Positions 1-64,000 of a stretch of DNA of 64,000 nucleotides are shown here, piece after piece (positions within the stretch are counted from its first letter, which is position 1; the number at the start of each line of letters is the position of its first letter). The DNA comes from Methylacidimicrobium fagopyrum (lineage in GTDB: Bacteria; Verrucomicrobiota; Verrucomicrobiia; Limisphaerales; UBA11358), in contig JAMFSJ010000017.1 in the NCBI GenBank assembly GCA_026225255.1, forward strand, positions 1 to 64,000. The letters run 5' to 3'. The position numbers and the translations under genes are program-made. The notes beneath the pieces are model-generated. The model ran no database searches. It worked only from the letters and a program-made list of their open reading frames with translations, and was not told where the DNA came from.

Positions 1-688
1 CTTTTTCAATCAGGCCGATGATTTCATTGAGCGCGAGATCGTCCGCCTTCAAGTCCGGCTGCGTGTAACCTGGCAGACCTTTTTTGATTTCGTCGAGCGT
101 CGGCCAGACGGGCTGCGCTTTCTGCTGCTGAATGTTTTTTGGAAAATCAATCACGACCGGGCCGGGGCGACCGGACTGCGCGATGTAGAACGCCTCTTTC
201 ACGATGCGCGGAATGTCGTTGATGTTGGTCACCAAATAGCTGTGCTTCACGATCGGCAACGTGACGCCGATCATGTCCGTTTCTTGAAACGCGCCGCGGC
301 CGATCATGGCCTGGCTCACCTGGCCGGTGATGGCGATGAGCGGACAGGAATCCATGTAAGCGTCGGCAATGGCGGTGACGAGGTTCGTCGCGCCCGGACC
401 GCTGGTGCCCATGCAAACGCCGGCCTTGCCGGTGACGCGCGCATAACCTTCCGCGGCGAAACTGCCGCCTTGTTCGTGGCGCGGGAGAATGGTGCGGATC
501 TTGGATTTCGTCAGCGACTGATGGATTTCCATGCTCGCGCCGCCGGGATAGGCAAAAATGACTTCCACGCCTTCACGTTCCAGGGCTTCGACAAAAATGT
601 CGCGTCCGAACATCGCGGGGCCGACTTCGGCGCGTTTTTTGGCGTTAGGTTTCGTTTTCGCTTTTGCGGATTCAGTTGTCTTGCTCAT
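1..688 (-). CDS. ilvB: Acetolactate synthase large subunit, N-terminal part (runs off the left edge)
   Basis: ThDP-dependent enzyme that condenses two pyruvates, or pyruvate with 2-oxobutyrate, as the first shared step of valine, leucine and isoleucine synthesis in the cytoplasm. About 229 codons are visible, open to the window edge, so the FAD-binding middle and the C-terminal ThDP domain lie outside. Visible motifs: [13 protein letters not shown] (residues 45-57), [16 protein letters not shown] starting at residue 69 with the ThDP-activating Glu72, [17 protein letters not shown], and GAFQETD. The start ATG at 688 is preceded by a Lys/Ala-rich tail of about 22 residues, a usual extension in this family. 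The gene sits behind a leader-peptide attenuator (see 830-943), so its expression is probably tied to branched-chain aminoacyl-tRNA supply. A palindromic repeat lies between attenuator and start codon. Confidence 0.95.
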
Positions 689-691
689 TTC

Positions 692-788
692 ATTGGTTGG
701 ATTAGTGGCTTTTTGGAGGGGTGGATTAAAGGTTTGACGCTCGCGGGCGTTCAGCAATTTATCCAGCTATCCATTTATCCATTCATCC
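692..788. repeat. GGAT-rich imperfect palindrome between the ilvB attenuator and ilvB
   Basis: The left side carries GGTTGGATTAGTGG and GGGTGGATTAAA. The right side carries TTTATCCAGCTATCC and ATTTATCCATTCATCC, roughly their reverse complement. The outer motif GGATGAATGGAT, read on the minus strand, is shared with the palindrome at 3998-4110, so the two look like members of one dispersed family. It holds no gene and pushes the ilvB start about 140 nt away from the attenuator. Confidence 0.5.
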
Positions 789-820
789 GGTTTTCATTTT
801 GTTGGCGGCCGGCCAAGGGT

Positions 821-853
821 AACAAAAAACCCACAGCCGTTTCCAGCCGTGGG
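821..853 (-). terminator. Intrinsic terminator (attenuator) of the ilvB leader
   Basis: On the minus strand CCCACGGCTG (853-844), a GAAA tetraloop (843-840) and CGGCTGTGGG (839-830) form a 10-bp stem with two G-U wobbles. The run TTTTTTGTT (829-821) follows directly. The wobbles pair only in minus-strand RNA, which fixes the direction. The 5' arm is shared with an alternative antiterminator: minus-strand 889-874 (GCCGTCGGTGCTTGTT) can pair with 861-846 (AACAAGAACCCACGGC) at 14 of 16 positions. That is the classic mutually exclusive 2:3 versus 3:4 arrangement of amino-acid attenuators. Confidence 0.85.
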
Positions 854-871
854 TTCTTGTTAAATTTTTGA

Positions 872-943
872 TCAACAAGCACCGACGGCGTCGCTTACTA
901 CGACGACCAGCAGGATGACAGCTTGTGATACGTTTTTCAACAT
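872..943 (-). CDS. ilvB leader peptide, 23 aa, rich in Val/Leu/Ile
   Basis: A short reading frame ATG (943-941) to TGA (874-872). It begins MLKN and ends AVILLVVVVSDAVGAC; 11 of 23 residues are branched-chain amino acids, with an uninterrupted Ile-Leu-Leu-Val-Val-Val-Val block at residues 10-16. Its last six codons are the first arm of the antiterminator. A ribosome stalled on the Val block would therefore free that arm and allow read-through, while one reaching the stop codon would cover it and allow termination. This matches ivbL/ilvL-type leader peptides in logic, though no sequence relationship is claimed. No Shine-Dalgarno is present just upstream (CTCCTCA), so initiation may be leaderless or weak. 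Confidence 0.8.
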   Translation of the reverse strand: MLKNVSQAVILLVVVVSDAVGAC

Positions 944-952
944 TGAGGAGAT

Positions 953-981
953 AAATTATGATTTGAGGTGAAAACGGTCAA
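953..981 (-). promoter_or_regulatory. Candidate promoter of the ilvB leader
   Basis: Read on the minus strand, TTGACC (981-976) and TAATTT (958-953) are separated by 17 nt, a fair match to a housekeeping -35/-10 pair. Transcription would begin near 946, only a few bases before the leader ATG at 943, which would make the leader peptide almost leaderless. A more distant promoter inside the next gene cannot be excluded. Confidence 0.4.
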
Positions 982-1074
982 GTCTATAAAATTGATGACA
1001 GGCTACTACCCAAACGAGTGGTGGACAGAAATTCCAGCCGTCATATTCTTCTTGTCGAACCCACCGTCAAAATT

Positions 1075-2421
1075 ATGCCAAAGTCATTTCATATTTCACG
1101 TCGTTCGTTTCTCCAAAGATGTTCGCTCGCTGCCGCTGCTAGTGGTTTGCCGCTGTGGTTTGTGCAACGCGAACTCGCGGCGCAGGAAGTCGCCAAAATT
1201 ATTACCAGCCCGAACGATCGCCCCGGCGTCGCGCTCATCGGTTGCGGCGGCCAAGGCCAGGGCGATGCCGGCAATGCCGCGCGCTACGGCGACATCATCG
1301 CCGTGTGCGACGTGGATCAAAAATACGCCGATCAAGCCGCGCAGAAATTCACGAAGGACGGCAAGTCGCCGACCCAATATTCCGACTTCCGAAAATTGCT
1401 CGAGCGCGATGACATCCACTGCATCGTCCAAGCGACGCCAGATCATTGGCACACGCTCGTCAACCTGGCCGCCGCCAAAGCTAAAAAGGATGTCTATGGC
1501 GAAAAGCCGTTGACGCTCACGATTGATGAAGGGCATCACGTCATCCAAGCCGTGCGCGATCATAAAATTGTTTTCCAGACCGGCACGCAACAACGCAGCA
1601 GCCGCAGTTTTCGCCTCGCGTGCGAACTCGTGCGCAACGGTCGGATCGGCACGTTGCAAGAAGTGGACGTCTTCGTGCCCGCTGGCATTCGCGGGAATCA
1701 TTTCAAACCGGTGCCCGTGCCGGACGGATTTAATTACGACTTCTGGCTCGGACAAGCGCCGTTGGAAGAATATTTTACCGAACGTTGTCACACGACGTTC
1801 CGTTGGTGGTTTGCTTATGCCGGCGGCCCGGTGACGGATTGGGGCGCGCATCACAACGACATCGCGCGTTGGGGCATCGGCCTCGACGGCCCGATCAGTG
1901 TCGAAGCCAGCGTCCTCACGCCGCCGTTACCCGACGGCTACACGACGCCGGGCGAATTTGCCGCGACCCTGTTGTGGGCGAATGGCGTGAAACAAAACGT
2001 CAAAACCACCACGGCGGACAGTCCGTTTGGCCAGGTGCTGGATGAAAACGGTCAGCGCAACGGCGTGAAATTCATCGGCACCGAAGGTTGGATCTGGGTG
2101 AATCGCGACGGCATTTCTGCGAGCAACAAAAATCTACTCACCACGCCGCTGCCCGATAACGCGATCAAGCTCGAAGTCAGCAAAGATCACATGGGTAATT
2201 TTTTTGACTGCGTGCGTTCGCGGCACGATCCGATTGCGAACGTGGAGACGGGGCATCGTTCCGCCGTCATCGGTCATCTCATCATCATCGCCCTGCGCAC
2301 TGGCCGCAAACTTACGTGGGATCCCGCGCAAGAAGTTTTCACCGGCGATGGCGCGAGTGAAGCCAACACCTTTCTCGCCCGCCCGCAACGCGCGCCCTAT
2401 GACTACGGTTTTGTGGGGTGA
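1075..2421 (+). CDS. TAT-exported Gfo/Idh/MocA-family oxidoreductase
   Basis: NAD(P)-dependent oxidoreductase of the glucose-fructose oxidoreductase family, 448 aa. The N-terminus is a twin-arginine signal (SRRSFLQ, residues 8-14, then a hydrophobic Ala/Leu stretch), which points to export of a folded, cofactor-loaded protein. The Rossmann motif GVALIGCGGQGQG is at residues 51-63, the EKP motif with the likely catalytic lysine at 143-145, and WGAHHNDIARWG in the substrate domain. An upstream GTG at 1018 is in frame, but ATG 1075 is preferred because it puts the twin arginines at the usual distance. Substrate unknown; such proteins are abundant in Verrucomicrobiota and Planctomycetota. It diverges from the ilvB leader. 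Confidence 0.85.
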   Translation: MPKSFHISRRSFLQRCSLAAAASGLPLWFVQRELAAQEVAKIITSPNDRPGVALIGCGGQGQGDAGNAARYGDIIAVCDVDQKYADQAAQKFTKDGKSPTQYSDFRKLLERDDIHCIVQATPDHWHTLVNLAAAKAKKDVYGEKPLTLTIDEGHHVIQAVRDHKIVFQTGTQQRSSRSFRLACELVRNGRIGTLQEVDVFVPAGIRGNHFKPVPVPDGFNYDFWLGQAPLEEYFTERCHTTFRWWFAYAGGPVTDWGAHHNDIARWGIGLDGPISVEASVLTPPLPDGYTTPGEFAATLLWANGVKQNVKTTTADSPFGQVLDENGQRNGVKFIGTEGWIWVNRDGISASNKNLLTTPLPDNAIKLEVSKDHMGNFFDCVRSRHDPIANVETGHRSAVIGHLIIIALRTGRKLTWDPAQEVFTGDGASEANTFLARPQRAPYDYGFVG

Positions 2422-2426
2422 AAAGA

Positions 2427-2577
2427 ATTAAACGCAAAGGCGCAAAGAAACAAAGGCGCAGAGCAGAAAGATATTTAGCGAAGCGCGGCGGTGTCTCCGA
2501 CCCACCGCGCTCCGAGCCAATGCCACATTCACAATTTCTTTTTGCGTCTTCGTGCCTTTGCGTCTTTGCGTTTAATT
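2427..2577. repeat. Inverted repeat with AAACGCAAAGRCGCAAAG arms
   Basis: GAATTAAACGCAAAGGCGCAAAG (2426-2448) recurs in reverse complement at 2556-2577 (CTTTGCGTCTTTGCGTTTAATT) with one mismatch in the core. Partly related GCAAAGGCGC-like text continues inward on both sides. Short open frames across it are products of the repeat. It occupies the whole gap between the oxidoreductase and the export operon. Confidence 0.6.
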
Positions 2578-2620
2578 CCCCGCGCTGGACAATTCACCTT
2601 TATTTAGGCAGCTTCCCGTC

Positions 2621-3991
2621 GTGGAAACACCTCCGATTCTGAAGGCCGAAACCAATCGTCACACCCATCCGCCTCAATCTAAACGCAAGGGACGCGGTAA
2701 ACTCATTGTCGCCGCCATCCTTATTCTCGTCGTGCTCGCGCTGATGATGTTCTTTGCGCTGCACAAAAAAGAACCCGTGATCTCCGTGCAGACGGAAAAA
2801 GTTTCGCGCCGCACCATCACGGAAACCGTCATCGCGAATGGTAAAATTTATCCGGTCACGCAAGTTCACATCAGCCCGGAAGTCAGCGGCGAAATCATCG
2901 TCCTCGCCGTCAAGGAAGGCCAGTTCGTGCACAAGGGCGATTTGCTGTTGAAGATCAATCCCGACCTTTACACCGCCGGCGTTAACCAAGCGAAGGCGAA
3001 TTACGAATCGTCCGTCGCCGCCAAAACTACCGCCGTGGCGAACCTCGAAAAAGCGGACACCGATTTCGCGCGCAACGAAAAATTGTTCAACCGCAACCTG
3101 CTTTCCGAATCCGATTTCATCGGCTTCAAAGTCGCCCGTGATGTCGCCAAGGCGAATGTTAAAAGTGCGGAAGATCAAATGGACGTCGCCAAGGCCAACG
3201 TCGATAGCGCGCAAGATTCATTGAATAAAACCACGATCGTTTCGCCGCTGGATGGCACGATCACGACGCTTAATTCGCAGCTCGGCGAACGCGTGCTCGG
3301 CACGGTGCAGAACGCGGGCACGGACATCATGATCATCTCGGATTTGAGCGCGATCGAAGCGCGCGTGGACATCGGCGAGATGGACATCGTGCTGTTGAAA
3401 CCCGGCCAAGCCGCCCTGCTCGAAGTGGATTCGTTCAAGGATAAAAAATTCAAAGGCACCGTCACCGCCGTCGGCAATTCCGCGGAAGGACTTGATGCTG
3501 CTTCTGCGCTGGGCGGCTCGGCCAGTTCGACCGGTCAATCCGCGACGCAATTTCAAGTCCGCATTCTCTTCAACGATCAGGAGCAATTTCGTCCCGGCAT
3601 GTCGGTCACCGCGACGATTGAAACCCGCACGCGCACCAATACGCTCGCCGTGCCCATCGCCAGTGTCACCACGCGCGTGGTGAAAAATAAAATGGACGCA
3701 GTAAAAACCAATTCGGTCGCGAGCAATACGAATTCAATGCTCACGAATTCCTTCGCGTCCCTGAGCAACGGAACCAACAAGCCGGTGGATGTGGTTTTCG
3801 TCGTTGAAAAAAATCACGCCAAAACGACGCCGGTGAAAATCGGGATCAGCGACGATAATTTTTGGGAGATCACCGACGGCTTGAAAGAAGGCCAGGAAAT
3901 CGTGACCGGCAGTTACCAAGCCATCAGCCGCGATCTTGATGACGGCAAAAAAATCGTCACCGGCACGTCGGAAACGGAAACCAATAAATAA
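2621..3991 (+). CDS. MacA-like periplasmic adaptor (HlyD/RND membrane-fusion protein)
   Basis: Adaptor subunit of a MacAB-type tripartite exporter, 456 aa, GTG start. One N-terminal membrane anchor (about residues 28-48, LIVAAILILVVLALMMFFAL) is followed by a lipoyl/barrel-sandwich half (PEVSGEIIVLAVKEGQFVHKGD), an alpha-helical hairpin (about 120-205, Ala/Lys-rich with repeated AKANV), the second lipoyl half (STVSPLDGTI-like SPLDGTITTLNSQLGERV) and beta-barrel and membrane-proximal domains. A Ser/Asn/Thr-rich insert near residues 345-390 is unusual. It is first in an operon with an ATPase and two permeases. The cargo cannot be inferred; no TolC-like gene is in the window. Confidence 0.85.
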   Translation: METPPILKAETNRHTHPPQSKRKGRGKLIVAAILILVVLALMMFFALHKKEPVISVQTEKVSRRTITETVIANGKIYPVTQVHISPEVSGEIIVLAVKEGQFVHKGDLLLKINPDLYTAGVNQAKANYESSVAAKTTAVANLEKADTDFARNEKLFNRNLLSESDFIGFKVARDVAKANVKSAEDQMDVAKANVDSAQDSLNKTTIVSPLDGTITTLNSQLGERVLGTVQNAGTDIMIISDLSAIEARVDIGEMDIVLLKPGQAALLEVDSFKDKKFKGTVTAVGNSAEGLDAASALGGSASSTGQSATQFQVRILFNDQEQFRPGMSVTATIETRTRTNTLAVPIASVTTRVVKNKMDAVKTNSVASNTNSMLTNSFASLSNGTNKPVDVVFVVEKNHAKTTPVKIGISDDNFWEITDGLKEGQEIVTGSYQAISRDLDDGKKIVTGTSETETNK

Positions 3992-3997
3992 CCACGT

Positions 3998-4110
3998 GGA
4001 TGAATGGATTGGTGGATAAATGGATTTTTGGCGGGGCGGCAAAACAACGTGCTGCCGGCAGCACGTTGGTATTCGCGCCCCAACCATCAATCCAAAAATC
4101 CATTCATCCA
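3998..4110. repeat. Long palindromic repeat between adaptor and ATPase genes
   Basis: The ends TGGATGAATGGATT (3998-4011) and AATCCATTCATCCA (4097-4110) are exact reverse complements. Further inside lie TGGATTTTTGG and CCAAAAATCC, and at the centre a perfect 22-nt palindrome (4046-4067, AACGTGCTGCC/GGCAGCACGTT). It fills the gap between two genes that are normally closely coupled and shares its outer motif with 692-788. It would form a very strong hairpin in the operon transcript. Confidence 0.6.
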
Positions 4111-4127
4111 ACAATCCGTCTTCTCTG

Positions 4128-4814
4128 ATGAGCCTCATCCGTCTCCAAAAAATTTCGCGCCGCTATCAGATGGGCACGGAAATCGTCCATGCGTTGCGCG
4201 AAGTGACGCTCGATATTCAGCGTGGCGAATACGTCGCGATCATGGGGCCGTCCGGTTCCGGCAAATCCACCTTGATGAATTTGCTCGGTTGTCTCGACAC
4301 GCCCACCGGCGGCACTTACGAACTCAACGGCAGCCACGTGAGCGAGCTGGACGACAATCAGCTCGCGGAAATTCGCAATCGTGAAATCGGTTTTATTTTT
4401 CAAACATTCAATCTGCTCCCGCGTTCCGATGCCTTGCGCAACGTGGAATTACCCTTGGTTTACGCCGGTATTCCCGCCGGCGAACGGCGCCAGATTGCGT
4501 TGGCTAAATTAGCCAGCGTCGGCCTTGCGGATCGCGTGCATCACAAACCGAACGAACTTTCCGGCGGCCAACGTCAACGCGTCGCCGTGGCCCGCGCGCT
4601 CGTGAATAAACCATCCATCTTGCTCGCCGACGAACCGACGGGAAATCTCGATTCTAAAACCGGCGTGGAAATCCTGGCCTTGTTCGAAGAACTTTCGCGA
4701 CAAGGCCACACCATCATCGTCGTCACGCATGAAGAAGCCGTCGCGCGGCATTCACGACGGATCATCCGGATCCGCGACGGACTGATTGCGAGCGATGAGC
4801 CGGTGGTGAAATGA
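4128..4814 (+). CDS. ABC transporter ATPase (MacB/LolD type)
   Basis: ATP-binding subunit of the MacAB-like exporter, 228 aa, cytoplasmic. Walker [10 protein letters not shown] at residues 40-48, Q-loop in [26 protein letters not shown] (typical of the LolD/MacB branch), signature [15 protein letters not shown] from residue 144, Walker [13 protein letters not shown] near 164-175, and the switch histidine in VVTHE. ATG 4128 gives the family-standard N-terminus; upstream in-frame codons fall in the palindromic repeat and were not used. In E. coli MacB the ATPase and permease are one chain; here they are separate. Confidence 0.92.
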
Positions 4815-4818
4815 TTTT

Positions 4819-5352
4819 TTTAGACAGAATGACCGAATGTTCAGAATGTCCTTATGAAGACTGAATATGATTTGGCTGGAAAAGTTATCGGTTTGGCAAT
4901 GAAAGTCCATTCCGCCTTGGGCCCCGGCTTTCTTGAATCGGTTTATCATAAAGCCTTGGCGCATGAATTGCAAAAAGCGGGAATGCCGTTTGAGTCGGAG
5001 AAACCTTTGACGGTAATATATGATGGAATTTTAGTGGGCGAATTCGTTGCCGATCTGTTGATTGAAAACGAACTGATTGTTGAATTAAAAGCGATTCAAA
5101 ATCTGGCCACCGCGCATGAGGTCCAAGTCGTAAATTATCTGGTCGCAACGGGAAAAGACGTCGGTTTGCTGATTAACTTTGGCGCTGAACGGTTGGAATT
5201 CAAAAAGAAGTTTAGGCAGGCAAGACCAAAAGTTTAGACCGAATTAACAGAATTTTCAGAATTAAAACATGAAGCACAAATCCAGTTCACATGAGCAATT
5301 GAGGCGGCCGTTTCAGAAATTTCATTCTGAACATTCTGTCATTCTGTCTAAA
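4819..5352 (+). mobile_element. Inverted-repeat-bounded unit carrying a GxxExxY gene
   Basis: The 30-bp left end (4819-4848, starting TTTAGACAGAATGACCGAAT) and right end (5323-5352) are reverse complements at 29 of 30 positions. A third, diverged direct copy (TTTAGACCGAATTAACAGAA) follows the enclosed gene at 5235. The unit begins 4 nt after the ATPase stop codon and ends 2 nt before the permease ATG, so it sits exactly in the junction between two operon genes. No transposase is present and no target-site duplication is obvious. Calling it mobile is inference from the terminal repeats and placement. Confidence 0.6.
4854..5237 (+). CDS. GxxExxY protein (PD-(D/E)XK nuclease superfamily, PDDEXK_3)
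   Basis: Small protein of 127 aa. It carries the family signature GPGFLESVYHKAL and a PD-(D/E)XK-like core: Asp in VGEFVADLLIENELIVELKA, then ELK, then a His/Gln helix (HEVQVVNYL). The family is widespread in Bacteroidota, Planctomycetota and Verrucomicrobiota and its biochemical role is unsettled; a nuclease fold is predicted from the conserved residues. It is the only gene inside the inverted-repeat unit 4819-5352. Its AT-richer text differs from the flanking GC-rich transport genes, which fits acquisition. It is unlikely to belong to the exporter. Confidence 0.85.
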   Translation: MKTEYDLAGKVIGLAMKVHSALGPGFLESVYHKALAHELQKAGMPFESEKPLTVIYDGILVGEFVADLLIENELIVELKAIQNLATAHEVQVVNYLVATGKDVGLLINFGAERLEFKKKFRQARPKV

Positions 5353-5354
5353 CC

Positions 5355-6578
5355 ATGAATTTCCTCACCGAACTGCGCGAAGGTTTGTTGATCTCGTGGA
5401 GTGCCATCCGCGCGAACAAGCTGCGTTCGGTTTTGACCACGCTCGGCATTGTCATCGGCATTTTGACGGTCACGCTCATGGGCACGGCGATTGAAGGTTT
5501 GAACCGTTCGTTCGTGAATAGCATTTCATCCATCAGCACCGACGTGTTGTATGTGAGCCGCCAAAACTGGCTCATCATGTCGCGGCAAGATTGGTTGCAA
5601 TCGCAAAAAAACCCCAAAGTTACGCTACCTGAATTTGAGGCGGTGCAAAGGAACATGACCCTCGCCGCCGCCGTCGTGCCGGTCGCCAACGTGAACGAGC
5701 CGGTCAAATATCACAAGCGTGGTTCGAGCAGCATTTCCGTCTTCGGCACCACGGAGCAATATCCCGCCACCAGCGGCCTGACCGTTGCGAGCGGACGTTT
5801 TCTGTCCGCCGCGGAATGCGACAGCGGTCGTCCGGTGTGCGTGATTGGCTTCGACATGGCGACGAATCTTTTCCGGAACGAATCACCGTTGGGCGAAAAA
5901 ATTTCTATCGCCGGACATGAATTTGAAATTGTGGGCGTGCTCGAAAAAGAAGGTGAAAGCAGTTACAACGATGACAATGCCGCCATCGTGCCGCTGCAAC
6001 AATATCTCTACACCTTTCAACACGTCCCGGAATATACGATTCAAGTTAAGGCGAAAAACATTGATCAAATTGACGACACGAAAGAAGAATTGCGCGCCGT
6101 GCTGCGGCGGTTCCGGCACATCGCACCCGGCGACCCGGATAATTTTGCCATCAACCAACAGGATCAATTTCTGGAATTATTTCATCGCGTGGCCGGCACG
6201 ATTGGACTCGTCGGCTTGTTCATCACCGGACTCGCGTTGTTCGTCGGCGGCATCGGCATTATGAACATCATGTTCGTATCCGTGGCGGAACGAACGCGCG
6301 AAATCGGCGTGCGCAAAGCCATCGGCGCCAAACGCCGCACGATCCTGCTGCAATTTCTCATCGAAGCCGCATGCATCTGCCTCATCGGCGGCGTCATCGC
6401 CATCTTGATCGCGTGGCCCGCGACGCTCGTCATGCAAAAAGCCATGCCGGCCACGTTGTCGCCGATGATCGTCGGCACCGCGCTTTTGGTTTCCGCGTTG
6501 ACCGGCGTGCTGTCCGGATTTTTCCCCGCGTGGCGCGCCGCGCGGATGAACCCTGTGGATGCTTTACGCAATGAATAA
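5355..6578 (+). CDS. MacB-like ABC permease (FtsX family), first copy
   Basis: Membrane subunit of the exporter, 407 aa. N-terminal transmembrane helix after a short cytoplasmic segment (ANKLRSVLTTLGIVIGILTVTLMG), a large periplasmic MacB_PCD domain (about residues 45-270), and three C-terminal helices of the FtsX domain beginning GLVGLFITGLALFVGGIGIMNIMFVSVAERTREIGVRKAIGAKRR, ending NPVDALRNE. The ERTREIGxRKAIGA coupling motif is intact. The start ATG lies 2 nt after the inverted-repeat unit, so its native ribosome-binding region appears to have been replaced by repeat sequence. It overlaps the second permease by 8 nt. Confidence 0.9.
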   Translation: MNFLTELREGLLISWSAIRANKLRSVLTTLGIVIGILTVTLMGTAIEGLNRSFVNSISSISTDVLYVSRQNWLIMSRQDWLQSQKNPKVTLPEFEAVQRNMTLAAAVVPVANVNEPVKYHKRGSSSISVFGTTEQYPATSGLTVASGRFLSAAECDSGRPVCVIGFDMATNLFRNESPLGEKISIAGHEFEIVGVLEKEGESSYNDDNAAIVPLQQYLYTFQHVPEYTIQVKAKNIDQIDDTKEELRAVLRRFRHIAPGDPDNFAINQQDQFLELFHRVAGTIGLVGLFITGLALFVGGIGIMNIMFVSVAERTREIGVRKAIGAKRRTILLQFLIEAACICLIGGVIAILIAWPATLVMQKAMPATLSPMIVGTALLVSALTGVLSGFFPAWRAARMNPVDALRNE

Positions 6579-7830
6579 ACACCGCATTTCATTCCTCAGC
6601 GAAATTCGCGAGAGCTTCACGATGGCCATCGGCGCCATCGCGGCGCATAAGTTGCGCTCGGCGCTCACGTTGCTGGGCGTGTTGGTCGGTGTGTTTTCCA
6701 TCATCGTCGTGATGACGGCGATGCGCGTCATGCAGAGCAATATCGAACGCGAATTAAGTTCGCTCGGCAGCGAGACGTTCGTGGTCAAGAAATGGCCGAA
6801 CAATTACTTCGGTTTCTCCGGCGACTTGGAAAAATATTGGCGGCGCAAAGACATCACGGCGGCGACAGTGAAAAAATTGGAAGATAAAACGACTTTGCCG
6901 CTGAACATCGGCATGGAATCCACCTTCTGGTCCGGCGAAATCAAAACGCGTTACAAAAACAGCGCACCGACTGTGCGGCTCTACGGCGAAACGCCCGGCA
7001 GTTTTCCCGCGCACAATTGGAATCTCGGCGAAGGCCGGTTATTGCTCGATGCGGATGTGGATGGCGCGCGCAACATCTGCGTTTTAGCTTTCGGTCTGGC
7101 CACAAATATTTTTCCGAACCGTTCGGCGCTCGGTGAACAGTTGAAAATTGACGGCATCAATTACACCGTCGTCGGCGTGCTGGAATCGAAAGGCAACGCG
7201 CTCGGCGGCGATCAGGATAATTTTGCCGTGGTGCCGTTGACGACGGGTTTGAATCGCTACGGACGCTGGCAGCGCAGCTTAAGCATTCTCGTGCAAGCGC
7301 GTGATCGCGCGAGCTACGATGCGACGCTGGAAGAAGTGCGCGGCGCGCTGCGCGTCATCCGCAAAACGCCGCCGGGCAAGGAAGATGATTTCGAAATTGA
7401 ATCCAACGATTCCATCATCGAACAATTCAAAAAATTTACGCGTTCCGTGCGCATTGGCGTGATGGTCATTAGCTCCATCGCGTTACTCGCGGCCGGCATC
7501 GGCATCATGAACATCATGCTTGTCTCGGTCACAGAGCGGACGCGGGAGATCGGCATCCGCCGCGCGATCGGCGCGAAGAAGCGCAACATCATGGTGCAAT
7601 TCATCATGGAAGCGGTGGCATTGTGCGAAGTGGGTGGCGCCATTGGCGTGGTGCTCGGCATTCTCGGCGGCAACCTGCTGGCGATCGTTTTGAAATTACC
7701 GCCCGCCGTGCCGATGGATTGGGTCGTGATCGGCCTCGTGATGTGTTCCGTCGTCGGCATCGTCTTTGGAACTTACCCGGCGTGGAAAGCAGCGAATCTG
7801 GATCCGATAGAATCGCTGCGTTACGAATAA
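6571..7830 (+). CDS. MacB-like ABC permease (FtsX family), second copy
   Basis: Second permease, 419 aa, same layout as its neighbour: an N-terminal helix (AHKLRSALTLLGVLVGVFSIIVVM), a periplasmic domain, an FtsX domain with GIMNIMLVSVTERTREIGIRRAIGAKKR, and the C-terminus DPIESLRYE. ATG 6571 overlaps the stop of the first permease (ATGAATAA), so the two are probably translationally coupled and form a heterodimer with one ATPase pair. That pairing is inference. The periplasmic domain differs clearly from the first copy, so this is an old duplication. Confidence 0.9.
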   Translation: MNKHRISFLSEIRESFTMAIGAIAAHKLRSALTLLGVLVGVFSIIVVMTAMRVMQSNIERELSSLGSETFVVKKWPNNYFGFSGDLEKYWRRKDITAATVKKLEDKTTLPLNIGMESTFWSGEIKTRYKNSAPTVRLYGETPGSFPAHNWNLGEGRLLLDADVDGARNICVLAFGLATNIFPNRSALGEQLKIDGINYTVVGVLESKGNALGGDQDNFAVVPLTTGLNRYGRWQRSLSILVQARDRASYDATLEEVRGALRVIRKTPPGKEDDFEIESNDSIIEQFKKFTRSVRIGVMVISSIALLAAGIGIMNIMLVSVTERTREIGIRRAIGAKKRNIMVQFIMEAVALCEVGGAIGVVLGILGGNLLAIVLKLPPAVPMDWVVIGLVMCSVVGIVFGTYPAWKAANLDPIESLRYE

Positions 7831-7891
7831 TTGGTCATGGGCCAATCACTTCTTGCCTTCCAACCGTAAGCGGCTTAAAGCTGGGTGAATC

Positions 7892-9634
7892 ATGAAAGCC
7901 CGTGCTATTTGCGTAACGATTTTAGTCGGCCTCGCTTTCATTCTGATTCACGTTTTTTTTAGCGAGCCGCGTTATCACGGACGAACGCTTACCAGTTGGT
8001 TGCAGCAGTATGACAACACGCCACCAATGAACGATCCCCAGCGGAGGCATGAAGCGCTCGTGGCAGTTCAGACAATCGGAGTAAAAAAGGCGTTGCCGGT
8101 TTTGCTCGAATTGGTCGCCACCAAGGATGACCCCATCAGTTTATGGCTCATTGACAAATCGGAAAAATATCGGGAACGGATGATGGAAAAATTTCTCTCC
8201 GCTTCGTTGGAAGATTATGAACAACTCCGCTGGCACGACGCTCGTGAATTTCAATTACTCGGCGTCGCCGGTTTTGAAATGTTGGGAACCAATGCCGCAC
8301 CCGCCGTTGAAGCCCTGGAAAAATTACTGAATGATAAAGCTTACGATTTCGTGATCACGCGCAGCTTGGTTTACATCGGCAAACCTGCCGAGCCCGTTTT
8401 TTGCCGTGCGCTGACGAATCGAGACCCTGAACTTCGCCAATGGAGCATTGGCGAATTGGCCGATGTAACCGCCGACGTAGGAACTTATATCGCCCGCATT
8501 GAACCACGTCTGCAAGATTCGGATGAATCTGTGCGCATCACGGCGGTAGATGCCATTGGCTGGCAGAAAAATGCGCCGGAGCTCGTCATTCCAATTTTAG
8601 TCAAAACGCTCAACGACTCTTCTGATTCCGTCGGCGCGCACGCCGCTAATTCGCTGGCTAATTTCGGCACCAACGCACTGCCGGTTTTTCAAATCTTGAG
8701 CAACCTCGTCAAAAACAGCCACGCCGACACCGCAAGTGCAGCGCTGACGACTTTGATTACGATTGCTCCCGAAGCGGCGTTTCCTATTTTGACAAATTGT
8801 ATCGCGTGCGGAAAACCGGCTACGAGCGACGCGATAAATGCTCTGGCAAACGTTGCGCCTGAAAAAGCGTTGCCCATTATTCTTGTCCGCTGGCAATCGG
8901 CGGACGTTAAAATAAAACGAAGCGCTTTTGGGTTGCTGCTCCATTTGCCGCCAACGCCAGAAATTGAGTCTATCATGCAAAACATTGCGACTGGCTCTGA
9001 TTCCCATTTCGTTCTGTCCGCAAAAAGCTATTCGACCGACCGCTATGAAACAAATCACCCGAACGAATTCCCCTTCCCAGACGAACCGGATTATGACGGG
9101 AAACCATTGGCTGCATGGTTGAAAACGCGCAATGATGGCAATGGCGATTTTACGCCGGCGGCAAAAGAAGCCTTTCGCCAGATGGGAACCAACGCGATAC
9201 CAGCATTGTTGAAGCGCCTGGCTTACACCCGCCCGCCGTATTGTTTCAGCCCGTTCCAAATCAATATTAATGCCGCTGGTGGTTTTATCGAACTGGGCGA
9301 ACTAGCTAAACCAGCCTTACCTAAATTATGGCAGGTCATGGACAGCACGAATCACGAGACCGCTTTGGTCGCCATGATTGCCACCATGGGAACCGGCTCA
9401 AACGCTGCGCCGTTTTTGATCAAAGGTCTGACGAACCCATTTCCAGACGTGCGGAATCAAGCCGCCAACATTTTGTCAGATGAATTTGGCAAAAAGTTTC
9501 CCGAACAACTTAAAACCGCCATCCCGCTTTTTGTAAAACTCCTCACTGATCCCGACAACGATGTTCGCCTCAATGCCACTAATCAGCTCAAACAAATTGA
9601 CCCCATCGCCGCTGCCCAAGCTGGAATAAAATGA
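7892..9634 (+). CDS. Membrane-anchored HEAT-repeat protein
   Basis: 580 aa, with an N-terminal hydrophobic segment (residues 7-24) that is a signal or anchor, followed by alpha-helical HEAT/PBS-lyase-like repeats (for example PRLQDSDESVRITAVDAIG and FPDVRNQAANILSDEFG). The short motif YHGRTLTSWL near residue 28 recurs as YDGKPLAAWL near residue 398, each followed by helices and an (M/I)GTNA-type motif, so the protein looks like two fused copies of one module. Such proteins are common in Verrucomicrobiota and act as protein-binding scaffolds; no specific role can be given. Its stop overlaps the next start by 4 nt. Confidence 0.75.
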   Translation: MKARAICVTILVGLAFILIHVFFSEPRYHGRTLTSWLQQYDNTPPMNDPQRRHEALVAVQTIGVKKALPVLLELVATKDDPISLWLIDKSEKYRERMMEKFLSASLEDYEQLRWHDAREFQLLGVAGFEMLGTNAAPAVEALEKLLNDKAYDFVITRSLVYIGKPAEPVFCRALTNRDPELRQWSIGELADVTADVGTYIARIEPRLQDSDESVRITAVDAIGWQKNAPELVIPILVKTLNDSSDSVGAHAANSLANFGTNALPVFQILSNLVKNSHADTASAALTTLITIAPEAAFPILTNCIACGKPATSDAINALANVAPEKALPIILVRWQSADVKIKRSAFGLLLHLPPTPEIESIMQNIATGSDSHFVLSAKSYSTDRYETNHPNEFPFPDEPDYDGKPLAAWLKTRNDGNGDFTPAAKEAFRQMGTNAIPALLKRLAYTRPPYCFSPFQININAAGGFIELGELAKPALPKLWQVMDSTNHETALVAMIATMGTGSNAAPFLIKGLTNPFPDVRNQAANILSDEFGKKFPEQLKTAIPLFVKLLTDPDNDVRLNATNQLKQIDPIAAAQAGIK

Positions 9635-10131
9635 AAACCTCAAACACATCCGGTATTCGATGGCTGATAATTTTAGCCGCCTTATTTCTTTTTACATTCT
9701 CCGCGAGTGCTGATCCCATTGAACTTCCTCAGCAGCCACTGACGCCAGAAATCACTTTTCTCATCAGCTTTGCCATTCTTCTGGAAGCGGCGGGAATCTG
9801 GATACTGCTTAGAAAATTTCGGAAACCACGCGGCTTCATTTTGTGGATTCTCGGATTGCATCTGATCACCTACCCAACTTTTCTCGGCTTGATTTGGCTG
9901 TTCCAAGATATGCGTCCGGCATTTGCCGTGGCCCTCGGCGAAAGTTTGATCGTGATTCTTGAAGGAACTTTGATCTATCTAGTTTGTCGTTATGTGCCCG
10001 CCAGAAATAAACAACTACCAGCGGTTTCATTGATCCGAAGCTGGCTGGCTTCGCTGGCCGGCAATGCCTGCTCGTTAATCGCCTTCCCCCTATTGATAAA
10101 TCTCGCCGATTTGATTTTTCGCCATTTTTAA
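9631..10131 (+). CDS. Small membrane protein of unknown function
   Basis: 166 aa, not recognised. An N-terminal signal-like segment (IRWLIILAALFLFTFSASA) and four further hydrophobic helices (about residues 42-60, 70-92, 97-120, 138-160). A basic loop RKFRKPRG lies after the first helix. It overlaps the HEAT-repeat gene by 4 nt (ATGA), so the two are probably made together, and it could serve as a membrane partner for that scaffold. This is inference from position only. Confidence 0.65.
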   Translation: MKTSNTSGIRWLIILAALFLFTFSASADPIELPQQPLTPEITFLISFAILLEAAGIWILLRKFRKPRGFILWILGLHLITYPTFLGLIWLFQDMRPAFAVALGESLIVILEGTLIYLVCRYVPARNKQLPAVSLIRSWLASLAGNACSLIAFPLLINLADLIFRHF

Positions 10132-10263
10132 CCACGGTTAAAAATGACGGCACGGAGCGCTGCGGCGCATCTTGTTATTGGATGTTTCCTTCGCACTCCA
10201 AGCCGGCGCCATGCTTGACGCTCTAATCCTGAAACCAAGACGCCAGACCCAGTCCCCTGCTCT

Positions 10264-11874
10264 TCACTCCGCCGTCAGCGCCGCCCGCGCGTCATCCAAC
10301 GCACCGGTTTTCTCCAGGAAATATTCGTAGCCGCCGACGTAAGGCGTCACCGTGCCGGCATTGACGTGCAATACTTTCGTCGCGAGGTGACGGATGAAAT
10401 GCACATCGTGAGAAATGAAAACCAACGTGCCTTCGTAACGTTCCAACGCGAGCGTGAGCGATTCGACCGTGTGAATATCCAAGTGCGTCGTCGGTTCGTC
10501 CATCAGCAACAAGTTCGGCGGATCGACGAGAAACTTCACCAGGTTCAAACGGCTTTTTTCGCCACCGCTCAACACGGCAGTTTTCTTGAAAATGTCGTCC
10601 TTGCGGAACATGAACGAGCCGAGCACGCCGCGCGCTTCGTCTTCGCGCATGAGCGGCGCGCTGGCCATCACTTCCTCGAGCACGCTGCGTTCGGGATCGA
10701 GCGTGGCCGCGCGATGCTGGCTGAAATAGCCGATCTTCGCATTGTGACCGAGATCGCGTTTGCCTGATTGAAAATCAATGACTCCCGCGAGAATTTTTAA
10801 CAACGTGGATTTGCCCGAGCCGTTCGGCCCGACTAACACGGTGCGCTCACCGCGTTCAATGGACAGGTCGAGGCCGGAATAAACCTTGTTCGCGCCGTAA
10901 GCCATGTGAATACCCTCGAGCGAAATCGCGCGCTGCCCACCGCGCGGCGGCGTGGGAATTTGAAAACGAAACGGCTTGCGCGGCGCCATCGGTTTTTCAA
11001 TCAATTCCAGACGTTCGATCTGTTTCAACTTGCTCTGCGCCTGCGACGCTTTGGACGGGATGGAGCGGAAACGGTCGGCGAAGGCTTGGAGATCGGAGAT
11101 TTCCTTCTGCTGATTTTTGTAGGCGGCGAGTTGTTGTTCGTAACGTTCTTCACGCTGGCGCAGAAAGTCTGAATAATTGCCGGTGTAAGCGATCAATTTC
11201 TTCTCGGAAATTTCGTGAACCTGATTGATGACCTCGTCCATGAATTGGCGATCATGCGAAATCAACAACACCGCGCCGGAATAATTTTTCAGATAATTCT
11301 GCAGCCAGAGCAACGAAAGCAAATCGAGATGGTTCGTCGGTTCGTCGAGCAAAAGCAAATCCGGTTCCATCACGAGTAACCGCGCGAGCCGGGCGCGCAT
11401 GATCCAGCCGCCGCTCATCTCTTTCGCTTTGCGATTAAAATCCGTTTCGCGATAACCGAGGCCGCGCAACATTTTCTTCGCCTTAATTTCCACCTGCGGA
11501 TCGTTCAATTTGTCGTGCTTCGCGTGCGCTTCGAGATATTCGGGCGAGGAAACATCGCCGGCAGCCTCGAGTTCGTGCAACCGTTTTTCCAGCTTCGGCA
11601 ATTCATCCACGCGACCCGTGGCGACGTCCAAAATACTTTCGTCGCCATGCGCTTCGCCTTCCTGCGGCAAATGACCAACCATCGTCCATTCATCGCGTTC
11701 GACCGTGCCGGAATCCGGTTCGCGCTGTTTGAGGATGATCGAGAACAACGTCGTTTTGCCCGCGCCATTAGGGCCGACGAGCGCGACGCGTTCGCCGTAG
11801 TTCACCTGGAACGAGGCGTTTTCGAAGAGCGTCCGCGCGCCCATGGTAATTTTCAGATCACGAATGATGAGCAT
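10264..11874 (-). CDS. ABC-F family ATPase (ribosome-associated type)
   Basis: Two ABC domains without membrane segments, 536 aa, the architecture of ABC-F proteins that bind the ribosomal E site and modulate translation. First domain: Walker A GPNGAGKTT, signature MSGGWIMRARLARLL, Walker B LLLLDEPTNHLD. A charged helical linker (about residues 240-300, rich in Gln/Lys/Glu) follows. Second domain: GPNGSGKSTLLKILAG, signature LSGGEKSRLNLVKFL, LLLMDEPTTHLD, switch SHDVHF. ATG 11874 starts directly at the first domain; a longer in-frame start at 11904 adds an unrelated basic stretch. The YbiT/Uup/YdiF subgroup is likely but not decided. Monocistronic by layout. Confidence 0.9.
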   Translation of the reverse strand: MLIIRDLKITMGARTLFENASFQVNYGERVALVGPNGAGKTTLFSIILKQREPDSGTVERDEWTMVGHLPQEGEAHGDESILDVATGRVDELPKLEKRLHELEAAGDVSSPEYLEAHAKHDKLNDPQVEIKAKKMLRGLGYRETDFNRKAKEMSGGWIMRARLARLLVMEPDLLLLDEPTNHLDLLSLLWLQNYLKNYSGAVLLISHDRQFMDEVINQVHEISEKKLIAYTGNYSDFLRQREERYEQQLAAYKNQQKEISDLQAFADRFRSIPSKASQAQSKLKQIERLELIEKPMAPRKPFRFQIPTPPRGGQRAISLEGIHMAYGANKVYSGLDLSIERGERTVLVGPNGSGKSTLLKILAGVIDFQSGKRDLGHNAKIGYFSQHRAATLDPERSVLEEVMASAPLMREDEARGVLGSFMFRKDDIFKKTAVLSGGEKSRLNLVKFLVDPPNLLLMDEPTTHLDIHTVESLTLALERYEGTLVFISHDVHFIRHLATKVLHVNAGTVTPYVGGYEYFLEKTGALDDARAALTAE

Positions 11875-12084
11875 AAAATGGAATCGTTGCCGTGACCGGC
11901 GCATTGGTTTCCGCCGGGCGACAACGAGTTGGTAAGGATATTACGGAAACGTCGGAGTTCAAGCTTTAGCTTAGGCTGGGAAACTAAATGCGGCTTGCCG
12001 CGCCGCAGCACTGCGAAGGTTATTGACGCCGATGAACCGGAACCCCAAGCCGATTGGAAGATCAGCGTTCCTAAGCATGAATTT

Positions 12085-12111
12085 GGAGCGCGGACAAGAC
12101 TGCCGCGCTCC
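12085..12111. terminator. Strong hairpin downstream of mcsB
   Basis: GGAGCGCGG (12085-12093) and CCGCGCTCC (12103-12111) form a perfect 9-bp GC-rich stem with a 9-nt loop, 10 nt beyond the mcsB stop codon. There is no U-run on the minus side, so it may be a repeat-type hairpin that stabilises the 3' end rather than a true intrinsic terminator. Confidence 0.4.
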
Positions 12112-12120
12112 TTAAAAAGT

Positions 12121-13215
12121 TTAATTCGTCGAACTCGCCGGCGGTTTAATCAAAGGACGACTCACGTTTTTCAAACGCTCACGCACCATGTCGGCGCGGA
12201 TCAGATCGCGTTCTTCGGCGGAGAGTTTATCGGAAAGCTGTTTTTGCAAATGCGCCGGTTGCGTCGTCAAAAATAATTCATCCACGAGCGAACGTTCCGT
12301 GCCGGGAAACAATTCCATGTCCACGCCGAGCCGCATGAGCGAGAGCAGATTCATCGTTTCCTTCGACGAAATACTGTGCGCGTTGGCCAGAATGCCGTAA
12401 GCGCGACCGATGTGATTGAACACAACTTTCGGCTTTTTTTCCAACAAACTTTGCCGCGCATTTTCTTCGTGCTCGATGATCTGCAACAACACTTTTTCCA
12501 AACGTTCGACGATGGCGGCTTCGCTTTCGCCGAGGGTCATTTGATTGGAAACTTGAAAAACATTACCCAACGCTTCCGTGCCTTCGCCGTAAAGTCCACG
12601 CACGGCGAGGCCGAGTTTATTGACCGATTGAATGATCGGATTGATCTGTTCGCCCAAAACGAGGCCCGGCAAATGCAACATCGCGCTCACGCGAATGCCG
12701 GTGCCGAGATTCGTCGGACACGCCGTCAGGTAGCCAAGTTCGTTATCAAACGCGTAGTTGAGCTTCTGTTCCAGCTCGGAATCCAGCGTATCAATCGCGT
12801 TCCAAGCCTGACGCACTTGAAGACCGGGACGCAACGCTTGCATCCGCAAATGATCTTCTTCGTTGATCATCACGGAAAAAGTTTCCGTGCGGTTCACCAC
12901 CAAGCCGCTGCCGATATTTTTCGCCGCGTGTTCACGGCTGATGAGATGGCGCTCCACCAAAATTTGTTTATCGAGCGCGCCGAGATTATCCATCGCTTCG
13001 GAAAAAGAATCCGCCATTTCCGGCAACGAACTGACAGCGGGCTGGATAATTTCCAACACGCGCACGCGCTCAGGTTTTTTGGCCCAACCGGGAAACGAAG
13101 CGTCGCGAATATTGCGGGCGAGCCGCACGCGACTGGACATCACGATCCGATCATGCGGCCCATGACGACGGGTGGATTCAGCGGGCGAACAGAGAAATGT
13201 GTGGATGTCTTTCAT
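12121..13215 (-). CDS. mcsB: Protein-arginine kinase McsB
   Basis: ATP:guanido phosphotransferase family kinase that phosphorylates arginines on proteins, marking them for ClpCP degradation in Firmicutes. 364 aa, the usual length. Visible family motifs: SSRVRLARNIRDASFPGW near the N-terminus, the acidic loop INEEDHLRMQ, and the active-site cysteine motif CPTNLGTGIRVSAML, followed by the arginine-rich nucleotide site. Its start overlaps the stop of mcsA by 4 nt, the same mcsA-mcsB order as in Firmicutes. Neither ctsR nor clpC is adjacent, so the target protease must be encoded elsewhere. Confidence 0.92.
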   Translation of the reverse strand: MKDIHTFLCSPAESTRRHGPHDRIVMSSRVRLARNIRDASFPGWAKKPERVRVLEIIQPAVSSLPEMADSFSEAMDNLGALDKQILVERHLISREHAAKNIGSGLVVNRTETFSVMINEEDHLRMQALRPGLQVRQAWNAIDTLDSELEQKLNYAFDNELGYLTACPTNLGTGIRVSAMLHLPGLVLGEQINPIIQSVNKLGLAVRGLYGEGTEALGNVFQVSNQMTLGESEAAIVERLEKVLLQIIEHEENARQSLLEKKPKVVFNHIGRAYGILANAHSISSKETMNLLSLMRLGVDMELFPGTERSLVDELFLTTQPAHLQKQLSDKLSAEERDLIRADMVRERLKNVSRPLIKPPASSTN

Positions 13216-13724
13216 TTTTCAACGCGCACTTTCGCCGCTGCGCCCGGCACCGTTTTAATTTCATCCCGCACGGCCGCCGCGACTTCATAATCTTCGTCTT
13301 CAATCGCCTTCTTCAATTTTTTCTGGAGCAATTTGAGGCGATCCGTTTGTTCGCGCGTTTGCCGCAACGCTTCCGGCGTTTTGCCAATGTGACGCAAACC
13401 TTTGTGCATCGTCTTGAGCAAGCCGGCGAGACCTTCGGCGAACGTGTGATAGCATTCCAAGCAACCGAGCCGGCCGGATTTTTTGAAATCAGCCTGCGAA
13501 AATCCGCAACGCGAACATTTCAGATCTGCGCCCGCCGACGCCGACGCCAGCTCTTGCGACGCGCCCAGGCCAAGCATCATGTCCGCCATCGCGAAACTCA
13601 CCGGATCATTGATGCCCTTGGCTTTCGCGCACTCTTCGCACAAATCCAGCTTCTGCATCTTGTCACCCACGATCTGGGTCAGATGCACCGTCGCCGTTTT
13701 TTCTTTGCAAATGGAACATTGCAT
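13212..13724 (-). CDS. mcsA: McsA-like zinc-binding activator with UVR domain
   Basis: 170 aa. Two N-terminal zinc modules with CxxC pairs: MQCSICKEKTATVHLTQ with LCEECAKAKG, and CSRCGFSQADF with LGCLECYHTF. A C-terminal UVR (UvrB/UvrC) helix pair (KLLQKKLKKAIEDEDYEVAA) follows. McsA binds and activates McsB and couples it to the Clp machinery; the 4-nt overlap with mcsB supports that role. Length and domain order match the family. Confidence 0.88.
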   Translation of the reverse strand: MQCSICKEKTATVHLTQIVGDKMQKLDLCEECAKAKGINDPVSFAMADMMLGLGASQELASASAGADLKCSRCGFSQADFKKSGRLGCLECYHTFAEGLAGLLKTMHKGLRHIGKTPEALRQTREQTDRLKLLQKKLKKAIEDEDYEVAAAVRDEIKTVPGAAAKVRVEK

Positions 13725-13730
13725 AATTTT

Positions 13731-14171
13731 TTAAGCCGAAACCTTCGCCGCCAAGCCGGTTTTATTTTGAAATAATTCCCGCACGTCGCGGCGCATTAAA
13801 ACCCAAAGCACCAAAATTGAAATCGCAATATAACTGCCCATGATTGAGATCACGGCAAACATTGGAGCAATTGCGTGCGGGCGATCGTCGATCAAAATCG
13901 ATGGAAACTGGAAAACGATCTTAGCCGGATTGAAAATCGACCAAACCGTCATCGGCAAAATAAGGACCAATAACGATCCAAACATAAAGAGCGAATACCG
14001 ACGGGCGCCGCGCCAGAGTTTTAACAAACCAACTCCGGCGATCATTGTGAAAAGATTTATGCTTGGGCCGATAGCCAAGCTGTGCGTTCGCATACAATCA
14101 GCCACGATGCCGGACAATCCGATTAAAAATACTATGGTTCCAACTATGGTCAGTGAAATGGGACGTTTCAT
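13731..14171 (-). CDS. Membrane protein of unknown function
   Basis: 146 aa, not recognised. Four hydrophobic helices: ISLTIVGTIVFLIGLSGIVA, a second beginning SINLFTMIAGVGLL, a third SLFMFGSLLVLILPMTVW, and a C-terminal MGSYIAISILVLWVLM followed by RRDVRELF. ATG 14171 gives MKRPISLTIVG; an in-frame start at 14216 would add a lysine/arginine-rich 15-residue leader. It lies between ilvE and mcsA on the same strand and has no evident functional tie to either. Confidence 0.55.
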   Translation of the reverse strand: MKRPISLTIVGTIVFLIGLSGIVADCMRTHSLAIGPSINLFTMIAGVGLLKLWRGARRYSLFMFGSLLVLILPMTVWSIFNPAKIVFQFPSILIDDRPHAIAPMFAVISIMGSYIAISILVLWVLMRRDVRELFQNKTGLAAKVSA

Positions 14172-14232
14172 AATTGTTACTTTGGTTTGATTTTTAATCC
14201 GGCGACCACGCTTCACCCTTCCACAACTTACC

Positions 14233-15105
14233 TCACTTGTAAATCGGCGTGCCCGCGACTTGCGTCAAAGCTTTGTATTCGGCGATCAATTTGGTCGTCG
14301 TCGAACCGGGTTTGCCGTTGCCGATCACGCGACCGTCAATCTTCACCACGGGCATGATTTCCGCACCGGTGCCGGTCACGAAACATTCGTCCGCATTGAA
14401 CAAATCGTAGCGCGTCAAATTCGGTTCCGACACTTTGATACCGGATTGCTCCGCCAATTCGATCACCGTCTGGCGCGTGACGCCGTAAAGCGCACCCGCC
14501 GACAACGGCGGCGTAAACACCGCGCCATTCTTGATGATGAAAATATTATCCGCCGTGCATTCCGCCACGAAACCGTCAGAATTCAACATGATGGCTTCTT
14601 CCACGCCCGCGTTGTTCGCTTCGATTTTCGCGAGAATGTTGTTCAAATAGTTGAGCGATTTGATCGCCGGATTCAACGCACTGTGCAGATTGCGCACCGT
14701 CGGCACCGTCACGATGTCCATACCGCGCAAATACATTTCCGTCGGATAGATTTGAATTTTTCCGGCGATAATGATGATGGACGGCTTTTTGCAACTGCGC
14801 GGATTCAAACCCAGATTGCCCACCCCGCGAGTGACGACGAGGCGGATATACCCATCCCGCAATTTATTGGCGCGAATAGTGTCCACGGTCGCCTGCATCA
14901 ATTCCGCGTGCGTCAGCGGAATTTCGAGCAAGATCGCCTTGGCCGAATAAAACAAGCGGTCAATGTGTTCCTTCAATTTGAACACGCGGCCATTGTAGGC
15001 GCGGATCCCTTCAAAAATGCCGTCACCGTAAAGCAAACCGTGGTCGAACACCGACACTTTCGCGTCGCGTTCGTTGCATAATTTACCATCGAGAAAAATT
15101 TTCAT
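14233..15105 (-). CDS. ilvE: Branched-chain amino-acid aminotransferase
   Basis: PLP-dependent class IV aminotransferase, 290 aa, performing the last step of valine, leucine and isoleucine synthesis. Motifs: SVFDHGLLYGDGIFEGIRAY near residue 20, RLVVTRGVGNLG, the PLP lysine in AIKSLNYLNNILAKIEA, the loop EAIMLNSDGFVAECTADNIF, and YGVTRQTVIELA. D-amino-acid aminotransferase is the closest alternative fold-mate; the IRAY and NYLNN text favours the branched-chain type. It complements ilvB at the window start but is not in the same operon. Confidence 0.88.
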   Translation of the reverse strand: MKIFLDGKLCNERDAKVSVFDHGLLYGDGIFEGIRAYNGRVFKLKEHIDRLFYSAKAILLEIPLTHAELMQATVDTIRANKLRDGYIRLVVTRGVGNLGLNPRSCKKPSIIIIAGKIQIYPTEMYLRGMDIVTVPTVRNLHSALNPAIKSLNYLNNILAKIEANNAGVEEAIMLNSDGFVAECTADNIFIIKNGAVFTPPLSAGALYGVTRQTVIELAEQSGIKVSEPNLTRYDLFNADECFVTGTGAEIMPVVKIDGRVIGNGKPGSTTTKLIAEYKALTQVAGTPIYK

Positions 15106-15159
15106 ACAGGGTCATAAAATTACGGCAAAAAATGAAGTGAAGCAAACGTGAATTTGTGC

Positions 15160-15187
15160 GTGACAAATGAAAACGGGGTGCTAGATT
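15160..15187 (+). promoter_or_regulatory. Candidate promoter of tRNA-Glu
   Basis: GTGACA (15160-15165) and TAGATT (15182-15187) are 16 nt apart, resembling a -35/-10 pair. The predicted start near 15194 would leave a 5' leader of about 8 nt before the tRNA. Confidence 0.4.
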
Positions 15188-15201
15188 AATCGGCCTTTTG
15201 C

Positions 15202-15276
15202 GACCCTATGGTCTAGCGGTTAGGACATCTCCCTTTCACGGAGATAGCCCGGGTTCGATTCCCGGTAGGGTCGCCA
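15202..15276 (+). tRNA. tRNA-Glu (UUC)
   Basis: A cloverleaf can be drawn directly. Acceptor GACCCTA (15202-15208) pairs with TAGGGTC (15266-15272), discriminator G15273, and the CCA is encoded (15274-15276). The anticodon stem TCTCC/GGAGA encloses the loop CTTTCAC with anticodon TTC at 15235-15237. The T arm carries GGGTTCGATTCCC. The D arm contains AGCGGTTA. Length 75 nt including CCA. Confidence 0.97.
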
Positions 15277-15700
15277 TTTTCAAAAGAGTAGATAGCCAAT
15301 GTCTTCCGGCAGTTTTCGCGGTTTAAAAAATCAAAAAACAGGCATAAAGCTGCAAATACAGTTGGCTTTTTAAGGTCATTGCGCTTGGTTTCATCGTCAA
15401 TTTTGCAAGGCACACTTCCGTATGAGTGCGAATCCACTCAGAACCATTTCGACCTGCTAACACGAATGCCAACGGACACCCAGTCATTGTCGGCGCAACC
15501 GATCGTGGTTCCGCGCCAGAGCTTTCAATTTGCGTTCGCGGTGGATTTACCCGCCGCCAGCGCCGCGATAGTGCGATTGACGCCCCCCTAAATTTGCGCT
15601 GATCACGCGCATTTTAAACAAAATAATTGGCAGTTTTTTTACACTCGTGGCTCGTCAACGACGGGCGGAAAACGTAGCTTTTTAGCGATTCCAAAAGTTT
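15277..15700. other. Gene-poor stretch between tRNA-Glu and the GH78 gene
   Basis: About 420 nt without a complete gene. It holds a possible glycosidase tail remnant (15445-15591) and an AT-rich leader before the rhamnosidase (15592-15700) with a T7 run near 15635. I see no integrase, direct repeat of the tRNA 3' end or terminator here. Confidence 0.5.
15445..15591 (+). pseudogene. Possible C-terminal remnant of an alpha-L-arabinofuranosidase-like glycosidase
   Basis: A short frame reads HFDLLTRMPTDTQSL, continues through IVVPRQSFQFAFAV and ends DLPAASAAIVRLTPP before TAA. The pattern (proline/valine segment, Phe-rich strand, then PAxSaxxxRL near the C-terminus) resembles the last beta-sandwich strands of GH51-type arabinofuranosidases and related enzymes. 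No catalytic domain precedes it. It may be the leftover of a gene deleted next to the tRNA. The resemblance is judged by eye and could be coincidence. Confidence 0.3.
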
Positions 15701-18700
15701 ATGCGCCGATCCAAAATCGCCTCGTTTTTCGTGTCCATTTTCTTGGCCGGACTCTCCCTGCACGGAGCGACGGTTGGCGAATTGCGCGTGGAGAATTTCG
15801 CTAACCCGCAAGGGATTGATGTCGCGCAACCGCGCTTGAGCTGGAGCTTGCAAGCTAGAGAACGCGATGTGCGTCAGACCGCGTGTCAAATTCTCGTCGC
15901 CTCCAGTGAAAAAAATCTTAAATCGGATCACGGCGATCTCTGGGACAGTGGAAAAGTTTCTTCGGATCAATCTATTCAAAATCTTTACGCAGGTGCGCCG
16001 CTGACGGCGCGGACGGAATGTTTTTGGAAAGTTCGCGTTTGGGATCAAAACGGAAAAGTTTCCGCTTGGAGCCAACCAGCATTCTGGACGATGGGTTTAT
16101 TGCAACCGGAAGATTGGGGCGCGGCTCAATGGATTGGCCGCGACGACGTGGAGCAAACCAATTTTCTCGCGCACACGAGTTGGATTTGGTTTCCGTCGGA
16201 TGCGCCGGAAAAATCCGCTCCCGCTGGCACTAATTATTTTCGCCGCGTGGTTACGATTCCGGCTGGCCGCACAATCAAGAGCGCGCTGTTTCAATACACC
16301 GGCGATAACGAAGGCCGCGGCTGGATTGGCCAGTTTGATCTCGGTGCGCGAAACAATTATCGCACGGTGAAATTCAATGACATCACCACGCGGCTCAACT
16401 CCGGCCAGGCCTATGTCTTTGGTTTGACCGGAACTCATAAAAAAGACGGCACGCCAGCGGGCGTAGTCGGCTTGTTGGAAATTGAATTCACCGCCGGCCC
16501 GCCACTGATCATTCCGACGGATGAAACCTGGAAAGTTTCCAGCCATGAAGTTGCCGGCTGGCTGGAAACTAATTTCGACGATTCCGCGTGGGTGGCAGCC
16601 AAAAAAATCGGCCCGGTTGGAATGGAACCGTGGGGCGACGTTCACTCCGCCGAATCGCGCGTTTTATCAGCGCGGTATTTGCGCAAGGAATTTTCCGCGT
16701 CGAAAAAAATTGCCCGCGCCACCGTTTCTTTCTCCGGCCTCGGCTTGTCTGAGCTTTACCTGAACGGTGAAAAAGTAGGCGACCACGTGTTGTCGCCCGC
16801 GTTCGCGCAATATAATCAGCGCGATTTTTACGTTACTTACGACGTGACGAAACAATTGCACCGGGGCGCGAACGCGCTAGGCGTGATTCTCGGCAACGGT
16901 CGTTTTTATGCTGATCGTAGTAAGGTTTACGCGGGCACGGCGAATTTTGGTTTTCCGAAACTGCGATTGAATTTACACATTGATTATGCCGACGGCTCGA
17001 CAGCCGAAATTGTCAGCGACGATTCCTGGCAGCTGACGACCAACGGCCCAATTCTCGCGAACAATGATTACGACGGTGAGGATTACGATGCGCGCAAGGG
17101 AATGTCCGGCTGGAGTGAGCCCGGCTTCGCTCCTACTTCTCCCTCGCCCCTTGGAGGGGAGAGGGGTAGCGAGGCATCAAATAAAAATCATGTGGTTTCG
17201 ACTCTCCCTTACCCCTCACCCTCAATCCCTCTCCCCTCCGAGGGGCGAGGGAGAACAAAGTGGCAGCGGGCGGAAATTGTTTCCGCACCAGGCGGCGCGC
17301 TCTCGGCTGAAATGCAGGAACCGATCCGCGTCACGGGAACCATCAAGCCGATTTCATTACATGAAATTCGCCCCGGCGTTTTTATTTTTGATCTGGGCCA
17401 AAACATGGTCGGCTGGTGTCGCCTGCACGTTTCCGGTCCGGCGGGCACGCGCGTCACATTGAGCCACGCGGAGACGTTGAAACCGGACGGCTCGCTTTAC
17501 ACCGCCAATCTGCGCGGCGCGCGGCAGACCGATAGTTACATTTTGCGCGGCGGTGGCCAGGAAGTGTGGGAACCGCGTTTCACATCGCACGGATTTCGCT
17601 ATGTTGAAGTCGCGGGTTTTCCCGGCAAGCCGAGGTTGAATTCCATCGAAGGACGCATCGTTAATGACGATGTAAAAACCGCCGGCACTTTTGAATGTTC
17701 CAACGAACTCATCAATCAAATCTATCGCGCCATCGTGTGGGGCGTGCGCGGCAATTATCGCAGTATCCCAACCGACTGTCCGCAGCGCGATGAACGTCAA
17801 GGCTGGCTCGGCGATCGTTCCGAGGAATCGCGCGGTGAAACATATTTGTTTGAAAATGCCACACTTTACGCGAAGTGGATGCAAGATATCGCCGATGCCC
17901 AACGTCCCAACGGCAGCGAGCCAGACATCGCGCCCGCTTACTGGCCGATCTATTCCGACAACGTCGTGTGGCCCAGCACCGGCGTCATGATTCCCGGCAT
18001 GTTGCGTGAACAATTTGCCGACAAACGCGTCATCGCGCAGCATTACGTCGCCGCCAAAAAATGGATGGATTACATGAGCGGCTTCATGACTAATGGCATC
18101 ATCATGCGTGATAATTATGGTGACTGGTGCGTGCCGCCGGAAAATTTGACGATCATTCATTCCACCGATCCAAAATTCATCACTGATAAGGCGCTGCTCG
18201 CGACTGCTTTCTTTTACCACGATTACCAACTCATGGAACAATACGCCGCGTTGCTCGGTAAAACCGATGATGCGCGGGCCTTTCATGCCATAGCGGAGAA
18301 AATTAAAACGGCGTTCAATGAAAAGTTCCTCGATCGCACGCAAGGTCAATATAGTAACGGCACGCAAACTTCTTGCGTGTTACCGCTGGCTTTCGGGTTG
18401 GTGCCGGACGATTTGCGCGCAACGATTTTTCAACATCTCGCGGCTAAGATTGAAAACGAAACGCACGATCACATCGGCACCGGTTTGGTCGGCGGACAAT
18501 ATCTGTGCCGTGTGCTCACCGCCAATGGCCGGCCGGATTTAGTTTATGCCATAGCCGCGCAAAAAAGTTATCCCGGTTGGGGTTACATGATTGAAAATGG
18601 CGCGACCACGATCTGGGAATTGTGGAACGGCAACACGGCTGATCCGACGATGAATTCTGGGAACCACGTCATGCTCGTCGGCGATTTGGTGATCTGGCTT

Positions 18701-19024
18701 TACGAAGATCTGGCCGGTATCAAAACCGATCCGACCCAACCTGGCTTCAAACATATTATCATGAAGCCGCTGCCGGTCGGAGATCTGACATTCGTGAAGG
18801 CGATGCATCAATCACCTTATGGATTGATCGCCAGTGAATGGCGTAAAACGGGCAACACGTTCGATTGGCAGATTGAAATTCCCGCGAACACGACGGCAAC
18901 TGTTTATGTCCCGTCCAAAACTTTGGAGAATATCAAAGCCGATGGTGTAAAACCAAATCGCTTTGAAAATGGCCACGCAGTTTTCGAGCTCGGCAGCGGC
19001 AGATACCATTTTATCAGCGAGTGA
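15701..19024 (+). CDS. GH78 alpha-L-rhamnosidase with an in-frame repeat insertion
   Basis: Secreted or periplasmic inverting alpha-L-rhamnosidase, 1107 aa, with a signal peptide (IASFFVSIFLAGLSLHGA). Order: an Ig-like N-terminal domain (ENFANPQGIDVAQPRLSWSL), an extra beta domain (about 165-270), the rhamnosidase N domain (ATVSFSGLGLSELYLNGEKVG), an (alpha/alpha)6 catalytic barrel with the GH78 signature TDCPQRDERQGWLGD near residues 690-704, and a C-terminal beta-sandwich. Residues about 478-519 are a Pro/Gly/Ser-rich segment encoded by a palindromic repeat (17137-17254) that kept the frame. First gene of a six-gene plus-strand operon. The likely substrate is rhamnose in pectin side chains. 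Confidence 0.92.
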   Translation: MRRSKIASFFVSIFLAGLSLHGATVGELRVENFANPQGIDVAQPRLSWSLQARERDVRQTACQILVASSEKNLKSDHGDLWDSGKVSSDQSIQNLYAGAPLTARTECFWKVRVWDQNGKVSAWSQPAFWTMGLLQPEDWGAAQWIGRDDVEQTNFLAHTSWIWFPSDAPEKSAPAGTNYFRRVVTIPAGRTIKSALFQYTGDNEGRGWIGQFDLGARNNYRTVKFNDITTRLNSGQAYVFGLTGTHKKDGTPAGVVGLLEIEFTAGPPLIIPTDETWKVSSHEVAGWLETNFDDSAWVAAKKIGPVGMEPWGDVHSAESRVLSARYLRKEFSASKKIARATVSFSGLGLSELYLNGEKVGDHVLSPAFAQYNQRDFYVTYDVTKQLHRGANALGVILGNGRFYADRSKVYAGTANFGFPKLRLNLHIDYADGSTAEIVSDDSWQLTTNGPILANNDYDGEDYDARKGMSGWSEPGFAPTSPSPLGGERGSEASNKNHVVSTLPYPSPSIPLPSEGRGRTKWQRAEIVSAPGGALSAEMQEPIRVTGTIKPISLHEIRPGVFIFDLGQNMVGWCRLHVSGPAGTRVTLSHAETLKPDGSLYTANLRGARQTDSYILRGGGQEVWEPRFTSHGFRYVEVAGFPGKPRLNSIEGRIVNDDVKTAGTFECSNELINQIYRAIVWGVRGNYRSIPTDCPQRDERQGWLGDRSEESRGETYLFENATLYAKWMQDIADAQRPNGSEPDIAPAYWPIYSDNVVWPSTGVMIPGMLREQFADKRVIAQHYVAAKKWMDYMSGFMTNGIIMRDNYGDWCVPPENLTIIHSTDPKFITDKALLATAFFYHDYQLMEQYAALLGKTDDARAFHAIAEKIKTAFNEKFLDRTQGQYSNGTQTSCVLPLAFGLVPDDLRATIFQHLAAKIENETHDHIGTGLVGGQYLCRVLTANGRPDLVYAIAAQKSYPGWGYMIENGATTIWELWNGNTADPTMNSGNHVMLVGDLVIWLYEDLAGIKTDPTQPGFKHIIMKPLPVGDLTFVKAMHQSPYGLIASEWRKTGNTFDWQIEIPANTTATVYVPSKTLENIKADGVKPNRFENGHAVFELGSGRYHFISE
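17137..17254. repeat. Palindromic repeat inserted in frame within the GH78 gene
   Basis: TTCTCCCTCGCCCCTTGGAG starts the left arm (17137). The right arm ends at 17254, and its reverse complement, beginning TTCTCCCTCGCCCCTCGGAG, differs by one base over about 25 nt. The two arms flank about 60 nt. Translated, they give SPSPLGGERG and PLPSEGRGR. A related stem occurs at 41511-41541. Confidence 0.7.
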
Positions 19025-19029
19025 AATTT

Positions 19030-20166
19030 ATGATTTCTAACAACTCCAATATAGTCGGGCGGAAATTCGCGAGGGCCGCGCTCCTACTATTTGTTTTCAT
19101 TATCGGTTGTGCGACGACGATGGCTGATTCACCCGTCGTGAAATCCGAGTTCATTTATTTGACCGCGCCCTTTCCGTCCTGCCACGCTTCGACGATTGCG
19201 GAAACCAAATCAGGGCTGGTCGCGTCGTGGTTTGGCGGCACCGCAGAGCGCAATCCTGATGTGTGCATTTATGTTTCGCGGCAAGTGGGCGGCCATTGGA
19301 CACCACCGCTGCAAGTCGCCGATGGCGTCGGGTTCGCTACCGATCGTCTGCCTTGCTGGAATCCGGTTTTGTTTCAACCGACGAACGGCTCGTTGCTCTT
19401 GTTTTATAAAGTCGGTCCAAAACCCGCCGCGTGGTGGGGCATGTTGACGACTTCCACTAATGACGGCCAGACGTGGTCGAAACCGGTGCGTTTGCCCGAT
19501 GGCATTCTTGGACCAATCAAAAACAAGCCGGTGCAACTCGCCAACGGCGATATTCTTTGCGGCAGCAGCACGGAAGGCGATGGCGGCTGGCGCGTGCATT
19601 TTGAACGCACAAGCGACTTCGGCAAAACTTGGATCACCACGCCGCCGGTTAATGACGGCAAAACCATCGGCGCGATTCAACCGAGCATTTTATTTTTGAA
19701 GAACGGCGAACTGGCGGCGATTGGCCGCACGCACAATGACAAAATTTTCAAAATCACCTCACGCGACGACGGCCAAACGTGGAGCAAAATGATTTTGACA
19801 GATTTGCCAAATCCCGATTCCGGCACGGACGCGGTGACGTTGCACGATGGTCGCCAGCTTTTAGTTTATAATCACAACGTCCGCACTGGTTCCAATAACA
19901 AAGGCCGCAGTCCGCTGAACATCGCCATTTCCAACGACGGCACAAACTGGTCCGCCGCGCTGGTTTTAGAGAACGATCCAGATGCGCCAAATGGTTTTGC
20001 CTATCCCGCCGTGATGCAAACGCGCGACGGCTTAATTCACATCACCTACACGTGGGAACGGAAACGCATCAAGCACGTCGTGATTGATCCCGCCAAATTG
20101 ACTTTGCTGCCCATTATCAATGGCGTTTGGCCGACCGACGCGGAGAACGTGAGCAAAGAAAAATGA
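19030..20166 (+). CDS. BNR/Asp-box repeat protein (sialidase fold), putative lipoprotein
   Basis: About 378 aa from ATG 19030; an in-frame GTG at 19021 overlaps the GH78 stop and is a possible alternative. The signal peptide ends in a lipobox-like IIGC, suggesting a lipoprotein. Repeated Asp boxes (STNDGQTWSKP, TSDFGKTWITT, SRDDGQTWSKM, SNDGTNWSA) indicate a six-bladed beta-propeller. The FRIP arginine motif of true sialidases is not visible at the N-terminus (APFPSCHASTIAE instead), so sialic acid is an unlikely substrate. In RG-II systems related propellers cleave Kdo/Dha-type acids, which is an inference here. It overlaps the GH95 gene by 4 nt. Confidence 0.75.
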   Translation: MISNNSNIVGRKFARAALLLFVFIIGCATTMADSPVVKSEFIYLTAPFPSCHASTIAETKSGLVASWFGGTAERNPDVCIYVSRQVGGHWTPPLQVADGVGFATDRLPCWNPVLFQPTNGSLLLFYKVGPKPAAWWGMLTTSTNDGQTWSKPVRLPDGILGPIKNKPVQLANGDILCGSSTEGDGGWRVHFERTSDFGKTWITTPPVNDGKTIGAIQPSILFLKNGELAAIGRTHNDKIFKITSRDDGQTWSKMILTDLPNPDSGTDAVTLHDGRQLLVYNHNVRTGSNNKGRSPLNIAISNDGTNWSAALVLENDPDAPNGFAYPAVMQTRDGLIHITYTWERKRIKHVVIDPAKLTLLPIINGVWPTDAENVSKEK

Positions 20167-22502
20167 ATAAACAAATTTTAGGATCACTCGGATTGCTATT
20201 GTTCGCGTTGGTCAGCGGGCAGCGGAGCGAGGCTCAGGCCACCAATGATCCATCGCTGCGCTTATGGTATACGCAGCCGTCGGAGAAATGGACCGACGCG
20301 TTGCCCGTTGGCAATGGTCGGTTGGGTGCGATGGTTTTTGGCGGCGTTTTTGATGAGCGCATCCAGTTCAATGAAGACACGCTTTGGACCGGCCAGCCGC
20401 ATGATTACGTTCGCGCCGGAGCGCACGATCACTTGGCGGAAATTCGCGCGTTGTTGTTCGCCGGAAAAATCAAGGAAACCGAAACGCTCGTGCGCCAAAC
20501 TTTTTTGAGCGATCCGGTGCGGCAGAAAGCTTATCAACCGTTTGGCGATCTGCATTTGCATTTCGCCGGTCAGGGAAACGTATCGGATTATCGGCGGGAA
20601 TTGGATTTGGAATCGGCCATCGCCCGGACGACGTATCGTCTCGGCGACGTGCGTTTTGAACGCGATATTTTTGCCAGTTATCCCGATCAGGCGGTGGTCA
20701 TGCGCCTCACCGCCGACCATCCAGGCAAGCTTAGCTTCACGCTCAAGCTGGACAGTCCGCAGACTAATTCGCAGACCGTCGCTAGCACGCCTGACACGCT
20801 CGTCTTGACGGGATTGGTCGAAGTGGGCGGCGTGAAATTTGAGTCGCGCGTGCGCGTGCTTTGCGATGGCGGCAGCGTGACCACGAATGGAAACAGTATC
20901 GTCGTCGAGCAGGCTAATTCAGCCACGCTCTTTTTGGTGGCGGCGACCAGTTTTAAAAATTTTCAAGACATCAGTGGCGATCCAGCGAAACGTTGCACCA
21001 AAGATCTAATAGCGGTGGCTCAGAAAAATTACGACACCGTGCTCGCCGCGCATGTGACGGATTACCAAAACCTTTTTGATCGTGTGCGCCTGAATCTCGG
21101 CCGCACACCGGCAGCGGATCGGCCGACGGACGAACGTTTGTTGGCGGTCAAAAAAAACGGATTAGCCGGCGATCCGGCGTTGGCGGCACTTTATTTTCAA
21201 TACGGACGTTACTTGCTCATCGCCAGCAGCCGTCCAGGCGGACAGCCGGCGAATTTGCAAGGTCTCTGGAATGCGGAACTGAATCCGCCATGGGAAAGCA
21301 AGTGGACTTTGAACATCAATTGCGAAATGAATTATTGGCCGGCCGAGCTGTGCAATTTGAGCGAATGCACGTCGCCGCTGTTCGCGATGATTGATGATCT
21401 GGCCGTCAGCGGCGGTCGCACTGCGAAAGAACAATACGGCACTGATGGCTGGGTCGTGCATCACAACACCGATCTGTGGCGCGGCACGGCGCCCATCAAC
21501 AACATTGACGGCGTCTGGCCCACCGGCGGCGCGTGGCTGTGTTACCATTTGTGGGAACATTATTTATTCACCGGCGATAAAACATTTCTCGCCCACGCTT
21601 ATCCCGCGCTGAAAGGGGCGTCGCAATTCTTCGTCGGCAGTCTGGTCAAGGATCCGAAAACCGGTTGGCTCGTCACATCGCCGTCGTTTTCGCCGGAAGA
21701 AGGAACGTTGTGTTACGGGCCGACGATGGATAATCAACTGATCCGGGCGCTGATGGATAACACGATTGCCGCCGCCGGCATTTTACATACCGATGAAACC
21801 TTCGCCAACAATCTGGCGAAAACGCGCGATCAACTTCCGCCCAATCAAGTCGGCAAATATGGCCAGTTGCAAGAGTGGCTCGCGGACGCGGACGTGCCGA
21901 ATAATAATCATCGCCACCTCTCACCGCTGTGGGCGCTGTATCCGGGCGCGGATATTTCGCCAGCGGAGATCAATGTTTGGAACGCGGCGAAACTGCTTTT
22001 AAAATGGCGCGGCGGCGGCAGCACGGGCTGGAGTTTTGCGTGGCGCATTCCGCTGTGGGCGCGCGTTGGCGATGGAGAATATGCGTATCAGCAATTGTGC
22101 GGTTTGCTCCAGAAGCGAACCTTGCCGAACTTGTTTGATCTGTGCGGGCCGTTTCAGATTGACGGAAATTTTGGCGCAACCGCCGGGATCGTCGAACTAT
22201 TGCTGCAAAGTCAGTGGACGGAAAATCGGGATGGAAACAATCTACGCATCGTCAGCCTCCTACCCGCATTGCCGAAGGAATGGCCGACGGGTTCGGTGAA
22301 GGGCTTGTGTGCGCGGGACGGTTTTGTCGTAGACCTCGTGTGGACCCAGAACGAATTGACGCACGTAGTGGTTCATTCCACGCTGGGAAAAACTTGTTTA
22401 CTCCACTGTGGTGATCGCGAAATCGTGCTGCCAACCCAAGCGGGAAAAACTTATGCGTTCGATGGATATTTGAAATTGGAGACCAATCCCCTTTCGCCAT
22501 GA
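20163..22502 (+). CDS. GH95 alpha-L-fucosidase / alpha-L-galactosidase
   Basis: Secreted inverting glycosidase, 779 aa, with a signal peptide ending near residue 25. An N-terminal beta-sandwich (WTDALPVGNGRLGAMVFGG, FNEDTLWTG) precedes an (alpha/alpha)6 barrel. Catalytic-site motifs: NINCEMNYWPAE near residue 384, SPSFSPEEGT with the candidate acid Glu near 512, GGGSTGWSFAWRIPLWAR, and FQIDGNFGATAGIVELLLQ with the conserved Asp near 667. GH95 members cut Fuc-alpha-1,2-Gal or alpha-L-galactose; in pectin the latter caps an RG-II chain. Coupled to both neighbours by 4-nt overlaps. Confidence 0.92.
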   Translation: MNKQILGSLGLLLFALVSGQRSEAQATNDPSLRLWYTQPSEKWTDALPVGNGRLGAMVFGGVFDERIQFNEDTLWTGQPHDYVRAGAHDHLAEIRALLFAGKIKETETLVRQTFLSDPVRQKAYQPFGDLHLHFAGQGNVSDYRRELDLESAIARTTYRLGDVRFERDIFASYPDQAVVMRLTADHPGKLSFTLKLDSPQTNSQTVASTPDTLVLTGLVEVGGVKFESRVRVLCDGGSVTTNGNSIVVEQANSATLFLVAATSFKNFQDISGDPAKRCTKDLIAVAQKNYDTVLAAHVTDYQNLFDRVRLNLGRTPAADRPTDERLLAVKKNGLAGDPALAALYFQYGRYLLIASSRPGGQPANLQGLWNAELNPPWESKWTLNINCEMNYWPAELCNLSECTSPLFAMIDDLAVSGGRTAKEQYGTDGWVVHHNTDLWRGTAPINNIDGVWPTGGAWLCYHLWEHYLFTGDKTFLAHAYPALKGASQFFVGSLVKDPKTGWLVTSPSFSPEEGTLCYGPTMDNQLIRALMDNTIAAAGILHTDETFANNLAKTRDQLPPNQVGKYGQLQEWLADADVPNNNHRHLSPLWALYPGADISPAEINVWNAAKLLLKWRGGGSTGWSFAWRIPLWARVGDGEYAYQQLCGLLQKRTLPNLFDLCGPFQIDGNFGATAGIVELLLQSQWTENRDGNNLRIVSLLPALPKEWPTGSVKGLCARDGFVVDLVWTQNELTHVVVHSTLGKTCLLHCGDREIVLPTQAGKTYAFDGYLKLETNPLSP

Positions 22503-23704
22503 GAATTAAGGTGTTTCAATTATTATTGCTGCTGATTTTTTGCTCGTTAGCTCAGCTTGTTTTCGCGCAAAACTCTGACTGGACCAGCGCGGTCACGGGA
22601 CACGCCCTGAACTTAAAAATTCTGGAACCGAGCGAACTTCAAACCAACCGGCCAACGTCAGTGATTGTTTATCTGGAAAATCTTGTCGCGCCGCGCATCG
22701 GCACAGACAGCGATGAAGACATTATCCAGGATTTTTTGAAACAAGGTTATCTGGTCGTCATGCTGGATTTCGCGCACGACGCCAAAGCGCGTGTGCCGTT
22801 TATCAATCGCGACTTGGGAAAGTTACGTGATGATTTCCGCGCCAAAAAAATTCTCGCGCAATTCAAATTGGATGACGCGCACATCTTCATCGTGCCCGCC
22901 GGTTGTCGGCTGAAACGTGATATCCTTTATTTTGCCGACACCAATCGTCCGCTGTCTTTGGACATCATTTATCCGTCGCATCCGAAGCAGCCCGTTGGCG
23001 CGCTCATTGAATTTTCCTGCGATAACGTGGATCGCCTAGGCAACACGTCACTTTCGATTTGCAGCGACACAATTCTCGATGCCGAAGCGACGGAAGGCTT
23101 TGCCGTCGCGATGGCCGATCATCCGGTAGCCCCGCCTTACAAAGGGTTGGATGCGATGCCGGATTGCGCCTTCAGAATTAAAGCCGCCGTGCGGACACTG
23201 CGCGCTGAAGGTGCAAAGCTTGGCCTGAATGGAAAAATTGCGTCGATTGGTTTTTCGCGCGGCAGCGGCATGGCGTTGATGTTGGCGACCACGATGGGCA
23301 TGAAGGAGTTTGAAGGTCGCGGCGAAAACACCAATACGAGCTGTGACGTGCAAGGAGCCGTCGTGATGTCTGGTCGCTTCACTTACCTGCAATTAATGCC
23401 CGATGACCACATGATTCCGCGTTACAACAAAGCGTGGGGTGATCGCACCAATCATCTGGAAGTCTGGCGCCGCGCCGGCGCGATGGACTATCTAACCTCT
23501 GCCACCCTGCCGTTGTTCCTGACGATCAATTGTTCCGAAGGTCCCGACGCGCAACTTCAAATGACCGCATTACGCCAGCGGCTCGCTGAACTCGGCAGCG
23601 ACGAAATTTTCATGATGGACCGTGAACCGCGCGGCCACAAAGTCACGTTGGTCCCGGACATTTTGAGCGCGATGAATGATTATTTGAAATCGCGGGTGAA
23701 CTAA
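22499..23704 (+). CDS. Secreted alpha/beta-hydrolase (putative carbohydrate esterase)
   Basis: 401 aa with a signal peptide (LLLLLIFCSLAQLVFAQ). The nucleophile elbow GFSRGSG puts Ser near residue 253 and a candidate catalytic His lies in RGHKV near 379; an Asp/Glu between them is plausible in NCSEGPDAQ. An N-terminal segment repeats a hydrolase-like core (IVYLENLVAPRIG, YLVVMLDFAHDA) without a nucleophile. The family is not one I can name; dienelactone-hydrolase-like or pectin/xylan acetylesterase roles are possible. Its place between GH95 and a propeller glycosidase suggests removal of acyl groups from pectic oligosaccharides. Confidence 0.65.
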   Translation: MRIKVFQLLLLLIFCSLAQLVFAQNSDWTSAVTGHALNLKILEPSELQTNRPTSVIVYLENLVAPRIGTDSDEDIIQDFLKQGYLVVMLDFAHDAKARVPFINRDLGKLRDDFRAKKILAQFKLDDAHIFIVPAGCRLKRDILYFADTNRPLSLDIIYPSHPKQPVGALIEFSCDNVDRLGNTSLSICSDTILDAEATEGFAVAMADHPVAPPYKGLDAMPDCAFRIKAAVRTLRAEGAKLGLNGKIASIGFSRGSGMALMLATTMGMKEFEGRGENTNTSCDVQGAVVMSGRFTYLQLMPDDHMIPRYNKAWGDRTNHLEVWRRAGAMDYLTSATLPLFLTINCSEGPDAQLQMTALRQRLAELGSDEIFMMDREPRGHKVTLVPDILSAMNDYLKSRVN

Positions 23705-23708
23705 TTCA

Positions 23709-24854
23709 ATGAAGCCATTCACTTACAGTAATTGTTTGATGCGTAATTGGCCAAGCTGGTGGTGTTTGCTGATCATCATTTTTCAGTTTGGCAATTCGTC
23801 GGCAATCGCAGCCGACACTGGGCGACGGATTATTTCCGCCGAACCCGAAGGCCAGCTGGTGACGTCAAACGCAATGCAGCAAATTTACGACGAAGTAAAA
23901 ACACCGTTCAAATACGGCGTCGTGCTGGAAGGCGCCGGACCGGATGAACTCGTGGATTGTCCGAGTATTTTTCGCGCCGGAGAGCATTGGTATATGATGT
24001 ATGTCGCCATCACCAACCAGGTCGGCTATCAGACTTTTCTCGCGCGCAGCGATGATTTACTTCACTGGACCAAGCTCGGGAAAATTCTTCCATTCAGCAA
24101 TGACGGCTGGGACAAATGGCAAGCGGATGGTGGCATTGCGCTGGCGGATTATCATTGGGACGGCACGCATGCATTGGAAAAATTCGACGGCAAATTCTGG
24201 CTCTCCTACATCGGCGGCGCAAAGCAAGGTTACGAAACGGATCCACTTTCGCTCGGCCTCGCGTGGACGCATCAACCGGCTTGGCCGCGCGCGTGGCATC
24301 GATTGGCAGAAAATCCCGTGCTGACGCCGAAGCAGCCGGACGCCCGCGCTTTTGAAACCAGGACGCTCTACAAAAGTCAGATCATCCACGACGACGCTGA
24401 ATCGCTCGGCTGGCCGTTCGTGATGTTTTACAACGCGAAATATAAAAATGGTTTCGAGCAAATCGGCATGGCCGTTTCGCGCGACCTGGCGAATTGGAAC
24501 CGCTACGGCACGAACTCCGTCATCGTCAACGGTGAAGCCAAAAAGAACGGCATCAGCGGCGATCCGCAGATCGTAAAAATCGGCGACGCGTGGACGATGT
24601 TTTATTTTGGCGCGGGCTGGGGACCCAAAGCCTTTGACACTTTTGCCTGTTCCTACGACCTCGTTCACTGGACCAAATGGACCGGCCCCAATCTGATCCA
24701 GCCCAGCGAACCTTACGATAAAACTTACGCCCACAAACCGTGGGTGATTAAATATAATGGCGTGGTTTATCACTTCTACTGCGCCGTCGGCACTGAAGGC
24801 CGCGTGATCGCGCTGGCCACCTCGGTGGATTTGAAAAATACTAACCACAATTAA
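23709..24854 (+). CDS. Five-bladed beta-propeller glycosidase (GH43/GH130-like)
   Basis: 381 aa with a signal peptide. Repeated blade motifs: HWYMMYVAITNQVGYQTFLARSDDLLHW, WPFVMFYNAKYKNGFEQIGMAVSRDLANW, GDAWTMFYFGAGWGPKAFDTFACSYDLVHW, ending VVYHFYCAVG. Conserved acidic residues (GPDELVDCP, DADG-like ADGGIALADYHW, SGDPQIVKIG) occupy the positions expected for a propeller active site. Homologues are often annotated only as glycosylase, and the exact family and substrate are unclear. It is the fifth gene of the operon. Confidence 0.7.
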   Translation: MKPFTYSNCLMRNWPSWWCLLIIIFQFGNSSAIAADTGRRIISAEPEGQLVTSNAMQQIYDEVKTPFKYGVVLEGAGPDELVDCPSIFRAGEHWYMMYVAITNQVGYQTFLARSDDLLHWTKLGKILPFSNDGWDKWQADGGIALADYHWDGTHALEKFDGKFWLSYIGGAKQGYETDPLSLGLAWTHQPAWPRAWHRLAENPVLTPKQPDARAFETRTLYKSQIIHDDAESLGWPFVMFYNAKYKNGFEQIGMAVSRDLANWNRYGTNSVIVNGEAKKNGISGDPQIVKIGDAWTMFYFGAGWGPKAFDTFACSYDLVHWTKWTGPNLIQPSEPYDKTYAHKPWVIKYNGVVYHFYCAVGTEGRVIALATSVDLKNTNHN

Positions 24855-24860
24855 TTTCAC

Positions 24861-26600
24861 ATGAACCAACGCCAATTTTTTCTGGGAACCCTGCTGACGT
24901 GGCTGGCCGTCACAGCCTCCGCGCAGACGAATTTATTTGTCGCGACCGACGGCAGCGCGGCGTTCAAGTCGGTGCAGTCCGCCATCATGGCCGTGCCTTC
25001 CGGCAGTCGCGATAATCCCGTCGTCATCCACATCGCGCCGGGCACTTACAAGGAACTCATCTACGTTCAACGTGAGAAAAGTTACTTCCGACTCGTCGGC
25101 GAAAACCCCACCAATACTATACTTTCGTTCAATCTTTACGCGGGCATCACGAATGCAGAGGGCAAACCCATCGGCACGTTTAAGACGCCTTCGACAACGA
25201 TTGATGCGGATGATTTTACGGCGGAAAATATCACGTTTGAAAACTCCGCTGGCCCGGTCGGACAGGCGTTGGCCATCCGCGTGGATGGCGACCGTGCGAG
25301 TTTTCGCAACTGCCGTTTTCTCGGCTGGCAAGACACGATCTTGCTGAATCGGGGACGGCAATATTTTGAAAATTGTTATATCGCGGGTCATGTGGATTTT
25401 ATTTTTGGCGCGGCCACGGCGTGGTTTGAAAAATGCCGGATCAATTGCCTTGGCACTGGCTACGTCACCGCCGCCTCAACACCCTCTAATCAGCCTTACG
25501 GATTTGTTTTCTCGCACTGCACCGTCACCGGCGACAAGCCCGGCGTCCAAACGTATCTCGGTCGTCCGTGGCGGGTTTACGCCAGCACGATTTTTCTGAA
25601 TTCTGAATTGTCAGACGTCGTTCGTTCCGAAGGCTGGTTCGACTGGAAAAAACCGGAGGCGCATCAGACGGCACGCTACGCCGAATACAATAATACCAAC
25701 GCGAATCCGCCGACGCGACCCGACTGGACAAAACAATTAACCAAAAGCGAGGCGTCGAAAATCACCGTAGAAAAAGTTTTGGGTGGCACCGATAATTGGA
25801 CGCCCACCCTGAACCCCGCCTTTGGTGCCAACCGGTTTGACATTCAATATGGCGAAGCGGGTGGCGAAAAATTATTGCTCGATGCGCATATTCCAACGGG
25901 AGACGGCAAACATCCAATTCTCCTCATCGTTCACGGCGGGGGCTGGAGCGCGGGCGATAAGGAAACCGATATAGTGCCGGTGCTGGCGGAGGCGGTGACG
26001 AACTTCACCTGGTTCACGATCAATTACCGGCTTGCACCCACCAATCCTTGGCCCGCTGGTTTTGACGATGTGCTGGCGGCGATCCGTTGGGCGAAACAAC
26101 ATGCGGCGGAATATAATGGTGATCCGAATCACATTGCCCTGATCGGTTATTCGGCGGGCGGCCACTTGGTGACGCTGGCGGGAACGCGCACCAATGCGGA
26201 TACGCGGGTGCAAGCGATTGTCGGTTTCGCACCGCCCACGGAAATTGCCTTCGATGCCCAACGGCGCGGCAGCTTGGACAAATGGGTTTCGATGAAATAT
26301 CTGTTGGGCCGCGATGCACTGGACGATGAGACCTTAAAAATCATGCGTGAGATTTCGCCGACAGAACATATTCAATCTGGCCTGCCGCCGTTTCTACTCG
26401 TGCAAGGCAGTGCAGACGTCACCGTGCCGCCCGACCAGACGCGAGATTTTTTTTCAAAGCTAAAGGCGTCCGATGTTTCGTGTGATTGGATAAACATCAC
26501 CAACGGCCAACATCGGATCGCTGATTGGGACAATTTTCGTCCCGGCTGGAGCGGCGAGGTGGCCGCGTGGCTTCAAGCTACGCTTACGGCCAAACCTTAA
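24861..26600 (+). CDS. Pectin methylesterase (CE8) fused to an alpha/beta-hydrolase esterase
   Basis: 579 aa, two catalytic domains after a signal peptide. Residues 20-310 are a right-handed beta-helix pectinesterase with FLGWQDTILLNRGRQYFENC (Asp158), GHVDFIFGAATAWFEKC (Asp179) and TYLGRPWR with the substrate arginine near 234. Residues about 325-579 are a serine esterase with HGGGWSAGD (oxyanion hole, near 358), GYSAGGHLVTLAG (Ser431), an Asp in GSADVTVPPDQ and a His in NGQHRI. One polypeptide could therefore remove methyl and acetyl esters from homogalacturonan. The esterase specificity is inference. Last gene of the plus-strand operon, convergent with the transporter gene. Confidence 0.9.
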   Translation: MNQRQFFLGTLLTWLAVTASAQTNLFVATDGSAAFKSVQSAIMAVPSGSRDNPVVIHIAPGTYKELIYVQREKSYFRLVGENPTNTILSFNLYAGITNAEGKPIGTFKTPSTTIDADDFTAENITFENSAGPVGQALAIRVDGDRASFRNCRFLGWQDTILLNRGRQYFENCYIAGHVDFIFGAATAWFEKCRINCLGTGYVTAASTPSNQPYGFVFSHCTVTGDKPGVQTYLGRPWRVYASTIFLNSELSDVVRSEGWFDWKKPEAHQTARYAEYNNTNANPPTRPDWTKQLTKSEASKITVEKVLGGTDNWTPTLNPAFGANRFDIQYGEAGGEKLLLDAHIPTGDGKHPILLIVHGGGWSAGDKETDIVPVLAEAVTNFTWFTINYRLAPTNPWPAGFDDVLAAIRWAKQHAAEYNGDPNHIALIGYSAGGHLVTLAGTRTNADTRVQAIVGFAPPTEIAFDAQRRGSLDKWVSMKYLLGRDALDDETLKIMREISPTEHIQSGLPPFLLVQGSADVTVPPDQTRDFFSKLKASDVSCDWINITNGQHRIADWDNFRPGWSGEVAAWLQATLTAKP

Positions 26601-26607
26601 TTCATTG

Positions 26608-27960
26608 TCAGTTTTCTCGGCGCATTTCCAGCTCCGCATGAATCTGCGGTTCCATCACTTCGTAGCGCTGGTAAAACCAGACTGGCACGGCGGCGAGAAT
26701 AAAGAAAATCAATGGCAACCAGATGAAACCGATTTCAATTCCCATCAATGATCGCGTAGTCTGCGTCACATTCGGAACATAGCCGTAGGCATCCATGATC
26801 CACGCAGGCAACGCGCCACCAAGACCGCTGCCAGCCTTCAAGCAAAAAGCAGCACCAATGGCCGTCAAAAAACCGGCCGCGCGAATACCAGTTTTCCATT
26901 CGCCATAATCCACGCTGTCGGACAAAACAGAAAACGGCATTGCCATGGCCATACCGCTCGCGAGAAATCCAAAAGCCCAACCGGTCATGATCCACGATAA
27001 AGGCAGGCTGGCGTGCAGGCCGAAATAAACGATCAATTGTCCGACCGCCATCCCGAGCAGACCGACAATCCAGACATTGCGCTTGGAAGTCCAACGACAG
27101 AAAAACGGCAGCAGAAATGCCGTGATCAGCGAGATAAAATCCAAGGCAAACGCGATGGGAATTAAATCTTTGCGGTGCAGCACATATTCAAAAAAGTAAG
27201 GCGCCACGCTGACCCGGGCGATAAAAGCGATCCAGAAACATAGGCTGCTGCTGAAGATGATGAGCCACGGCCAGTTGCCTTTCAACGCGCGAAAACTATC
27301 GCGGATCGGCAATGATTGTTTTTTCTCGTGAACCACTTCCACCAGATTTTTAAAGGCGAACAGATATAGCAAAATGGTTCCCACCGCATAGATAGGCACC
27401 ACGAGCATGAAGCCCTTTCGGTCATCGCCCTGCCCGAGCCAAGCGACCATTTTCATGGCGGTCAGGTTCACCAACAACACGCCGAGCTTCGATCCGAACA
27501 TTCGCCAGCATGTCAGCGTCACGCGTTCGCGCGGATCGGACGTCAGTGCGGAAAGAATCGAAGTGACCGGCGTGTTGATGCCGGTGTAAAGCACGCTGCA
27601 AATAATGTAAGTGCCGGCGGCATAAAATATTTTGGCCGCGCCACTCAAGTCTGGCGTCAAAAATGTCAGCACGCCGAACAAGGCGAACGGCACGCACAGC
27701 CAAAGAAACCACGGACGGCTTTTGCCCCAGCGACTGTGCGTTTTATCGAAAATAATTCCCCAAACCGGTGCATCCACGGCATCCACACAGCGGGCGATCA
27801 GCAGAATGGTTCCGGCCGTGGCGGCCGAAAGTCCGTAAACATCCGTGTAAAATTTTAGGATGTAAAAAGAGACGACGCAGAAAACCAATTGCCCAGCGGT
27901 GTCGCTGGCCGCGTAGCTGAACTTTTTCAGGTAGGAAATTTTTTCGGCATTGGCACTCAT
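26608..27960 (-). CDS. GPH-family sugar:cation symporter
   Basis: Inner-membrane carrier, 450 aa, about 12 hydrophobic helices. The GPH (glycoside-pentoside-hexuronide) hallmarks are present: an N-terminal FSYAASDTAGQLVFCVVSFYILKFYTD, DAPVWGIIFDKTHSRWGKSRPW, a central GINTPVTSILSALTSDPRERVTL, and GWAFGFLASGMAMAMPFSVLSDSVDYGEWKTG. It likely imports a uronide or pentoside released by the surrounding enzymes. Last gene of the long minus-strand operon; its start overlaps the Gfo/Idh stop by 4 nt. Confidence 0.9.
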   Translation of the reverse strand: MSANAEKISYLKKFSYAASDTAGQLVFCVVSFYILKFYTDVYGLSAATAGTILLIARCVDAVDAPVWGIIFDKTHSRWGKSRPWFLWLCVPFALFGVLTFLTPDLSGAAKIFYAAGTYIICSVLYTGINTPVTSILSALTSDPRERVTLTCWRMFGSKLGVLLVNLTAMKMVAWLGQGDDRKGFMLVVPIYAVGTILLYLFAFKNLVEVVHEKKQSLPIRDSFRALKGNWPWLIIFSSSLCFWIAFIARVSVAPYFFEYVLHRKDLIPIAFALDFISLITAFLLPFFCRWTSKRNVWIVGLLGMAVGQLIVYFGLHASLPLSWIMTGWAFGFLASGMAMAMPFSVLSDSVDYGEWKTGIRAAGFLTAIGAAFCLKAGSGLGGALPAWIMDAYGYVPNVTQTTRSLMGIEIGFIWLPLIFFILAAVPVWFYQRYEVMEPQIHAELEMRREN

Positions 27961-29048
27961 GCTGGCAAGAGATCAGCCAAACCATGTCGCGACAGCACCG
28001 AGGCGATTTTCACCGGCAGGCCGCTAGCGCAGGATTCCTCCATCGCCTGCATGAGCGCGACAGTAACGATGCCTTCGCGAACATCCGGTTTCGGCGTTTC
28101 GCCCGTGGCCAGGCAGCGCGCAAAGTATTCGATGTAATTCTGATATTCGCCGGCGTGATGCGAATGGCCGCCGAAACGAAAATAATAAGCGTCCTGATCT
28201 TCAAACGTTTGGACGCAGGATTGTTCGCCCAATTTCCACGCGTAACGCAAATCGTAGTAATCGCCCTGGCTCGCGCCATTCGCGCAACGGAGAATACAAC
28301 TCATGTTGCTATCGCGTTCGAGCGGGATCAGCGGACTGTTGTAAGTGCCGCTGACACGCGCTGGAATACCGTCGGCAGACTTGAAGATGAACTGAAACGT
28401 GTCGTGATTTTTCAAACCGAGTTCGCGTCCGTTTTTACTCAAGGACGAATAACCCATGACCTCGGCGATGTCCGGCAGATACCAGCGAATCAAATCCACC
28501 GGATGACTCAGGCCGCCGTAAAGCCACTTGAACGTATCCGTCTTCGCCCAGCCTTTTTTCAAAAACCAGCGATGATCCGCGTTGTAATAGGCCTCGATCG
28601 TGATGAGGTCGCCGAACGCGCCGGTCTCAAAATGTTTTCGCTGCCGCGTGAACGGCGCGAAGAATCGTGAACTCTGGCCCACCATCACCGCTCTGCCCGT
28701 TTCGTTTTGCGCGGCGAGAACTTGCTTCGCCTGCGACAGGTCGTTGAGAAACGGTTTGGTGCAAATGACGTGCTTGCCCGCGCGCAAAGTTTTGATGACA
28801 TGTTCCGCGTGCAGATGATCCGGCGTGTAAATACCGATGACATCCACCACCGGATTCGCGAGCAGCTCGTCCATCGAGGTGGTGAAATTATTCAGATTGA
28901 ATTCGTGGCAACGTTCGCGACCCAGCTGCTCATTCAAGTCGCAAAGCTGAACAACTTCCCACAGCTCGCTATTCAGCGCACCGGAAATAATGCTGCGCCC
29001 TTCGCCCAGCCCCAGAACGCCCAGTCCAAGTTTTTTCATAGGAATCAT
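27957..29048 (-). CDS. Gfo/Idh/MocA-family oxidoreductase, cytoplasmic
   Basis: NAD(P)-dependent sugar oxidoreductase, 363 aa, no export signal. Rossmann motif GLGVLGLGEGRS at the N-terminus, then CDLNEQ; the usual EKP is replaced by TKPF in HVICTKPFLNDLSQA; GLSHPVDLIRWYLP supplies the substrate-domain histidine. ATG 29048 overlaps the DUF3826 stop by 4 nt; an internal ATG at 29039 would also work. Placed directly before the symporter, it probably oxidises or epimerises an imported sugar. Substrate unknown. Confidence 0.85.
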   Translation of the reverse strand: MIPMKKLGLGVLGLGEGRSIISGALNSELWEVVQLCDLNEQLGRERCHEFNLNNFTTSMDELLANPVVDVIGIYTPDHLHAEHVIKTLRAGKHVICTKPFLNDLSQAKQVLAAQNETGRAVMVGQSSRFFAPFTRQRKHFETGAFGDLITIEAYYNADHRWFLKKGWAKTDTFKWLYGGLSHPVDLIRWYLPDIAEVMGYSSLSKNGRELGLKNHDTFQFIFKSADGIPARVSGTYNSPLIPLERDSNMSCILRCANGASQGDYYDLRYAWKLGEQSCVQTFEDQDAYYFRFGGHSHHAGEYQNYIEYFARCLATGETPKPDVREGIVTVALMQAMEESCASGLPVKIASVLSRHGLADLLPA

Positions 29049-29653
29049 GGTGCCTTCGGTTTGGTTTTTGCCGGATGAATCCCCTGCTTGGACAGATAGT
29101 TGTTAATCTTGCCTTTGCACTTTGTGAAAATCGCCGTCTTTTCCGCCGCGCTGCCGCCGTCCATCGCCTCCTCGCGTGCCTGTTTTAGAAACTTCAATAT
29201 CTCCGCCTTGTTCGCGTCGGACAGATCAGGATATTGCGAAACATAGCCGGCTAACGTGAATTGAACCTTGCCGTAAGTCAGCTTGTCTTTGACCTTTTCA
29301 ATCTGTTCCGGCGTCAGGTTTTCGGCGAGTTTTGAAAGAAAATTTTCATGCAATATTTTCAGCGACGCACGGATTTCAGCAACGGCATTCGTATCGGCTC
29401 GTGCGGCCTTGAGTTGCGCATCATTCGCATCGTGCCACGCATTCAACGCACGATATTGAGCGATAATCGTATTATGAACTTTCCCGACCGCGTTCGTATC
29501 ACTCAAATCCAAAATTTTCAAAATATCCGCGGTGCGGCCTTCGATCGCCGCCGTGTATTTCGCCTCAACTTGCTCGGGCGTCGCATTCGTATCCGCCGCA
29601 AACGCGACGGTCGAAAATGTCGCCACCATCAAAAGGAGAATAGCCTTTTTCAT
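29045..29653 (-). CDS. DUF3826 protein, copy A
   Basis: 202 aa with a clear signal peptide (ILLLMVATFSTVAFAADT). The remainder is almost entirely helical and charged. It shares with the two other copies the motif NLTPEQIEKVKDKLTYGKV (an LTxxQ-type element), FLKQAREEAMDGGSAAEK and a terminal helix IFTKCKGKINNYLSKQGI. LTxxQ motifs are also found in CpxP/Spy-like periplasmic proteins, but relatedness is not claimed. DUF3826 genes recur in pectin loci of Bacteroidota and Verrucomicrobiota; their function is unknown to me. Overlaps the GH43 and Gfo/Idh genes by 4 nt each. Confidence 0.85.
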   Translation of the reverse strand: MKKAILLLMVATFSTVAFAADTNATPEQVEAKYTAAIEGRTADILKILDLSDTNAVGKVHNTIIAQYRALNAWHDANDAQLKAARADTNAVAEIRASLKILHENFLSKLAENLTPEQIEKVKDKLTYGKVQFTLAGYVSQYPDLSDANKAEILKFLKQAREEAMDGGSAAEKTAIFTKCKGKINNYLSKQGIHPAKTKPKAP

Positions 29654-30624
29654 AAATTGGTTTTTGAATTTGAGTTGTTGAGCAGGCCATCCAGAATTGC
29701 CCGCGGCACTTGGATCGCCGTGCCGTGTTTGTGACCTTCAGGAAATGAAACTTCCGGCGTAATGTCGGTGAACTTTTTAAAATCACGCGTCTTGACCGCG
29801 CCATAAATTTTCTGACGATAAGCGTCGAAGTAGATCAGCCAATCATCGCCGATCTTCAAAGCACACGGGCCTTCCGTAAATTTTTGCGTCAACGGCGCGG
29901 AAACATTTCGCCACGGGCCGAGCGGTGTATCGCTGAAGGCAACGCGCAAATCCAATTCCAGCCGTGAATTATCTTTGCAAACCAGCACATAACGTTCGTT
30001 GTCTTTCAACAGGAACGCGTCAATCACGCTAAAGCCCGGATCGAAGAATAATTTAGCCGGCGCAAAATGTTGGAAGTCTTGCGTCGCGGTATAATAAAGC
30101 CGGTGATTATTATCGTGCTTCTCCAATTTGTCCGGAAAGCGTCCGGGAATCGTCGAAGCCCATACGACCATGAATTGTTTACCAATGTCATCGTAAAATA
30201 ATTCCGGCGCCCACACGTTCACGGTCGTCGGCTCATTCGTCATCACGGGCACAAATTGCTGTGCCGACCAATGAATTAAATCCTGAGAACTCGCACAGCC
30301 AAAACCCGGATCGCCATGCCAGCCGGCCGTCCAAACCAGATGAAACGTGCCATCCGGCCCGCGCGAAAGACTTGGATCACGAAATTGTTTACTGATGCCA
30401 ACGGTTGCGGTCAAAAAAGTTCCCGGCACATTCGTCCAATGATAGCCGTCGAAACTGTAGAGAAACCGCAGATATTTTTGGTCGGCGTCGCGAAACGAAG
30501 TGAAGAGATAAACGGAATCAGAATTGGTTTCCCCAGCTTTGACCGCAAATCCCGCGCCCAGCAACCAAACGGTCAGCAGCCAAAAACCAAGCTGGCAAGG
30601 GCGTTTGAATCGGGTGTTTTGCAT
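29650..30624 (-). CDS. GH43-type beta-propeller glycosidase
   Basis: 324 aa with a signal peptide (LGFWLLTVWLLGAGFAVKA). The three acidic residues of the GH43 site can be placed: Asp in QFRDPSLSRGPDG, Asp in GFSVIDAFLLKDN, and Glu in KFTEGPCALKIGDDW. The opening YLFTSFRDADQKYLRFLYS fits a propeller blade. Arabinofuranosidase or galactosidase activity on pectin arabinan/galactan is expected from the family, not proved. ATG 30624 was chosen because it starts the signal peptide; longer in-frame starts reach 30708. Confidence 0.8.
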   Translation of the reverse strand: MQNTRFKRPCQLGFWLLTVWLLGAGFAVKAGETNSDSVYLFTSFRDADQKYLRFLYSFDGYHWTNVPGTFLTATVGISKQFRDPSLSRGPDGTFHLVWTAGWHGDPGFGCASSQDLIHWSAQQFVPVMTNEPTTVNVWAPELFYDDIGKQFMVVWASTIPGRFPDKLEKHDNNHRLYYTATQDFQHFAPAKLFFDPGFSVIDAFLLKDNERYVLVCKDNSRLELDLRVAFSDTPLGPWRNVSAPLTQKFTEGPCALKIGDDWLIYFDAYRQKIYGAVKTRDFKKFTDITPEVSFPEGHKHGTAIQVPRAILDGLLNNSNSKTNL

Positions 30625-30730
30625 GGGTTCCCCAAAGTAACATTTCCGGCAATTTTCATAAGCTAAAATCTGCCAGATAAATTTCGATTTCTGACAATCC
30701 ATCGGCATTGAGGAATTTGCCCAGCTCCAA

Positions 30731-32755
30731 TCATTGACCCGCGAGCGGCAGCCAAACGGACATCTCCGACGGCCCGCGATTTTGCCAGACGCAATACGGA
30801 ATGAAACGCGCGTTGAACGGATTGAGTTCGGCCGGTTGAAAATCGCGATACAGTTTTCCGGTCCAGTTTGATTCCGACTGCGTCAGCGCGTTGCCTTCCA
30901 AAACAACGACGCCATCCAGCAATCGCCGATCATAACGCGCCGTCAATTTGAGATCGGCCGGAAGGAACACATCGGAAATTTTCACGCCCGGCGGCAGGTC
31001 GGGCGATTCCAAACAGTAAACAATCGGGCCGCGCTGAATCGCGACTTGATTCAAATCTTCTTCCACGAGCGGATTCGCCTGCATCAATCGCGCCGGCATC
31101 GGCAAATCCAAATCCACGAAATCACCTGACCGCCACGCGCGGCGGATTTCAAAATAATTGCCCGGCATAAGCGAAGCCTCTGCAGGCGCATCGTTAATCC
31201 ACACACTTGCGCCAGTGGCCCAGCCAGGAATCCGCAACTTCAGTAAAAATTCTTTACCAGCGCCATTCAAAATTTTTATCCGCACGCGCCCGTTCCATGG
31301 ATAATCGGTTGCTTGCGATAATTTTATTTCTGTGCCATTCGCCAATTTGGTCTGCAACTCACTCGCGCCATACAGATTTACCCAAATCGCATCACCCGTT
31401 TTGGCGTAAGTATAATTTGCCGATTCCGCAATCGTGCGCACCAGATTCGGCGGACAACAAAAAGAAGTCACAAACGGCACGCGAGTCCGCGACCAGCGCA
31501 ATTCCACCGGCATCGGATCCGTCACGCGCAGTGGATTCGTGTAGAAAAAATTTGTGCCATCCAGCGCGCCGCCAGACAATACGCTGTTGTAAAGCGTCTG
31601 TTCCAGAACGTCCATAAACTTCGCGTCACCCGTCGCCAGAAACATCCGCCAATTCCACAAAACATTGCCGATGTTCGCGCACGTCTCGTTGTAAGCCGTC
31701 GCGTTCGGTAATTGAAAATTGCGACCGTATGCTTGATGCACGCGCGTGATATGTTTCTGATCTTTGCTGCCGTCCGGTGACGCACCGTCGTAAAGCGCGC
31801 CACAACCACCGGTGAGATACATCTTTTTGGTAACCACATTCGTCCAGATACTCATCAACGGTTGCCACAGATTTGGATCGCCGGTTTCCAAAAACAAATC
31901 CGCCGCGCCGGCATAAAGATAATTGGCGCGCACGGCGTGGCCCTCCGCTTCGGCTTGCTGGGCGAGCGGCAGACGATCTTGATTATCATCCATGCCGTCT
32001 TTCACCAGATCACGCATCGCCAGAAATTTTTTTGCGAGCTCCAGATAACGCGGCTCGCCCGTGGCGCGATACAATTCCACGATGCCCATGTAATGCGATG
32101 GACAGATCAAATTATTCGCCAGAGCAGGCGTTGGCGTTTTGAATTCGTCGTCCAAAAAATCCGCTGCCTTGCGCGCGACCGCGAGAAGATTGGTTTTGCC
32201 CGTCGCGCGATAATGCACGCATGCCGCCGTCATCAATTGCCCGAAGTTATACATCTCGAAATTTTCAGGATTGGAAAACGGCGCGATATTCGTGTCGCCG
32301 GCGCGTTGATGCCATTGCACCCACGTATCAATGTAGCCGTTCGGCTGCTGCGCCCGGGCGATGACGGAAATAATTTCGTCGAGCCGCTGCTCCAGCGCGG
32401 AATCGGTCGTGACCGCCAACGTGGCGCTCGCACCTTCAATCCATTTATAAAAGTCGCCATCGTTGAACGTGGCGCCGCGTGATTTACCGTCGACCAAACC
32501 GGCGACAATTTGAAAATTGCGGAAGAATTGCGAATAGTTCTTGCCGACCATCAAGCGTTCCATGCCCGGCACCATTTGCGTCTGGCAAAGCGCAAAACGA
32601 TCCGCCCAAAAACCATCTGTCCATTTGATCTCGTTCAGGCCGATCGTCTGGATTTTGGCAAATGGACTGGCGGTGGTGTCCGCAACCCCGGATGCAGCCG
32701 ATGCGGAAATAGCCGTCAGCGTGGCAAGAACAAGAATGACCCATCTTTTTTTCAT
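30731..32755 (-). CDS. GH127 beta-L-arabinofuranosidase (DUF1680)
   Basis: Retaining glycosidase with a cysteine nucleophile and zinc, 674 aa, with a signal peptide (WVILVLATLTAISASAAS). An (alpha/alpha)6 barrel begins GFWADRF. The zinc/catalytic motifs are intact: NETCANIGNVLWNW near residue 357 and SFCCPPNLVRT with the cysteine pair near 433. C-terminal beta domains include YFEIRRAWRSGDFVDLDLPM and GPIVYCLE. Known GH127 substrates are beta-L-arabinofuranosides and, in RG-II, aceric acid. Overlaps the upstream hydrolase gene by 4 nt. Confidence 0.93.
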   Translation of the reverse strand: MKKRWVILVLATLTAISASAASGVADTTASPFAKIQTIGLNEIKWTDGFWADRFALCQTQMVPGMERLMVGKNYSQFFRNFQIVAGLVDGKSRGATFNDGDFYKWIEGASATLAVTTDSALEQRLDEIISVIARAQQPNGYIDTWVQWHQRAGDTNIAPFSNPENFEMYNFGQLMTAACVHYRATGKTNLLAVARKAADFLDDEFKTPTPALANNLICPSHYMGIVELYRATGEPRYLELAKKFLAMRDLVKDGMDDNQDRLPLAQQAEAEGHAVRANYLYAGAADLFLETGDPNLWQPLMSIWTNVVTKKMYLTGGCGALYDGASPDGSKDQKHITRVHQAYGRNFQLPNATAYNETCANIGNVLWNWRMFLATGDAKFMDVLEQTLYNSVLSGGALDGTNFFYTNPLRVTDPMPVELRWSRTRVPFVTSFCCPPNLVRTIAESANYTYAKTGDAIWVNLYGASELQTKLANGTEIKLSQATDYPWNGRVRIKILNGAGKEFLLKLRIPGWATGASVWINDAPAEASLMPGNYFEIRRAWRSGDFVDLDLPMPARLMQANPLVEEDLNQVAIQRGPIVYCLESPDLPPGVKISDVFLPADLKLTARYDRRLLDGVVVLEGNALTQSESNWTGKLYRDFQPAELNPFNARFIPYCVWQNRGPSEMSVWLPLAGQ

Positions 32756-35394
32756 TTCAGCTTCACCGTTTGCGGCACAACCCCGAGAATCACAAAACTG
32801 CCCTGGCCGATCAGTTCCAACTTTTGTTTTCCAGCCTCAAAACGAAAGGCGTGGAGGTTCACATTCGGACAGCCCGAAATCGTCGCGGCATTTTCCAGCA
32901 CCGTGTCCACACCGCCGCGTTCGTCCGCCTGCGCGGCAAATTCCAATTTCGGCACCTGCAGCCAGGCCTTTTGTGCGCTGTCAAAATAACCGACCAAAAT
33001 ATATACCGATTCGCCCGCTTCAAATTCCAATACCGGCAAACCCTTCTTCGCCGTTTCATGTGAGAAACGAATGCCGGTCAAACCGTCCAATTGCCGCGCA
33101 ACGTGTTCGATGGTGAAATTTCGATCAGTGAAAATTTTTGCGCCGGTTTCAATTTTGTAAGTTTCCGCGTTGGTAGAAATCAATTTAAACGCCGCCGCCG
33201 ACCATGGTTTGATTTGCGAATCATCAAGGGCAGCTGCGATGTTGGTGTTTTGTTTTAGCGCAGCCACCTTCGTCTTAAAATCTTTTAATTCAGTTTGGTA
33301 AAGTGGCAACAGTTGCGACCAAAGATAATTGGTGCCCACGCCGTTCTCGCCGCCGCGCACCGGGATTTTCCGCTGCGACGTCTGCATCGAATTCGCGTAG
33401 TGATACGTGGTGATCGTCAACTCGGCCAGCAGGCGATAATCGGAAAAGCTTTCCGCGAGAAAGGTCTCCGCCATTTCCATATCCGAAATGTCATGGCTGT
33501 AATTGTAATGCAGAACCCATTCCGCCGCTTTCACCTTGGCCGCATAATTTGCCGCCATGGCCTGAATACAATGAACATCGTTACGCAGCCGCTCGAACTC
33601 ATCGTGATTTTTTGTTACCAACGGCCCGGCGGTGTCCACAACTGAAACAGCATCACTCGCTTCACTCAAAACCTCGGCAATAATGGAATCCGGCGTCTCA
33701 CCGACATGCGACTCGTGGTTCCATTCCTTCCTCACAAACTCGTCGAGCCGCTCACCGGGCGGCGCTTGCGACAACCACAAATCTTCAATCGCCCCGTATT
33801 TATTGGGATTCACCAATTGATCCAATGTCATGCCGAGGGAAAGCGTTTGACGATTCCCTTCGGTGATGCCAAAACGACGGATCAAACGCGGTGCAATCTC
33901 GCCGGAAGAATTATAGGCGTCCAAAATTTTCTCCGCTGCGTTGGTGTTGCCGTAAAAATCCGCCAGCCGCGAAATCCAGTAAGCGTGATCTTCTGCTTCC
34001 GGCACATCAGGATTCCACGCATAACGCGCCCAGGCCTCGAACCAGATCCAGTCGCGCTGCCATTGCAATAACGGTGGATCGGCGATGTCGGGTGAATATG
34101 GCCAATTCCAATAGGACAACGGATAAAGATGAATTCCACTAGCGCTCAAACGATCACGCGCCGCCTGCACGGATTTTTTAATAAAGTTCACGTCGCCATA
34201 ACGGAACGGTTCGAGGTTGGAAAGGATGTGAATGTTGACGAGGTGCGGTCCCAGCTTGGCCATCGCGAGCTGGATCGCCTGATCTTTGCCGCGCGGCTCC
34301 CAAGTCGTGAGCGACTCGCCGTTGTATTTGGATTCCGTAAAAATATTGGAATATATCTGATACGCAGATGGCATGATCGCATACGGATCCATCGCGTGCG
34401 TGCGGATGACTACCGGCGGTTCGGTTTTCAGATTGGCGGCGCGCATTCCATCGAGCACGCCGGACAAAATCACATTAGTGCACCAGTTCAATTGATTTGC
34501 CGTGCCTTGCAAGGCTTCGCCCAAGCAGACCATCAAGCCGACGTTGGGATATTGCTTCACAAATTCCGCGATGGACTGGCGCGTGTAATCAGCCGTGAGC
34601 GGTGTCGGTGCGGAAAGTTGCGTGGAAATATGATTCGTCTCGGCAAACGGCTTCGAGACGATGATGTTATAAAACATCTGCACCAGCCAAATACCGCGCT
34701 TATCGCATTCCTCCGCCAGCCAGCGGAATTGCTCCTGATTTCTCGCGAATACATCGTCCGGCACTTCGACCGCGTAGGGATATTCTTTCAGTCGAACCAG
34801 CGATGCGAACGGATGACCGCTCCAGAGATACAGCGTATTCATGCGGTTTGCTGCGAGAAAATCCAGATATTCCACCCACAGTTTTTTATCGTAAAACCAC
34901 GGGAATAAATCCGGCGTGATGGGATATTCGTAAACGTGCCGGCCTGGCAAAATAAAAGTTTTTTGTAAACCGATGCAGGTGCCGCGAAGTTTCATCGCCG
35001 GCCCGTCGTGGAAATCTAATTCTTCCGGCAACTTGCCGGCCGCGTGAATGCGTTTGGCCAATTCCAGTGAACCATAAAACAAACCCGAATCGTCACCGGC
35101 CAAAATCGTTCGGTATTCCTTTCGCATTGCGGGCACCAGGCTGAATCCTTCAGAAATAATTCCCAATGTCGGCTGCTTGCTCAGGCAAATATTGGGTCCC
35201 GACGAATTGGCCGCCTTAACAATCACTGAACCCAAGCCAACCGATTCCAAGGCCGTCACAATTTTCTCTGCGCCAAATTCCACGCGTGGTGCGGCGTTGG
35301 TCGGAATCACAATCGAAATTATTTCCGCCTTCAGCCGGCCACAGCTGGCCATGACCAAAGCGGCCGCGATAATTTTTAAATGAAAAAATTTCAT
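32752..35394 (-). CDS. Orphan TIM-barrel glycoside hydrolase with an alpha-glucuronidase-like N-terminal domain
   Basis: 880 aa with a signal peptide (LKIIAAALVMASCGRLKA). Residues about 25-110 look like the small alpha/beta domain that precedes GH20/GH67 barrels (EFGAEKIVTALESVG, AGDDSGLFYGSLELAKRI). A barrel follows (RGTCIGLQKTF, WVEYLDFLAANRMNTLYLWSGHPF, FRWLAEECDKRGIWLVQMFYN, YPNVGLMVCLGEALQG) and then helical and beta modules. Glu in CLGEALQG is a candidate catalytic residue. I cannot assign a CAZy family; it resembles GH67/GH115-like relatives. ATG 35394 lies 1 nt past the stop of the DUF4038 gene. Confidence 0.6.
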   Translation of the reverse strand: MKFFHLKIIAAALVMASCGRLKAEIISIVIPTNAAPRVEFGAEKIVTALESVGLGSVIVKAANSSGPNICLSKQPTLGIISEGFSLVPAMRKEYRTILAGDDSGLFYGSLELAKRIHAAGKLPEELDFHDGPAMKLRGTCIGLQKTFILPGRHVYEYPITPDLFPWFYDKKLWVEYLDFLAANRMNTLYLWSGHPFASLVRLKEYPYAVEVPDDVFARNQEQFRWLAEECDKRGIWLVQMFYNIIVSKPFAETNHISTQLSAPTPLTADYTRQSIAEFVKQYPNVGLMVCLGEALQGTANQLNWCTNVILSGVLDGMRAANLKTEPPVVIRTHAMDPYAIMPSAYQIYSNIFTESKYNGESLTTWEPRGKDQAIQLAMAKLGPHLVNIHILSNLEPFRYGDVNFIKKSVQAARDRLSASGIHLYPLSYWNWPYSPDIADPPLLQWQRDWIWFEAWARYAWNPDVPEAEDHAYWISRLADFYGNTNAAEKILDAYNSSGEIAPRLIRRFGITEGNRQTLSLGMTLDQLVNPNKYGAIEDLWLSQAPPGERLDEFVRKEWNHESHVGETPDSIIAEVLSEASDAVSVVDTAGPLVTKNHDEFERLRNDVHCIQAMAANYAAKVKAAEWVLHYNYSHDISDMEMAETFLAESFSDYRLLAELTITTYHYANSMQTSQRKIPVRGGENGVGTNYLWSQLLPLYQTELKDFKTKVAALKQNTNIAAALDDSQIKPWSAAAFKLISTNAETYKIETGAKIFTDRNFTIEHVARQLDGLTGIRFSHETAKKGLPVLEFEAGESVYILVGYFDSAQKAWLQVPKLEFAAQADERGGVDTVLENAATISGCPNVNLHAFRFEAGKQKLELIGQGSFVILGVVPQTVKLK

Positions 35395-35395
35395 T

Positions 35396-36979
35396 TCAAT
35401 TTTCGACCCGCTGAATGCGAATCGCCAGGTAAGGCTTGCCGGGCAGCGCAATTGAACGACCGTCTTTGTCCACGTAAGCATAACCATCCTTTTTTTGGAG
35501 CGTGAAAATGCCGCTCACTGGCGTCACGGTCATGTTCCACGTGTCGAGGATTTCGACGGTAAATTTCAGACCGTCCGCCGACTGGAGTTTGCCCAGCGGT
35601 GGCTTGGGAATTTCAAAAACCCAATTCGACGGCGTTTCCTTGCCGAAATAGACGAGATAATATTTTCCGGGCTGGCCGCCGATCGGACAGTCCTGCCATT
35701 TATCAATCGGCTCAATGCCTTCCGCAGGTGCGGTGGCCAAAACTTTTTTCAGAAATGCCAATCGCGCGGGGCTTTCACCTTTGAGCACGCCGCCTTTGGA
35801 CCACCAAAGAATCTGATCATCGCTCTTGATGGTTTCACCATGACCGCAATAAGTTCCCGCCACGGTGGCGTTCCAAAAACGAAAAACCAATTCCTCGGCG
35901 GACAATTGTCCCCAACGATTCTCGATGTTCCCTTCGTATTTCACTTCGTCGAACACGACAGGTTTGCGATACACATCGCGATATTCCTCCGCGCGCCCAG
36001 TATCCTCCACTGCTGATCCATTTTGAATGCTCGCATGCGTGATCCACGGCAGCGTGTTATTGAAAATTTTCTGACCATTGTGGATCGAGAGCAGATGATG
36101 ATACGGATCATTCGTCGAAACGATTTCGCCGAAGTGCACGAAATCAGATTCTTTTTTCTCCTTCATAAAATCCCATTCATTCGCCAGCGACCACCAGACA
36201 TTGCGATACGCGGAGAGACGCGCGACCACGTAACGCAAATAGCGATCATCAGCGGTTGCCGGCATCCGGTCAAAGCCCCAATGCCCTTCGTCATATGGAT
36301 GGAATAAAATAATGTCCGCTTCAATGCCGAGCTTCTGCAAATCAGCCACCCGTTGTTCCAGATGTTGAAAATATTTCGGATTGAAATGCGTAAAATCCCA
36401 GTTCGTTGTCGACGGGTCGCCGACGAACGGATACAGAATCGGCTCGTTTGTGTTCCACGTGTAACGCTTAGGAAAAACGCAGAATCGAAGTTTATTGAAT
36501 GGCGCACTAGGAAGTGTTCGCAAAGTTTGTTCCTGCAACGCCTCAGCTTGCAAATGCCACACGTAACACGTCGTGCCAAGCTCTTCATAAGGCGAACCAT
36601 CCGCGTAAGCAAAATGATACGTGTTCGCTACGCGCACCGGCCCGTGATTTTCCGGCGCCGGTTTGGTCGCGGTGAATTCACCCGATTTGCCAACAAGTTC
36701 TGCGCAGGAACTTTTCGTGATGTAATGCCATTCACCTTGTATTGGCGGCATGAAACGAACGCGATAAATGCCGTTACCATCATAAAAACCGTTCGCCTCG
36801 ATAACCGAATCGCCCTGTGTGAAGCGGGCGGAAAAATTCACATCAAGAAAGGGATTGCCATTTGTCGGACCACTCAGCGCCACTTCAAAAACGCCCCATT
36901 GTTCGACCTTGATTTGCGCCGCACCCAGCGGCAACACAAAAATCAGCGATAACAAAGTGATGATCCTGGCCGGTTTCAT
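35396..36979 (-). CDS. DUF5060-DUF4038 glycosidase (GH140 apiosidase-like)
   Basis: 527 aa with a signal peptide (IITLLSLIFVLPLGAA). A beta-sandwich DUF5060 domain (KVEQWGVFEVALSGPTNGNPFLDV) precedes a DUF4038 TIM barrel: NTYHFAYADGSPYEELGTTC, DIILFHPYDEGHWGF, NVWWSLANEWDF with the candidate acid/base Glu near 264, and VVFDEVKYEG with the candidate nucleophile near 344. A C-terminal beta domain follows. GH140 enzymes release apiose-linked units from RG-II; membership here is inferred from the shared DUF4038 barrel. Confidence 0.75.
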   Translation of the reverse strand: MKPARIITLLSLIFVLPLGAAQIKVEQWGVFEVALSGPTNGNPFLDVNFSARFTQGDSVIEANGFYDGNGIYRVRFMPPIQGEWHYITKSSCAELVGKSGEFTATKPAPENHGPVRVANTYHFAYADGSPYEELGTTCYVWHLQAEALQEQTLRTLPSAPFNKLRFCVFPKRYTWNTNEPILYPFVGDPSTTNWDFTHFNPKYFQHLEQRVADLQKLGIEADIILFHPYDEGHWGFDRMPATADDRYLRYVVARLSAYRNVWWSLANEWDFMKEKKESDFVHFGEIVSTNDPYHHLLSIHNGQKIFNNTLPWITHASIQNGSAVEDTGRAEEYRDVYRKPVVFDEVKYEGNIENRWGQLSAEELVFRFWNATVAGTYCGHGETIKSDDQILWWSKGGVLKGESPARLAFLKKVLATAPAEGIEPIDKWQDCPIGGQPGKYYLVYFGKETPSNWVFEIPKPPLGKLQSADGLKFTVEILDTWNMTVTPVSGIFTLQKKDGYAYVDKDGRSIALPGKPYLAIRIQRVEN

Positions 36980-36983
36980 AAAT

Positions 36984-39974
36984 TCATTTGCGGGTGAGCC
37001 AAACCACTCCGGCCGGCAACGAAACTTTTCCGCCTGCTTGAATGGTGTCTGATGAGGGTAGCAACCCGCCGGTTTTCTGATTCACGACCTGCACCTGAAA
37101 CGCTCCCGTTTCCCCGGACAAATCCAATTCCACCGATGAATTTCCTCTGGAGTAAACCAAGATTTGTTTTCCCTGCTCGCGCAAAACCCAGCAATCTTTC
37201 GTCGAAGCTTCCGGCCACGGACTCATTTGCGGAATCGCCGTCAGTAGGTTTTTATCCGCCGTTTGCGGCAAGTCGGGCATGGAACCACCGGCGCACAGAA
37301 ATGCCCATGCACCGCGCAGATTGGTATCTTCGCCGGACGCAATAATGACCTTGTTCGGAAATTTCTGACGATATTCCGCCGCCATCATTGCGAGATTTTC
37401 GTCATCCGGAGAACCACCTTTCCATTGGCGTTCAAATTGGCGCGGCGATTGGTTTTGTCCACCCTTCGGCGCGAACAAACCTTTTTCGGTCTCCCACCAA
37501 TAACGGAAACAAATCACGTCCACGATTTGGCGGCGTTGCGCGTCTGCCAAAATTGCATCTTGCACATCCTTCGTCGCCGCCAATGCGATGAGCGGATGCT
37601 GCTTCGTCTTGGCTTCCCAATCGCTGATTGTATCCAGCCAGAATTGTTCAAACGCGAGCGGCCCGGTAAATTCTGAGCTGGTGAATTGGATCACGTTCGG
37701 GACGTTCGTAAAATTATTCAAATTTTGCCGGATGAAATTTTCGTGCAACGCGCGGCGAACCGGATTCGTCGCGTCATAAAATTGCGGTGCCATCACGATC
37801 CGCTTTTCAACCTCGAACGGCGGCTCGTGAAACCCAGTGTCATTGATATTATTTTGCGAGCGCCACGGGCAATCCACCCAATGTGCGCCGTCTTCGAGAA
37901 TGTTATGTTGGAAATAATTTTCGTTGAATAAAACCAAACCGCGCGCATCGCAAATTTCGGCAAAATTTTTCAAGCGCGACCAATACCACAGATTGAATTT
38001 AGTCAGGTCATACTTGCTCAAACCATCCCACGCCGTGCCCACACCACTGCGCGCGAAAGGCTGTTCGTAAAACGGCGGCCAAACGTCGCCGGACATGCGG
38101 CGCACACGCTCATGATCTTCGCGACGGCGGTCATACCAAAGGCCGTAATGATGGTCGAGGGCAATGCAGTTTTCAGAAACCATTCCGTCCGCCACCGCGT
38201 TCAGGTCGTCAGTCAAACCCACACCGGTTCGTCCCGGCGCAAAACGCGTCAGGTTTACGCCGTAGTTTTTCACATCGCTGGGAAGAAGGTTGCCGCGCCA
38301 CCAATTGACGAGTTGCACGCCGCCGATAAGCAATTTCCCATCGCAAACCAGCCAGCCATTCGTGATGGAAATAGGGTGCGGTGAAGAGTGGATTTCCAGC
38401 GGTGCATCGGGAATTTCATCCACGGATTTTGCCGTTGAAAAATCTGCTGAAAAAGTTACGGGCGCGAGCAATCGATCCGCGGCGTCAGCACCCAAGCGAT
38501 CCGCCAATTGCGCAGTAAACAAACTATCGGGGCGGACGGATTCATTAGACTGACGCCAGATACCGTTGCCGGCAAATTCGCCCCAAGACCCAAACGCCCA
38601 ATTCTGCGCGCCGGGCGGATTCTCGCAGGCAGTTTTAGCCGAAACGCAATTCCACAAAACTGAATTCGCCGCCGACCAGCCCGCGCCTTCCCCGTCCGAA
38701 CCGCGATTGATCAGGCTCAAACCGTTGCCGTCAATCCGCACAGTGTCGAAGAGCGTGCCGCTCGCCCAACTGGTAATCGCACCGCTATCGGCGCTTGGCA
38801 AAATCGCATCGCACTGCACAAAGGCATTCGGTCCGGCGGCGCCGTGGCCGACCGCAAAATCGTGACGGCCATTTTCCGCGCGACAATGCAAAAACAAAAC
38901 CGACTGGCCCATCGTAAAAAAGGTATTCCGCCGGCCGCCGGCATTTTCTGAAATCGGCGCGAGCGAAGCACAATCTTTGACCGTGACATGCTGACAGTTT
39001 TCATAAACCGCCACTGCTGAACCGGCGAAATGCGTGAAGGTGATTTGCCGGATCCACACTTCGGCGGCGTTTTCTAGCGTGATGGCAAACCAGGAATGAT
39101 TTTCGTCTTTGAAGTTTTGCGGATCAAAAGTGGATTCAAGCCGTAGATTTTCAACGCCCACATTTTCAATCCGTCCCGGCCAGGAATACGTTTTCACCGA
39201 ACCGCCGCCAAAATTAGTTTCCATCGCCGTCGTGATCGGCGAATCAATAGTGATCTGATTGCCCGCAATGTTTTGAATGACACGAGCCCAAACCAGATCG
39301 CGGCTGCCGGGTTTCCACACGAGCCGCCAATCATTCAGGCCGCCGCCAAAATCCGTCATACCCAGCGTATCAATCCATTTTTGCGGACTGGGTCGCGTGA
39401 TAAAAATAGCGTCACCCACTTTCAAACCGGTGGCGTCTTTGACGCGAAAACTCAATGCGCCGACGGGAACGTAATCGTCGGTGATTTGCCAGCTTGAATT
39501 TGTAGTGGTTGAATAATCACTTTGTCCAAAAATGCGAATCAGCGTTCGCCGGTCAAGTCCGGCGGCCACGAGCATGGTTTCATTGGTGCCTTGTCCGCGC
39601 AAAACCACACCGGAGTTGGTGATCTGCAGTTGCCCGGAAATTTCGTGTCGGCCTTTGAGCAATAAAATTGCGCCGCGAATGCCGTTCGTGTCAGCGGGCA
39701 GACTCGCAACGTAATTAATCGCTTTTTGAATGCGTGCCGTCTCGTCACCAACGATTGGTGAAACCGCCACGCGAACCGGCGCCTCAGGAATCATGCGGTT
39801 GCCGCCAAAATAACCGGCGGTGGAAAAATCAGGAACACGGTTACTCCGTGCATCCACGTCATAAACCAGTTTACCGTCCGCACCGGTGGCAATGATCGGG
39901 GTGATGATTTTTTTCGGCGCCGCGTGAAGCGTCAAAGCGGTTCCCAGTAAAATCAAAGCGAGAATTTTCTTCAT
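36984..39974 (-). CDS. Pectate-lyase-like beta-helix fused to a second catalytic-type domain (DUF6298-like)
   Basis: 996 aa with a signal peptide (ILALILLGTALTLHA). Residues about 75-480 form a right-handed beta-helix (IQKAINYVASLPADTNGIRG, GVVLRGQGTNETML, ITFTHFAGSAVAVYENCQHVTVKDC). Residues about 590-920 look like a barrel-type domain (YGLWYDRRREDHERVRRMSG, YFQHNILEDGAHWVDCPWRS, NVIQFTSSEFTGPLAFEQFWLD, VDVICFRYWWETEKGL), and a short beta-sandwich ends the protein. I associate this second part with DUF6298 from memory. No catalytic residue is assigned. Position within the operon argues for a pectin backbone or side-chain enzyme. Confidence 0.65.
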   Translation of the reverse strand: MKKILALILLGTALTLHAAPKKIITPIIATGADGKLVYDVDARSNRVPDFSTAGYFGGNRMIPEAPVRVAVSPIVGDETARIQKAINYVASLPADTNGIRGAILLLKGRHEISGQLQITNSGVVLRGQGTNETMLVAAGLDRRTLIRIFGQSDYSTTTNSSWQITDDYVPVGALSFRVKDATGLKVGDAIFITRPSPQKWIDTLGMTDFGGGLNDWRLVWKPGSRDLVWARVIQNIAGNQITIDSPITTAMETNFGGGSVKTYSWPGRIENVGVENLRLESTFDPQNFKDENHSWFAITLENAAEVWIRQITFTHFAGSAVAVYENCQHVTVKDCASLAPISENAGGRRNTFFTMGQSVLFLHCRAENGRHDFAVGHGAAGPNAFVQCDAILPSADSGAITSWASGTLFDTVRIDGNGLSLINRGSDGEGAGWSAANSVLWNCVSAKTACENPPGAQNWAFGSWGEFAGNGIWRQSNESVRPDSLFTAQLADRLGADAADRLLAPVTFSADFSTAKSVDEIPDAPLEIHSSPHPISITNGWLVCDGKLLIGGVQLVNWWRGNLLPSDVKNYGVNLTRFAPGRTGVGLTDDLNAVADGMVSENCIALDHHYGLWYDRRREDHERVRRMSGDVWPPFYEQPFARSGVGTAWDGLSKYDLTKFNLWYWSRLKNFAEICDARGLVLFNENYFQHNILEDGAHWVDCPWRSQNNINDTGFHEPPFEVEKRIVMAPQFYDATNPVRRALHENFIRQNLNNFTNVPNVIQFTSSEFTGPLAFEQFWLDTISDWEAKTKQHPLIALAATKDVQDAILADAQRRQIVDVICFRYWWETEKGLFAPKGGQNQSPRQFERQWKGGSPDDENLAMMAAEYRQKFPNKVIIASGEDTNLRGAWAFLCAGGSMPDLPQTADKNLLTAIPQMSPWPEASTKDCWVLREQGKQILVYSRGNSSVELDLSGETGAFQVQVVNQKTGGLLPSSDTIQAGGKVSLPAGVVWLTRK

Positions 39975-41479
39975 GGCAATTTTCCTTCCAGCTTCGCCAG
40001 TTTGTCCGTGCGGGCAATTTCTTTTCCATCCGCAAAAATCGCCAACCCCTTACCCTGTCCGTAACGTGAACCGTCTTGGTCCCAAAGGATTGTAAGCCAG
40101 TGGCCATGATATTTCACGGCGTCGAGGCAGAAATAATTCCACGTGCCTGACGGTAATAGCGGCCAAACTTCCACCACGTTATCCGCGCGTGGAACGAGGC
40201 CGACCACGCCGGTGATGACCAGATCGGCAAAAGTAGAATGATTATAAAAACGGCTGCGGTCGCCCTTGCCGTTGATCCATTGACCTGTCGTTTCGTCCAG
40301 ATATTCGCCGATATAAGGTTTGCCGTCGGCGTGCTGGCTGGCGACATAAGTCAGAAACGCATCATAATAATCCTGCACGCTGACCACATCTTGCGGGTAG
40401 TCGCGCAGCACATTCGCCAAGGCCGTGAGCGTTTGCGAGGTGGCGAAGGGCCACACCGCACCGTCCCATTCGCAATGGCCATAACCATGCGTGCGGAAAA
40501 AGGGACTGCGCCGTTCGGCCGTGGTGAGACCATATGCGGCGTGAAAGCCTTGCGGGTCGGCGAACTGCTTCCAAGCGATTTCGTAGCCTTGATTGGCATC
40601 GGGTAGATTAAACAGCCACGGAATGAAACCCAGTTCCTCGCGCACGTCGGAAAAATTTCCGTCACCCCCGCGCACTTCAAAAAACTTTGACGTTGGATTC
40701 CACAAATTGGTTTCGACGCGATTTTTCAACTGTGCGGCTTTCGCGTCAAATTCGGCGGCGATTTTTGGTTTGCCGGCCAGCCGTGCGATGTTGGCGATCG
40801 CCTGGGCGTTGCCGAACATGTAGCTGTTGATGGTAGGACGCAGATTTTCGTTTGTGCGCGAACCGCTGATGGATTCCTCCATCGCATCGCGGACATCGAA
40901 TTGCCAGAACAGGCCATTGGTCGTGAGCCGCTCGGATTCCCATTGCGCATAATCACGCGTCAAATTATTGAGCAACGAGACGACAATTTTTTTATCGCCG
41001 GTGACGAGATAGCGTTGCCACAGCGCAGCGTCCAACCAACTGCTGAATTTATGCAATTGCTGACGGCTCGTAGAATCGTGCAGCCAATAATGGACATAAT
41101 CGTCGAGATAATTTTGATCATGCAGCCAGCGGCCTTCGCCGAGTTGATGTCCCAACGCACTGCTGACGGGCGCGGGCCGCGTAAGAAATTCGCTGAACAC
41201 AAAACCGTTGGGTGTCCGCTCCAGATGTTTGCGGAACGACCACCAGCGGAAATAATACATTTCTTCGACTTCGTGATCCGGGCACTCGAATAATGGGATT
41301 TCCTTTTGCAGCCAGCTCCAGGAATCGTTGTTGGAAATGTAGTTGGTGACGTTTTCGTCCGTCATGGAATTGAACTGTGTAATGTAGTGGGCGAAGGCAT
41401 CGGGTTTGAGAATGGATGAGTCTGCCGCGTGAGAAGTTTGCATCGCGAAATACGCGAGACTGGCAATGGCGAGACCCAT
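39971..41479 (-). CDS. (alpha/alpha)6-barrel glycoside hydrolase (MGH1-like)
   Basis: 502 aa with a signal peptide (MGLAIASLAYFAMQTSHAAD). Helical-barrel motifs: YYFRWWSFRKHLE, LGHQLGEGRWLHDQNYLDDYVHYWL, FWQFDVRDAMEESISGSR (candidate Asp), GYGHCEWDGAVWPFATSQTLTAL, and WINGKGDRSRFYNHSTFADLVITG near the C-terminus. The fold is that of MGH1/GH63-like glycosidases; GH142 beta-L-arabinofuranosidase is one candidate family. An in-frame ATG at 41596 would add about 39 residues encoded largely by a palindromic repeat, so 41479 is preferred. Overlaps the beta-helix gene by 4 nt. Confidence 0.7.
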   Translation of the reverse strand: MGLAIASLAYFAMQTSHAADSSILKPDAFAHYITQFNSMTDENVTNYISNNDSWSWLQKEIPLFECPDHEVEEMYYFRWWSFRKHLERTPNGFVFSEFLTRPAPVSSALGHQLGEGRWLHDQNYLDDYVHYWLHDSTSRQQLHKFSSWLDAALWQRYLVTGDKKIVVSLLNNLTRDYAQWESERLTTNGLFWQFDVRDAMEESISGSRTNENLRPTINSYMFGNAQAIANIARLAGKPKIAAEFDAKAAQLKNRVETNLWNPTSKFFEVRGGDGNFSDVREELGFIPWLFNLPDANQGYEIAWKQFADPQGFHAAYGLTTAERRSPFFRTHGYGHCEWDGAVWPFATSQTLTALANVLRDYPQDVVSVQDYYDAFLTYVASQHADGKPYIGEYLDETTGQWINGKGDRSRFYNHSTFADLVITGVVGLVPRADNVVEVWPLLPSGTWNYFCLDAVKYHGHWLTILWDQDGSRYGQGKGLAIFADGKEIARTDKLAKLEGKLP

Positions 41480-41501
41480 TAGCTTGGGCAAAGAACCCAC
41501 C

Positions 41502-41545
41502 TCACCCCGGCCCTCTCCCCCCAGCCGATGGGCGGAGAGGGAGAA
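41502..41545. repeat. Palindromic repeat in the operon gap upstream of the MGH1-like gene
   Basis: CCCTCTCC (41511-41518) and GGAGAGGG (41534-41541) form a perfect 8-bp stem, flanked by CACCCCGG. It resembles the arms of the repeat inserted in the GH78 gene at 17137-17254. It lies in the only gap of more than 100 nt in this part of the operon. Confidence 0.55.
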
Positions 41546-41603
41546 ATACGCCCGGCGTTGGGCGAGAATTCTCCATATGTTTATTGGGTGACTCATTTCG
41601 CGT

Positions 41604-42527
41604 TCACAGATTCAGCTGGGACAATTCGGCTTCGATTTCCTTCAAGCGCGCTTGGACCAGATCCCGTTCTTCGGTGCGGAAACGATGAAAGGGTTCCGCC
41701 ATAAAATCGTCACAAATACCCTGACAAGCCAGCGCACATTTAATGCCCTTGATGATCGAAGAAGAATATTTGCCGATGTGATAAAAGGAATCGCTGATGC
41801 GCTGGATTTGATTTTGCAAGGTCTGAGCCCGGTCAAGATCCCCCGCGCGATGCGCTTCGATCACTTTGACATAGAGCTTGGGAAATAAATTAGCGCCGCC
41901 ACTGACCCCGCCACTCCCGCCGAGTTGGAGCGACGCGAGTAATTTTTCTTCGGGCCCGATCAACACGGACCAATCCGGCCGCTGCTGGATCAGTTCCACC
42001 GCTTGTTCGAAATAATTCAAGTCGCCCGAACTGTCTTTGAAACCGATGATGCGTGGATTATCCAGCGCGCGGCGAATTGTCTCCAATTCAAAATGCACTT
42101 TCGTCAATGCCGGCATGTTGTAGATGAACAATGGCAGCGGCAGTTCCGGCACGAGATGATCGAGATATTCCGACAACTCCGGTTGTGCTTCGGGCAGATA
42201 ATACGGAGGCGCGAGCACGACGGCATTTGCGCCCGCATCGGTGGCACAGTGCGCGACGTTCACGGATTCGACGAACGCCGTATCCGTAATTCCGACCAGC
42301 ACCGGCACGCGCTGGTTGACTTGACGGCAAACACGTTCGATCAATTCGCGGCGCAAGCGATAGCTCAAGCTGGGGCCTTCGCCGGTCGTGCCGAGAATGA
42401 ATAGACCGTTCACGCCGCCCGCCAGAATGTGTTCGATCAGCCGTTCAAGGCCGGCGACATCCAGTTCATCGCGCGCGCGCAACGGCGTGATCATGGGCGG
42501 GACGATTCCGGTTAAAGGCAATTTCAT
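41604..42527 (-). CDS. DapA-family aldolase/dehydratase (2-keto-3-deoxy acid type)
   Basis: Class I Schiff-base lyase, 307 aa, cytoplasmic. Motifs: GTTGEGPSLSYRLRRELIE near residue 45, the tyrosine in IYNMPALTK near 136, the Schiff-base lysine in GFKDSSGDLNYFEQ near 163, and GGVSGGANLFPKLYVKV. The family includes DHDPS, N-acetylneuraminate lyase, KDG aldolase and KdgD. In a pectin operon beside a transporter, cleavage of a 2-keto-3-deoxy sugar acid is more likely than lysine synthesis, but the sequence alone does not decide. ATG 42527 avoids a 14-nt overlap with the upstream gene that the start at 42542 would need. Confidence 0.85.
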   Translation of the reverse strand: MKLPLTGIVPPMITPLRARDELDVAGLERLIEHILAGGVNGLFILGTTGEGPSLSYRLRRELIERVCRQVNQRVPVLVGITDTAFVESVNVAHCATDAGANAVVLAPPYYLPEAQPELSEYLDHLVPELPLPLFIYNMPALTKVHFELETIRRALDNPRIIGFKDSSGDLNYFEQAVELIQQRPDWSVLIGPEEKLLASLQLGGSGGVSGGANLFPKLYVKVIEAHRAGDLDRAQTLQNQIQRISDSFYHIGKYSSSIIKGIKCALACQGICDDFMAEPFHRFRTEERDLVQARLKEIEAELSQLNL

Positions 42528-42528
42528 T

Positions 42529-43764
42529 TCAAATTCTTTCAAAATTTCCCGTGCGTGGTTTCAGGAATAAAATCAGGCCGACGCTCACCAAGGCTACCGC
42601 CGCCGAGGCCGCAAAGGCGACGGAAAATTTAATACCGTGATCACGCATCCACCCGAGCGCGACGGTGGCCGCCGCGCCAACGCTGATGCTGACCAAATTC
42701 ATAAAACCATAACCCGTCGCCCGATATTCCGGACGGGTGATCTGGCAGAGAATTGGCATGTTATTACAGTCAAAAAATCCCCAGCCGAGGCCGAACAAGA
42801 TCATGAACCCGATCGCTGCGCCCAAGCTCCAAGAATAGCCCAATCCTAGCAACGCCGGCACCAGCAACAGCACGCCGAACGCGCTAGTGAAAATTCGTCC
42901 ACGTCCAGTGTGGCGCATCCATGCATCCGCTACCACACCACCCAGCAAAACACCGACGAAGGAAGCGATCTGGATGTAACCCGTCGCCGACAAGCCGGCC
43001 GGACCTTCCTTGAGATTAAACGTGTCCGCAAGATATGTCGGCAGCCAATTTTTGGTCGCCCAACCGGCGATGGCAGGCAAGGTGAAATATACGACAAGCA
43101 GCCAGAACGCCGGTTGCGACCAGAGCGCCCGCAATGTTTCGCGAATACGCACCGGAGGTTTTTGTTCCGCCGTGGTAAGATTTTCTTTAGGCGCATCCCG
43201 CAAGACCAACATCAACACCACCGCATATGCCACGCCCGCCGCGCCGAACCAAGTGAAACAGTTTCGCCAGGAACTGAATTGTGCGATGTAGCCGCCGACG
43301 CCACCCAAGGCCAGACCGATGTAAAGTCCGCTTTGATGAACACCCACGGCGCGGGCGCGCGTTCGGTCCGTGTGAAAATCCGTGATGAGTGCCAGCGCCG
43401 TCGGAAAATAAAACGCCTCACTGATGCCCATGAGCGCGCGGAAGATCAGCAGTTGCGAATATGTCTGCGCATGGCCGGTGAGCCACGTCACCGCCGACCA
43501 GACGAACAAGCTGCCGATGACCGTCCAGCGGCGATTAAATTTGTCCGCGATGAATCCACCGACCGGACTCAAGAACGCGCAAACCCACATAAAGACAGCC
43601 ATGAGCGTGCCGAAATCCTGATCATTGGCGATGCTGGGAATATCTGCGCGGATCGAAGACCGGACCGTGGCCAACATCTGACGATCCAGATAATTCAACA
43701 TGACGACCGGCCAGAGCAACGCCACGACGATCCAAGCGTAGGTTGAAATTTTCTGGCGGTTCAC
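42529..43764 (-). CDS. MFS transporter of the anion:cation symporter type (hexuronate-like)
   Basis: Twelve-helix inner-membrane carrier, 411 aa, GTG start. The N-terminal YAWIVVALLWPVVMLNYLDRQML and the first-loop GGFIADKFNRRW fit the ACS family (ExuT/GudP/tartrate carriers), as do RALMGISEAFYFPTALALITDFHT and GVHQSGLYIGLALGGVGGYIA. It is adjacent to the DapA-like gene and downstream of two pectate lyases, so uptake of galacturonate or unsaturated uronate products is the likeliest job. Substrate is inference. Confidence 0.87.
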   Translation of the reverse strand: MNRQKISTYAWIVVALLWPVVMLNYLDRQMLATVRSSIRADIPSIANDQDFGTLMAVFMWVCAFLSPVGGFIADKFNRRWTVIGSLFVWSAVTWLTGHAQTYSQLLIFRALMGISEAFYFPTALALITDFHTDRTRARAVGVHQSGLYIGLALGGVGGYIAQFSSWRNCFTWFGAAGVAYAVVLMLVLRDAPKENLTTAEQKPPVRIRETLRALWSQPAFWLLVVYFTLPAIAGWATKNWLPTYLADTFNLKEGPAGLSATGYIQIASFVGVLLGGVVADAWMRHTGRGRIFTSAFGVLLLVPALLGLGYSWSLGAAIGFMILFGLGWGFFDCNNMPILCQITRPEYRATGYGFMNLVSISVGAAATVALGWMRDHGIKFSVAFAASAAVALVSVGLILFLKPRTGNFERI

Positions 43765-43827
43765 ATCAAATATTAAATTAACCCGGTTTTAACTTCCAAA
43801 CATAACGAGGCACAACCATCGGGCGAA

Positions 43828-44574
43828 TCAAGGTTTGGGCGCGGCTGCGGGCGCGTTGGTGGATTTTTTTGCGACCAGCTCGGCTTTTTGTTTCGCGACG
43901 AAATCTTTGTAGGACTGTTTCACGTCGTAACCTTGCGCGGTCAGATAGGCTTCAATCTTGATCTTGTATTTTTTGAAGAAAGCGGATTTTTCGGTCATGG
44001 CCCCGGCATCAATCGCTTCTTCGCGCGCGGCCTTGAGATTTTTTAGGATGAACCCATTTTGCTCGCCGGTCAGGCCATGGAAAATTTCACCGTAAGCGTT
44101 AAATGTAATCCTCACTTTGTTGATCGTGAGGGCATCTTCAACCGTCTCAATCTGTGCGGGCGTCAACGTCGTTGCGAGCGCGGAAATAAAATGGTCATGC
44201 TCCGGCTTAATGGAAGCATAAACGGCGTCAATTTTTGCGAGCGCGGCGTCGGCATTGGTTTCATCCTGTTTGCCGCGTGCCTGGTTGAATTGATTCCATA
44301 GCACCTTGATCGCCGGATCGTTTTGTGTATGCCAAACGTCCAACTCCGTAAGGTGTGCCGCGAGAATTTTTCGCACCGCGTCAGCTTGCGTGGCATCCGG
44401 CAAATTCAACGCCGTCAGAATTTGTTTGAGATGTTTTTCGAGGGTCGCTTGCTCGCGATCGGTCAACGCCGCTGCGGGCGCATTGGACACTTCGACCGCT
44501 TGCACGGGGAGATTTAATGAACCCGTCGCCAAGGCCAAGGCGAAGGCACCGAAAATGAAGGTTTTATTTTTCAT
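43828..44574 (-). CDS. DUF3826 protein, copy B
   Basis: 248 aa, the longest copy, with a signal peptide (FIFGAFALALATGSLNLPVQA). It shares TLTPAQIETVEDALTINKV, NLKAAREEAIDAGAMTEKSA and KYKIKIEAYLTAQGYDVKQS with copies A and C, and has an extra Lys/Ala/Pro-rich C-terminal tail. Largely helical, probably periplasmic. It directly follows the PL1 gene with a 4-nt overlap, so it is made with the lyases. Function unknown; a chaperone, adaptor or small binding protein for lyases or their products is conceivable. Confidence 0.85.
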   Translation of the reverse strand: MKNKTFIFGAFALALATGSLNLPVQAVEVSNAPAAALTDREQATLEKHLKQILTALNLPDATQADAVRKILAAHLTELDVWHTQNDPAIKVLWNQFNQARGKQDETNADAALAKIDAVYASIKPEHDHFISALATTLTPAQIETVEDALTINKVRITFNAYGEIFHGLTGEQNGFILKNLKAAREEAIDAGAMTEKSAFFKKYKIKIEAYLTAQGYDVKQSYKDFVAKQKAELVAKKSTNAPAAAPKP

Positions 44575-46280
44575 TCGCCCGAACGGTTGACCGATAAGGT
44601 GTTCACATTGCTGCGCGGATCACTCCAATCAATTTTTTTTGTCGGATTCAAACCATTGAGATATTTGTCCATGACCGTGTAGCCATCGCCGGACAAATCT
44701 TTCTGCGCGAGTGCGACATCGTTCGTGTTCAAACCGTATTTCACTTTCCACGACAACGGAATACCGTCGGCACCCAAATCTTTGATCGGTTCACCTCTAT
44801 AATCCGGATAACCGCCGACTTGCGCCGGGTCGGTGATGATGCCGTTGCCCGCTTTGCCGATATTATTTTTTGCCAAATCTTTCATCGGCGTGGGCGTGAT
44901 CTCTTTGCCTTGGCTCCAAACTTTGCCGGTGCGCACTTCTTCAATCACCCGCTTATCCACCGCATCGCGCCGTGGCAACGTGGCGCCCGCGTCCGCCAGC
45001 ACGGCGAAATACGCGTCCTTCGCCGGCGTGATAGTCATCGGCGGCATGGGAAACGGTTTGTCTACGCGCACGTCAGCCAAGATTTTTTTGATCGATTCCG
45101 TCGGACTGGTCGTCGGATCGTCCTTGGTGCCGCCATCGGAAAATTGCACGCCGCCGGCCCAGTTGTCGGCAGAAACCTTTTCGTTACCTTCAACGATGTT
45201 GCCCGCGACGTAAGCCTTGCCGAAATACGCGATCATATCCGGCTTCTTCTGCGTGGCCGAGGGCAACAGAATGCGATAGGCGACCGGACCGTTATTCACC
45301 GCCGGCCCGGCTTTGTAATAATTATTGATGATGTTGTAGAGACTGTCCTTGTCCCCGCCGTCGATGGTGCGATGCCGCCAATTAAACAGCACGTTATTGG
45401 CGAAATTAAAATCATACGTCATCGCCACGCTCGGATTGCGACCGGTGTTGCAGGCGAATAAATTATGGTGAAAGCCGGTGTTGCGTCCGCCCCAATCACC
45501 GCCGAACGCGTGATTGAAAGTGTTCAACGCTTCGCTGGTGATGCACCACTGAATGGTGACATTGACACTGGGTAACTTGAGCGATGGACCGCCATTAGTC
45601 GGCTGGTAAATGTGGCGGTAGGTGTCGAGATTTTGATCCTGACCCCAGCTCGTTGAAAGATGATCCAGGATGATATTGCCGATGGGATTACCGTAGTGCA
45701 CGCCGTGACGATTGAACACGTCCAGATTGCCGCGCCGCAAACGCAGATAGCGGATGACAACGTCATGGACGTTATCAATCAAGCCGTTGTCGGCGATACA
45801 AACGCCATCGCCCGGTGCCGTGTGACCATCAATCGTGAGGTAAGGCGCTTCAATATAAATGGGCTTCTCCAGATGAATGATGCCGGCGACATTGAAGACC
45901 ACGATGCGCGGTCCGGCGGCTTCGCAGGCTTCGCGTAACGTTCCCGGTCCGCTGTCGGCGAGGGTCGTCACGACGTAAACTTTGCCGCCGCGTCCGCCGA
46001 AAGAAAATTTCCCACCGCCTTCTGCGCCAGGAAATGCGGGCACCGGGGCCTGCGGTAAATCGCCCGCCTTTGCGGCCCACGGATTGAATGGCTTACCCTT
46101 GGCCGCCCATTCGGCGATCACCGGCGCGGCATTGGAGGCGACGCCTTCTTCGTATTGATTCCACGCAGCGTCGCGCGCTTTAAGGGTGTCATCGGGAATC
46201 GGCCAATTTTCGCGCGCCATAGCCGGCACGGCGAGCAGCGAGGATAAAAAAAACGTGGCGAGTAGCGGGTTCGTTTTCAT
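44571..46280 (-). CDS. PL1 pectate lyase with a C-terminal calcium-binding-like tail
   Basis: 569 aa with a signal peptide (LLATFFLSSLLAVPAMA). The parallel beta-helix begins FPGAEGGGKFSFGGRGGKVYVVTTL and GPGTLREACEAAGPRIVVFNVAGII, typical of the PL1 subgroup of Bacteroidota and Planctomycetota. IIILDHLSTSWGQDQNL-like text (NIILDHLSTSWGQDQNLD) marks the substrate/calcium side, and RNPSVAMTYDFNFANNVLFNWRHR the conserved Arg region. The C-terminus contains DLSGDGYTVMDKYLNGLNP, an EF-hand/dockerin-like loop. It cleaves de-esterified homogalacturonan by beta-elimination. 4-nt overlaps on both sides. Confidence 0.92.
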   Translation of the reverse strand: MKTNPLLATFFLSSLLAVPAMARENWPIPDDTLKARDAAWNQYEEGVASNAAPVIAEWAAKGKPFNPWAAKAGDLPQAPVPAFPGAEGGGKFSFGGRGGKVYVVTTLADSGPGTLREACEAAGPRIVVFNVAGIIHLEKPIYIEAPYLTIDGHTAPGDGVCIADNGLIDNVHDVVIRYLRLRRGNLDVFNRHGVHYGNPIGNIILDHLSTSWGQDQNLDTYRHIYQPTNGGPSLKLPSVNVTIQWCITSEALNTFNHAFGGDWGGRNTGFHHNLFACNTGRNPSVAMTYDFNFANNVLFNWRHRTIDGGDKDSLYNIINNYYKAGPAVNNGPVAYRILLPSATQKKPDMIAYFGKAYVAGNIVEGNEKVSADNWAGGVQFSDGGTKDDPTTSPTESIKKILADVRVDKPFPMPPMTITPAKDAYFAVLADAGATLPRRDAVDKRVIEEVRTGKVWSQGKEITPTPMKDLAKNNIGKAGNGIITDPAQVGGYPDYRGEPIKDLGADGIPLSWKVKYGLNTNDVALAQKDLSGDGYTVMDKYLNGLNPTKKIDWSDPRSNVNTLSVNRSGE

Positions 46281-48613
46281 TGGGCAGTCAGGAAATATTC
46301 GCCGACGAGCGAGTTGAGATATTTTTCGAGATTCGTGTAGCCGTCGTGGTTTAAATCTTTATTCGCTTCCGATGGATCGTGTGGATTCAGGCCGTGCGCG
46401 ATTTCCCAATCATCCGGAATGCCGTCGTGATCGCTATCCACCGGCACATTATACGTTTTGTAATCTGGCCACGGAAAATACGGCGAGCCGAGCGCGGATT
46501 TGTCATCCGTGGGCTCATCAATAATGCCGGGAAAATTCGGACTTGGACGATCGCCGTAAGTCGGGCCTTTGGTGCCGATAAATTCCGCTGTGCCATCGCG
46601 CGTGTCCTTGATGATGTGCAAATCTACGACATCGGATTTCGGAAAATTCGCACCCACATTGGCGAGCACGTTCGTGAACGCGGCGCGCGCGGTTTGCGTG
46701 GTCACGTAGGACGGATATAATTCTTGATCTACGCGCACGGTGGCGGGATCAATCGGATCGCGCGAATTCGACCAGCCATTTTCAAACGCGTCCCAGTTGT
46801 TCGTTTCGTTCACGAAACCTTCGAGCACGTTGCCGTCCATGTAATAACTTTCCGTGCCCCACGCGGGATTAATTTTATCGAGCTTCAACACCCATTTAAC
46901 AAAGGGATTTGGCGCGTGCGGCTTATAGTAATTATTGACGTAGTTCAGCGCTTTCACGCCGCCATCCGTCGTGCGCGCCGTCGAGTTGTAAACGACGTTA
47001 TTGCGGATGTCCAAATAGCCGGCGTAATGTCCGCTCTGATTCAAGCCACCGGCGAGGCTCCAGTTACGATCCGTGCAATCCGCGAGCAAGTTGTGATGAT
47101 AACTGCCGATGTCGCCACTGATGGAACCGGCAAATGCGTGCGTCTCCAGCTTGGTGCGATCGCTGGCGCGATAGTGCGGCCCGTGATGCAGCGCCTCGGC
47201 GACGATGTTACGCTGAAACGTGATGTCCTTCGCACCGCGCGAACTGGTGCCCTCATCCGAACTCCAACTGATCGAGCAATGATCCATGATGCAATTATCG
47301 CAATAGCCCATGCCCGCGCCGTCCATCGCGCGTTTCGCGGCGTCGCCGATGCGGAAGCGCATATAACGGATGATAACGTCATGCGTGCCGTAAGCGCCCG
47401 CGCCATAATCGGCTAAACAGATGCCATCGCCCGGCGCGGTCTGTCCGGCGACAGTGCAATAGGGATTATGCACCGCGCAGGGCGACTTCAAATGAATGAC
47501 GCCCGAGACGCGAAAAATAATCGTGCGCGGCCCTTCAGCTTCCACTGCCGCGCGAAAACTGCCGGGGATGACTGCCTCTTTTTTGCCCGCGTCGTAGTCC
47601 AGCAGATTGGTGACTTCGATGATGCGTCCGCCGCGTCCGCCGCGCGCAAAACGTCCGTAACCTTCCGCCGTCGGAAACGCCAATGCCCGGATACGAAAAC
47701 GCCAGACTTCGCCGCGCGTGACTTTTTTGGCGGCGTCTATTTCGTCCACGCGCCAGAAGTAAGTTTGCATTTGATCCAAGGTTGGCAGGGGAAAAGTTGC
47801 GGCGGACAAAGTCCCTTTGAATTCCGGCGAAGCCGTGCTCGCGCTGGCAACGACATTGGAATCCGTGCCCAAATAAAATTCATGCGCCATGGCTGTCGTG
47901 GGCGCCGTCCACGTCAACGCCGCTTCATTCGGCCAATGTTCATCGTCGTTCGCGGGCGCAGGTTTGATCGCCTTCGTATGCGGATTGGCGGTATCTATTT
48001 CAAAACCGTTAAGGATCAGACTTTGATTGGGACTGGAAGTTTCCGGACGAAAATCAATCACGACATCTTTGCCCGCCACCGCTTCGACTTCGAGCAACGT
48101 GCTGGCGACTTCGTAATCATTCGTCGCGCGGTAGGTGGCGGTCAGACCTTGGACTTGAATCACGCCGTCCACCGACACGTCGAAGACCGCGGGCGCGACG
48201 TGATCGCGCACTTCATTGTGATAGGTGACGAGGGTATGTTTACGGGGCGTCAGACCGGCGATGACCATTTCAATCGCGGTCGGCGTCGAACTTTTTTTGA
48301 CGGTAATGCCATCCGCGGCCATCGTCGCGCCAAAATCCAAAGCGCCTTTGTATAACACCGGCGTCAACGTTCCGGTCGGCGCCGCGCGAAAGGCGACGGT
48401 GACGCCGTTGAAATTCTGCGTGCCCGAACTACCTTCGTGCCACGCCCAATTTTCCCAATGCGGCGTGAGCACGTCCTTGCGGTTATCGGATGCATTCAAA
48501 TCCACTTTCAACTCCGCCGCGTGTGCGACCGGCAGAAATAATAGCAGCGCCACGCTAACTTTGACCGCCGTCATCCTCGTGAAATATTTCGCTGAAGTGA
48601 AAATGTGTTTCAT
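46277..48613 (-). CDS. Large PL1 pectate lyase with N-terminal beta domains
   Basis: 778 aa with a signal peptide (KVSVALLLFLPVAHAA). Residues about 30-210 are a carbohydrate-binding-like beta-sandwich and about 215-315 a fibronectin-III-like domain (EAALTWTAPTTAMAHEFYLG, YFWRVDEIDAAKKVTRGEVW). The PL1 beta-helix follows: FPTAEGYGRFARGGRGGRIIEVTNL, GPRTIIFRVSGVIHL, NCIMDHCSISWSSDEG. The C-terminus has thrombospondin-3/EF-hand-like loops (DSDHDGIPDDWEIAHGLNPH and DLNHDGYTNLEKYLNSLV). First gene of the long minus-strand operon; the terminator at 48627-48664 lies just upstream. Confidence 0.9.
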   Translation of the reverse strand: MKHIFTSAKYFTRMTAVKVSVALLLFLPVAHAAELKVDLNASDNRKDVLTPHWENWAWHEGSSGTQNFNGVTVAFRAAPTGTLTPVLYKGALDFGATMAADGITVKKSSTPTAIEMVIAGLTPRKHTLVTYHNEVRDHVAPAVFDVSVDGVIQVQGLTATYRATNDYEVASTLLEVEAVAGKDVVIDFRPETSSPNQSLILNGFEIDTANPHTKAIKPAPANDDEHWPNEAALTWTAPTTAMAHEFYLGTDSNVVASASTASPEFKGTLSAATFPLPTLDQMQTYFWRVDEIDAAKKVTRGEVWRFRIRALAFPTAEGYGRFARGGRGGRIIEVTNLLDYDAGKKEAVIPGSFRAAVEAEGPRTIIFRVSGVIHLKSPCAVHNPYCTVAGQTAPGDGICLADYGAGAYGTHDVIIRYMRFRIGDAAKRAMDGAGMGYCDNCIMDHCSISWSSDEGTSSRGAKDITFQRNIVAEALHHGPHYRASDRTKLETHAFAGSISGDIGSYHHNLLADCTDRNWSLAGGLNQSGHYAGYLDIRNNVVYNSTARTTDGGVKALNYVNNYYKPHAPNPFVKWVLKLDKINPAWGTESYYMDGNVLEGFVNETNNWDAFENGWSNSRDPIDPATVRVDQELYPSYVTTQTARAAFTNVLANVGANFPKSDVVDLHIIKDTRDGTAEFIGTKGPTYGDRPSPNFPGIIDEPTDDKSALGSPYFPWPDYKTYNVPVDSDHDGIPDDWEIAHGLNPHDPSEANKDLNHDGYTNLEKYLNSLVGEYFLTAQ

Positions 48614-48626
48614 GTGTTGAGTCCAT

Positions 48627-48664
48627 TAAAAAAGCCGGGGTTAAGTTGGAACCCAACCCCGGCT
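48627..48664 (-). terminator. Intrinsic terminator after the beta-strand-repeat surface protein gene
   Basis: On the minus strand AGCCGGGGTT (48664-48655) pairs perfectly with AACCCCGGCT (48642-48633) around a 12-nt loop. The run of T reaching 48628 follows the stem. It lies 17 nt past the stop codon at 48681 and separates that transcription unit from the pectate lyase operon. Confidence 0.85.
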
Positions 48665-48680
48665 ACTGCGTAAAAACCTA

Positions 48681-51600
48681 TTACGGACGGACGAACCGAT
48701 AGAATATCGCGGAGCCACCCGTAACGGTGTTCGTCAAAGAGATCGTATTCACGTAATCCGATTGGCCGACGTCCGTCCAATTCGTGCTGAGTCCATTGGT
48801 CAAGGTGCTGATCTGTTGTTGCAACCAGCCATTGCCAACAAAACTCGGCGGCCAAGTCAAGGAGGCCACAATATTGGTTCCGCCGAACACGGCGAAACTA
48901 TTGGTCAGGTTGATTTGAACCGATGAAGCACTGATGACTCCGATCGTGCCGCTGGCGTAAAGCTGGCTTAAGTCCCAGAGTAATCCGGGTCCCGGCACAT
49001 TGGGCTTCACAATGGGATAGGTGTTGGTGGTATTCAATCCGGCATTACCAGGATTGCCATCGGTGTAATATTGTCCAAAGAACTTAAAGGTCTGGCCCGC
49101 AGCGAATGACGTCGGACCGACGTTGGTGATCAGCAGCGTGCAACCGTTGATTGATTTAGAGGTCACGCTCGGGCCATACACCTGACTTTGGGATAACAAT
49201 TTTGTGTAAGGTTGAACGTTCGTCGAATTGAATTGCAACGTCGTAACGGAGCCCGCACTTAACTGAATTCGCCCATTGGGAGCGCCCTGTTGGTTGCCGT
49301 TGTTGTCGTAATCGGTGACCTTCGTGGTGCCAATGGCACTGCCACCCGGATTAAATGTGCCATTGATGATCAGGGTGCCGACATTGATGCTGCCGGGACT
49401 TACCCCGGCACTGTTCAGCACTAAGTCCGTTAAATTGCCGCCGATGGCAACCGTCAGGCTGGTGCCGTTAATGGTGCCGCCGTTGACCAGCATGGAATTG
49501 GTGGTCACGGTCGCTGCTCCCACTGCATTCAGCGTGCCTGAATTATACAAATAAGTTCCGGCTTGCATGGTTAAAGCACCGTTGACCGTGCCTAAGTTGT
49601 AAGTCAGTGAGCTGCCGGTTTGGGTGGTTAAAGCTCCCTTGATCGTGCCCACATTGGTCAAACTTCCCGAGTTGACCACATTACCCAGCACCGTCCCGCT
49701 GCCCAACCATAAGCCGGTCGCACCGGTCGCAATCGCCGCCGAACCAATCGTCCCGGAGCCGGTCAACGAACCTTGATTCACAGTAAGGGCCACTTCGGAA
49801 TAATTATCCACTTCAACCGAGCCGGTGCCATATTTGACGAATGAAGCCGCGCCCCGAATGCCGCCGCTACCGGTGAAAATATAACTCAAAGAATTATTGG
49901 TCATCGCAATGCCATTAAAGCCGGCGGCCTGACGAGGCACCACATCTTCGGCTACGTTGATGGCGGAAAACGCGCCCGTATCATCAAAAGCAACGCTGTC
50001 ACCGGTGGTGAAATTGGTGGCCAACAAGGTCGCCGTATCCAGCCAGTTTTTAGTGCTATTATCCCACGTATTATTGACATAGCCCTGCCAGAGGAGGGCC
50101 TTGGGTGTGCCCGCCGTCAACGTCAGATCAATGGTGTGCGTGGTGTTATTATTGAAGAGCGTGGCATTGTAGCCGGCCGGCACTGAACCCGCTATAAAGC
50201 TGGCTGCTTCGCCGCCGCCGGGAGCATACGAAATGAGATGGGTAAAGGTGCTGGATCCGGTGATCGAGCCGATGTTAATAATGCCGCCGCTGGCCACCAG
50301 ATTCGTCACATAAACCAAGGTGTTAGCTCCGTTCATATTCAACGTCAAGCCGCCGCCATTAATAGTGAGCGTGCTCAACGCCGCAGCCGGACTGGCGATG
50401 GTATTACTAACGGCCAAGGTGCCCCCCGCCGCGATCGTGATCGCGTTGGTGCTATAGAGACCAACCGTAATCTGATTGGCCTGCAAGAGACCACCGCGAT
50501 TGATCTGAATCTGGCCGGAAGCAGCGCCAGCCTGAGTGGAAAACCCGGTGACATTCGTCGGTGTCAGCCCTAAAACTAGATTACTGTTCACCGTCAAGGT
50601 TCCATTCGTGCCGACCAGTAAATATCCGGCAATTTGGGCGGTGGCATTCGTATATTGCATATTGCCGACGATGACGGTGTTGGCGTTGATCGTGCCCCAA
50701 TCAAAATAGAGACCACCCACAACCCGGGCGGTGACTGAGTTGGTCCGATTCCGCCCCAACCAAATCTGATCTACTTGCAGATTGACCGTGCCGCCACGCA
50801 AATCAATGTTGCCCTGACAGTTATTGCCCGTGGCCAACGTCCCCGAATCAACCCCAACCGCCAGCAAACTCATGCGTCCGCCATTGGTGCCACGGATATA
50901 AGCGGAAGCTGTGGGGGCAACGGAATTAGACAAGGCCGGCCAAAACCGCAGCGTTGGACCAAAGATACTAAACGGAGAAGAACCAGATCCCGCCGATTTA
51001 CCCCGGCCAACTCCAATGCTATCCGCAAAAATCTGGTTGGAGGTTCCCAAGGCAAATTGGAAAGCCGTGTTGACCAAGCTACCACCAGTGAGGTCAGCCA
51101 AGTTTGCGAATTGAATCGAGGTATTAAAACTGGGAGCCAGGTAGTTATCCGCAAACAAGGCGGTGATTTGATTCGTCCGCGCCAAGGCCAAGCTATCCGC
51201 CACCGGTCCATATAATCCTTGGTTTAAGAGCGACACATCTCCCACACTGAAGCGGCTCACCGTCGCTGAAAAATTATTCAAGTTCGTCATCAGCACCGTG
51301 GTCGCCCGCGCGTTCCCAGCATTATTCACTACGAAATTAGCCGCCGGATTGCTGACCACCAAACTGCCGGCACCGGAAAAAGTATAGAGGGGACGCGTGC
51401 TGTTACTGGTCTTATTGCCGATCGCAAAACCATTGGTGCCCAGAACGGATAAGGTGACGTTAGCGGGAATTTGCATGGCACAAGCACTCGCCAAAGCCAG
51501 ATTGGCATCATTATCGCCCAAAAGAATCAAGGCTTGGATACTGGTTGAAACATCAACAATGTTCGTGAATCCCGGACGCGCGGTGCTGCCCGTCAAATTT

Positions 51601-52145
51601 TCGATATAAACACTGTCGTTCACCCCCGGAGCCACACCACTACTCCAACTGCTGCTGCTGGACCAATTGGCCGTTCCATTGGTGAACGCCCACTGCGGCA
51701 CGACAAACAAAGTCGCATTGGTCGAATAACTGGCCGCGCCCGAAGCACTGATCGTCAGCGGATAAGTTCCCGCCGCAACATTGGTTGCGCTGAAGACCAA
51801 TCCCAGTGAGACGCTGTTCGTAAAGTTATTGGTGCTTAGCACGGTGGCTAGTCCGGCGGGCTGTCCGGTCACCGCTAAAACAATCGGGCTGCCATTCCCG
51901 CTGGTTACGACTACCGCATTGCTACCTGCGCCCAACCCATTGGTAGTATTTGCTCCCACCCAATAATTAGGCGTTTGTGGTGTGATGACCACCGTCTGCG
52001 CTCGTGCGGGCTGAATCATCAGGGTCAAAACAACGATTGCCACCATGGCCCAAGAAAGGTTGACCGCACCCCAAGCGCCTCTGGGCAATTGGGCGGCGGG
52101 TGGAAACTGGCAATGATCGGTTTTATTTATGGCTGGCTGCTTCAT
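48681..52145 (-). CDS. Autotransporter-type beta-strand-repeat surface protein
   Basis: 1154 aa with a signal peptide (WAMVAIVVLTLMIQPARAQ). The body is rich in Asn, Thr, Gly and Ser with many short beta-strand repeats (for example GTGSVEVDNYSEVALTVNQGSLTGSGTIGSA, cut here to its first part GTGSVEVDNYSEVALTV), the pattern called autotransporter-associated beta-strand repeats. There is no C-terminal beta-barrel; it ends in an Ig-like segment GGSAIFYRFVRP that occurs on many Verrucomicrobiota secreted proteins. Probably an extracellular adhesin or matrix protein. Downstream of the prepilin gene and closed by the terminator at 48627-48664. Confidence 0.75.
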   Translation of the reverse strand: MKQPAINKTDHCQFPPAAQLPRGAWGAVNLSWAMVAIVVLTLMIQPARAQTVVITPQTPNYWVGANTTNGLGAGSNAVVVTSGNGSPIVLAVTGQPAGLATVLSTNNFTNSVSLGLVFSATNVAAGTYPLTISASGAASYSTNATLFVVPQWAFTNGTANWSSSSSWSSGVAPGVNDSVYIENLTGSTARPGFTNIVDVSTSIQALILLGDNDANLALASACAMQIPANVTLSVLGTNGFAIGNKTSNSTRPLYTFSGAGSLVVSNPAANFVVNNAGNARATTVLMTNLNNFSATVSRFSVGDVSLLNQGLYGPVADSLALARTNQITALFADNYLAPSFNTSIQFANLADLTGGSLVNTAFQFALGTSNQIFADSIGVGRGKSAGSGSSPFSIFGPTLRFWPALSNSVAPTASAYIRGTNGGRMSLLAVGVDSGTLATGNNCQGNIDLRGGTVNLQVDQIWLGRNRTNSVTARVVGGLYFDWGTINANTVIVGNMQYTNATAQIAGYLLVGTNGTLTVNSNLVLGLTPTNVTGFSTQAGAASGQIQINRGGLLQANQITVGLYSTNAITIAAGGTLAVSNTIASPAAALSTLTINGGGLTLNMNGANTLVYVTNLVASGGIINIGSITGSSTFTHLISYAPGGGEAASFIAGSVPAGYNATLFNNNTTHTIDLTLTAGTPKALLWQGYVNNTWDNSTKNWLDTATLLATNFTTGDSVAFDDTGAFSAINVAEDVVPRQAAGFNGIAMTNNSLSYIFTGSGGIRGAASFVKYGTGSVEVDNYSEVALTVNQGSLTGSGTIGSAAIATGATGLWLGSGTVLGNVVNSGSLTNVGTIKGALTTQTGSSLTYNLGTVNGALTMQAGTYLYNSGTLNAVGAATVTTNSMLVNGGTINGTSLTVAIGGNLTDLVLNSAGVSPGSINVGTLIINGTFNPGGSAIGTTKVTDYDNNGNQQGAPNGRIQLSAGSVTTLQFNSTNVQPYTKLLSQSQVYGPSVTSKSINGCTLLITNVGPTSFAAGQTFKFFGQYYTDGNPGNAGLNTTNTYPIVKPNVPGPGLLWDLSQLYASGTIGVISASSVQINLTNSFAVFGGTNIVASLTWPPSFVGNGWLQQQISTLTNGLSTNWTDVGQSDYVNTISLTNTVTGGSAIFYRFVRP

Positions 52146-52228
52146 GTGCTGGGGTGGTTTAAGGGTTGAATACTTTTATATTTGACCGGCAATTTCTCCT
52201 GGCGTCATTGACTTGAAAACGATTCAGC

Positions 52229-53089
52229 TCACCGGTAAACCGTATGGTCGTCCATCCATTCATAATCTTGGCTGACCCCGACAATGATGTGTGAACTGGT
52301 GGTTTGATTGACGGCAACCGGCTTGTAAGTGGTTCCCGCCAGCCATTTATGGATTTCCGCGTGGCCATCGCAGAAGGAGACATTGCCTGCCTTGCCATGA
52401 TTGAAGGACGGGAGGTTACGCCAATATTCCGAACCGACCGGTAGACCGGGATCAAAAGAGAATACCGAGCCGCCCGTATACAAAAGGGTGTAAGGGCTTT
52501 CATCGACAAAGGCGAAAATATTCGCCGGCCCGGGCGAATTGAGGTCGGTAGATTTTTTGGCAGTAAAATAACTGCGGCCCGGCAAAGTATTAACGGGCGA
52601 GCCTCCGACGGCCGTATTGTTCAACGATGAATTTAAAGAATAACTCCGCACGCGAGTCCCATTTGCGGACGGCAAATTGTCGCCCGGACACCGGTAAGTT
52701 CCAGCGGTCTTTATGTAAGGTGAAAATAGCGAAGTCGCGCCGATCAAAATCGCCGTATTAGTATTAGCATCATTGCTCCCCCAGTTAATGCCGCCATCAA
52801 CATCCACCCAGCCATTGTTCGACACCAATTTGTCATCGCTATCACCCGAATACATGATGAAGGCAAGATTAAGTTGCTTCGTGTTGTTCAAGCAGGCAAT
52901 CCCCTGCGCTTTCCGTTTAGCAGAAGCCAAAGCCGGCAACAGCATCGCCGCCAAAATCGCGATGATCGCAATGACTACCAAGAGTTCGATCAGGGTGAAG
53001 CCGGCTTGAAGGCGTGCGGTTAAACATTTGCAGCCTCGGCGGGCTGAGCGCTGCGACAAAGGCATTAATCCTGCGTGGTTTGCAATCAT
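52229..53089 (-). CDS. Prepilin-type protein with H-x9-DG tail (type II/IV secretion pseudopilin-like)
   Basis: 286 aa. A prepilin cleavage site [19 protein letters not shown] follows a 30-residue leader, and a hydrophobic helix continues to [12 protein letters not shown]. The C-terminal motif [20 protein letters not shown] is the H-x9-DG element seen in Planctomycetota, Lentisphaerota and Verrucomicrobiota prepilins. ATG 53089 starts directly at the leader; in-frame text upstream to 53254 overlaps the divergent gene and was rejected. It is co-directional with the surface protein, suggesting a shared assembly or display role, which is inference. Confidence 0.88.
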
Positions 53090-53141
53090 AATTGGTCTCA
53101 ATGGAATACTAAGAGAGTAGCCGCAACCCGGCGAATAGGTA

Positions 53142-55130
53142 ATGCGAAAAGGCACAAATATATTGCGAATTTTGCCGAAGCCTGAACGGATATTTACTTC
53201 CGCCAGCCGCCCGCTGATACTTTCACAAAACCAACCTGTGAACGCTTTTTCCATTAAAACATGGGGTATTAGCTGCTTTTTGAGCGCTTTATTTTTTGCG
53301 TTGCCGACCGTGGCAACCGAATTATGGGTCGCGCCGCAAGGGGACGATCATAATTCCGGCAACGCGAACTCGCCGCTCGGCACCCTGGCCGCCGCCCAAA
53401 TAAAAGCGCGCGCGCTGCGACGGCTGACAAACGACGATCTGAAATCTGGGACCCACATTATATTACGCGGTGGCATTTATCCATTGACCGCGCCGTTGAT
53501 ATTTTTGCCCGAAGATTCCGGAACCGAAACCGCGCCCACGCTCATCGAAGCCGCGTCGAATGAAACCCCGATTTTAAGTGGCGCGATCAACCTCACCGGT
53601 TGGAAAAAATTGTTCGGAACTATTCCCGGCCTGCCCACCAGCGCCAGGGATCATGTCTGGGTGGCCGAGGTTCCCACGATCAAGGGCGACGCCCTAGAAT
53701 TTCGTCAACTTTGGGTGAATGATGCCAAAGCCATTCGCGCCCGCGAACCCAACACCGACCAGCTCGCGCGACTTGTCGGCTGGGATAAAACCAACGAACG
53801 AGCAACGATTCCCAGCCAAGTATTGGCCAGCCTCACGCAACCCATGGCGTTGGAAATGGTCATTGATCAAGTTTGGGAAATCGCCGAGTTGCGGGTGAAA
53901 TCAATTCAAATCATCGGCACCAACGCGATGATCGCTTTCAAGTCGCCGGAAAGTAAAATTGAATTTGAACATCCCTGGCCGCCAGTGATCGTGGATACAA
54001 ATTATCACGCGCCTTTTTTTTTGGTGAACGCGATTGAATTTCTCGATTCGCCCGGCGAATGGTTTGAAGACGTGCACGCGAAAAAAATTTATTACTGGCC
54101 GCGCGCGGACGAAGACCTGACAACCGCGAAGGTATTTGCGCCGACCATTGAAACGCTGGTTAAAATCGAAGGCGCACCGAATCGACCCGTCGCTAATCTG
54201 GAATTCCACGGCCTCACTTTTGCCCATACCACGTGGCGGCGGCCCTCCGAGCAAGGTCACGTTCCACTGCAAGCCGGAATGTTTTTATTGGATGCGCACA
54301 AACTGAAACCCAAAGGCACAGACTATCATCGCGGGCTTGATAACGTTGCCTGGATTGGCCATCCAACCGCCGCCGTTTCAGTGGAATCGGCGAATCACAT
54401 TTCATTCGTGAATTGCGTTTTTGAACACACCGCCGCCGCCGGCTTGGATCTCGTCCGCCACACGCACGATGATTTAGTTGAAGGTTGCATCTTTCGCGAT
54501 CTCGGCGGCAATGGCCTCCAGCTCGGAACCTTTTCTGACACGAATATCGAAACTCATGTGCCTTACCAGCCGTCCAACGAAAATGAAATCTGCACGCGGG
54601 AAACCATCGCCAATAATGTGGTGCGCGATTGCGGCACGGAAGATTGGGGCAGCGTCGGCATCGTCGCCGGTTACGTGCGGGAAATCAAAATTACGCACAA
54701 TGAAATTTTTAATCTGCCCTATACCGGCATCAGCGTTGGTTGGGGCTGGACGAAAGCGACCAATGCCATGCGCGATAATTTGATTTTCGCCAATCGCGTT
54801 CAGCACGTCGGCCAACGGCTGGGCGATCTCGGCGGCATTTACACGCTCTCGGCACAACCGGGAACTGTGATCGCGGAAAATGCGATTAATGATCTTCAGC
54901 CCAGCCCGTTCGCGCCCGATCCAAATCATTGGTTCTATCTTTATCTGGATGAAGGTTCGTCATTCATCACCGTGCGCGATAATTGGTGTCCCGCAGAAAA
55001 ATTTCTAAAAAACGCCAACGGCCCGGGAAATATCTGGACGAACAACGGCCCGCTAGTTTCCGAAAAAATTAAAAATGCCGCCGGCCTGGAACCCGCCTTT
55101 CAATCGTTGTTATCAAAACCATTACCATGA
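53142..55130 (+). CDS. Right-handed beta-helix glycosidase (GH141-like)
   Basis: 662 aa. A hydrophobic export segment ([18 protein letters not shown]) sits unusually far in, near residues 43-60, so the true start may be an internal GTG at 53238. The opening [20 protein letters not shown] and the long loop [21 protein letters not shown] resemble GH141 and related beta-helix enzymes. Repeat strands follow ([40 protein letters not shown]). GH141 includes an RG-II alpha-L-fucosidase; membership is my judgement from the layout. Divergent from the prepilin gene and 4-nt coupled to the second GH78. Confidence 0.7.
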
Positions 55131-57880
55131 AAATAATTTCTCTCGCCGTCTCGCTGGCGCTTCTGTCATCCGGCCTGGTTACGCGCGGCGCGGGTCTGAC
55201 GCCGGAACATTTACGCTGCGATTATGTCGTCAATCCACTGGGGGTAGATTCGCAACCGCCGCGATTATTTTGGCAGGTCGCGAGCGACGAACGCGGGGAA
55301 AAACAGACAGGTTATGAAATTTTAGTCGCTTCGTCCGCCCAACAATTAGCCAATGATCACGGCGATTTATGGGATAGCGGCCAAGTCAATTCCGACGCGA
55401 CCTTGCAAATTGATTACGCCGGAAAAAACCTCGCGTCGTGGTCGGAAGTTTTTTGGAAAGTTCGCGTTTGGGATGCGCGCGGAAAAGTTTCTGCGTGGAG
55501 TCAGCCCGCGCATTGGACGATGGGCGTGCTCGCTAATACCGACTGGCACGCGCAATGGATCGGCGCGGCGGATACGAATATTCCGTCCTTGTTGTTGCGC
55601 CATGAATTCACCGTAAAACCGGGACTCAAGCGCGCGCTGGTGAATCTCTGCGGCCTCGGCCAATACGAACTGACGCTCAACGGCCAAAAAATCGGCAACG
55701 ATTTTCTTTCGCCCGGCTGGACGAAATATGATCAAACCTGCCTTTACGATACGCGCGACATCACGGCGGATTTGGCGCGCGGCCAAAATGCCGTCGGCAT
55801 CGAGTTGGGCAACGGCATGTATCGCGTGCTCGGCGGCGGACGTTTCACAAAATTCAAAAACTCGTTCGGCCCGCAAAAAGCCATCGCGCAAATCCGCTTG
55901 GAATACGCCGACGGCTCCGTGGAATTTATCGGCACGGACGAACATTGGCGGGTCGCGACCGGCCCGATCACCTTCAATTCCATTTATGGTGGCGAAGATT
56001 TTGACGCGCGCTTGGTTCAAAAAGGTTGGAACCAAATCAATTTCAACGACGCGACGTGGACGAACGCGGTGGTGCTGAACGGCCCCGGCGGGGCCTTGCG
56101 CGGCTTGTCCTGCGCTGCGCCGCCGATCCAATTTATCAAAACAAATTGGCCGGTAGCCCAACATTCATTGCCCGACGGCGATCTCGTTTTTGATCTCGTT
56201 TTTGATCTCGGCCAGAACGCCGCGCACGTTCCGCAAATCACCGTTACCGGTCCGGCTGGCAGCAAAGTGGGCATCATGCCCGCGGAACTTCTCAGCGCCG
56301 ACGGCGCCGTGAATCAAAGTTCCATGGGCGCGGGCCATCGCGGTTCTTATCTGTGTAAATTCACCAAGGCGAGCGACGGCGAAGAAACGTGGTCGCCAAA
56401 ATTTTTCTACGTGGGTTGTCGTTATCTTCAGGTTCAGCTTACGCCCGCCGCGACCAATGGCGTCTTGCCGAAAATTGAATCCATTGCCGGCCTCGTCATC
56501 CAATCCGCTTCCGAACCGGTCGGAAAATTTGAGTGTTCCAACGACCTGTTTAATCGCATTCATACGCTCGTCCGTTGGGCGCAGCGCAATAACATGGTCA
56601 GCATTTTGACCGATTGTCCGCATCGCGAAAAACTCGGCTGGCTGGAAGAAGATCATCTGAACGGCCCGGCGTTGCGTTACGGATTTGACCTCGCTCAACT
56701 TTTTACCAAGATCGTCAACGACATCGCCGATTCCCAACTTACCAACGGCCTCGTGCCGACGACGGCGCCGGAATACACGATTTTTCGTAACAAGGATGAT
56801 GCGGAACATTTGCGCAATGATTTCGGCGATTCGCCGGAATGGAGCGCCACGTTCATTCTCGCGCCGTGGCAACAATATGAATTCGATGGCGACTTGAATC
56901 TGTTCCGATTGCACTACGCTGCCATGACCAGCTATCTCGCTTATCTGGGCACGCGCGCGACCAATGACATCGTCAATTACGGCCTCGGCGATTGGTATGA
57001 TCTCGGGCCGAAAAAGCCCGGCGTATCGCAGCTCACACCCGTCGCGTTGACGGCTACGGCCTTTTATTTTGAGAATGTAAAGATCATGGCGCAAGCCGCC
57101 GCGTTACTCGGCAAAACGGCGGATGCTCAACAATTTTCCGAACTCGCGGAAAAAATTCGCAGTGCGTTTAATGAAAAATTTTATGACACGACGAATCACG
57201 CCTACGCCACCGGTTCGCAATGCGCCAACGCCATTCCGCTCGTGATGGGAATCTGCGAGCCAACGAATCGCGCCGCGGTGTTGGACGCCCTCGTGCGCGA
57301 TGTGCGCGCGCGCGGCAATGCGTTGACGGCGGGCGATGTCGGCTACCGCTATTTACTCCGCGCGCTAGCTGACGGTGGTCGCAGCGACGTGATTTTTGAC
57401 ATCAACAATCAGACCAACCAACCCGGCTACGGCATGCAAATCGCCAAGGGGAAAACCAGTCTGACCGAGGCGTGGGACGGGGGTTCTTCGCAGGATCATT
57501 TCATGCTCGGCCAGATTCAAGAATGGTTTTATCACGACCTCGCCGGCATTCAAAATGCGCCCGGTAGCGCCGGCTTCAAAAGCATCGTCATCAACCCGCA
57601 ACCGGTCGGTGATGTGACGTGGATGAAAGCCAGTTATGATTCGATTCGCGGAAAAATCAGCTGCGACTGGCAGCGCGCGAAGGGCAAATTTAAGTTGAAC
57701 ATTTCCATCCCCGCGAACACGACGGCGACCGTTTTTATTCCTACCACTTCGACGGAATCGGTGACGGCCAACGGCTCACCCGCCACGCAAAGTCCGTCGG
57801 TCAGTTTTCTGCGGCTGGAAAACGGCCGCGCCGTTTACGCGGTTGAATCCGGCCGCTACGAATTTATTTCAGCCGATTGA
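55127..57880 (+). CDS. GH78 alpha-L-rhamnosidase, second copy
   Basis: 917 aa with a signal peptide (IISLAVSLALLSSGLVTRGA). Same order as the first GH78 but without the extra N-terminal domain: CDYVVNPLGVDSQPPRLFW, the rhamnosidase N domain (ALVNLCGLGQYELTLNGQKIG), the catalytic barrel with TDCPHREKLGWLEEDHLNGP near residues 505-522, and a C-terminal beta domain. A 12-nt tandem duplication at 56180-56203 gives LVFDLVFDLGQN where the paralogue has FIFDLGQN. A different rhamnose linkage from copy one is likely, but unproven. Confidence 0.92.
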   Translation: MKIISLAVSLALLSSGLVTRGAGLTPEHLRCDYVVNPLGVDSQPPRLFWQVASDERGEKQTGYEILVASSAQQLANDHGDLWDSGQVNSDATLQIDYAGKNLASWSEVFWKVRVWDARGKVSAWSQPAHWTMGVLANTDWHAQWIGAADTNIPSLLLRHEFTVKPGLKRALVNLCGLGQYELTLNGQKIGNDFLSPGWTKYDQTCLYDTRDITADLARGQNAVGIELGNGMYRVLGGGRFTKFKNSFGPQKAIAQIRLEYADGSVEFIGTDEHWRVATGPITFNSIYGGEDFDARLVQKGWNQINFNDATWTNAVVLNGPGGALRGLSCAAPPIQFIKTNWPVAQHSLPDGDLVFDLVFDLGQNAAHVPQITVTGPAGSKVGIMPAELLSADGAVNQSSMGAGHRGSYLCKFTKASDGEETWSPKFFYVGCRYLQVQLTPAATNGVLPKIESIAGLVIQSASEPVGKFECSNDLFNRIHTLVRWAQRNNMVSILTDCPHREKLGWLEEDHLNGPALRYGFDLAQLFTKIVNDIADSQLTNGLVPTTAPEYTIFRNKDDAEHLRNDFGDSPEWSATFILAPWQQYEFDGDLNLFRLHYAAMTSYLAYLGTRATNDIVNYGLGDWYDLGPKKPGVSQLTPVALTATAFYFENVKIMAQAAALLGKTADAQQFSELAEKIRSAFNEKFYDTTNHAYATGSQCANAIPLVMGICEPTNRAAVLDALVRDVRARGNALTAGDVGYRYLLRALADGGRSDVIFDINNQTNQPGYGMQIAKGKTSLTEAWDGGSSQDHFMLGQIQEWFYHDLAGIQNAPGSAGFKSIVINPQPVGDVTWMKASYDSIRGKISCDWQRAKGKFKLNISIPANTTATVFIPTTSTESVTANGSPATQSPSVSFLRLENGRAVYAVESGRYEFISAD

Positions 57881-57899
57881 GGCGGTTCAAATTCGGAAG

Positions 57900-57927
57900 G
57901 TCGCATCGGCTTCCAAGCCGGCGCGAC
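57900..57927. terminator. Hairpin between convergent GH78 and DUF3826 genes
   Basis: CGGCTT-CC-AAGCCG (57907-57920) is enclosed by GTCGC (57900-57904) and GCGAC (57923-57927). The position between converging stop codons suggests a bidirectional stop or 3'-end stabiliser. It has no U-run on either strand. Confidence 0.3.
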
Positions 57928-57941
57928 AGCGGATATCCCAA

Positions 57942-58613
57942 TCACTTCGTCGCCGGATTATTCGTGCCCGGATGTGCGACTACCCAATCGCTGAACGCCT
58001 TGGTGGTATTATAGCCTTGGTCATCCAAGTAGCGGTTGATCTGAGTTTTATATTTCTGGAAAATCGCCGATTTTTCCGGTGCGCTGCCGCCATCCACGGC
58101 TTCTTCGCGGGCCAATTTGAGCAATTCTAAAATCTTAGCCTTTTGCGCATCGGTCAGGCCGGACACAATTTGACCATAGGCATCGTAACTCGCTTTGACC
58201 TTGTTATAGGTCATTAAATCTTTCACCGATTCGATCTGCGCGGGCGTCAAATTTTCGGCCAGCTTCGCAAAAAACGCATCGTGTAACGGCTTGGATTGGA
58301 CGAGCAGCAGCGGTTCGCGGTTTTCGTAATTCACCGCCTTGCCGTCCACGGTGAGCCGGGTATCAATCGCCGCGTCCCGCACGCGCAATTCGTGATACTG
58401 GTTCATGATCACATTGAACACCGCGTTGGATTTGGTCTCCTCGGCAAGGTTGAGCACCTTCATGATATCCAACGTCCGGTAGTTAATACTGTTAGCATAA
58501 AAAGCTTCTTTTTCCGCGTCCGTCGGTGCTGTCAAAGTTTGCGCCATCGTCAGCCGGGAGAAAAAAGCGGCGCCGAGGAGAGCGGCATAAAATGCCAGAG
58601 ATGATTTTTTCAT
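57942..58613 (-). CDS. DUF3826 protein, copy C
   Basis: 223 aa with a signal peptide (SLAFYAALLGAAFFSRLTMA). Shares NLTPAQIESVKDLMTYNKV, LLKLAREEAVDGGSAPEKSA and KYKTQINRYLDDQGYNTTKA with copies A and B; copy C resembles B in its end and A in its length. Helical, probably periplasmic, function unknown. It follows the GH2 gene on the same strand, about 50 nt downstream, so each of the three copies ends or interrupts a different set of pectin genes. Confidence 0.85.
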   Translation of the reverse strand: MKKSSLAFYAALLGAAFFSRLTMAQTLTAPTDAEKEAFYANSINYRTLDIMKVLNLAEETKSNAVFNVIMNQYHELRVRDAAIDTRLTVDGKAVNYENREPLLLVQSKPLHDAFFAKLAENLTPAQIESVKDLMTYNKVKASYDAYGQIVSGLTDAQKAKILELLKLAREEAVDGGSAPEKSAIFQKYKTQINRYLDDQGYNTTKAFSDWVVAHPGTNNPATK

Positions 58614-58662
58614 AGTTATATTCAGTTCATTACGGGTTGCTGCATTGGTTTAAAAACTGCCG

Positions 58663-61530
58663 TCAAGGACGTGACAATTTTCCAAAATAAAAACTCACCG
58701 TCCGCGCATATTCGCCGTGCGCGACGGCGCGTTCGCCGGACGGACTGCCATCCGCCGCCGGCTGAAACTTGCTGCCCATCGGCGGAATCACATCTAACAA
58801 CCCCAACCCGCAAGCCGGCAGCGGCGGGATGGTGTTACCCGCGATTTTTGCCGGTGGAAATTCTGGCGTGAGCACTTGCACGAACGGCACGTCTTCCGGC
58901 ACCACCGTGATCTGGCCTTCGGTCGTCTCCAGCTGCAACCAGCGGACATCCGCAAAACAGCCTTTAAATTCAGGGTAAATCCAATCGCGCCAGCCGGTGA
59001 TGGTGTTGTTGTAATCATTCTGCCACACCCCGAGCGTGACTCCCGCCAGCCGGTTTTTCCAAACGCGATACGGTCCGTCGCCGAGCCAACGTTTGCTTTC
59101 CACCAAATTTTCCGGGTAATCAAACAGCACGCCGAGAAAGTCATTCGTGCCTTCAGCGGTATAGGTGTAACGACATTGCAACCAGCCGTCGGCGCGCAGT
59201 TGCCAAGTGATATTTTTGAAAGTGGCATTGGTCGTTGCCAACTGCGGGCCGTTGCTCAAAGAAAACTTTTTTCCGGCGCGTTCGACCGCCAGCAATCGTC
59301 CCGTGGCGCCCGCAATCTGCGCCACGATATTTTCACCTTTTAATTCAATGATGCCTTGATTGGTGCCGCCAAAATTATCGGCCCGGGCAACCATCTTCAC
59401 ATCCCCGGCAAAAACTTTGCGCTGACGCAACGGCCAGACGTATGTCCACAGCTCGCGTCCGTTGGGATCGTCCACGCGCACGGCGAGAAAATCGCCCGCC
59501 ATCACATCCGACGTATGCCAGAAATTTTCCGGCAGGTTGAGGTTCAACTTGCCGCTGCCGCCGGGAGGGATCGCCGGGGATTCCGCCCTACCTTCCGCGC
59601 TAACGGTTTCTTCGTCGGTATCCGCCCGGCCGGGAGAAATGAGCTGGCGCAGTTGCCAGGTGAATTTGCACTGGCGCGCATCCGTAAAGCCGAAATAATT
59701 TTCCACCGTCAACGTGCCGTTAAAATTTTCCGGCAAATTGGTTTCGAGAATTTGGATCGGCGACCAGATTTGTTTGATCGTATAAAAACTCGCTTCCCGC
59801 TGACGATACGGGCCGACGATGCCGTCCGGCGCTTCATTCCCCGCCACGTCAATTTGGCCGTTGTCGGCGCGCTTGATGCCCTCGTCCAGAAACGCCCAAA
59901 AAAATCCGCCGCCCAGATATTTACTGTGCGACATCAGTGTCCAAACATCCGCCAAACCGGAACCCGCACCGCCGTCGTAAAGACCGTGCAAAAATTCCGT
60001 CGGCATATAAATCCATTTCTGCGTGGCGTTGGTATCGGCCAGATAATTATTTTTGTGAAAGGAAATAGGAATTCCGTTGCACGCGAGCTGGGCAAAATCA
60101 TACGGCAAATAATGCGCGGTGTTCAAACCGTTGAACGCCGCCCACGGATGCAACACGCGGCGCGCTTGAGGATCGGCTTCGGCGAACAAATGATCGAGGT
60201 TCGTGTTGAAACCGCCTTCGTTACCGTTGTCCCAAAATAAAATGCTGGGATGATTCACGTCGCGCGTCACCATTTCGCGGACGAGCGCCGTGCCGGTAGT
60301 CGTGTCGTAAGCCTTATGCCAGCCCGCGAGTTCATCCAAAACGTAAAGTCCTAGTTGATCGCACTCGTCCAAAAAGTCCGCGTCCGGCGGATAATGCGAC
60401 ATGCGGACGGCGTTCATATTCATGTCCTTCATCGTCTCAATGTCAAACCGCTGGACGGCGTAACTCAAACAGCGTCCTGAATCCGGCCAGAACGAATGTC
60501 GATCGCAACCTTTCAAGATCACGCGTTGGCCGTTGAGATAAAGTCCGTCGCCATCGCGCACTTCAAACGTGCGAAAGCCGAAGCGTTGCGACCTTTCGTG
60601 AAGGGTTTTATCACCCTGTCGCAATTGAATTTGCACGCGATAGAGACTAGGCGTTTCGGCCGTCCATAGTTTTGGCGCGGTGATTTGCGATCTTAAATTT
60701 GCGATTTCAGATCCGGCAGCGTCAGAAATAATTTTACTGCGAAACGGTTCGCCCACATTTTTCCCAGCTAAAGTTTGAATCTGCGCGACCACCGAATCCG
60801 CGTTCGTCACGCCGTTGAGGAAAGCGTTCATCGAAAAAGTTCCATCCGCTTGGGCGTTGATCGCGACGCGCTCGATGAATTGCGGCGGCACGGCTTCAAG
60901 ATAGACCGGACGAAAAATACCACCATACATCCAAAAATCGCCCGTGCGCTCCGCGCCATTCACCGAGGCGTTGGCCGAATGTTTGGCCACGGTGACCGTC
61001 AATTGATTCGTCGAACCGAATCGGATCTGCGACGTGACTTCGTATTTGAATTGATAATAACCGCCCTGATGCGCGGGGCCGATAGATTGGCCGTTCAAGG
61101 TCGCGCTCGTGTCGGTCATCACGCCGTCGAACACGAGAAAAATTCGCCGACCCGACCAGTCCGCTGGCACTGAAAAATCATGTTCGTAAAGCCCGCGCTC
61201 GTTGTAAGCGTTGGTCAAATCACGGTGATAATTAATCGTGCCAAAGCCGTGCAATTCCCAATTGGACGGCACAGGCAGATTAGTCCAATAGCCCGACTGC
61301 GCCCCGCTCGTGCAGAAAAATTTCCACGGAATCGCGTCATCTTTGCCGTGGCCAGAGAGAAACTGAATTTCAGTATCTTGCGCCAATAAGGCGGGCAGTG
61401 CGCCAAACAAAAACGTGACGAGCAGAAAACTTTCAACCTTCAACTGCCAACTTTTAACCGCCCGCACCGCCCGCCATCGCAACCGCCGCAGCGATGAAGA
61501 TAAAATGTTAAATGTGGCAGATTGGCTCAT
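58663..61530 (-). CDS. GH2 glycoside hydrolase (beta-galactosidase/beta-glucuronidase type)
   Basis: 955 aa, exported (FLLVTFLFGALPALLAQ after a basic 35-residue lead). Sugar-binding jelly roll (PVPSNWELHGFGTINYHRD), Ig-like domain, TIM barrel with KGCDRHSFWPDSGRCLS and MNMNAVRMSHYPPDADFLDECDQ, acid/base Glu in LFWDNGNEGGFN near residue 437, and the nucleophile candidate in YMPTEFLHGLYDGG near 511. A C-terminal beta domain completes it. The extended N-terminus reads through repeat-like text (near 61420-61455), so the native start may differ. ATG 61530 directly abuts the AraC stop codon (TAAATG). Confidence 0.9.
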   Translation of the reverse strand: MSQSATFNILSSSLRRLRWRAVRAVKSWQLKVESFLLVTFLFGALPALLAQDTEIQFLSGHGKDDAIPWKFFCTSGAQSGYWTNLPVPSNWELHGFGTINYHRDLTNAYNERGLYEHDFSVPADWSGRRIFLVFDGVMTDTSATLNGQSIGPAHQGGYYQFKYEVTSQIRFGSTNQLTVTVAKHSANASVNGAERTGDFWMYGGIFRPVYLEAVPPQFIERVAINAQADGTFSMNAFLNGVTNADSVVAQIQTLAGKNVGEPFRSKIISDAAGSEIANLRSQITAPKLWTAETPSLYRVQIQLRQGDKTLHERSQRFGFRTFEVRDGDGLYLNGQRVILKGCDRHSFWPDSGRCLSYAVQRFDIETMKDMNMNAVRMSHYPPDADFLDECDQLGLYVLDELAGWHKAYDTTTGTALVREMVTRDVNHPSILFWDNGNEGGFNTNLDHLFAEADPQARRVLHPWAAFNGLNTAHYLPYDFAQLACNGIPISFHKNNYLADTNATQKWIYMPTEFLHGLYDGGAGSGLADVWTLMSHSKYLGGGFFWAFLDEGIKRADNGQIDVAGNEAPDGIVGPYRQREASFYTIKQIWSPIQILETNLPENFNGTLTVENYFGFTDARQCKFTWQLRQLISPGRADTDEETVSAEGRAESPAIPPGGSGKLNLNLPENFWHTSDVMAGDFLAVRVDDPNGRELWTYVWPLRQRKVFAGDVKMVARADNFGGTNQGIIELKGENIVAQIAGATGRLLAVERAGKKFSLSNGPQLATTNATFKNITWQLRADGWLQCRYTYTAEGTNDFLGVLFDYPENLVESKRWLGDGPYRVWKNRLAGVTLGVWQNDYNNTITGWRDWIYPEFKGCFADVRWLQLETTEGQITVVPEDVPFVQVLTPEFPPAKIAGNTIPPLPACGLGLLDVIPPMGSKFQPAADGSPSGERAVAHGEYARTVSFYFGKLSRP

Positions 61531-62382
61531 TTACCCTTTCAAATGTTGCCGGAAATCCGTCGGCGTCATGCCGGTTTGATGCCGGAAAAAATGACTGAAA
61601 TAAAATTCGCTGGAAAAATTCAACTGCCCGGAAACGTCTTTGATGGAGAGCCGTTTGTCCGCGAGCAACAGTCGCGCCTGATCCAAGCGCGCGCGTTGAA
61701 TGTGTTCGTGCACCGTCCCTTGACCGGATTGTTGAAACAACGCACGCAGGCCGGAATAACTCACCTTGCCAATGATGGCGAGTTCCTTCGCCTTCCAATC
61801 ACGGAGCGGATTGGATGAGATCGCATTGAGCACGCGAATGACCGGCGGCGGCAATTCCGCGCGGGGCGACACCAACAATCCGCGCGCCATCAGCAACGTG
61901 CCGAGCATTTCCGTGATGCGCATGTGGACTTGCCATTCCCAACCCACCGGCCGGCGCCGCGTCATCCGGAGCAATTCATTTTGGGTGCGCGTGACACATT
62001 TAAAATCGTCCAATTCAAATTCCGCGTTCTCTTCGTCGCGAATTTCTTCATGCCAAAACTCCAACCCCGGCCCGCCAAATCGAAAGCCGGTGATGGTCAA
62101 TTGTTTTCCCGGCGCCGGAATGTAAGTGCGCGGTTTGCTCATATCCACTAGCCACAGTTTTTTGCCGCGCTTCAATTCAAACCGGCTGGTTTTATATTCC
62201 AGTTCGCCTTCGCCCGATTGCACCCAAAACAAATGCGCACCGGGCTTTTCAAAACGTTCATGCCGATCGGATTGGCCGACGCGACGCGTGCCGATGGAAA
62301 ACAAATGCCACAGCAACCGGCGGGCAACCGGCGACGGATCCACAAAAATTAAATTGTCAGCAACGCTGGTGGGTAATGACAT
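61531..62382 (-). CDS. AraC-family transcriptional regulator
   Basis: 283 aa. An N-terminal cupin-like sensing half (HLFWVQSGEGELEYKTSRFELKRGKKLWLVD) and two C-terminal helix-turn-helix motifs: WKAKELAIIGKVSYSGLRALF and SIKDVSGQLNFSSEFYFSHFFRHQTGMTPTDFR. ATG 62382 has AAAGAG 6 nt upstream; a start at 62436 would overlap the kinase stop. It lies between the kinase and GH2 genes in one direction and is the only regulator recognised in the pectin region, so it probably responds to a pectin-derived sugar and acts on this cluster. Target sites are not identified. Confidence 0.9.
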   Translation of the reverse strand: MSLPTSVADNLIFVDPSPVARRLLWHLFSIGTRRVGQSDRHERFEKPGAHLFWVQSGEGELEYKTSRFELKRGKKLWLVDMSKPRTYIPAPGKQLTITGFRFGGPGLEFWHEEIRDEENAEFELDDFKCVTRTQNELLRMTRRRPVGWEWQVHMRITEMLGTLLMARGLLVSPRAELPPPVIRVLNAISSNPLRDWKAKELAIIGKVSYSGLRALFQQSGQGTVHEHIQRARLDQARLLLADKRLSIKDVSGQLNFSSEFYFSHFFRHQTGMTPTDFRQHLKG

Positions 62383-62410
62383 GGAACACTCTTTATCAGA
62401 CAACCCGACG

Positions 62411-63562
62411 TCATGTCCACTTTTCAGGCCAGGCATAGGTTCCAGGTTTAATGGTTAATAAAATCGATTGGTCGCCTTGGACGGATAACGTGGCCACGCC
62501 GGGCGCTAATTCGCGTTCCACCGCCAGCCGCGACCAACCCATTCGCCGCACCAATTCCGCCGCTGTCGCGCCGCCTTCCGCAAACACACGTGCCACGGAA
62601 ATGCGCGCCATCACATTTTCGGCGACCTGCACCAAGCTGTGCGACAGTCGTTTTGCCACTTCCACGTTGCGCACCGCGGGCAGACCAACGGCGAGGATCA
62701 CGCGGGCATTTTCCGCAAACGCATTAACGGCGCGCTGCGTCACGGCGGCGACGGCGGCGGGCGTAAATTCCGCGCCCCACGTCAATTCCATCGGCAGCGT
62801 CAACACCGGTTGTTTGCGCCGCCGGGCGTCCGTCACAAATTTTCGCGCCGCTTTGGTGGCGGTGCCGCAAATAAATAATTCCCGCCCGGTCGTCGGCAAG
62901 CGTGACGTTTCCGGATTGCCCATCACCAAAAGTTTTTCGCGTTTCAACAGGGCGCTAAAAAATTCCGATCCGCCCGCCGGCAAAATACCCGCTCCGGACA
63001 GCGCCGCCCAATCGCACACATCTTGCGACGTGTTGGTTTCGCCCACCACAATGGTTTGCCCGGGCATCGAACGTTCGCCATTGACCACGCGAATCGCAAA
63101 TTGTTGCGGCACTTTTAGCAGTCGCAACACTTGGGAATAACGGCGCGGATATTCAGGGTCGCGCGCAAATTCCGTTTTGTGAATCAACTTGCCCCGCACG
63201 AAATAGTGACCGTCGCGAATCGTGCGGCCGAGCGCGGGATTGGCCGGCAGCAACAGCGCGCGTTCCAATTTTAATTGCCGCATCACCGCTTCCACTTCCG
63301 CGGTCACCTGGCCGCGCAAAACGGAATCCACTTTTTTATAAATCCAGCGCGCGCCCGCCGCGTGCAATTGTTGCGCCGCCGTCGCCGCGCGTTGACCCGC
63401 TTCTTCCGCGCTGCACGAACGCGAATCCGTATCCACGCAGACCAAGTCCGCCTGACCACTCGGTTCGCCGCGCCGGATAATTTCCGCGCGCAAACCATGA
63501 CGCAAACCGACGGCACCCAATTCGGCGGCCCCGGTCAAATCATCGGCAATCACGCCAATCAT
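62411..63562 (-). CDS. DUF1537 acid-sugar kinase
   Basis: ATP-dependent kinase of the four-carbon acid sugar kinase family, 383 aa, cytoplasmic. Substrate-side motif GVIADDLTGAAELG (residues 3-16), CVDTDSRS, YKKVDSVLRGQVTAEVEAVM and LLPANPALGRTIRDGHYFV in the N domain; FAEGGATAAELVRRM and TIKPGTYAWPEKW in the nucleotide domain. Members phosphorylate D-threonate, L-threonate or D-erythronate, usually with a PdxA-like dehydrogenase. Here the PdxA-family gene overlaps it by 4 nt, supporting the same two-step route. Which acid is used is unknown. Confidence 0.88.
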   Translation of the reverse strand: MIGVIADDLTGAAELGAVGLRHGLRAEIIRRGEPSGQADLVCVDTDSRSCSAEEAGQRAATAAQQLHAAGARWIYKKVDSVLRGQVTAEVEAVMRQLKLERALLLPANPALGRTIRDGHYFVRGKLIHKTEFARDPEYPRRYSQVLRLLKVPQQFAIRVVNGERSMPGQTIVVGETNTSQDVCDWAALSGAGILPAGGSEFFSALLKREKLLVMGNPETSRLPTTGRELFICGTATKAARKFVTDARRRKQPVLTLPMELTWGAEFTPAAVAAVTQRAVNAFAENARVILAVGLPAVRNVEVAKRLSHSLVQVAENVMARISVARVFAEGGATAAELVRRMGWSRLAVERELAPGVATLSVQGDQSILLTIKPGTYAWPEKWT

Positions 63563-64000
63563 CGCCGCGCTCCTTTCGATTTTCCCGCCGCCAATTCGGT
63601 GGCCACTTGGATGGCTGAGAACAGACTGGTCGGATCAGCTTTGCCTTGCCAAGCGATGTCGAACGCCAGCATTTTGAAAGGAATGTGTCCCTGGTCATGG
63701 TAAAGGGTGACCAGCGCATCAAAATTTTTCCGCACATTCACCGTGAACGCCGCGTCCGGGACGAGCGGGCCGGTGACTTGGAGGCCCTTTTTTCGCGCCT
63801 GTGTCACAGCCGGCGTCACGAATTTTTCTTCCTCCCGCTGACCAAACAATCCGTGTTCGCCCGCGTGCGGATTCAATCCGCAAACACCGATGCGCGGTTC
63901 GCGCCGCAGCATCCAACGCATGGTTTCCGCCGTGTGTTCGATGACATTTAAAATCCGCGCGACGGATAATTTTTGCGGAACTTCGTGATAACCGATGTGC
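63559..64000 (-). CDS. PdxA-family dehydrogenase, C-terminal part, lacking a conserved block (runs off the right edge)
   Basis: About 147 codons are visible, open to the window edge (the frame continues upstream of 63921 through IGYHEVPQKLSVARILN). Motifs GVCGLNPHAGEHGLFG and TLYHDQGHIPFKML supply two of the family's metal-binding histidines. After AFD the chain jumps straight to IAWQGKADPTSLFSAI, whereas PdxA-like proteins normally carry about 22-27 more residues there, including the GVNxTLGLP and RTSxDHGTA elements with the third metal histidine. The family oxidises 4-hydroxythreonine-4-phosphate or 4-phospho-threonate/erythronate. As it stands this copy may be inactive or altered. Confidence 0.82.
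   Translation of the reverse strand, partial: HIGYHEVPQKLSVARILNVIEHTAETMRWMLRREPRIGVCGLNPHAGEHGLFGQREEEKFVTPAVTQARKKGLQVTGPLVPDAAFTVNVRKNFDALVTLYHDQGHIPFKMLAFDIAWQGKADPTSLFSAIQVATELAAGKSKGARR

Follow-up and report, generated by a model that had tools for sequence, protein, structure and literature searches.

A predicted valine attenuator upstream of ilvB in an order of Verrucomicrobia, with a leucine-rich counterpart at leuA

A short reading frame rich in branched-chain amino acid (BCAA) codons and a hairpin precede ilvB, the gene for the large subunit of acetolactate synthase, in Methylacidimicrobium fagopyrum, and raise the question of whether ribosome-mediated attenuation controls the gene. 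The window analysed here, a stretch of 64,000 nucleotides, starts at the first base of its contig (JAMFSJ010000017.1), which cuts ilvB short; as the protein is partial, its match to TIGR00118 falls under the whole-protein cut-off. The neighbouring upstream gene, encoding a Gfo/Idh/MocA oxidoreductase, is divergent, so the terminator in front of ilvB serves no upstream gene. Our reading of the sequence is that the ilvB leader is very probably a ribosome-mediated transcription attenuator, predicted to couple ilvB, by ribosome stalling, to the supply of charged tRNA for valine (and isoleucine and leucine).

Direct reading of the minus strand from 943 to 872 gives an ATG-to-TGA frame of 23 residues, 11 of them isoleucine, leucine or valine, as an earlier note on this DNA had stated; a short ORF so rich in end-product codons is what a putative attenuator leader would be expected to carry. 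The antiterminator joins 889–874 to 861–846 with 14 standard pairs in 16 positions, the figure that the note had given, the mismatches being 884:851 (C-C) and 880:855 (G-A), and two more pairs, 873:862 (G-U) and 872:863 (A-U), lengthen it to 18 positions. In the terminator all 11 positions of 854–844 pair with 839–829, two of them as G-U wobbles, around a GAAA loop and before a run of six uridines (829–824). Leader, antiterminator, terminator and ilvB follow one another on the minus strand as claimed, with the intrinsic terminator between leader and gene. Refolding of minus-strand 943–815, which the note had suggested, gave a minimum free energy (MFE) of −49.5 kcal/mol (z −4.7); 894–840 folds as the antiterminator (−22.0), and the folds of 894–815 (−32.0) and 873–815 (−27.0) contain the terminator. 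The features are collected in Table 1.

Table 1. Coordinates of the ilvB leader elements in the window and of the related element at leuA
Feature	Position	Strand	Basis
−35 box TTGACC of the predicted leader promoter	976..981	minus	TTGAC 35–41 nt 5′ of leader start in 81/84 loci
−10 box TAATTT, 17-nt spacer	953..958	minus	TANNNT at 15–19 nt spacing in 67/83 loci
Leader peptide ORF MLKNVSQAVILLVVVVSDAVGAC, ATG to TGA	872..943	minus	readable leader in 42/43 genus loci
Region 1 (protector arm), pairs with 880–876 and 874–872 in nascent RNA	921..928	minus	MFE of nascent RNA; weak support across loci
Regulatory Ile/Leu/Val codons 10–16 of the leader	916–896	minus	
Region 2, antiterminator 5′ arm, overlaps final leader codons and stop	872..889	minus	pairing and covariation
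Region 3, antiterminator 3′ arm; holds most of the terminator 5′ arm (854–844)	846..863	minus	pairing and covariation
Region 4, terminator 3′ arm	829..839	minus	11 bp hairpin, GAAA loop
Terminator U-run, T6 then GTT to 821	824..829	minus	direct reading
ilvB, acetolactate synthase large subunit, cut by contig end	2..688	minus	best NCBIfam match TIGR00118, E 8.4e-78
leuA attenuator (own genome, contig C19)	about 90360–90540	plus	R1 match; further places L159 about 2380–2560 and L194–L220 (own genome and relatives)

An ilvB-like match was found in 46 of the 49 genomes of the genus, and 43 orthologues with upstream DNA, the window's own genome among them, made up the genus set; the six remaining genomes had no match, distant paralogues only or a 5′-truncated copy. 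Region 2 and the terminator are kept in all 43 loci, and the leader is open in 42, the exception (L009) being cut by a contig end inside the leader, so the loss of the frame in close relatives, which the earlier note had named as a sign against its reading, is not seen. The ATG was sought in frame with the stop, and the open frame is thus partly due to the choice of start; from ATG to stop the leaders span 21–24 codons, once 28. Alignment gaps within the leader measure 3, 6 or 15 columns, all multiples of three, except for one of 28 columns in the divergent L024 and L025, which start four columns earlier, whilst gaps in the linker past the leader stop measure 1, 3, 4 and 5 columns. When 39 leaders (L024, L025 and L035 left out) are compared pair by pair, codons that differ at a single base number 4696, and in 2770 of them the change is at the third position; this count describes and does not test, as related sequences are not independent.

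Both helices are supported by covariation across 84 distinct loci, a set from which 13 identical loci and a reverse-strand pick of L046 had been removed and whose alignments exclude L009. The terminator is paired in 99.1% of 920 cells and the antiterminator in 79.1% of 1508, where 41 cells changed on both sides compare with 19.8 in shuffles, none of 500 shuffles reaching as many. For both pairings the number of paired cells, the double-changed cells and the covariation score lie above every one of the 500 shuffles; the count of pairs changed on both sides is not outstanding (matched by 44 of 500 shuffles for the terminator and 94 for the antiterminator), and for pair types one slid version ties. 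At 874:861 a U-A pair in 38 loci is replaced by C-G in 24; at 850:833 in the terminator stem A-U becomes G-C in four loci, at 885:850 in the antiterminator U-A becomes C-G in four, and both changes occur in two (L035 and L041). The alternating pairings, whose loss in relatives would equally have counted against the earlier reading, thus persist with compensatory changes. The duplex of regions 2 and 3 averages −21.3 kcal/mol, against −12.3 with region 2 shuffled and −19.8 with region 3 from another locus; 33% of the swapped partners are better than the locus's own, and the swapped duplex is nearly as good because both arms are highly conserved.

Could the leader instead encode a small functional protein, with the hairpin as its own terminator and ilvB transcribed from a separate promoter further downstream? 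Conservation of the peptide within the genus is good and extends to its C-terminal DAVGAC, and the 183 nucleotides from leader stop to ilvB in the window offer space for such a promoter. However, the conserved C-terminal codons themselves form the antiterminator arm, and outside the genus the remainder of the peptide varies while the pairings are retained. That distance, moreover, shrinks to 78–95 nucleotides in 33 of the 43 genus loci (134–199 in the other 10), and the leaders at leuA, considered below, bear leucine in place of valine. We therefore hold the small-protein explanation to be highly improbable.

Upstream of the leader a TTGAC box lies at the distance given in Table 1 in all but three of the 84 loci, at 45 nucleotides in two more and nowhere in one (L024, left out of the promoter counts that follow); in this count the choice of start codon depended in part on how far it lay from TTGAC, and the same genus starts had been found earlier without that rule. 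A −10-like box at 15–19 nucleotides scores 4.15 as against 2.33 in shuffled spacers, although 16 of the 83 predicted boxes do not fit TANNNT. The predicted transcription start falls near 946 in the window, about three nucleotides before the ATG, and the predicted 5′ UTR is 0–5 nucleotides long in 77 of 83 loci, with a tetramer resembling a Shine-Dalgarno sequence in only three. Since transcription is predicted to begin so close to the AUG, and no Shine-Dalgarno sequence precedes it, the leader mRNA is probably leaderless.

A riboswitch or T-box might in principle govern the terminator in place of a translated leader, as those elements, too, typically have a structured 5′ region that includes a terminator and an antiterminator, and some ilvB genes are preceded by ppGpp riboswitches (PMC10272879). 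This is very improbable here: at gathering scores the only Rfam match in the whole window is a tRNA, no Rfam 15 family, T-box and riboswitches included, reaches its gathering score in the ilvB leader, and a permissive search of 700–1020 returned nothing above gathering, the best being His_leader at 26 of 49 bits. The differences among loci are also codon-like, and the RNA 5′ of region 3 is almost all leader ORF. A predicted attenuator would account for a 23-codon frame and a hairpin that are matched in the great majority of the genomes sampled in the order and that no Rfam 15 family covers at its gathering score in the window.

That a chance ORF lies beside a genuine terminator can be dismissed as next to impossible, as leader, pairings and promoter spacing are conserved in many relatives, even if shuffled windows give 0.45 loose matches per 64 kb. 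That rate comes from 20 shuffled versions of the window with dinucleotide content roughly kept, none of which held a match that also had an antiterminator of −15 or lower and a TTGAC box; when the real window was searched on both strands for a terminator preceded by a BCAA-rich ORF, the ilvB leader unit was the single match.

How widely is the element spread? Among the best 80 ilvB loci of a scan of named genomes, a motif search found the core in 56 and failed to find it in 24. Of the latter, 21 (L104–L107 and L109–L125) are titled Opitutae, Opitutales, Opitutaceae, Opitutia, Victivallales or just Verrucomicrobia, -iia or -iota, and the other three (L081, L098 and L100) have their upstream DNA cut off or a variant element. 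Carriers of the core are titled Limisphaerales (L082, L085), Limisphaera (L094) and Pedosphaera (L080), the others Verrucomicrobiales or otherwise, and the three closest named neighbours of this ilvB are titled 'uncultured Verrucomicrobia subdivision 3 bacterium', in keeping with the verrucomicrobial origin that had been guessed from the sequence. From these titles we take the order itself to be Limisphaerales. Seven bins with a window-like ilvB (69–87% identity) and the attenuator core are titled Akkermansia muciniphila (L065, L071, L076, L086, L092), Acidobacteria (L062) or Omnitrophota (L093), and these titles are probably wrong.

A covariance model, R1, built from the 84 distinct loci matched 279 of 293 genomes sampled from the order, 113 of 118 genera and 151 of 153 good genomes at E ≤ 0.01, and by hand count 249 of the 293 at 1e-6 or better, where many of the genomes supplied sequences to the model and matches were counted irrespective of their position relative to ilvB, so that the weakest could represent leuA elements or terminators. 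In the phylum sample the model reached E ≤ 0.001 in 27 of 288 genomes; leaving aside the window's own, the count is 26 of 287, with a best match at 1.9e-8. Among eight R1 places outside the order, two (L190 and L192) are BCAA leaders 5′ of an ilvB relative of 51–52% identity, three (L187, L188 and L191) have a terminator with no BCAA-rich ORF, and three (L186, L189 and L193) offer a poor candidate only. Some leaders are poor in isoleucine, leucine and valine, namely L035 (5 of 28 residues), L065 and L067–L070 (5 of 25), L073 and L075 (5 of 22) and L071 (6 of 26). We rejected the weak matches on contigs C26, C39 and C74 of the window's own genome, which by eye look like hairpins 3′ of genes that have no BCAA leader.

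Elsewhere in the phylum the region 5′ of ilvB takes other forms. Three genomes from a single genus in another family (L252–L254) have two leader and terminator units in tandem upstream of ilvB, the first leader holding more valine and the second more isoleucine in all three alike, and the minus strand of L190 is also listed with them; such an arrangement could act as a gate for two amino acids. Single BCAA-rich leaders with terminators of other sequence lie 5′ of ilvB in further members of the phylum (L255–L262, and L123 at about 2799–2950), one of them titled Victivallales. In 13 of the 24 loci of the other family the BCAA leader is absent or doubtful.

The second-best R1 match in the window's own genome (34.6 bits, the next being 25.0) lies 5′ of leuA, identified by a match to TIGR00970 above the cut-off. 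Its leader, MKQNLNLLLTNALLTSAAVGF, starts with GTG and has TTGACC 36 nucleotides upstream, and the terminator arms are AACCCACTGCC/GGCGGTGGGTT. A leuA of the TIGR00970 type occurs in 27 of 57 sampled genomes of the order, and all 27 loci have a leader candidate with 4–8 leucines. On average the 27 leuA leaders hold 6.4 leucines and 1.2 valines, against 6.35 valines and 2.16 leucines in 83 ilvB leaders, where the leuA starts had been picked by a score that rewards leucine. An anchored scan with no promoter rule recovered leader and terminator at 26 of the 27 loci, missing L213, and TTGAC stands 35–39 nucleotides 5′ of the leader in 23; L204, L213 and L215 have no box, and L214 too little DNA. 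Over 25 aligned loci (L196 and L200, missed by the motif search, were left out) the terminator is paired in 96.7% and the antiterminator in 83.7% of cells, with covariation in both.

The ilvB and leuA elements share a plan: a TTGAC promoter at a fixed distance, Ala-Val-Gly codons that serve as antiterminator arm, and one kept mismatch of C with a pyrimidine. At ilvB this mismatch, 884:851, is unpaired in 63 of 84 loci, with a pyrimidine against C in 61 of those, and at leuA its counterpart is unpaired in 24 of 25, with a pyrimidine against C in 23; we infer that it stops the antiterminator from outcompeting the terminator. In both attenuators the mismatched position is the third base of the valine codon in the Ala-Val-Gly block (alignment columns 54/103 for ilvB and 36/76 for leuA). 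It is possible, although we would sooner bet against it than for it, that Verrucomicrobia of subdivision 3 (Limisphaerales-type) possess two ancient attenuators, both leaderless and lacking a Shine-Dalgarno sequence, of which the one at ilvB senses valine and the one at leuA leucine, and which may stem from one duplicated element re-coded from valine to leucine. Such a duplicated and re-coded pair would show how the amino acid specificity of an attenuator changes, and its leaderless nature would mean that coupling of transcription and translation can start at the first RNA nucleotides in this phylum. The R1 score was considered as proof that the two elements are homologous and rejected, as leuA elements score 16–35 bits and ilvB units of the other family also reach 20–35. 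The anchored scan found attenuators of like plan at none of 10 ilvD, 11 ilvC, 10 trpE and 9 hisG loci, with gene starts taken from recorded matches (10 of 14, 11 of 14, 10 of 14 and 9 of 9 loci scanned, respectively); in the window's own genome hisG has no match and ilvC is represented by its 3′ part only.

The course of events at the ilvB leader, from transcription start and translation to stalling, termination and read-through, can be proposed from its observed anatomy, conservation and covariation and from the differing codon content of ilvB and leuA leaders. Transcription would begin 0–5 nucleotides 5′ of the leader AUG, and a ribosome would load on the leaderless RNA end and trail the RNA polymerase. 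With charged tRNA plentiful, the ribosome at the stop codon would cover region 2 (889–872), the terminator (854–829) would form and the RNA would end near 821. With charged valine, isoleucine or leucine tRNA scarce, the ribosome would pause at codons 10–16 and leave region 2 free to pair with region 3, so that no terminator would form and ilvB would be transcribed.

This scheme was set against a footprint model in which the edge of the ribosome lies at P-site +15. With codons 8–14 in the A-site the full antiterminator can form (−20.8), with codon 15 most of it (−17.5), with codon 16 about half (−11.5); from codon 20 onwards, up to the stop, it is lost. The model and the covariation together thus predict that a ribosome waiting on the regulatory codons leaves the antiterminator arm free and that one at the stop codon covers it. 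The earlier note had placed the exposing stall at Val13–Val16; in the model this holds in full for Val13 and Val14 and in declining measure for Val15 and Val16, and stalls at Val9–Leu12 would free the arm as well. The 1:2 hairpin is the MFE structure of nascent RNA ending at 872, 866, 860 or 855, before region 3 is complete, and across loci the protector helix passes the 5% level in 20 of 81 (L024, L087 and L103 left out) where about four are expected, which points weakly to such a helix. In ribosome-free nascent RNA through 839 the antiterminator still folds (−32.1), and therefore termination without translation is not assured. We regard the stall and stop branches as well-founded predictions. 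The promoter, the missing Shine-Dalgarno sequence and the 1:2 hairpin had been overlooked in the earlier note.

Compared with known systems, the predicted mechanism has the logic of regions 1–4, the regulatory codons and the intrinsic terminator of the proteobacterial ilv, leu, his and trp attenuators. Leaders of E. coli attenuators initiate at a Shine-Dalgarno sequence, whereas 80 of the 83 loci here have no tetramer of that kind and a leaderless start is predicted. An attenuator has also been reported or proposed for the ilv leader of Caulobacter (PMC4117421). Closest in working plan, by analogy, is the Corynebacterium ilvBNC attenuator (ilvB-II motif; C. glutamicum leader MTIIRLVVVTARRLP), which like the present element has a valine-containing leader 5′ of ilvB with terminator and antiterminator (PMC11857589; PMC10272879), and whose transcription starts one nucleotide from the leader start codon and is hence leaderless (PMC11857589). 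The likeness is one of description, with no claim to membership of the ilvB-II motif: the C. glutamicum leader peptide is another, the operon is ilvBNC and the phylum differs, whilst here the gene after ilvB is unrelated in the five loci where it has a name. The ilvB1 attenuator of Mycobacterium tuberculosis shares the BCAA-rich uORF and the terminator and antiterminator at ilvB, but belongs to another phylum, has a leader of 166 nucleotides, unusually long according to its authors, and uses LVVI as regulatory codons (PMC13236596). ilvB attenuators in other Actinobacteria have been reported or proposed (PMC1262725). The ilvB-OMG and Leptospira ilvB motifs, compared by description only, have leader ORFs rich in BCAA and threonine 5′ of ilvB, for which attenuation has been proposed (PMC10272879), and come from other lineages, a mixed set for ilvB-OMG. 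His_leader (RF00514), the best weak Rfam match, at 26 bits over 822–931 with the gathering score of 49 not reached, codes for histidine where the leader here codes for valine. The actinobacterial LEU element at leuA has a run of leucines like the sister element here, but it is described as a pseudoknot with the leuA Shine-Dalgarno sequence in place of terminator and antiterminator (PMC1262725).

The earlier statement that enterobacteria and actinobacteria are the best-known hosts of such attenuators is right in part, leader-peptide attenuators having also been published for Firmicutes (PMC2965389, PMC5794164). Among the matches listed in the open-licence literature we found none that reports such an attenuator from Verrucomicrobia; the word does not appear in the accessible text of PMC2965389 and PMC4833913, and that of PMC11683593 concerns ermB only. 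The element appears to be a real, order-wide representative of a known type of attenuator, to which it would add the taxonomic extension to Verrucomicrobia, the probable leaderless start and the leuA partner. If this is correct, ribosome-mediated amino acid attenuation extends, with conservation throughout, to a verrucomicrobial order, and the leader provides, in a phylum that has been little studied, a ready assay for transcription-translation coupling that begins at a leaderless start, whilst the ilvB and leuA pair amounts to a natural experiment on swapped regulatory codons.

Downstream, ilvB looks monocistronic, with no ilvN or ilvC 3′ of it, because the following gene is unrelated in the five loci where it is named: a formyl transferase, a YHYH protein (opposite strand), a PQQ-repeat protein, a 3-keto-disaccharide hydrolase (opposite strand) and FtsK/SpoIIIE (opposite strand). 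The last lies on contig C79 of the window's own genome, which at 2–1399 (locus L045) carries the 3′ part of an ilvB; as it shares 95% protein identity with the window copy over their 64 overlapping residues, it probably comes from a variant strain, so that the assembly would mix strains. Between attenuator and ilvB, at 690–800, about 100 nucleotides of the window, able to fold (z −2.6 and −1.7), contain GGAT(G/A)AATGGAT units, and a similar piece lies at 3990–4110. With one mismatch allowed, this 12-mer, a pattern picked post hoc, has seven matches against 1.35 expected, and the stretch looks like a dispersed repeat tolerated between the attenuator and the gene.
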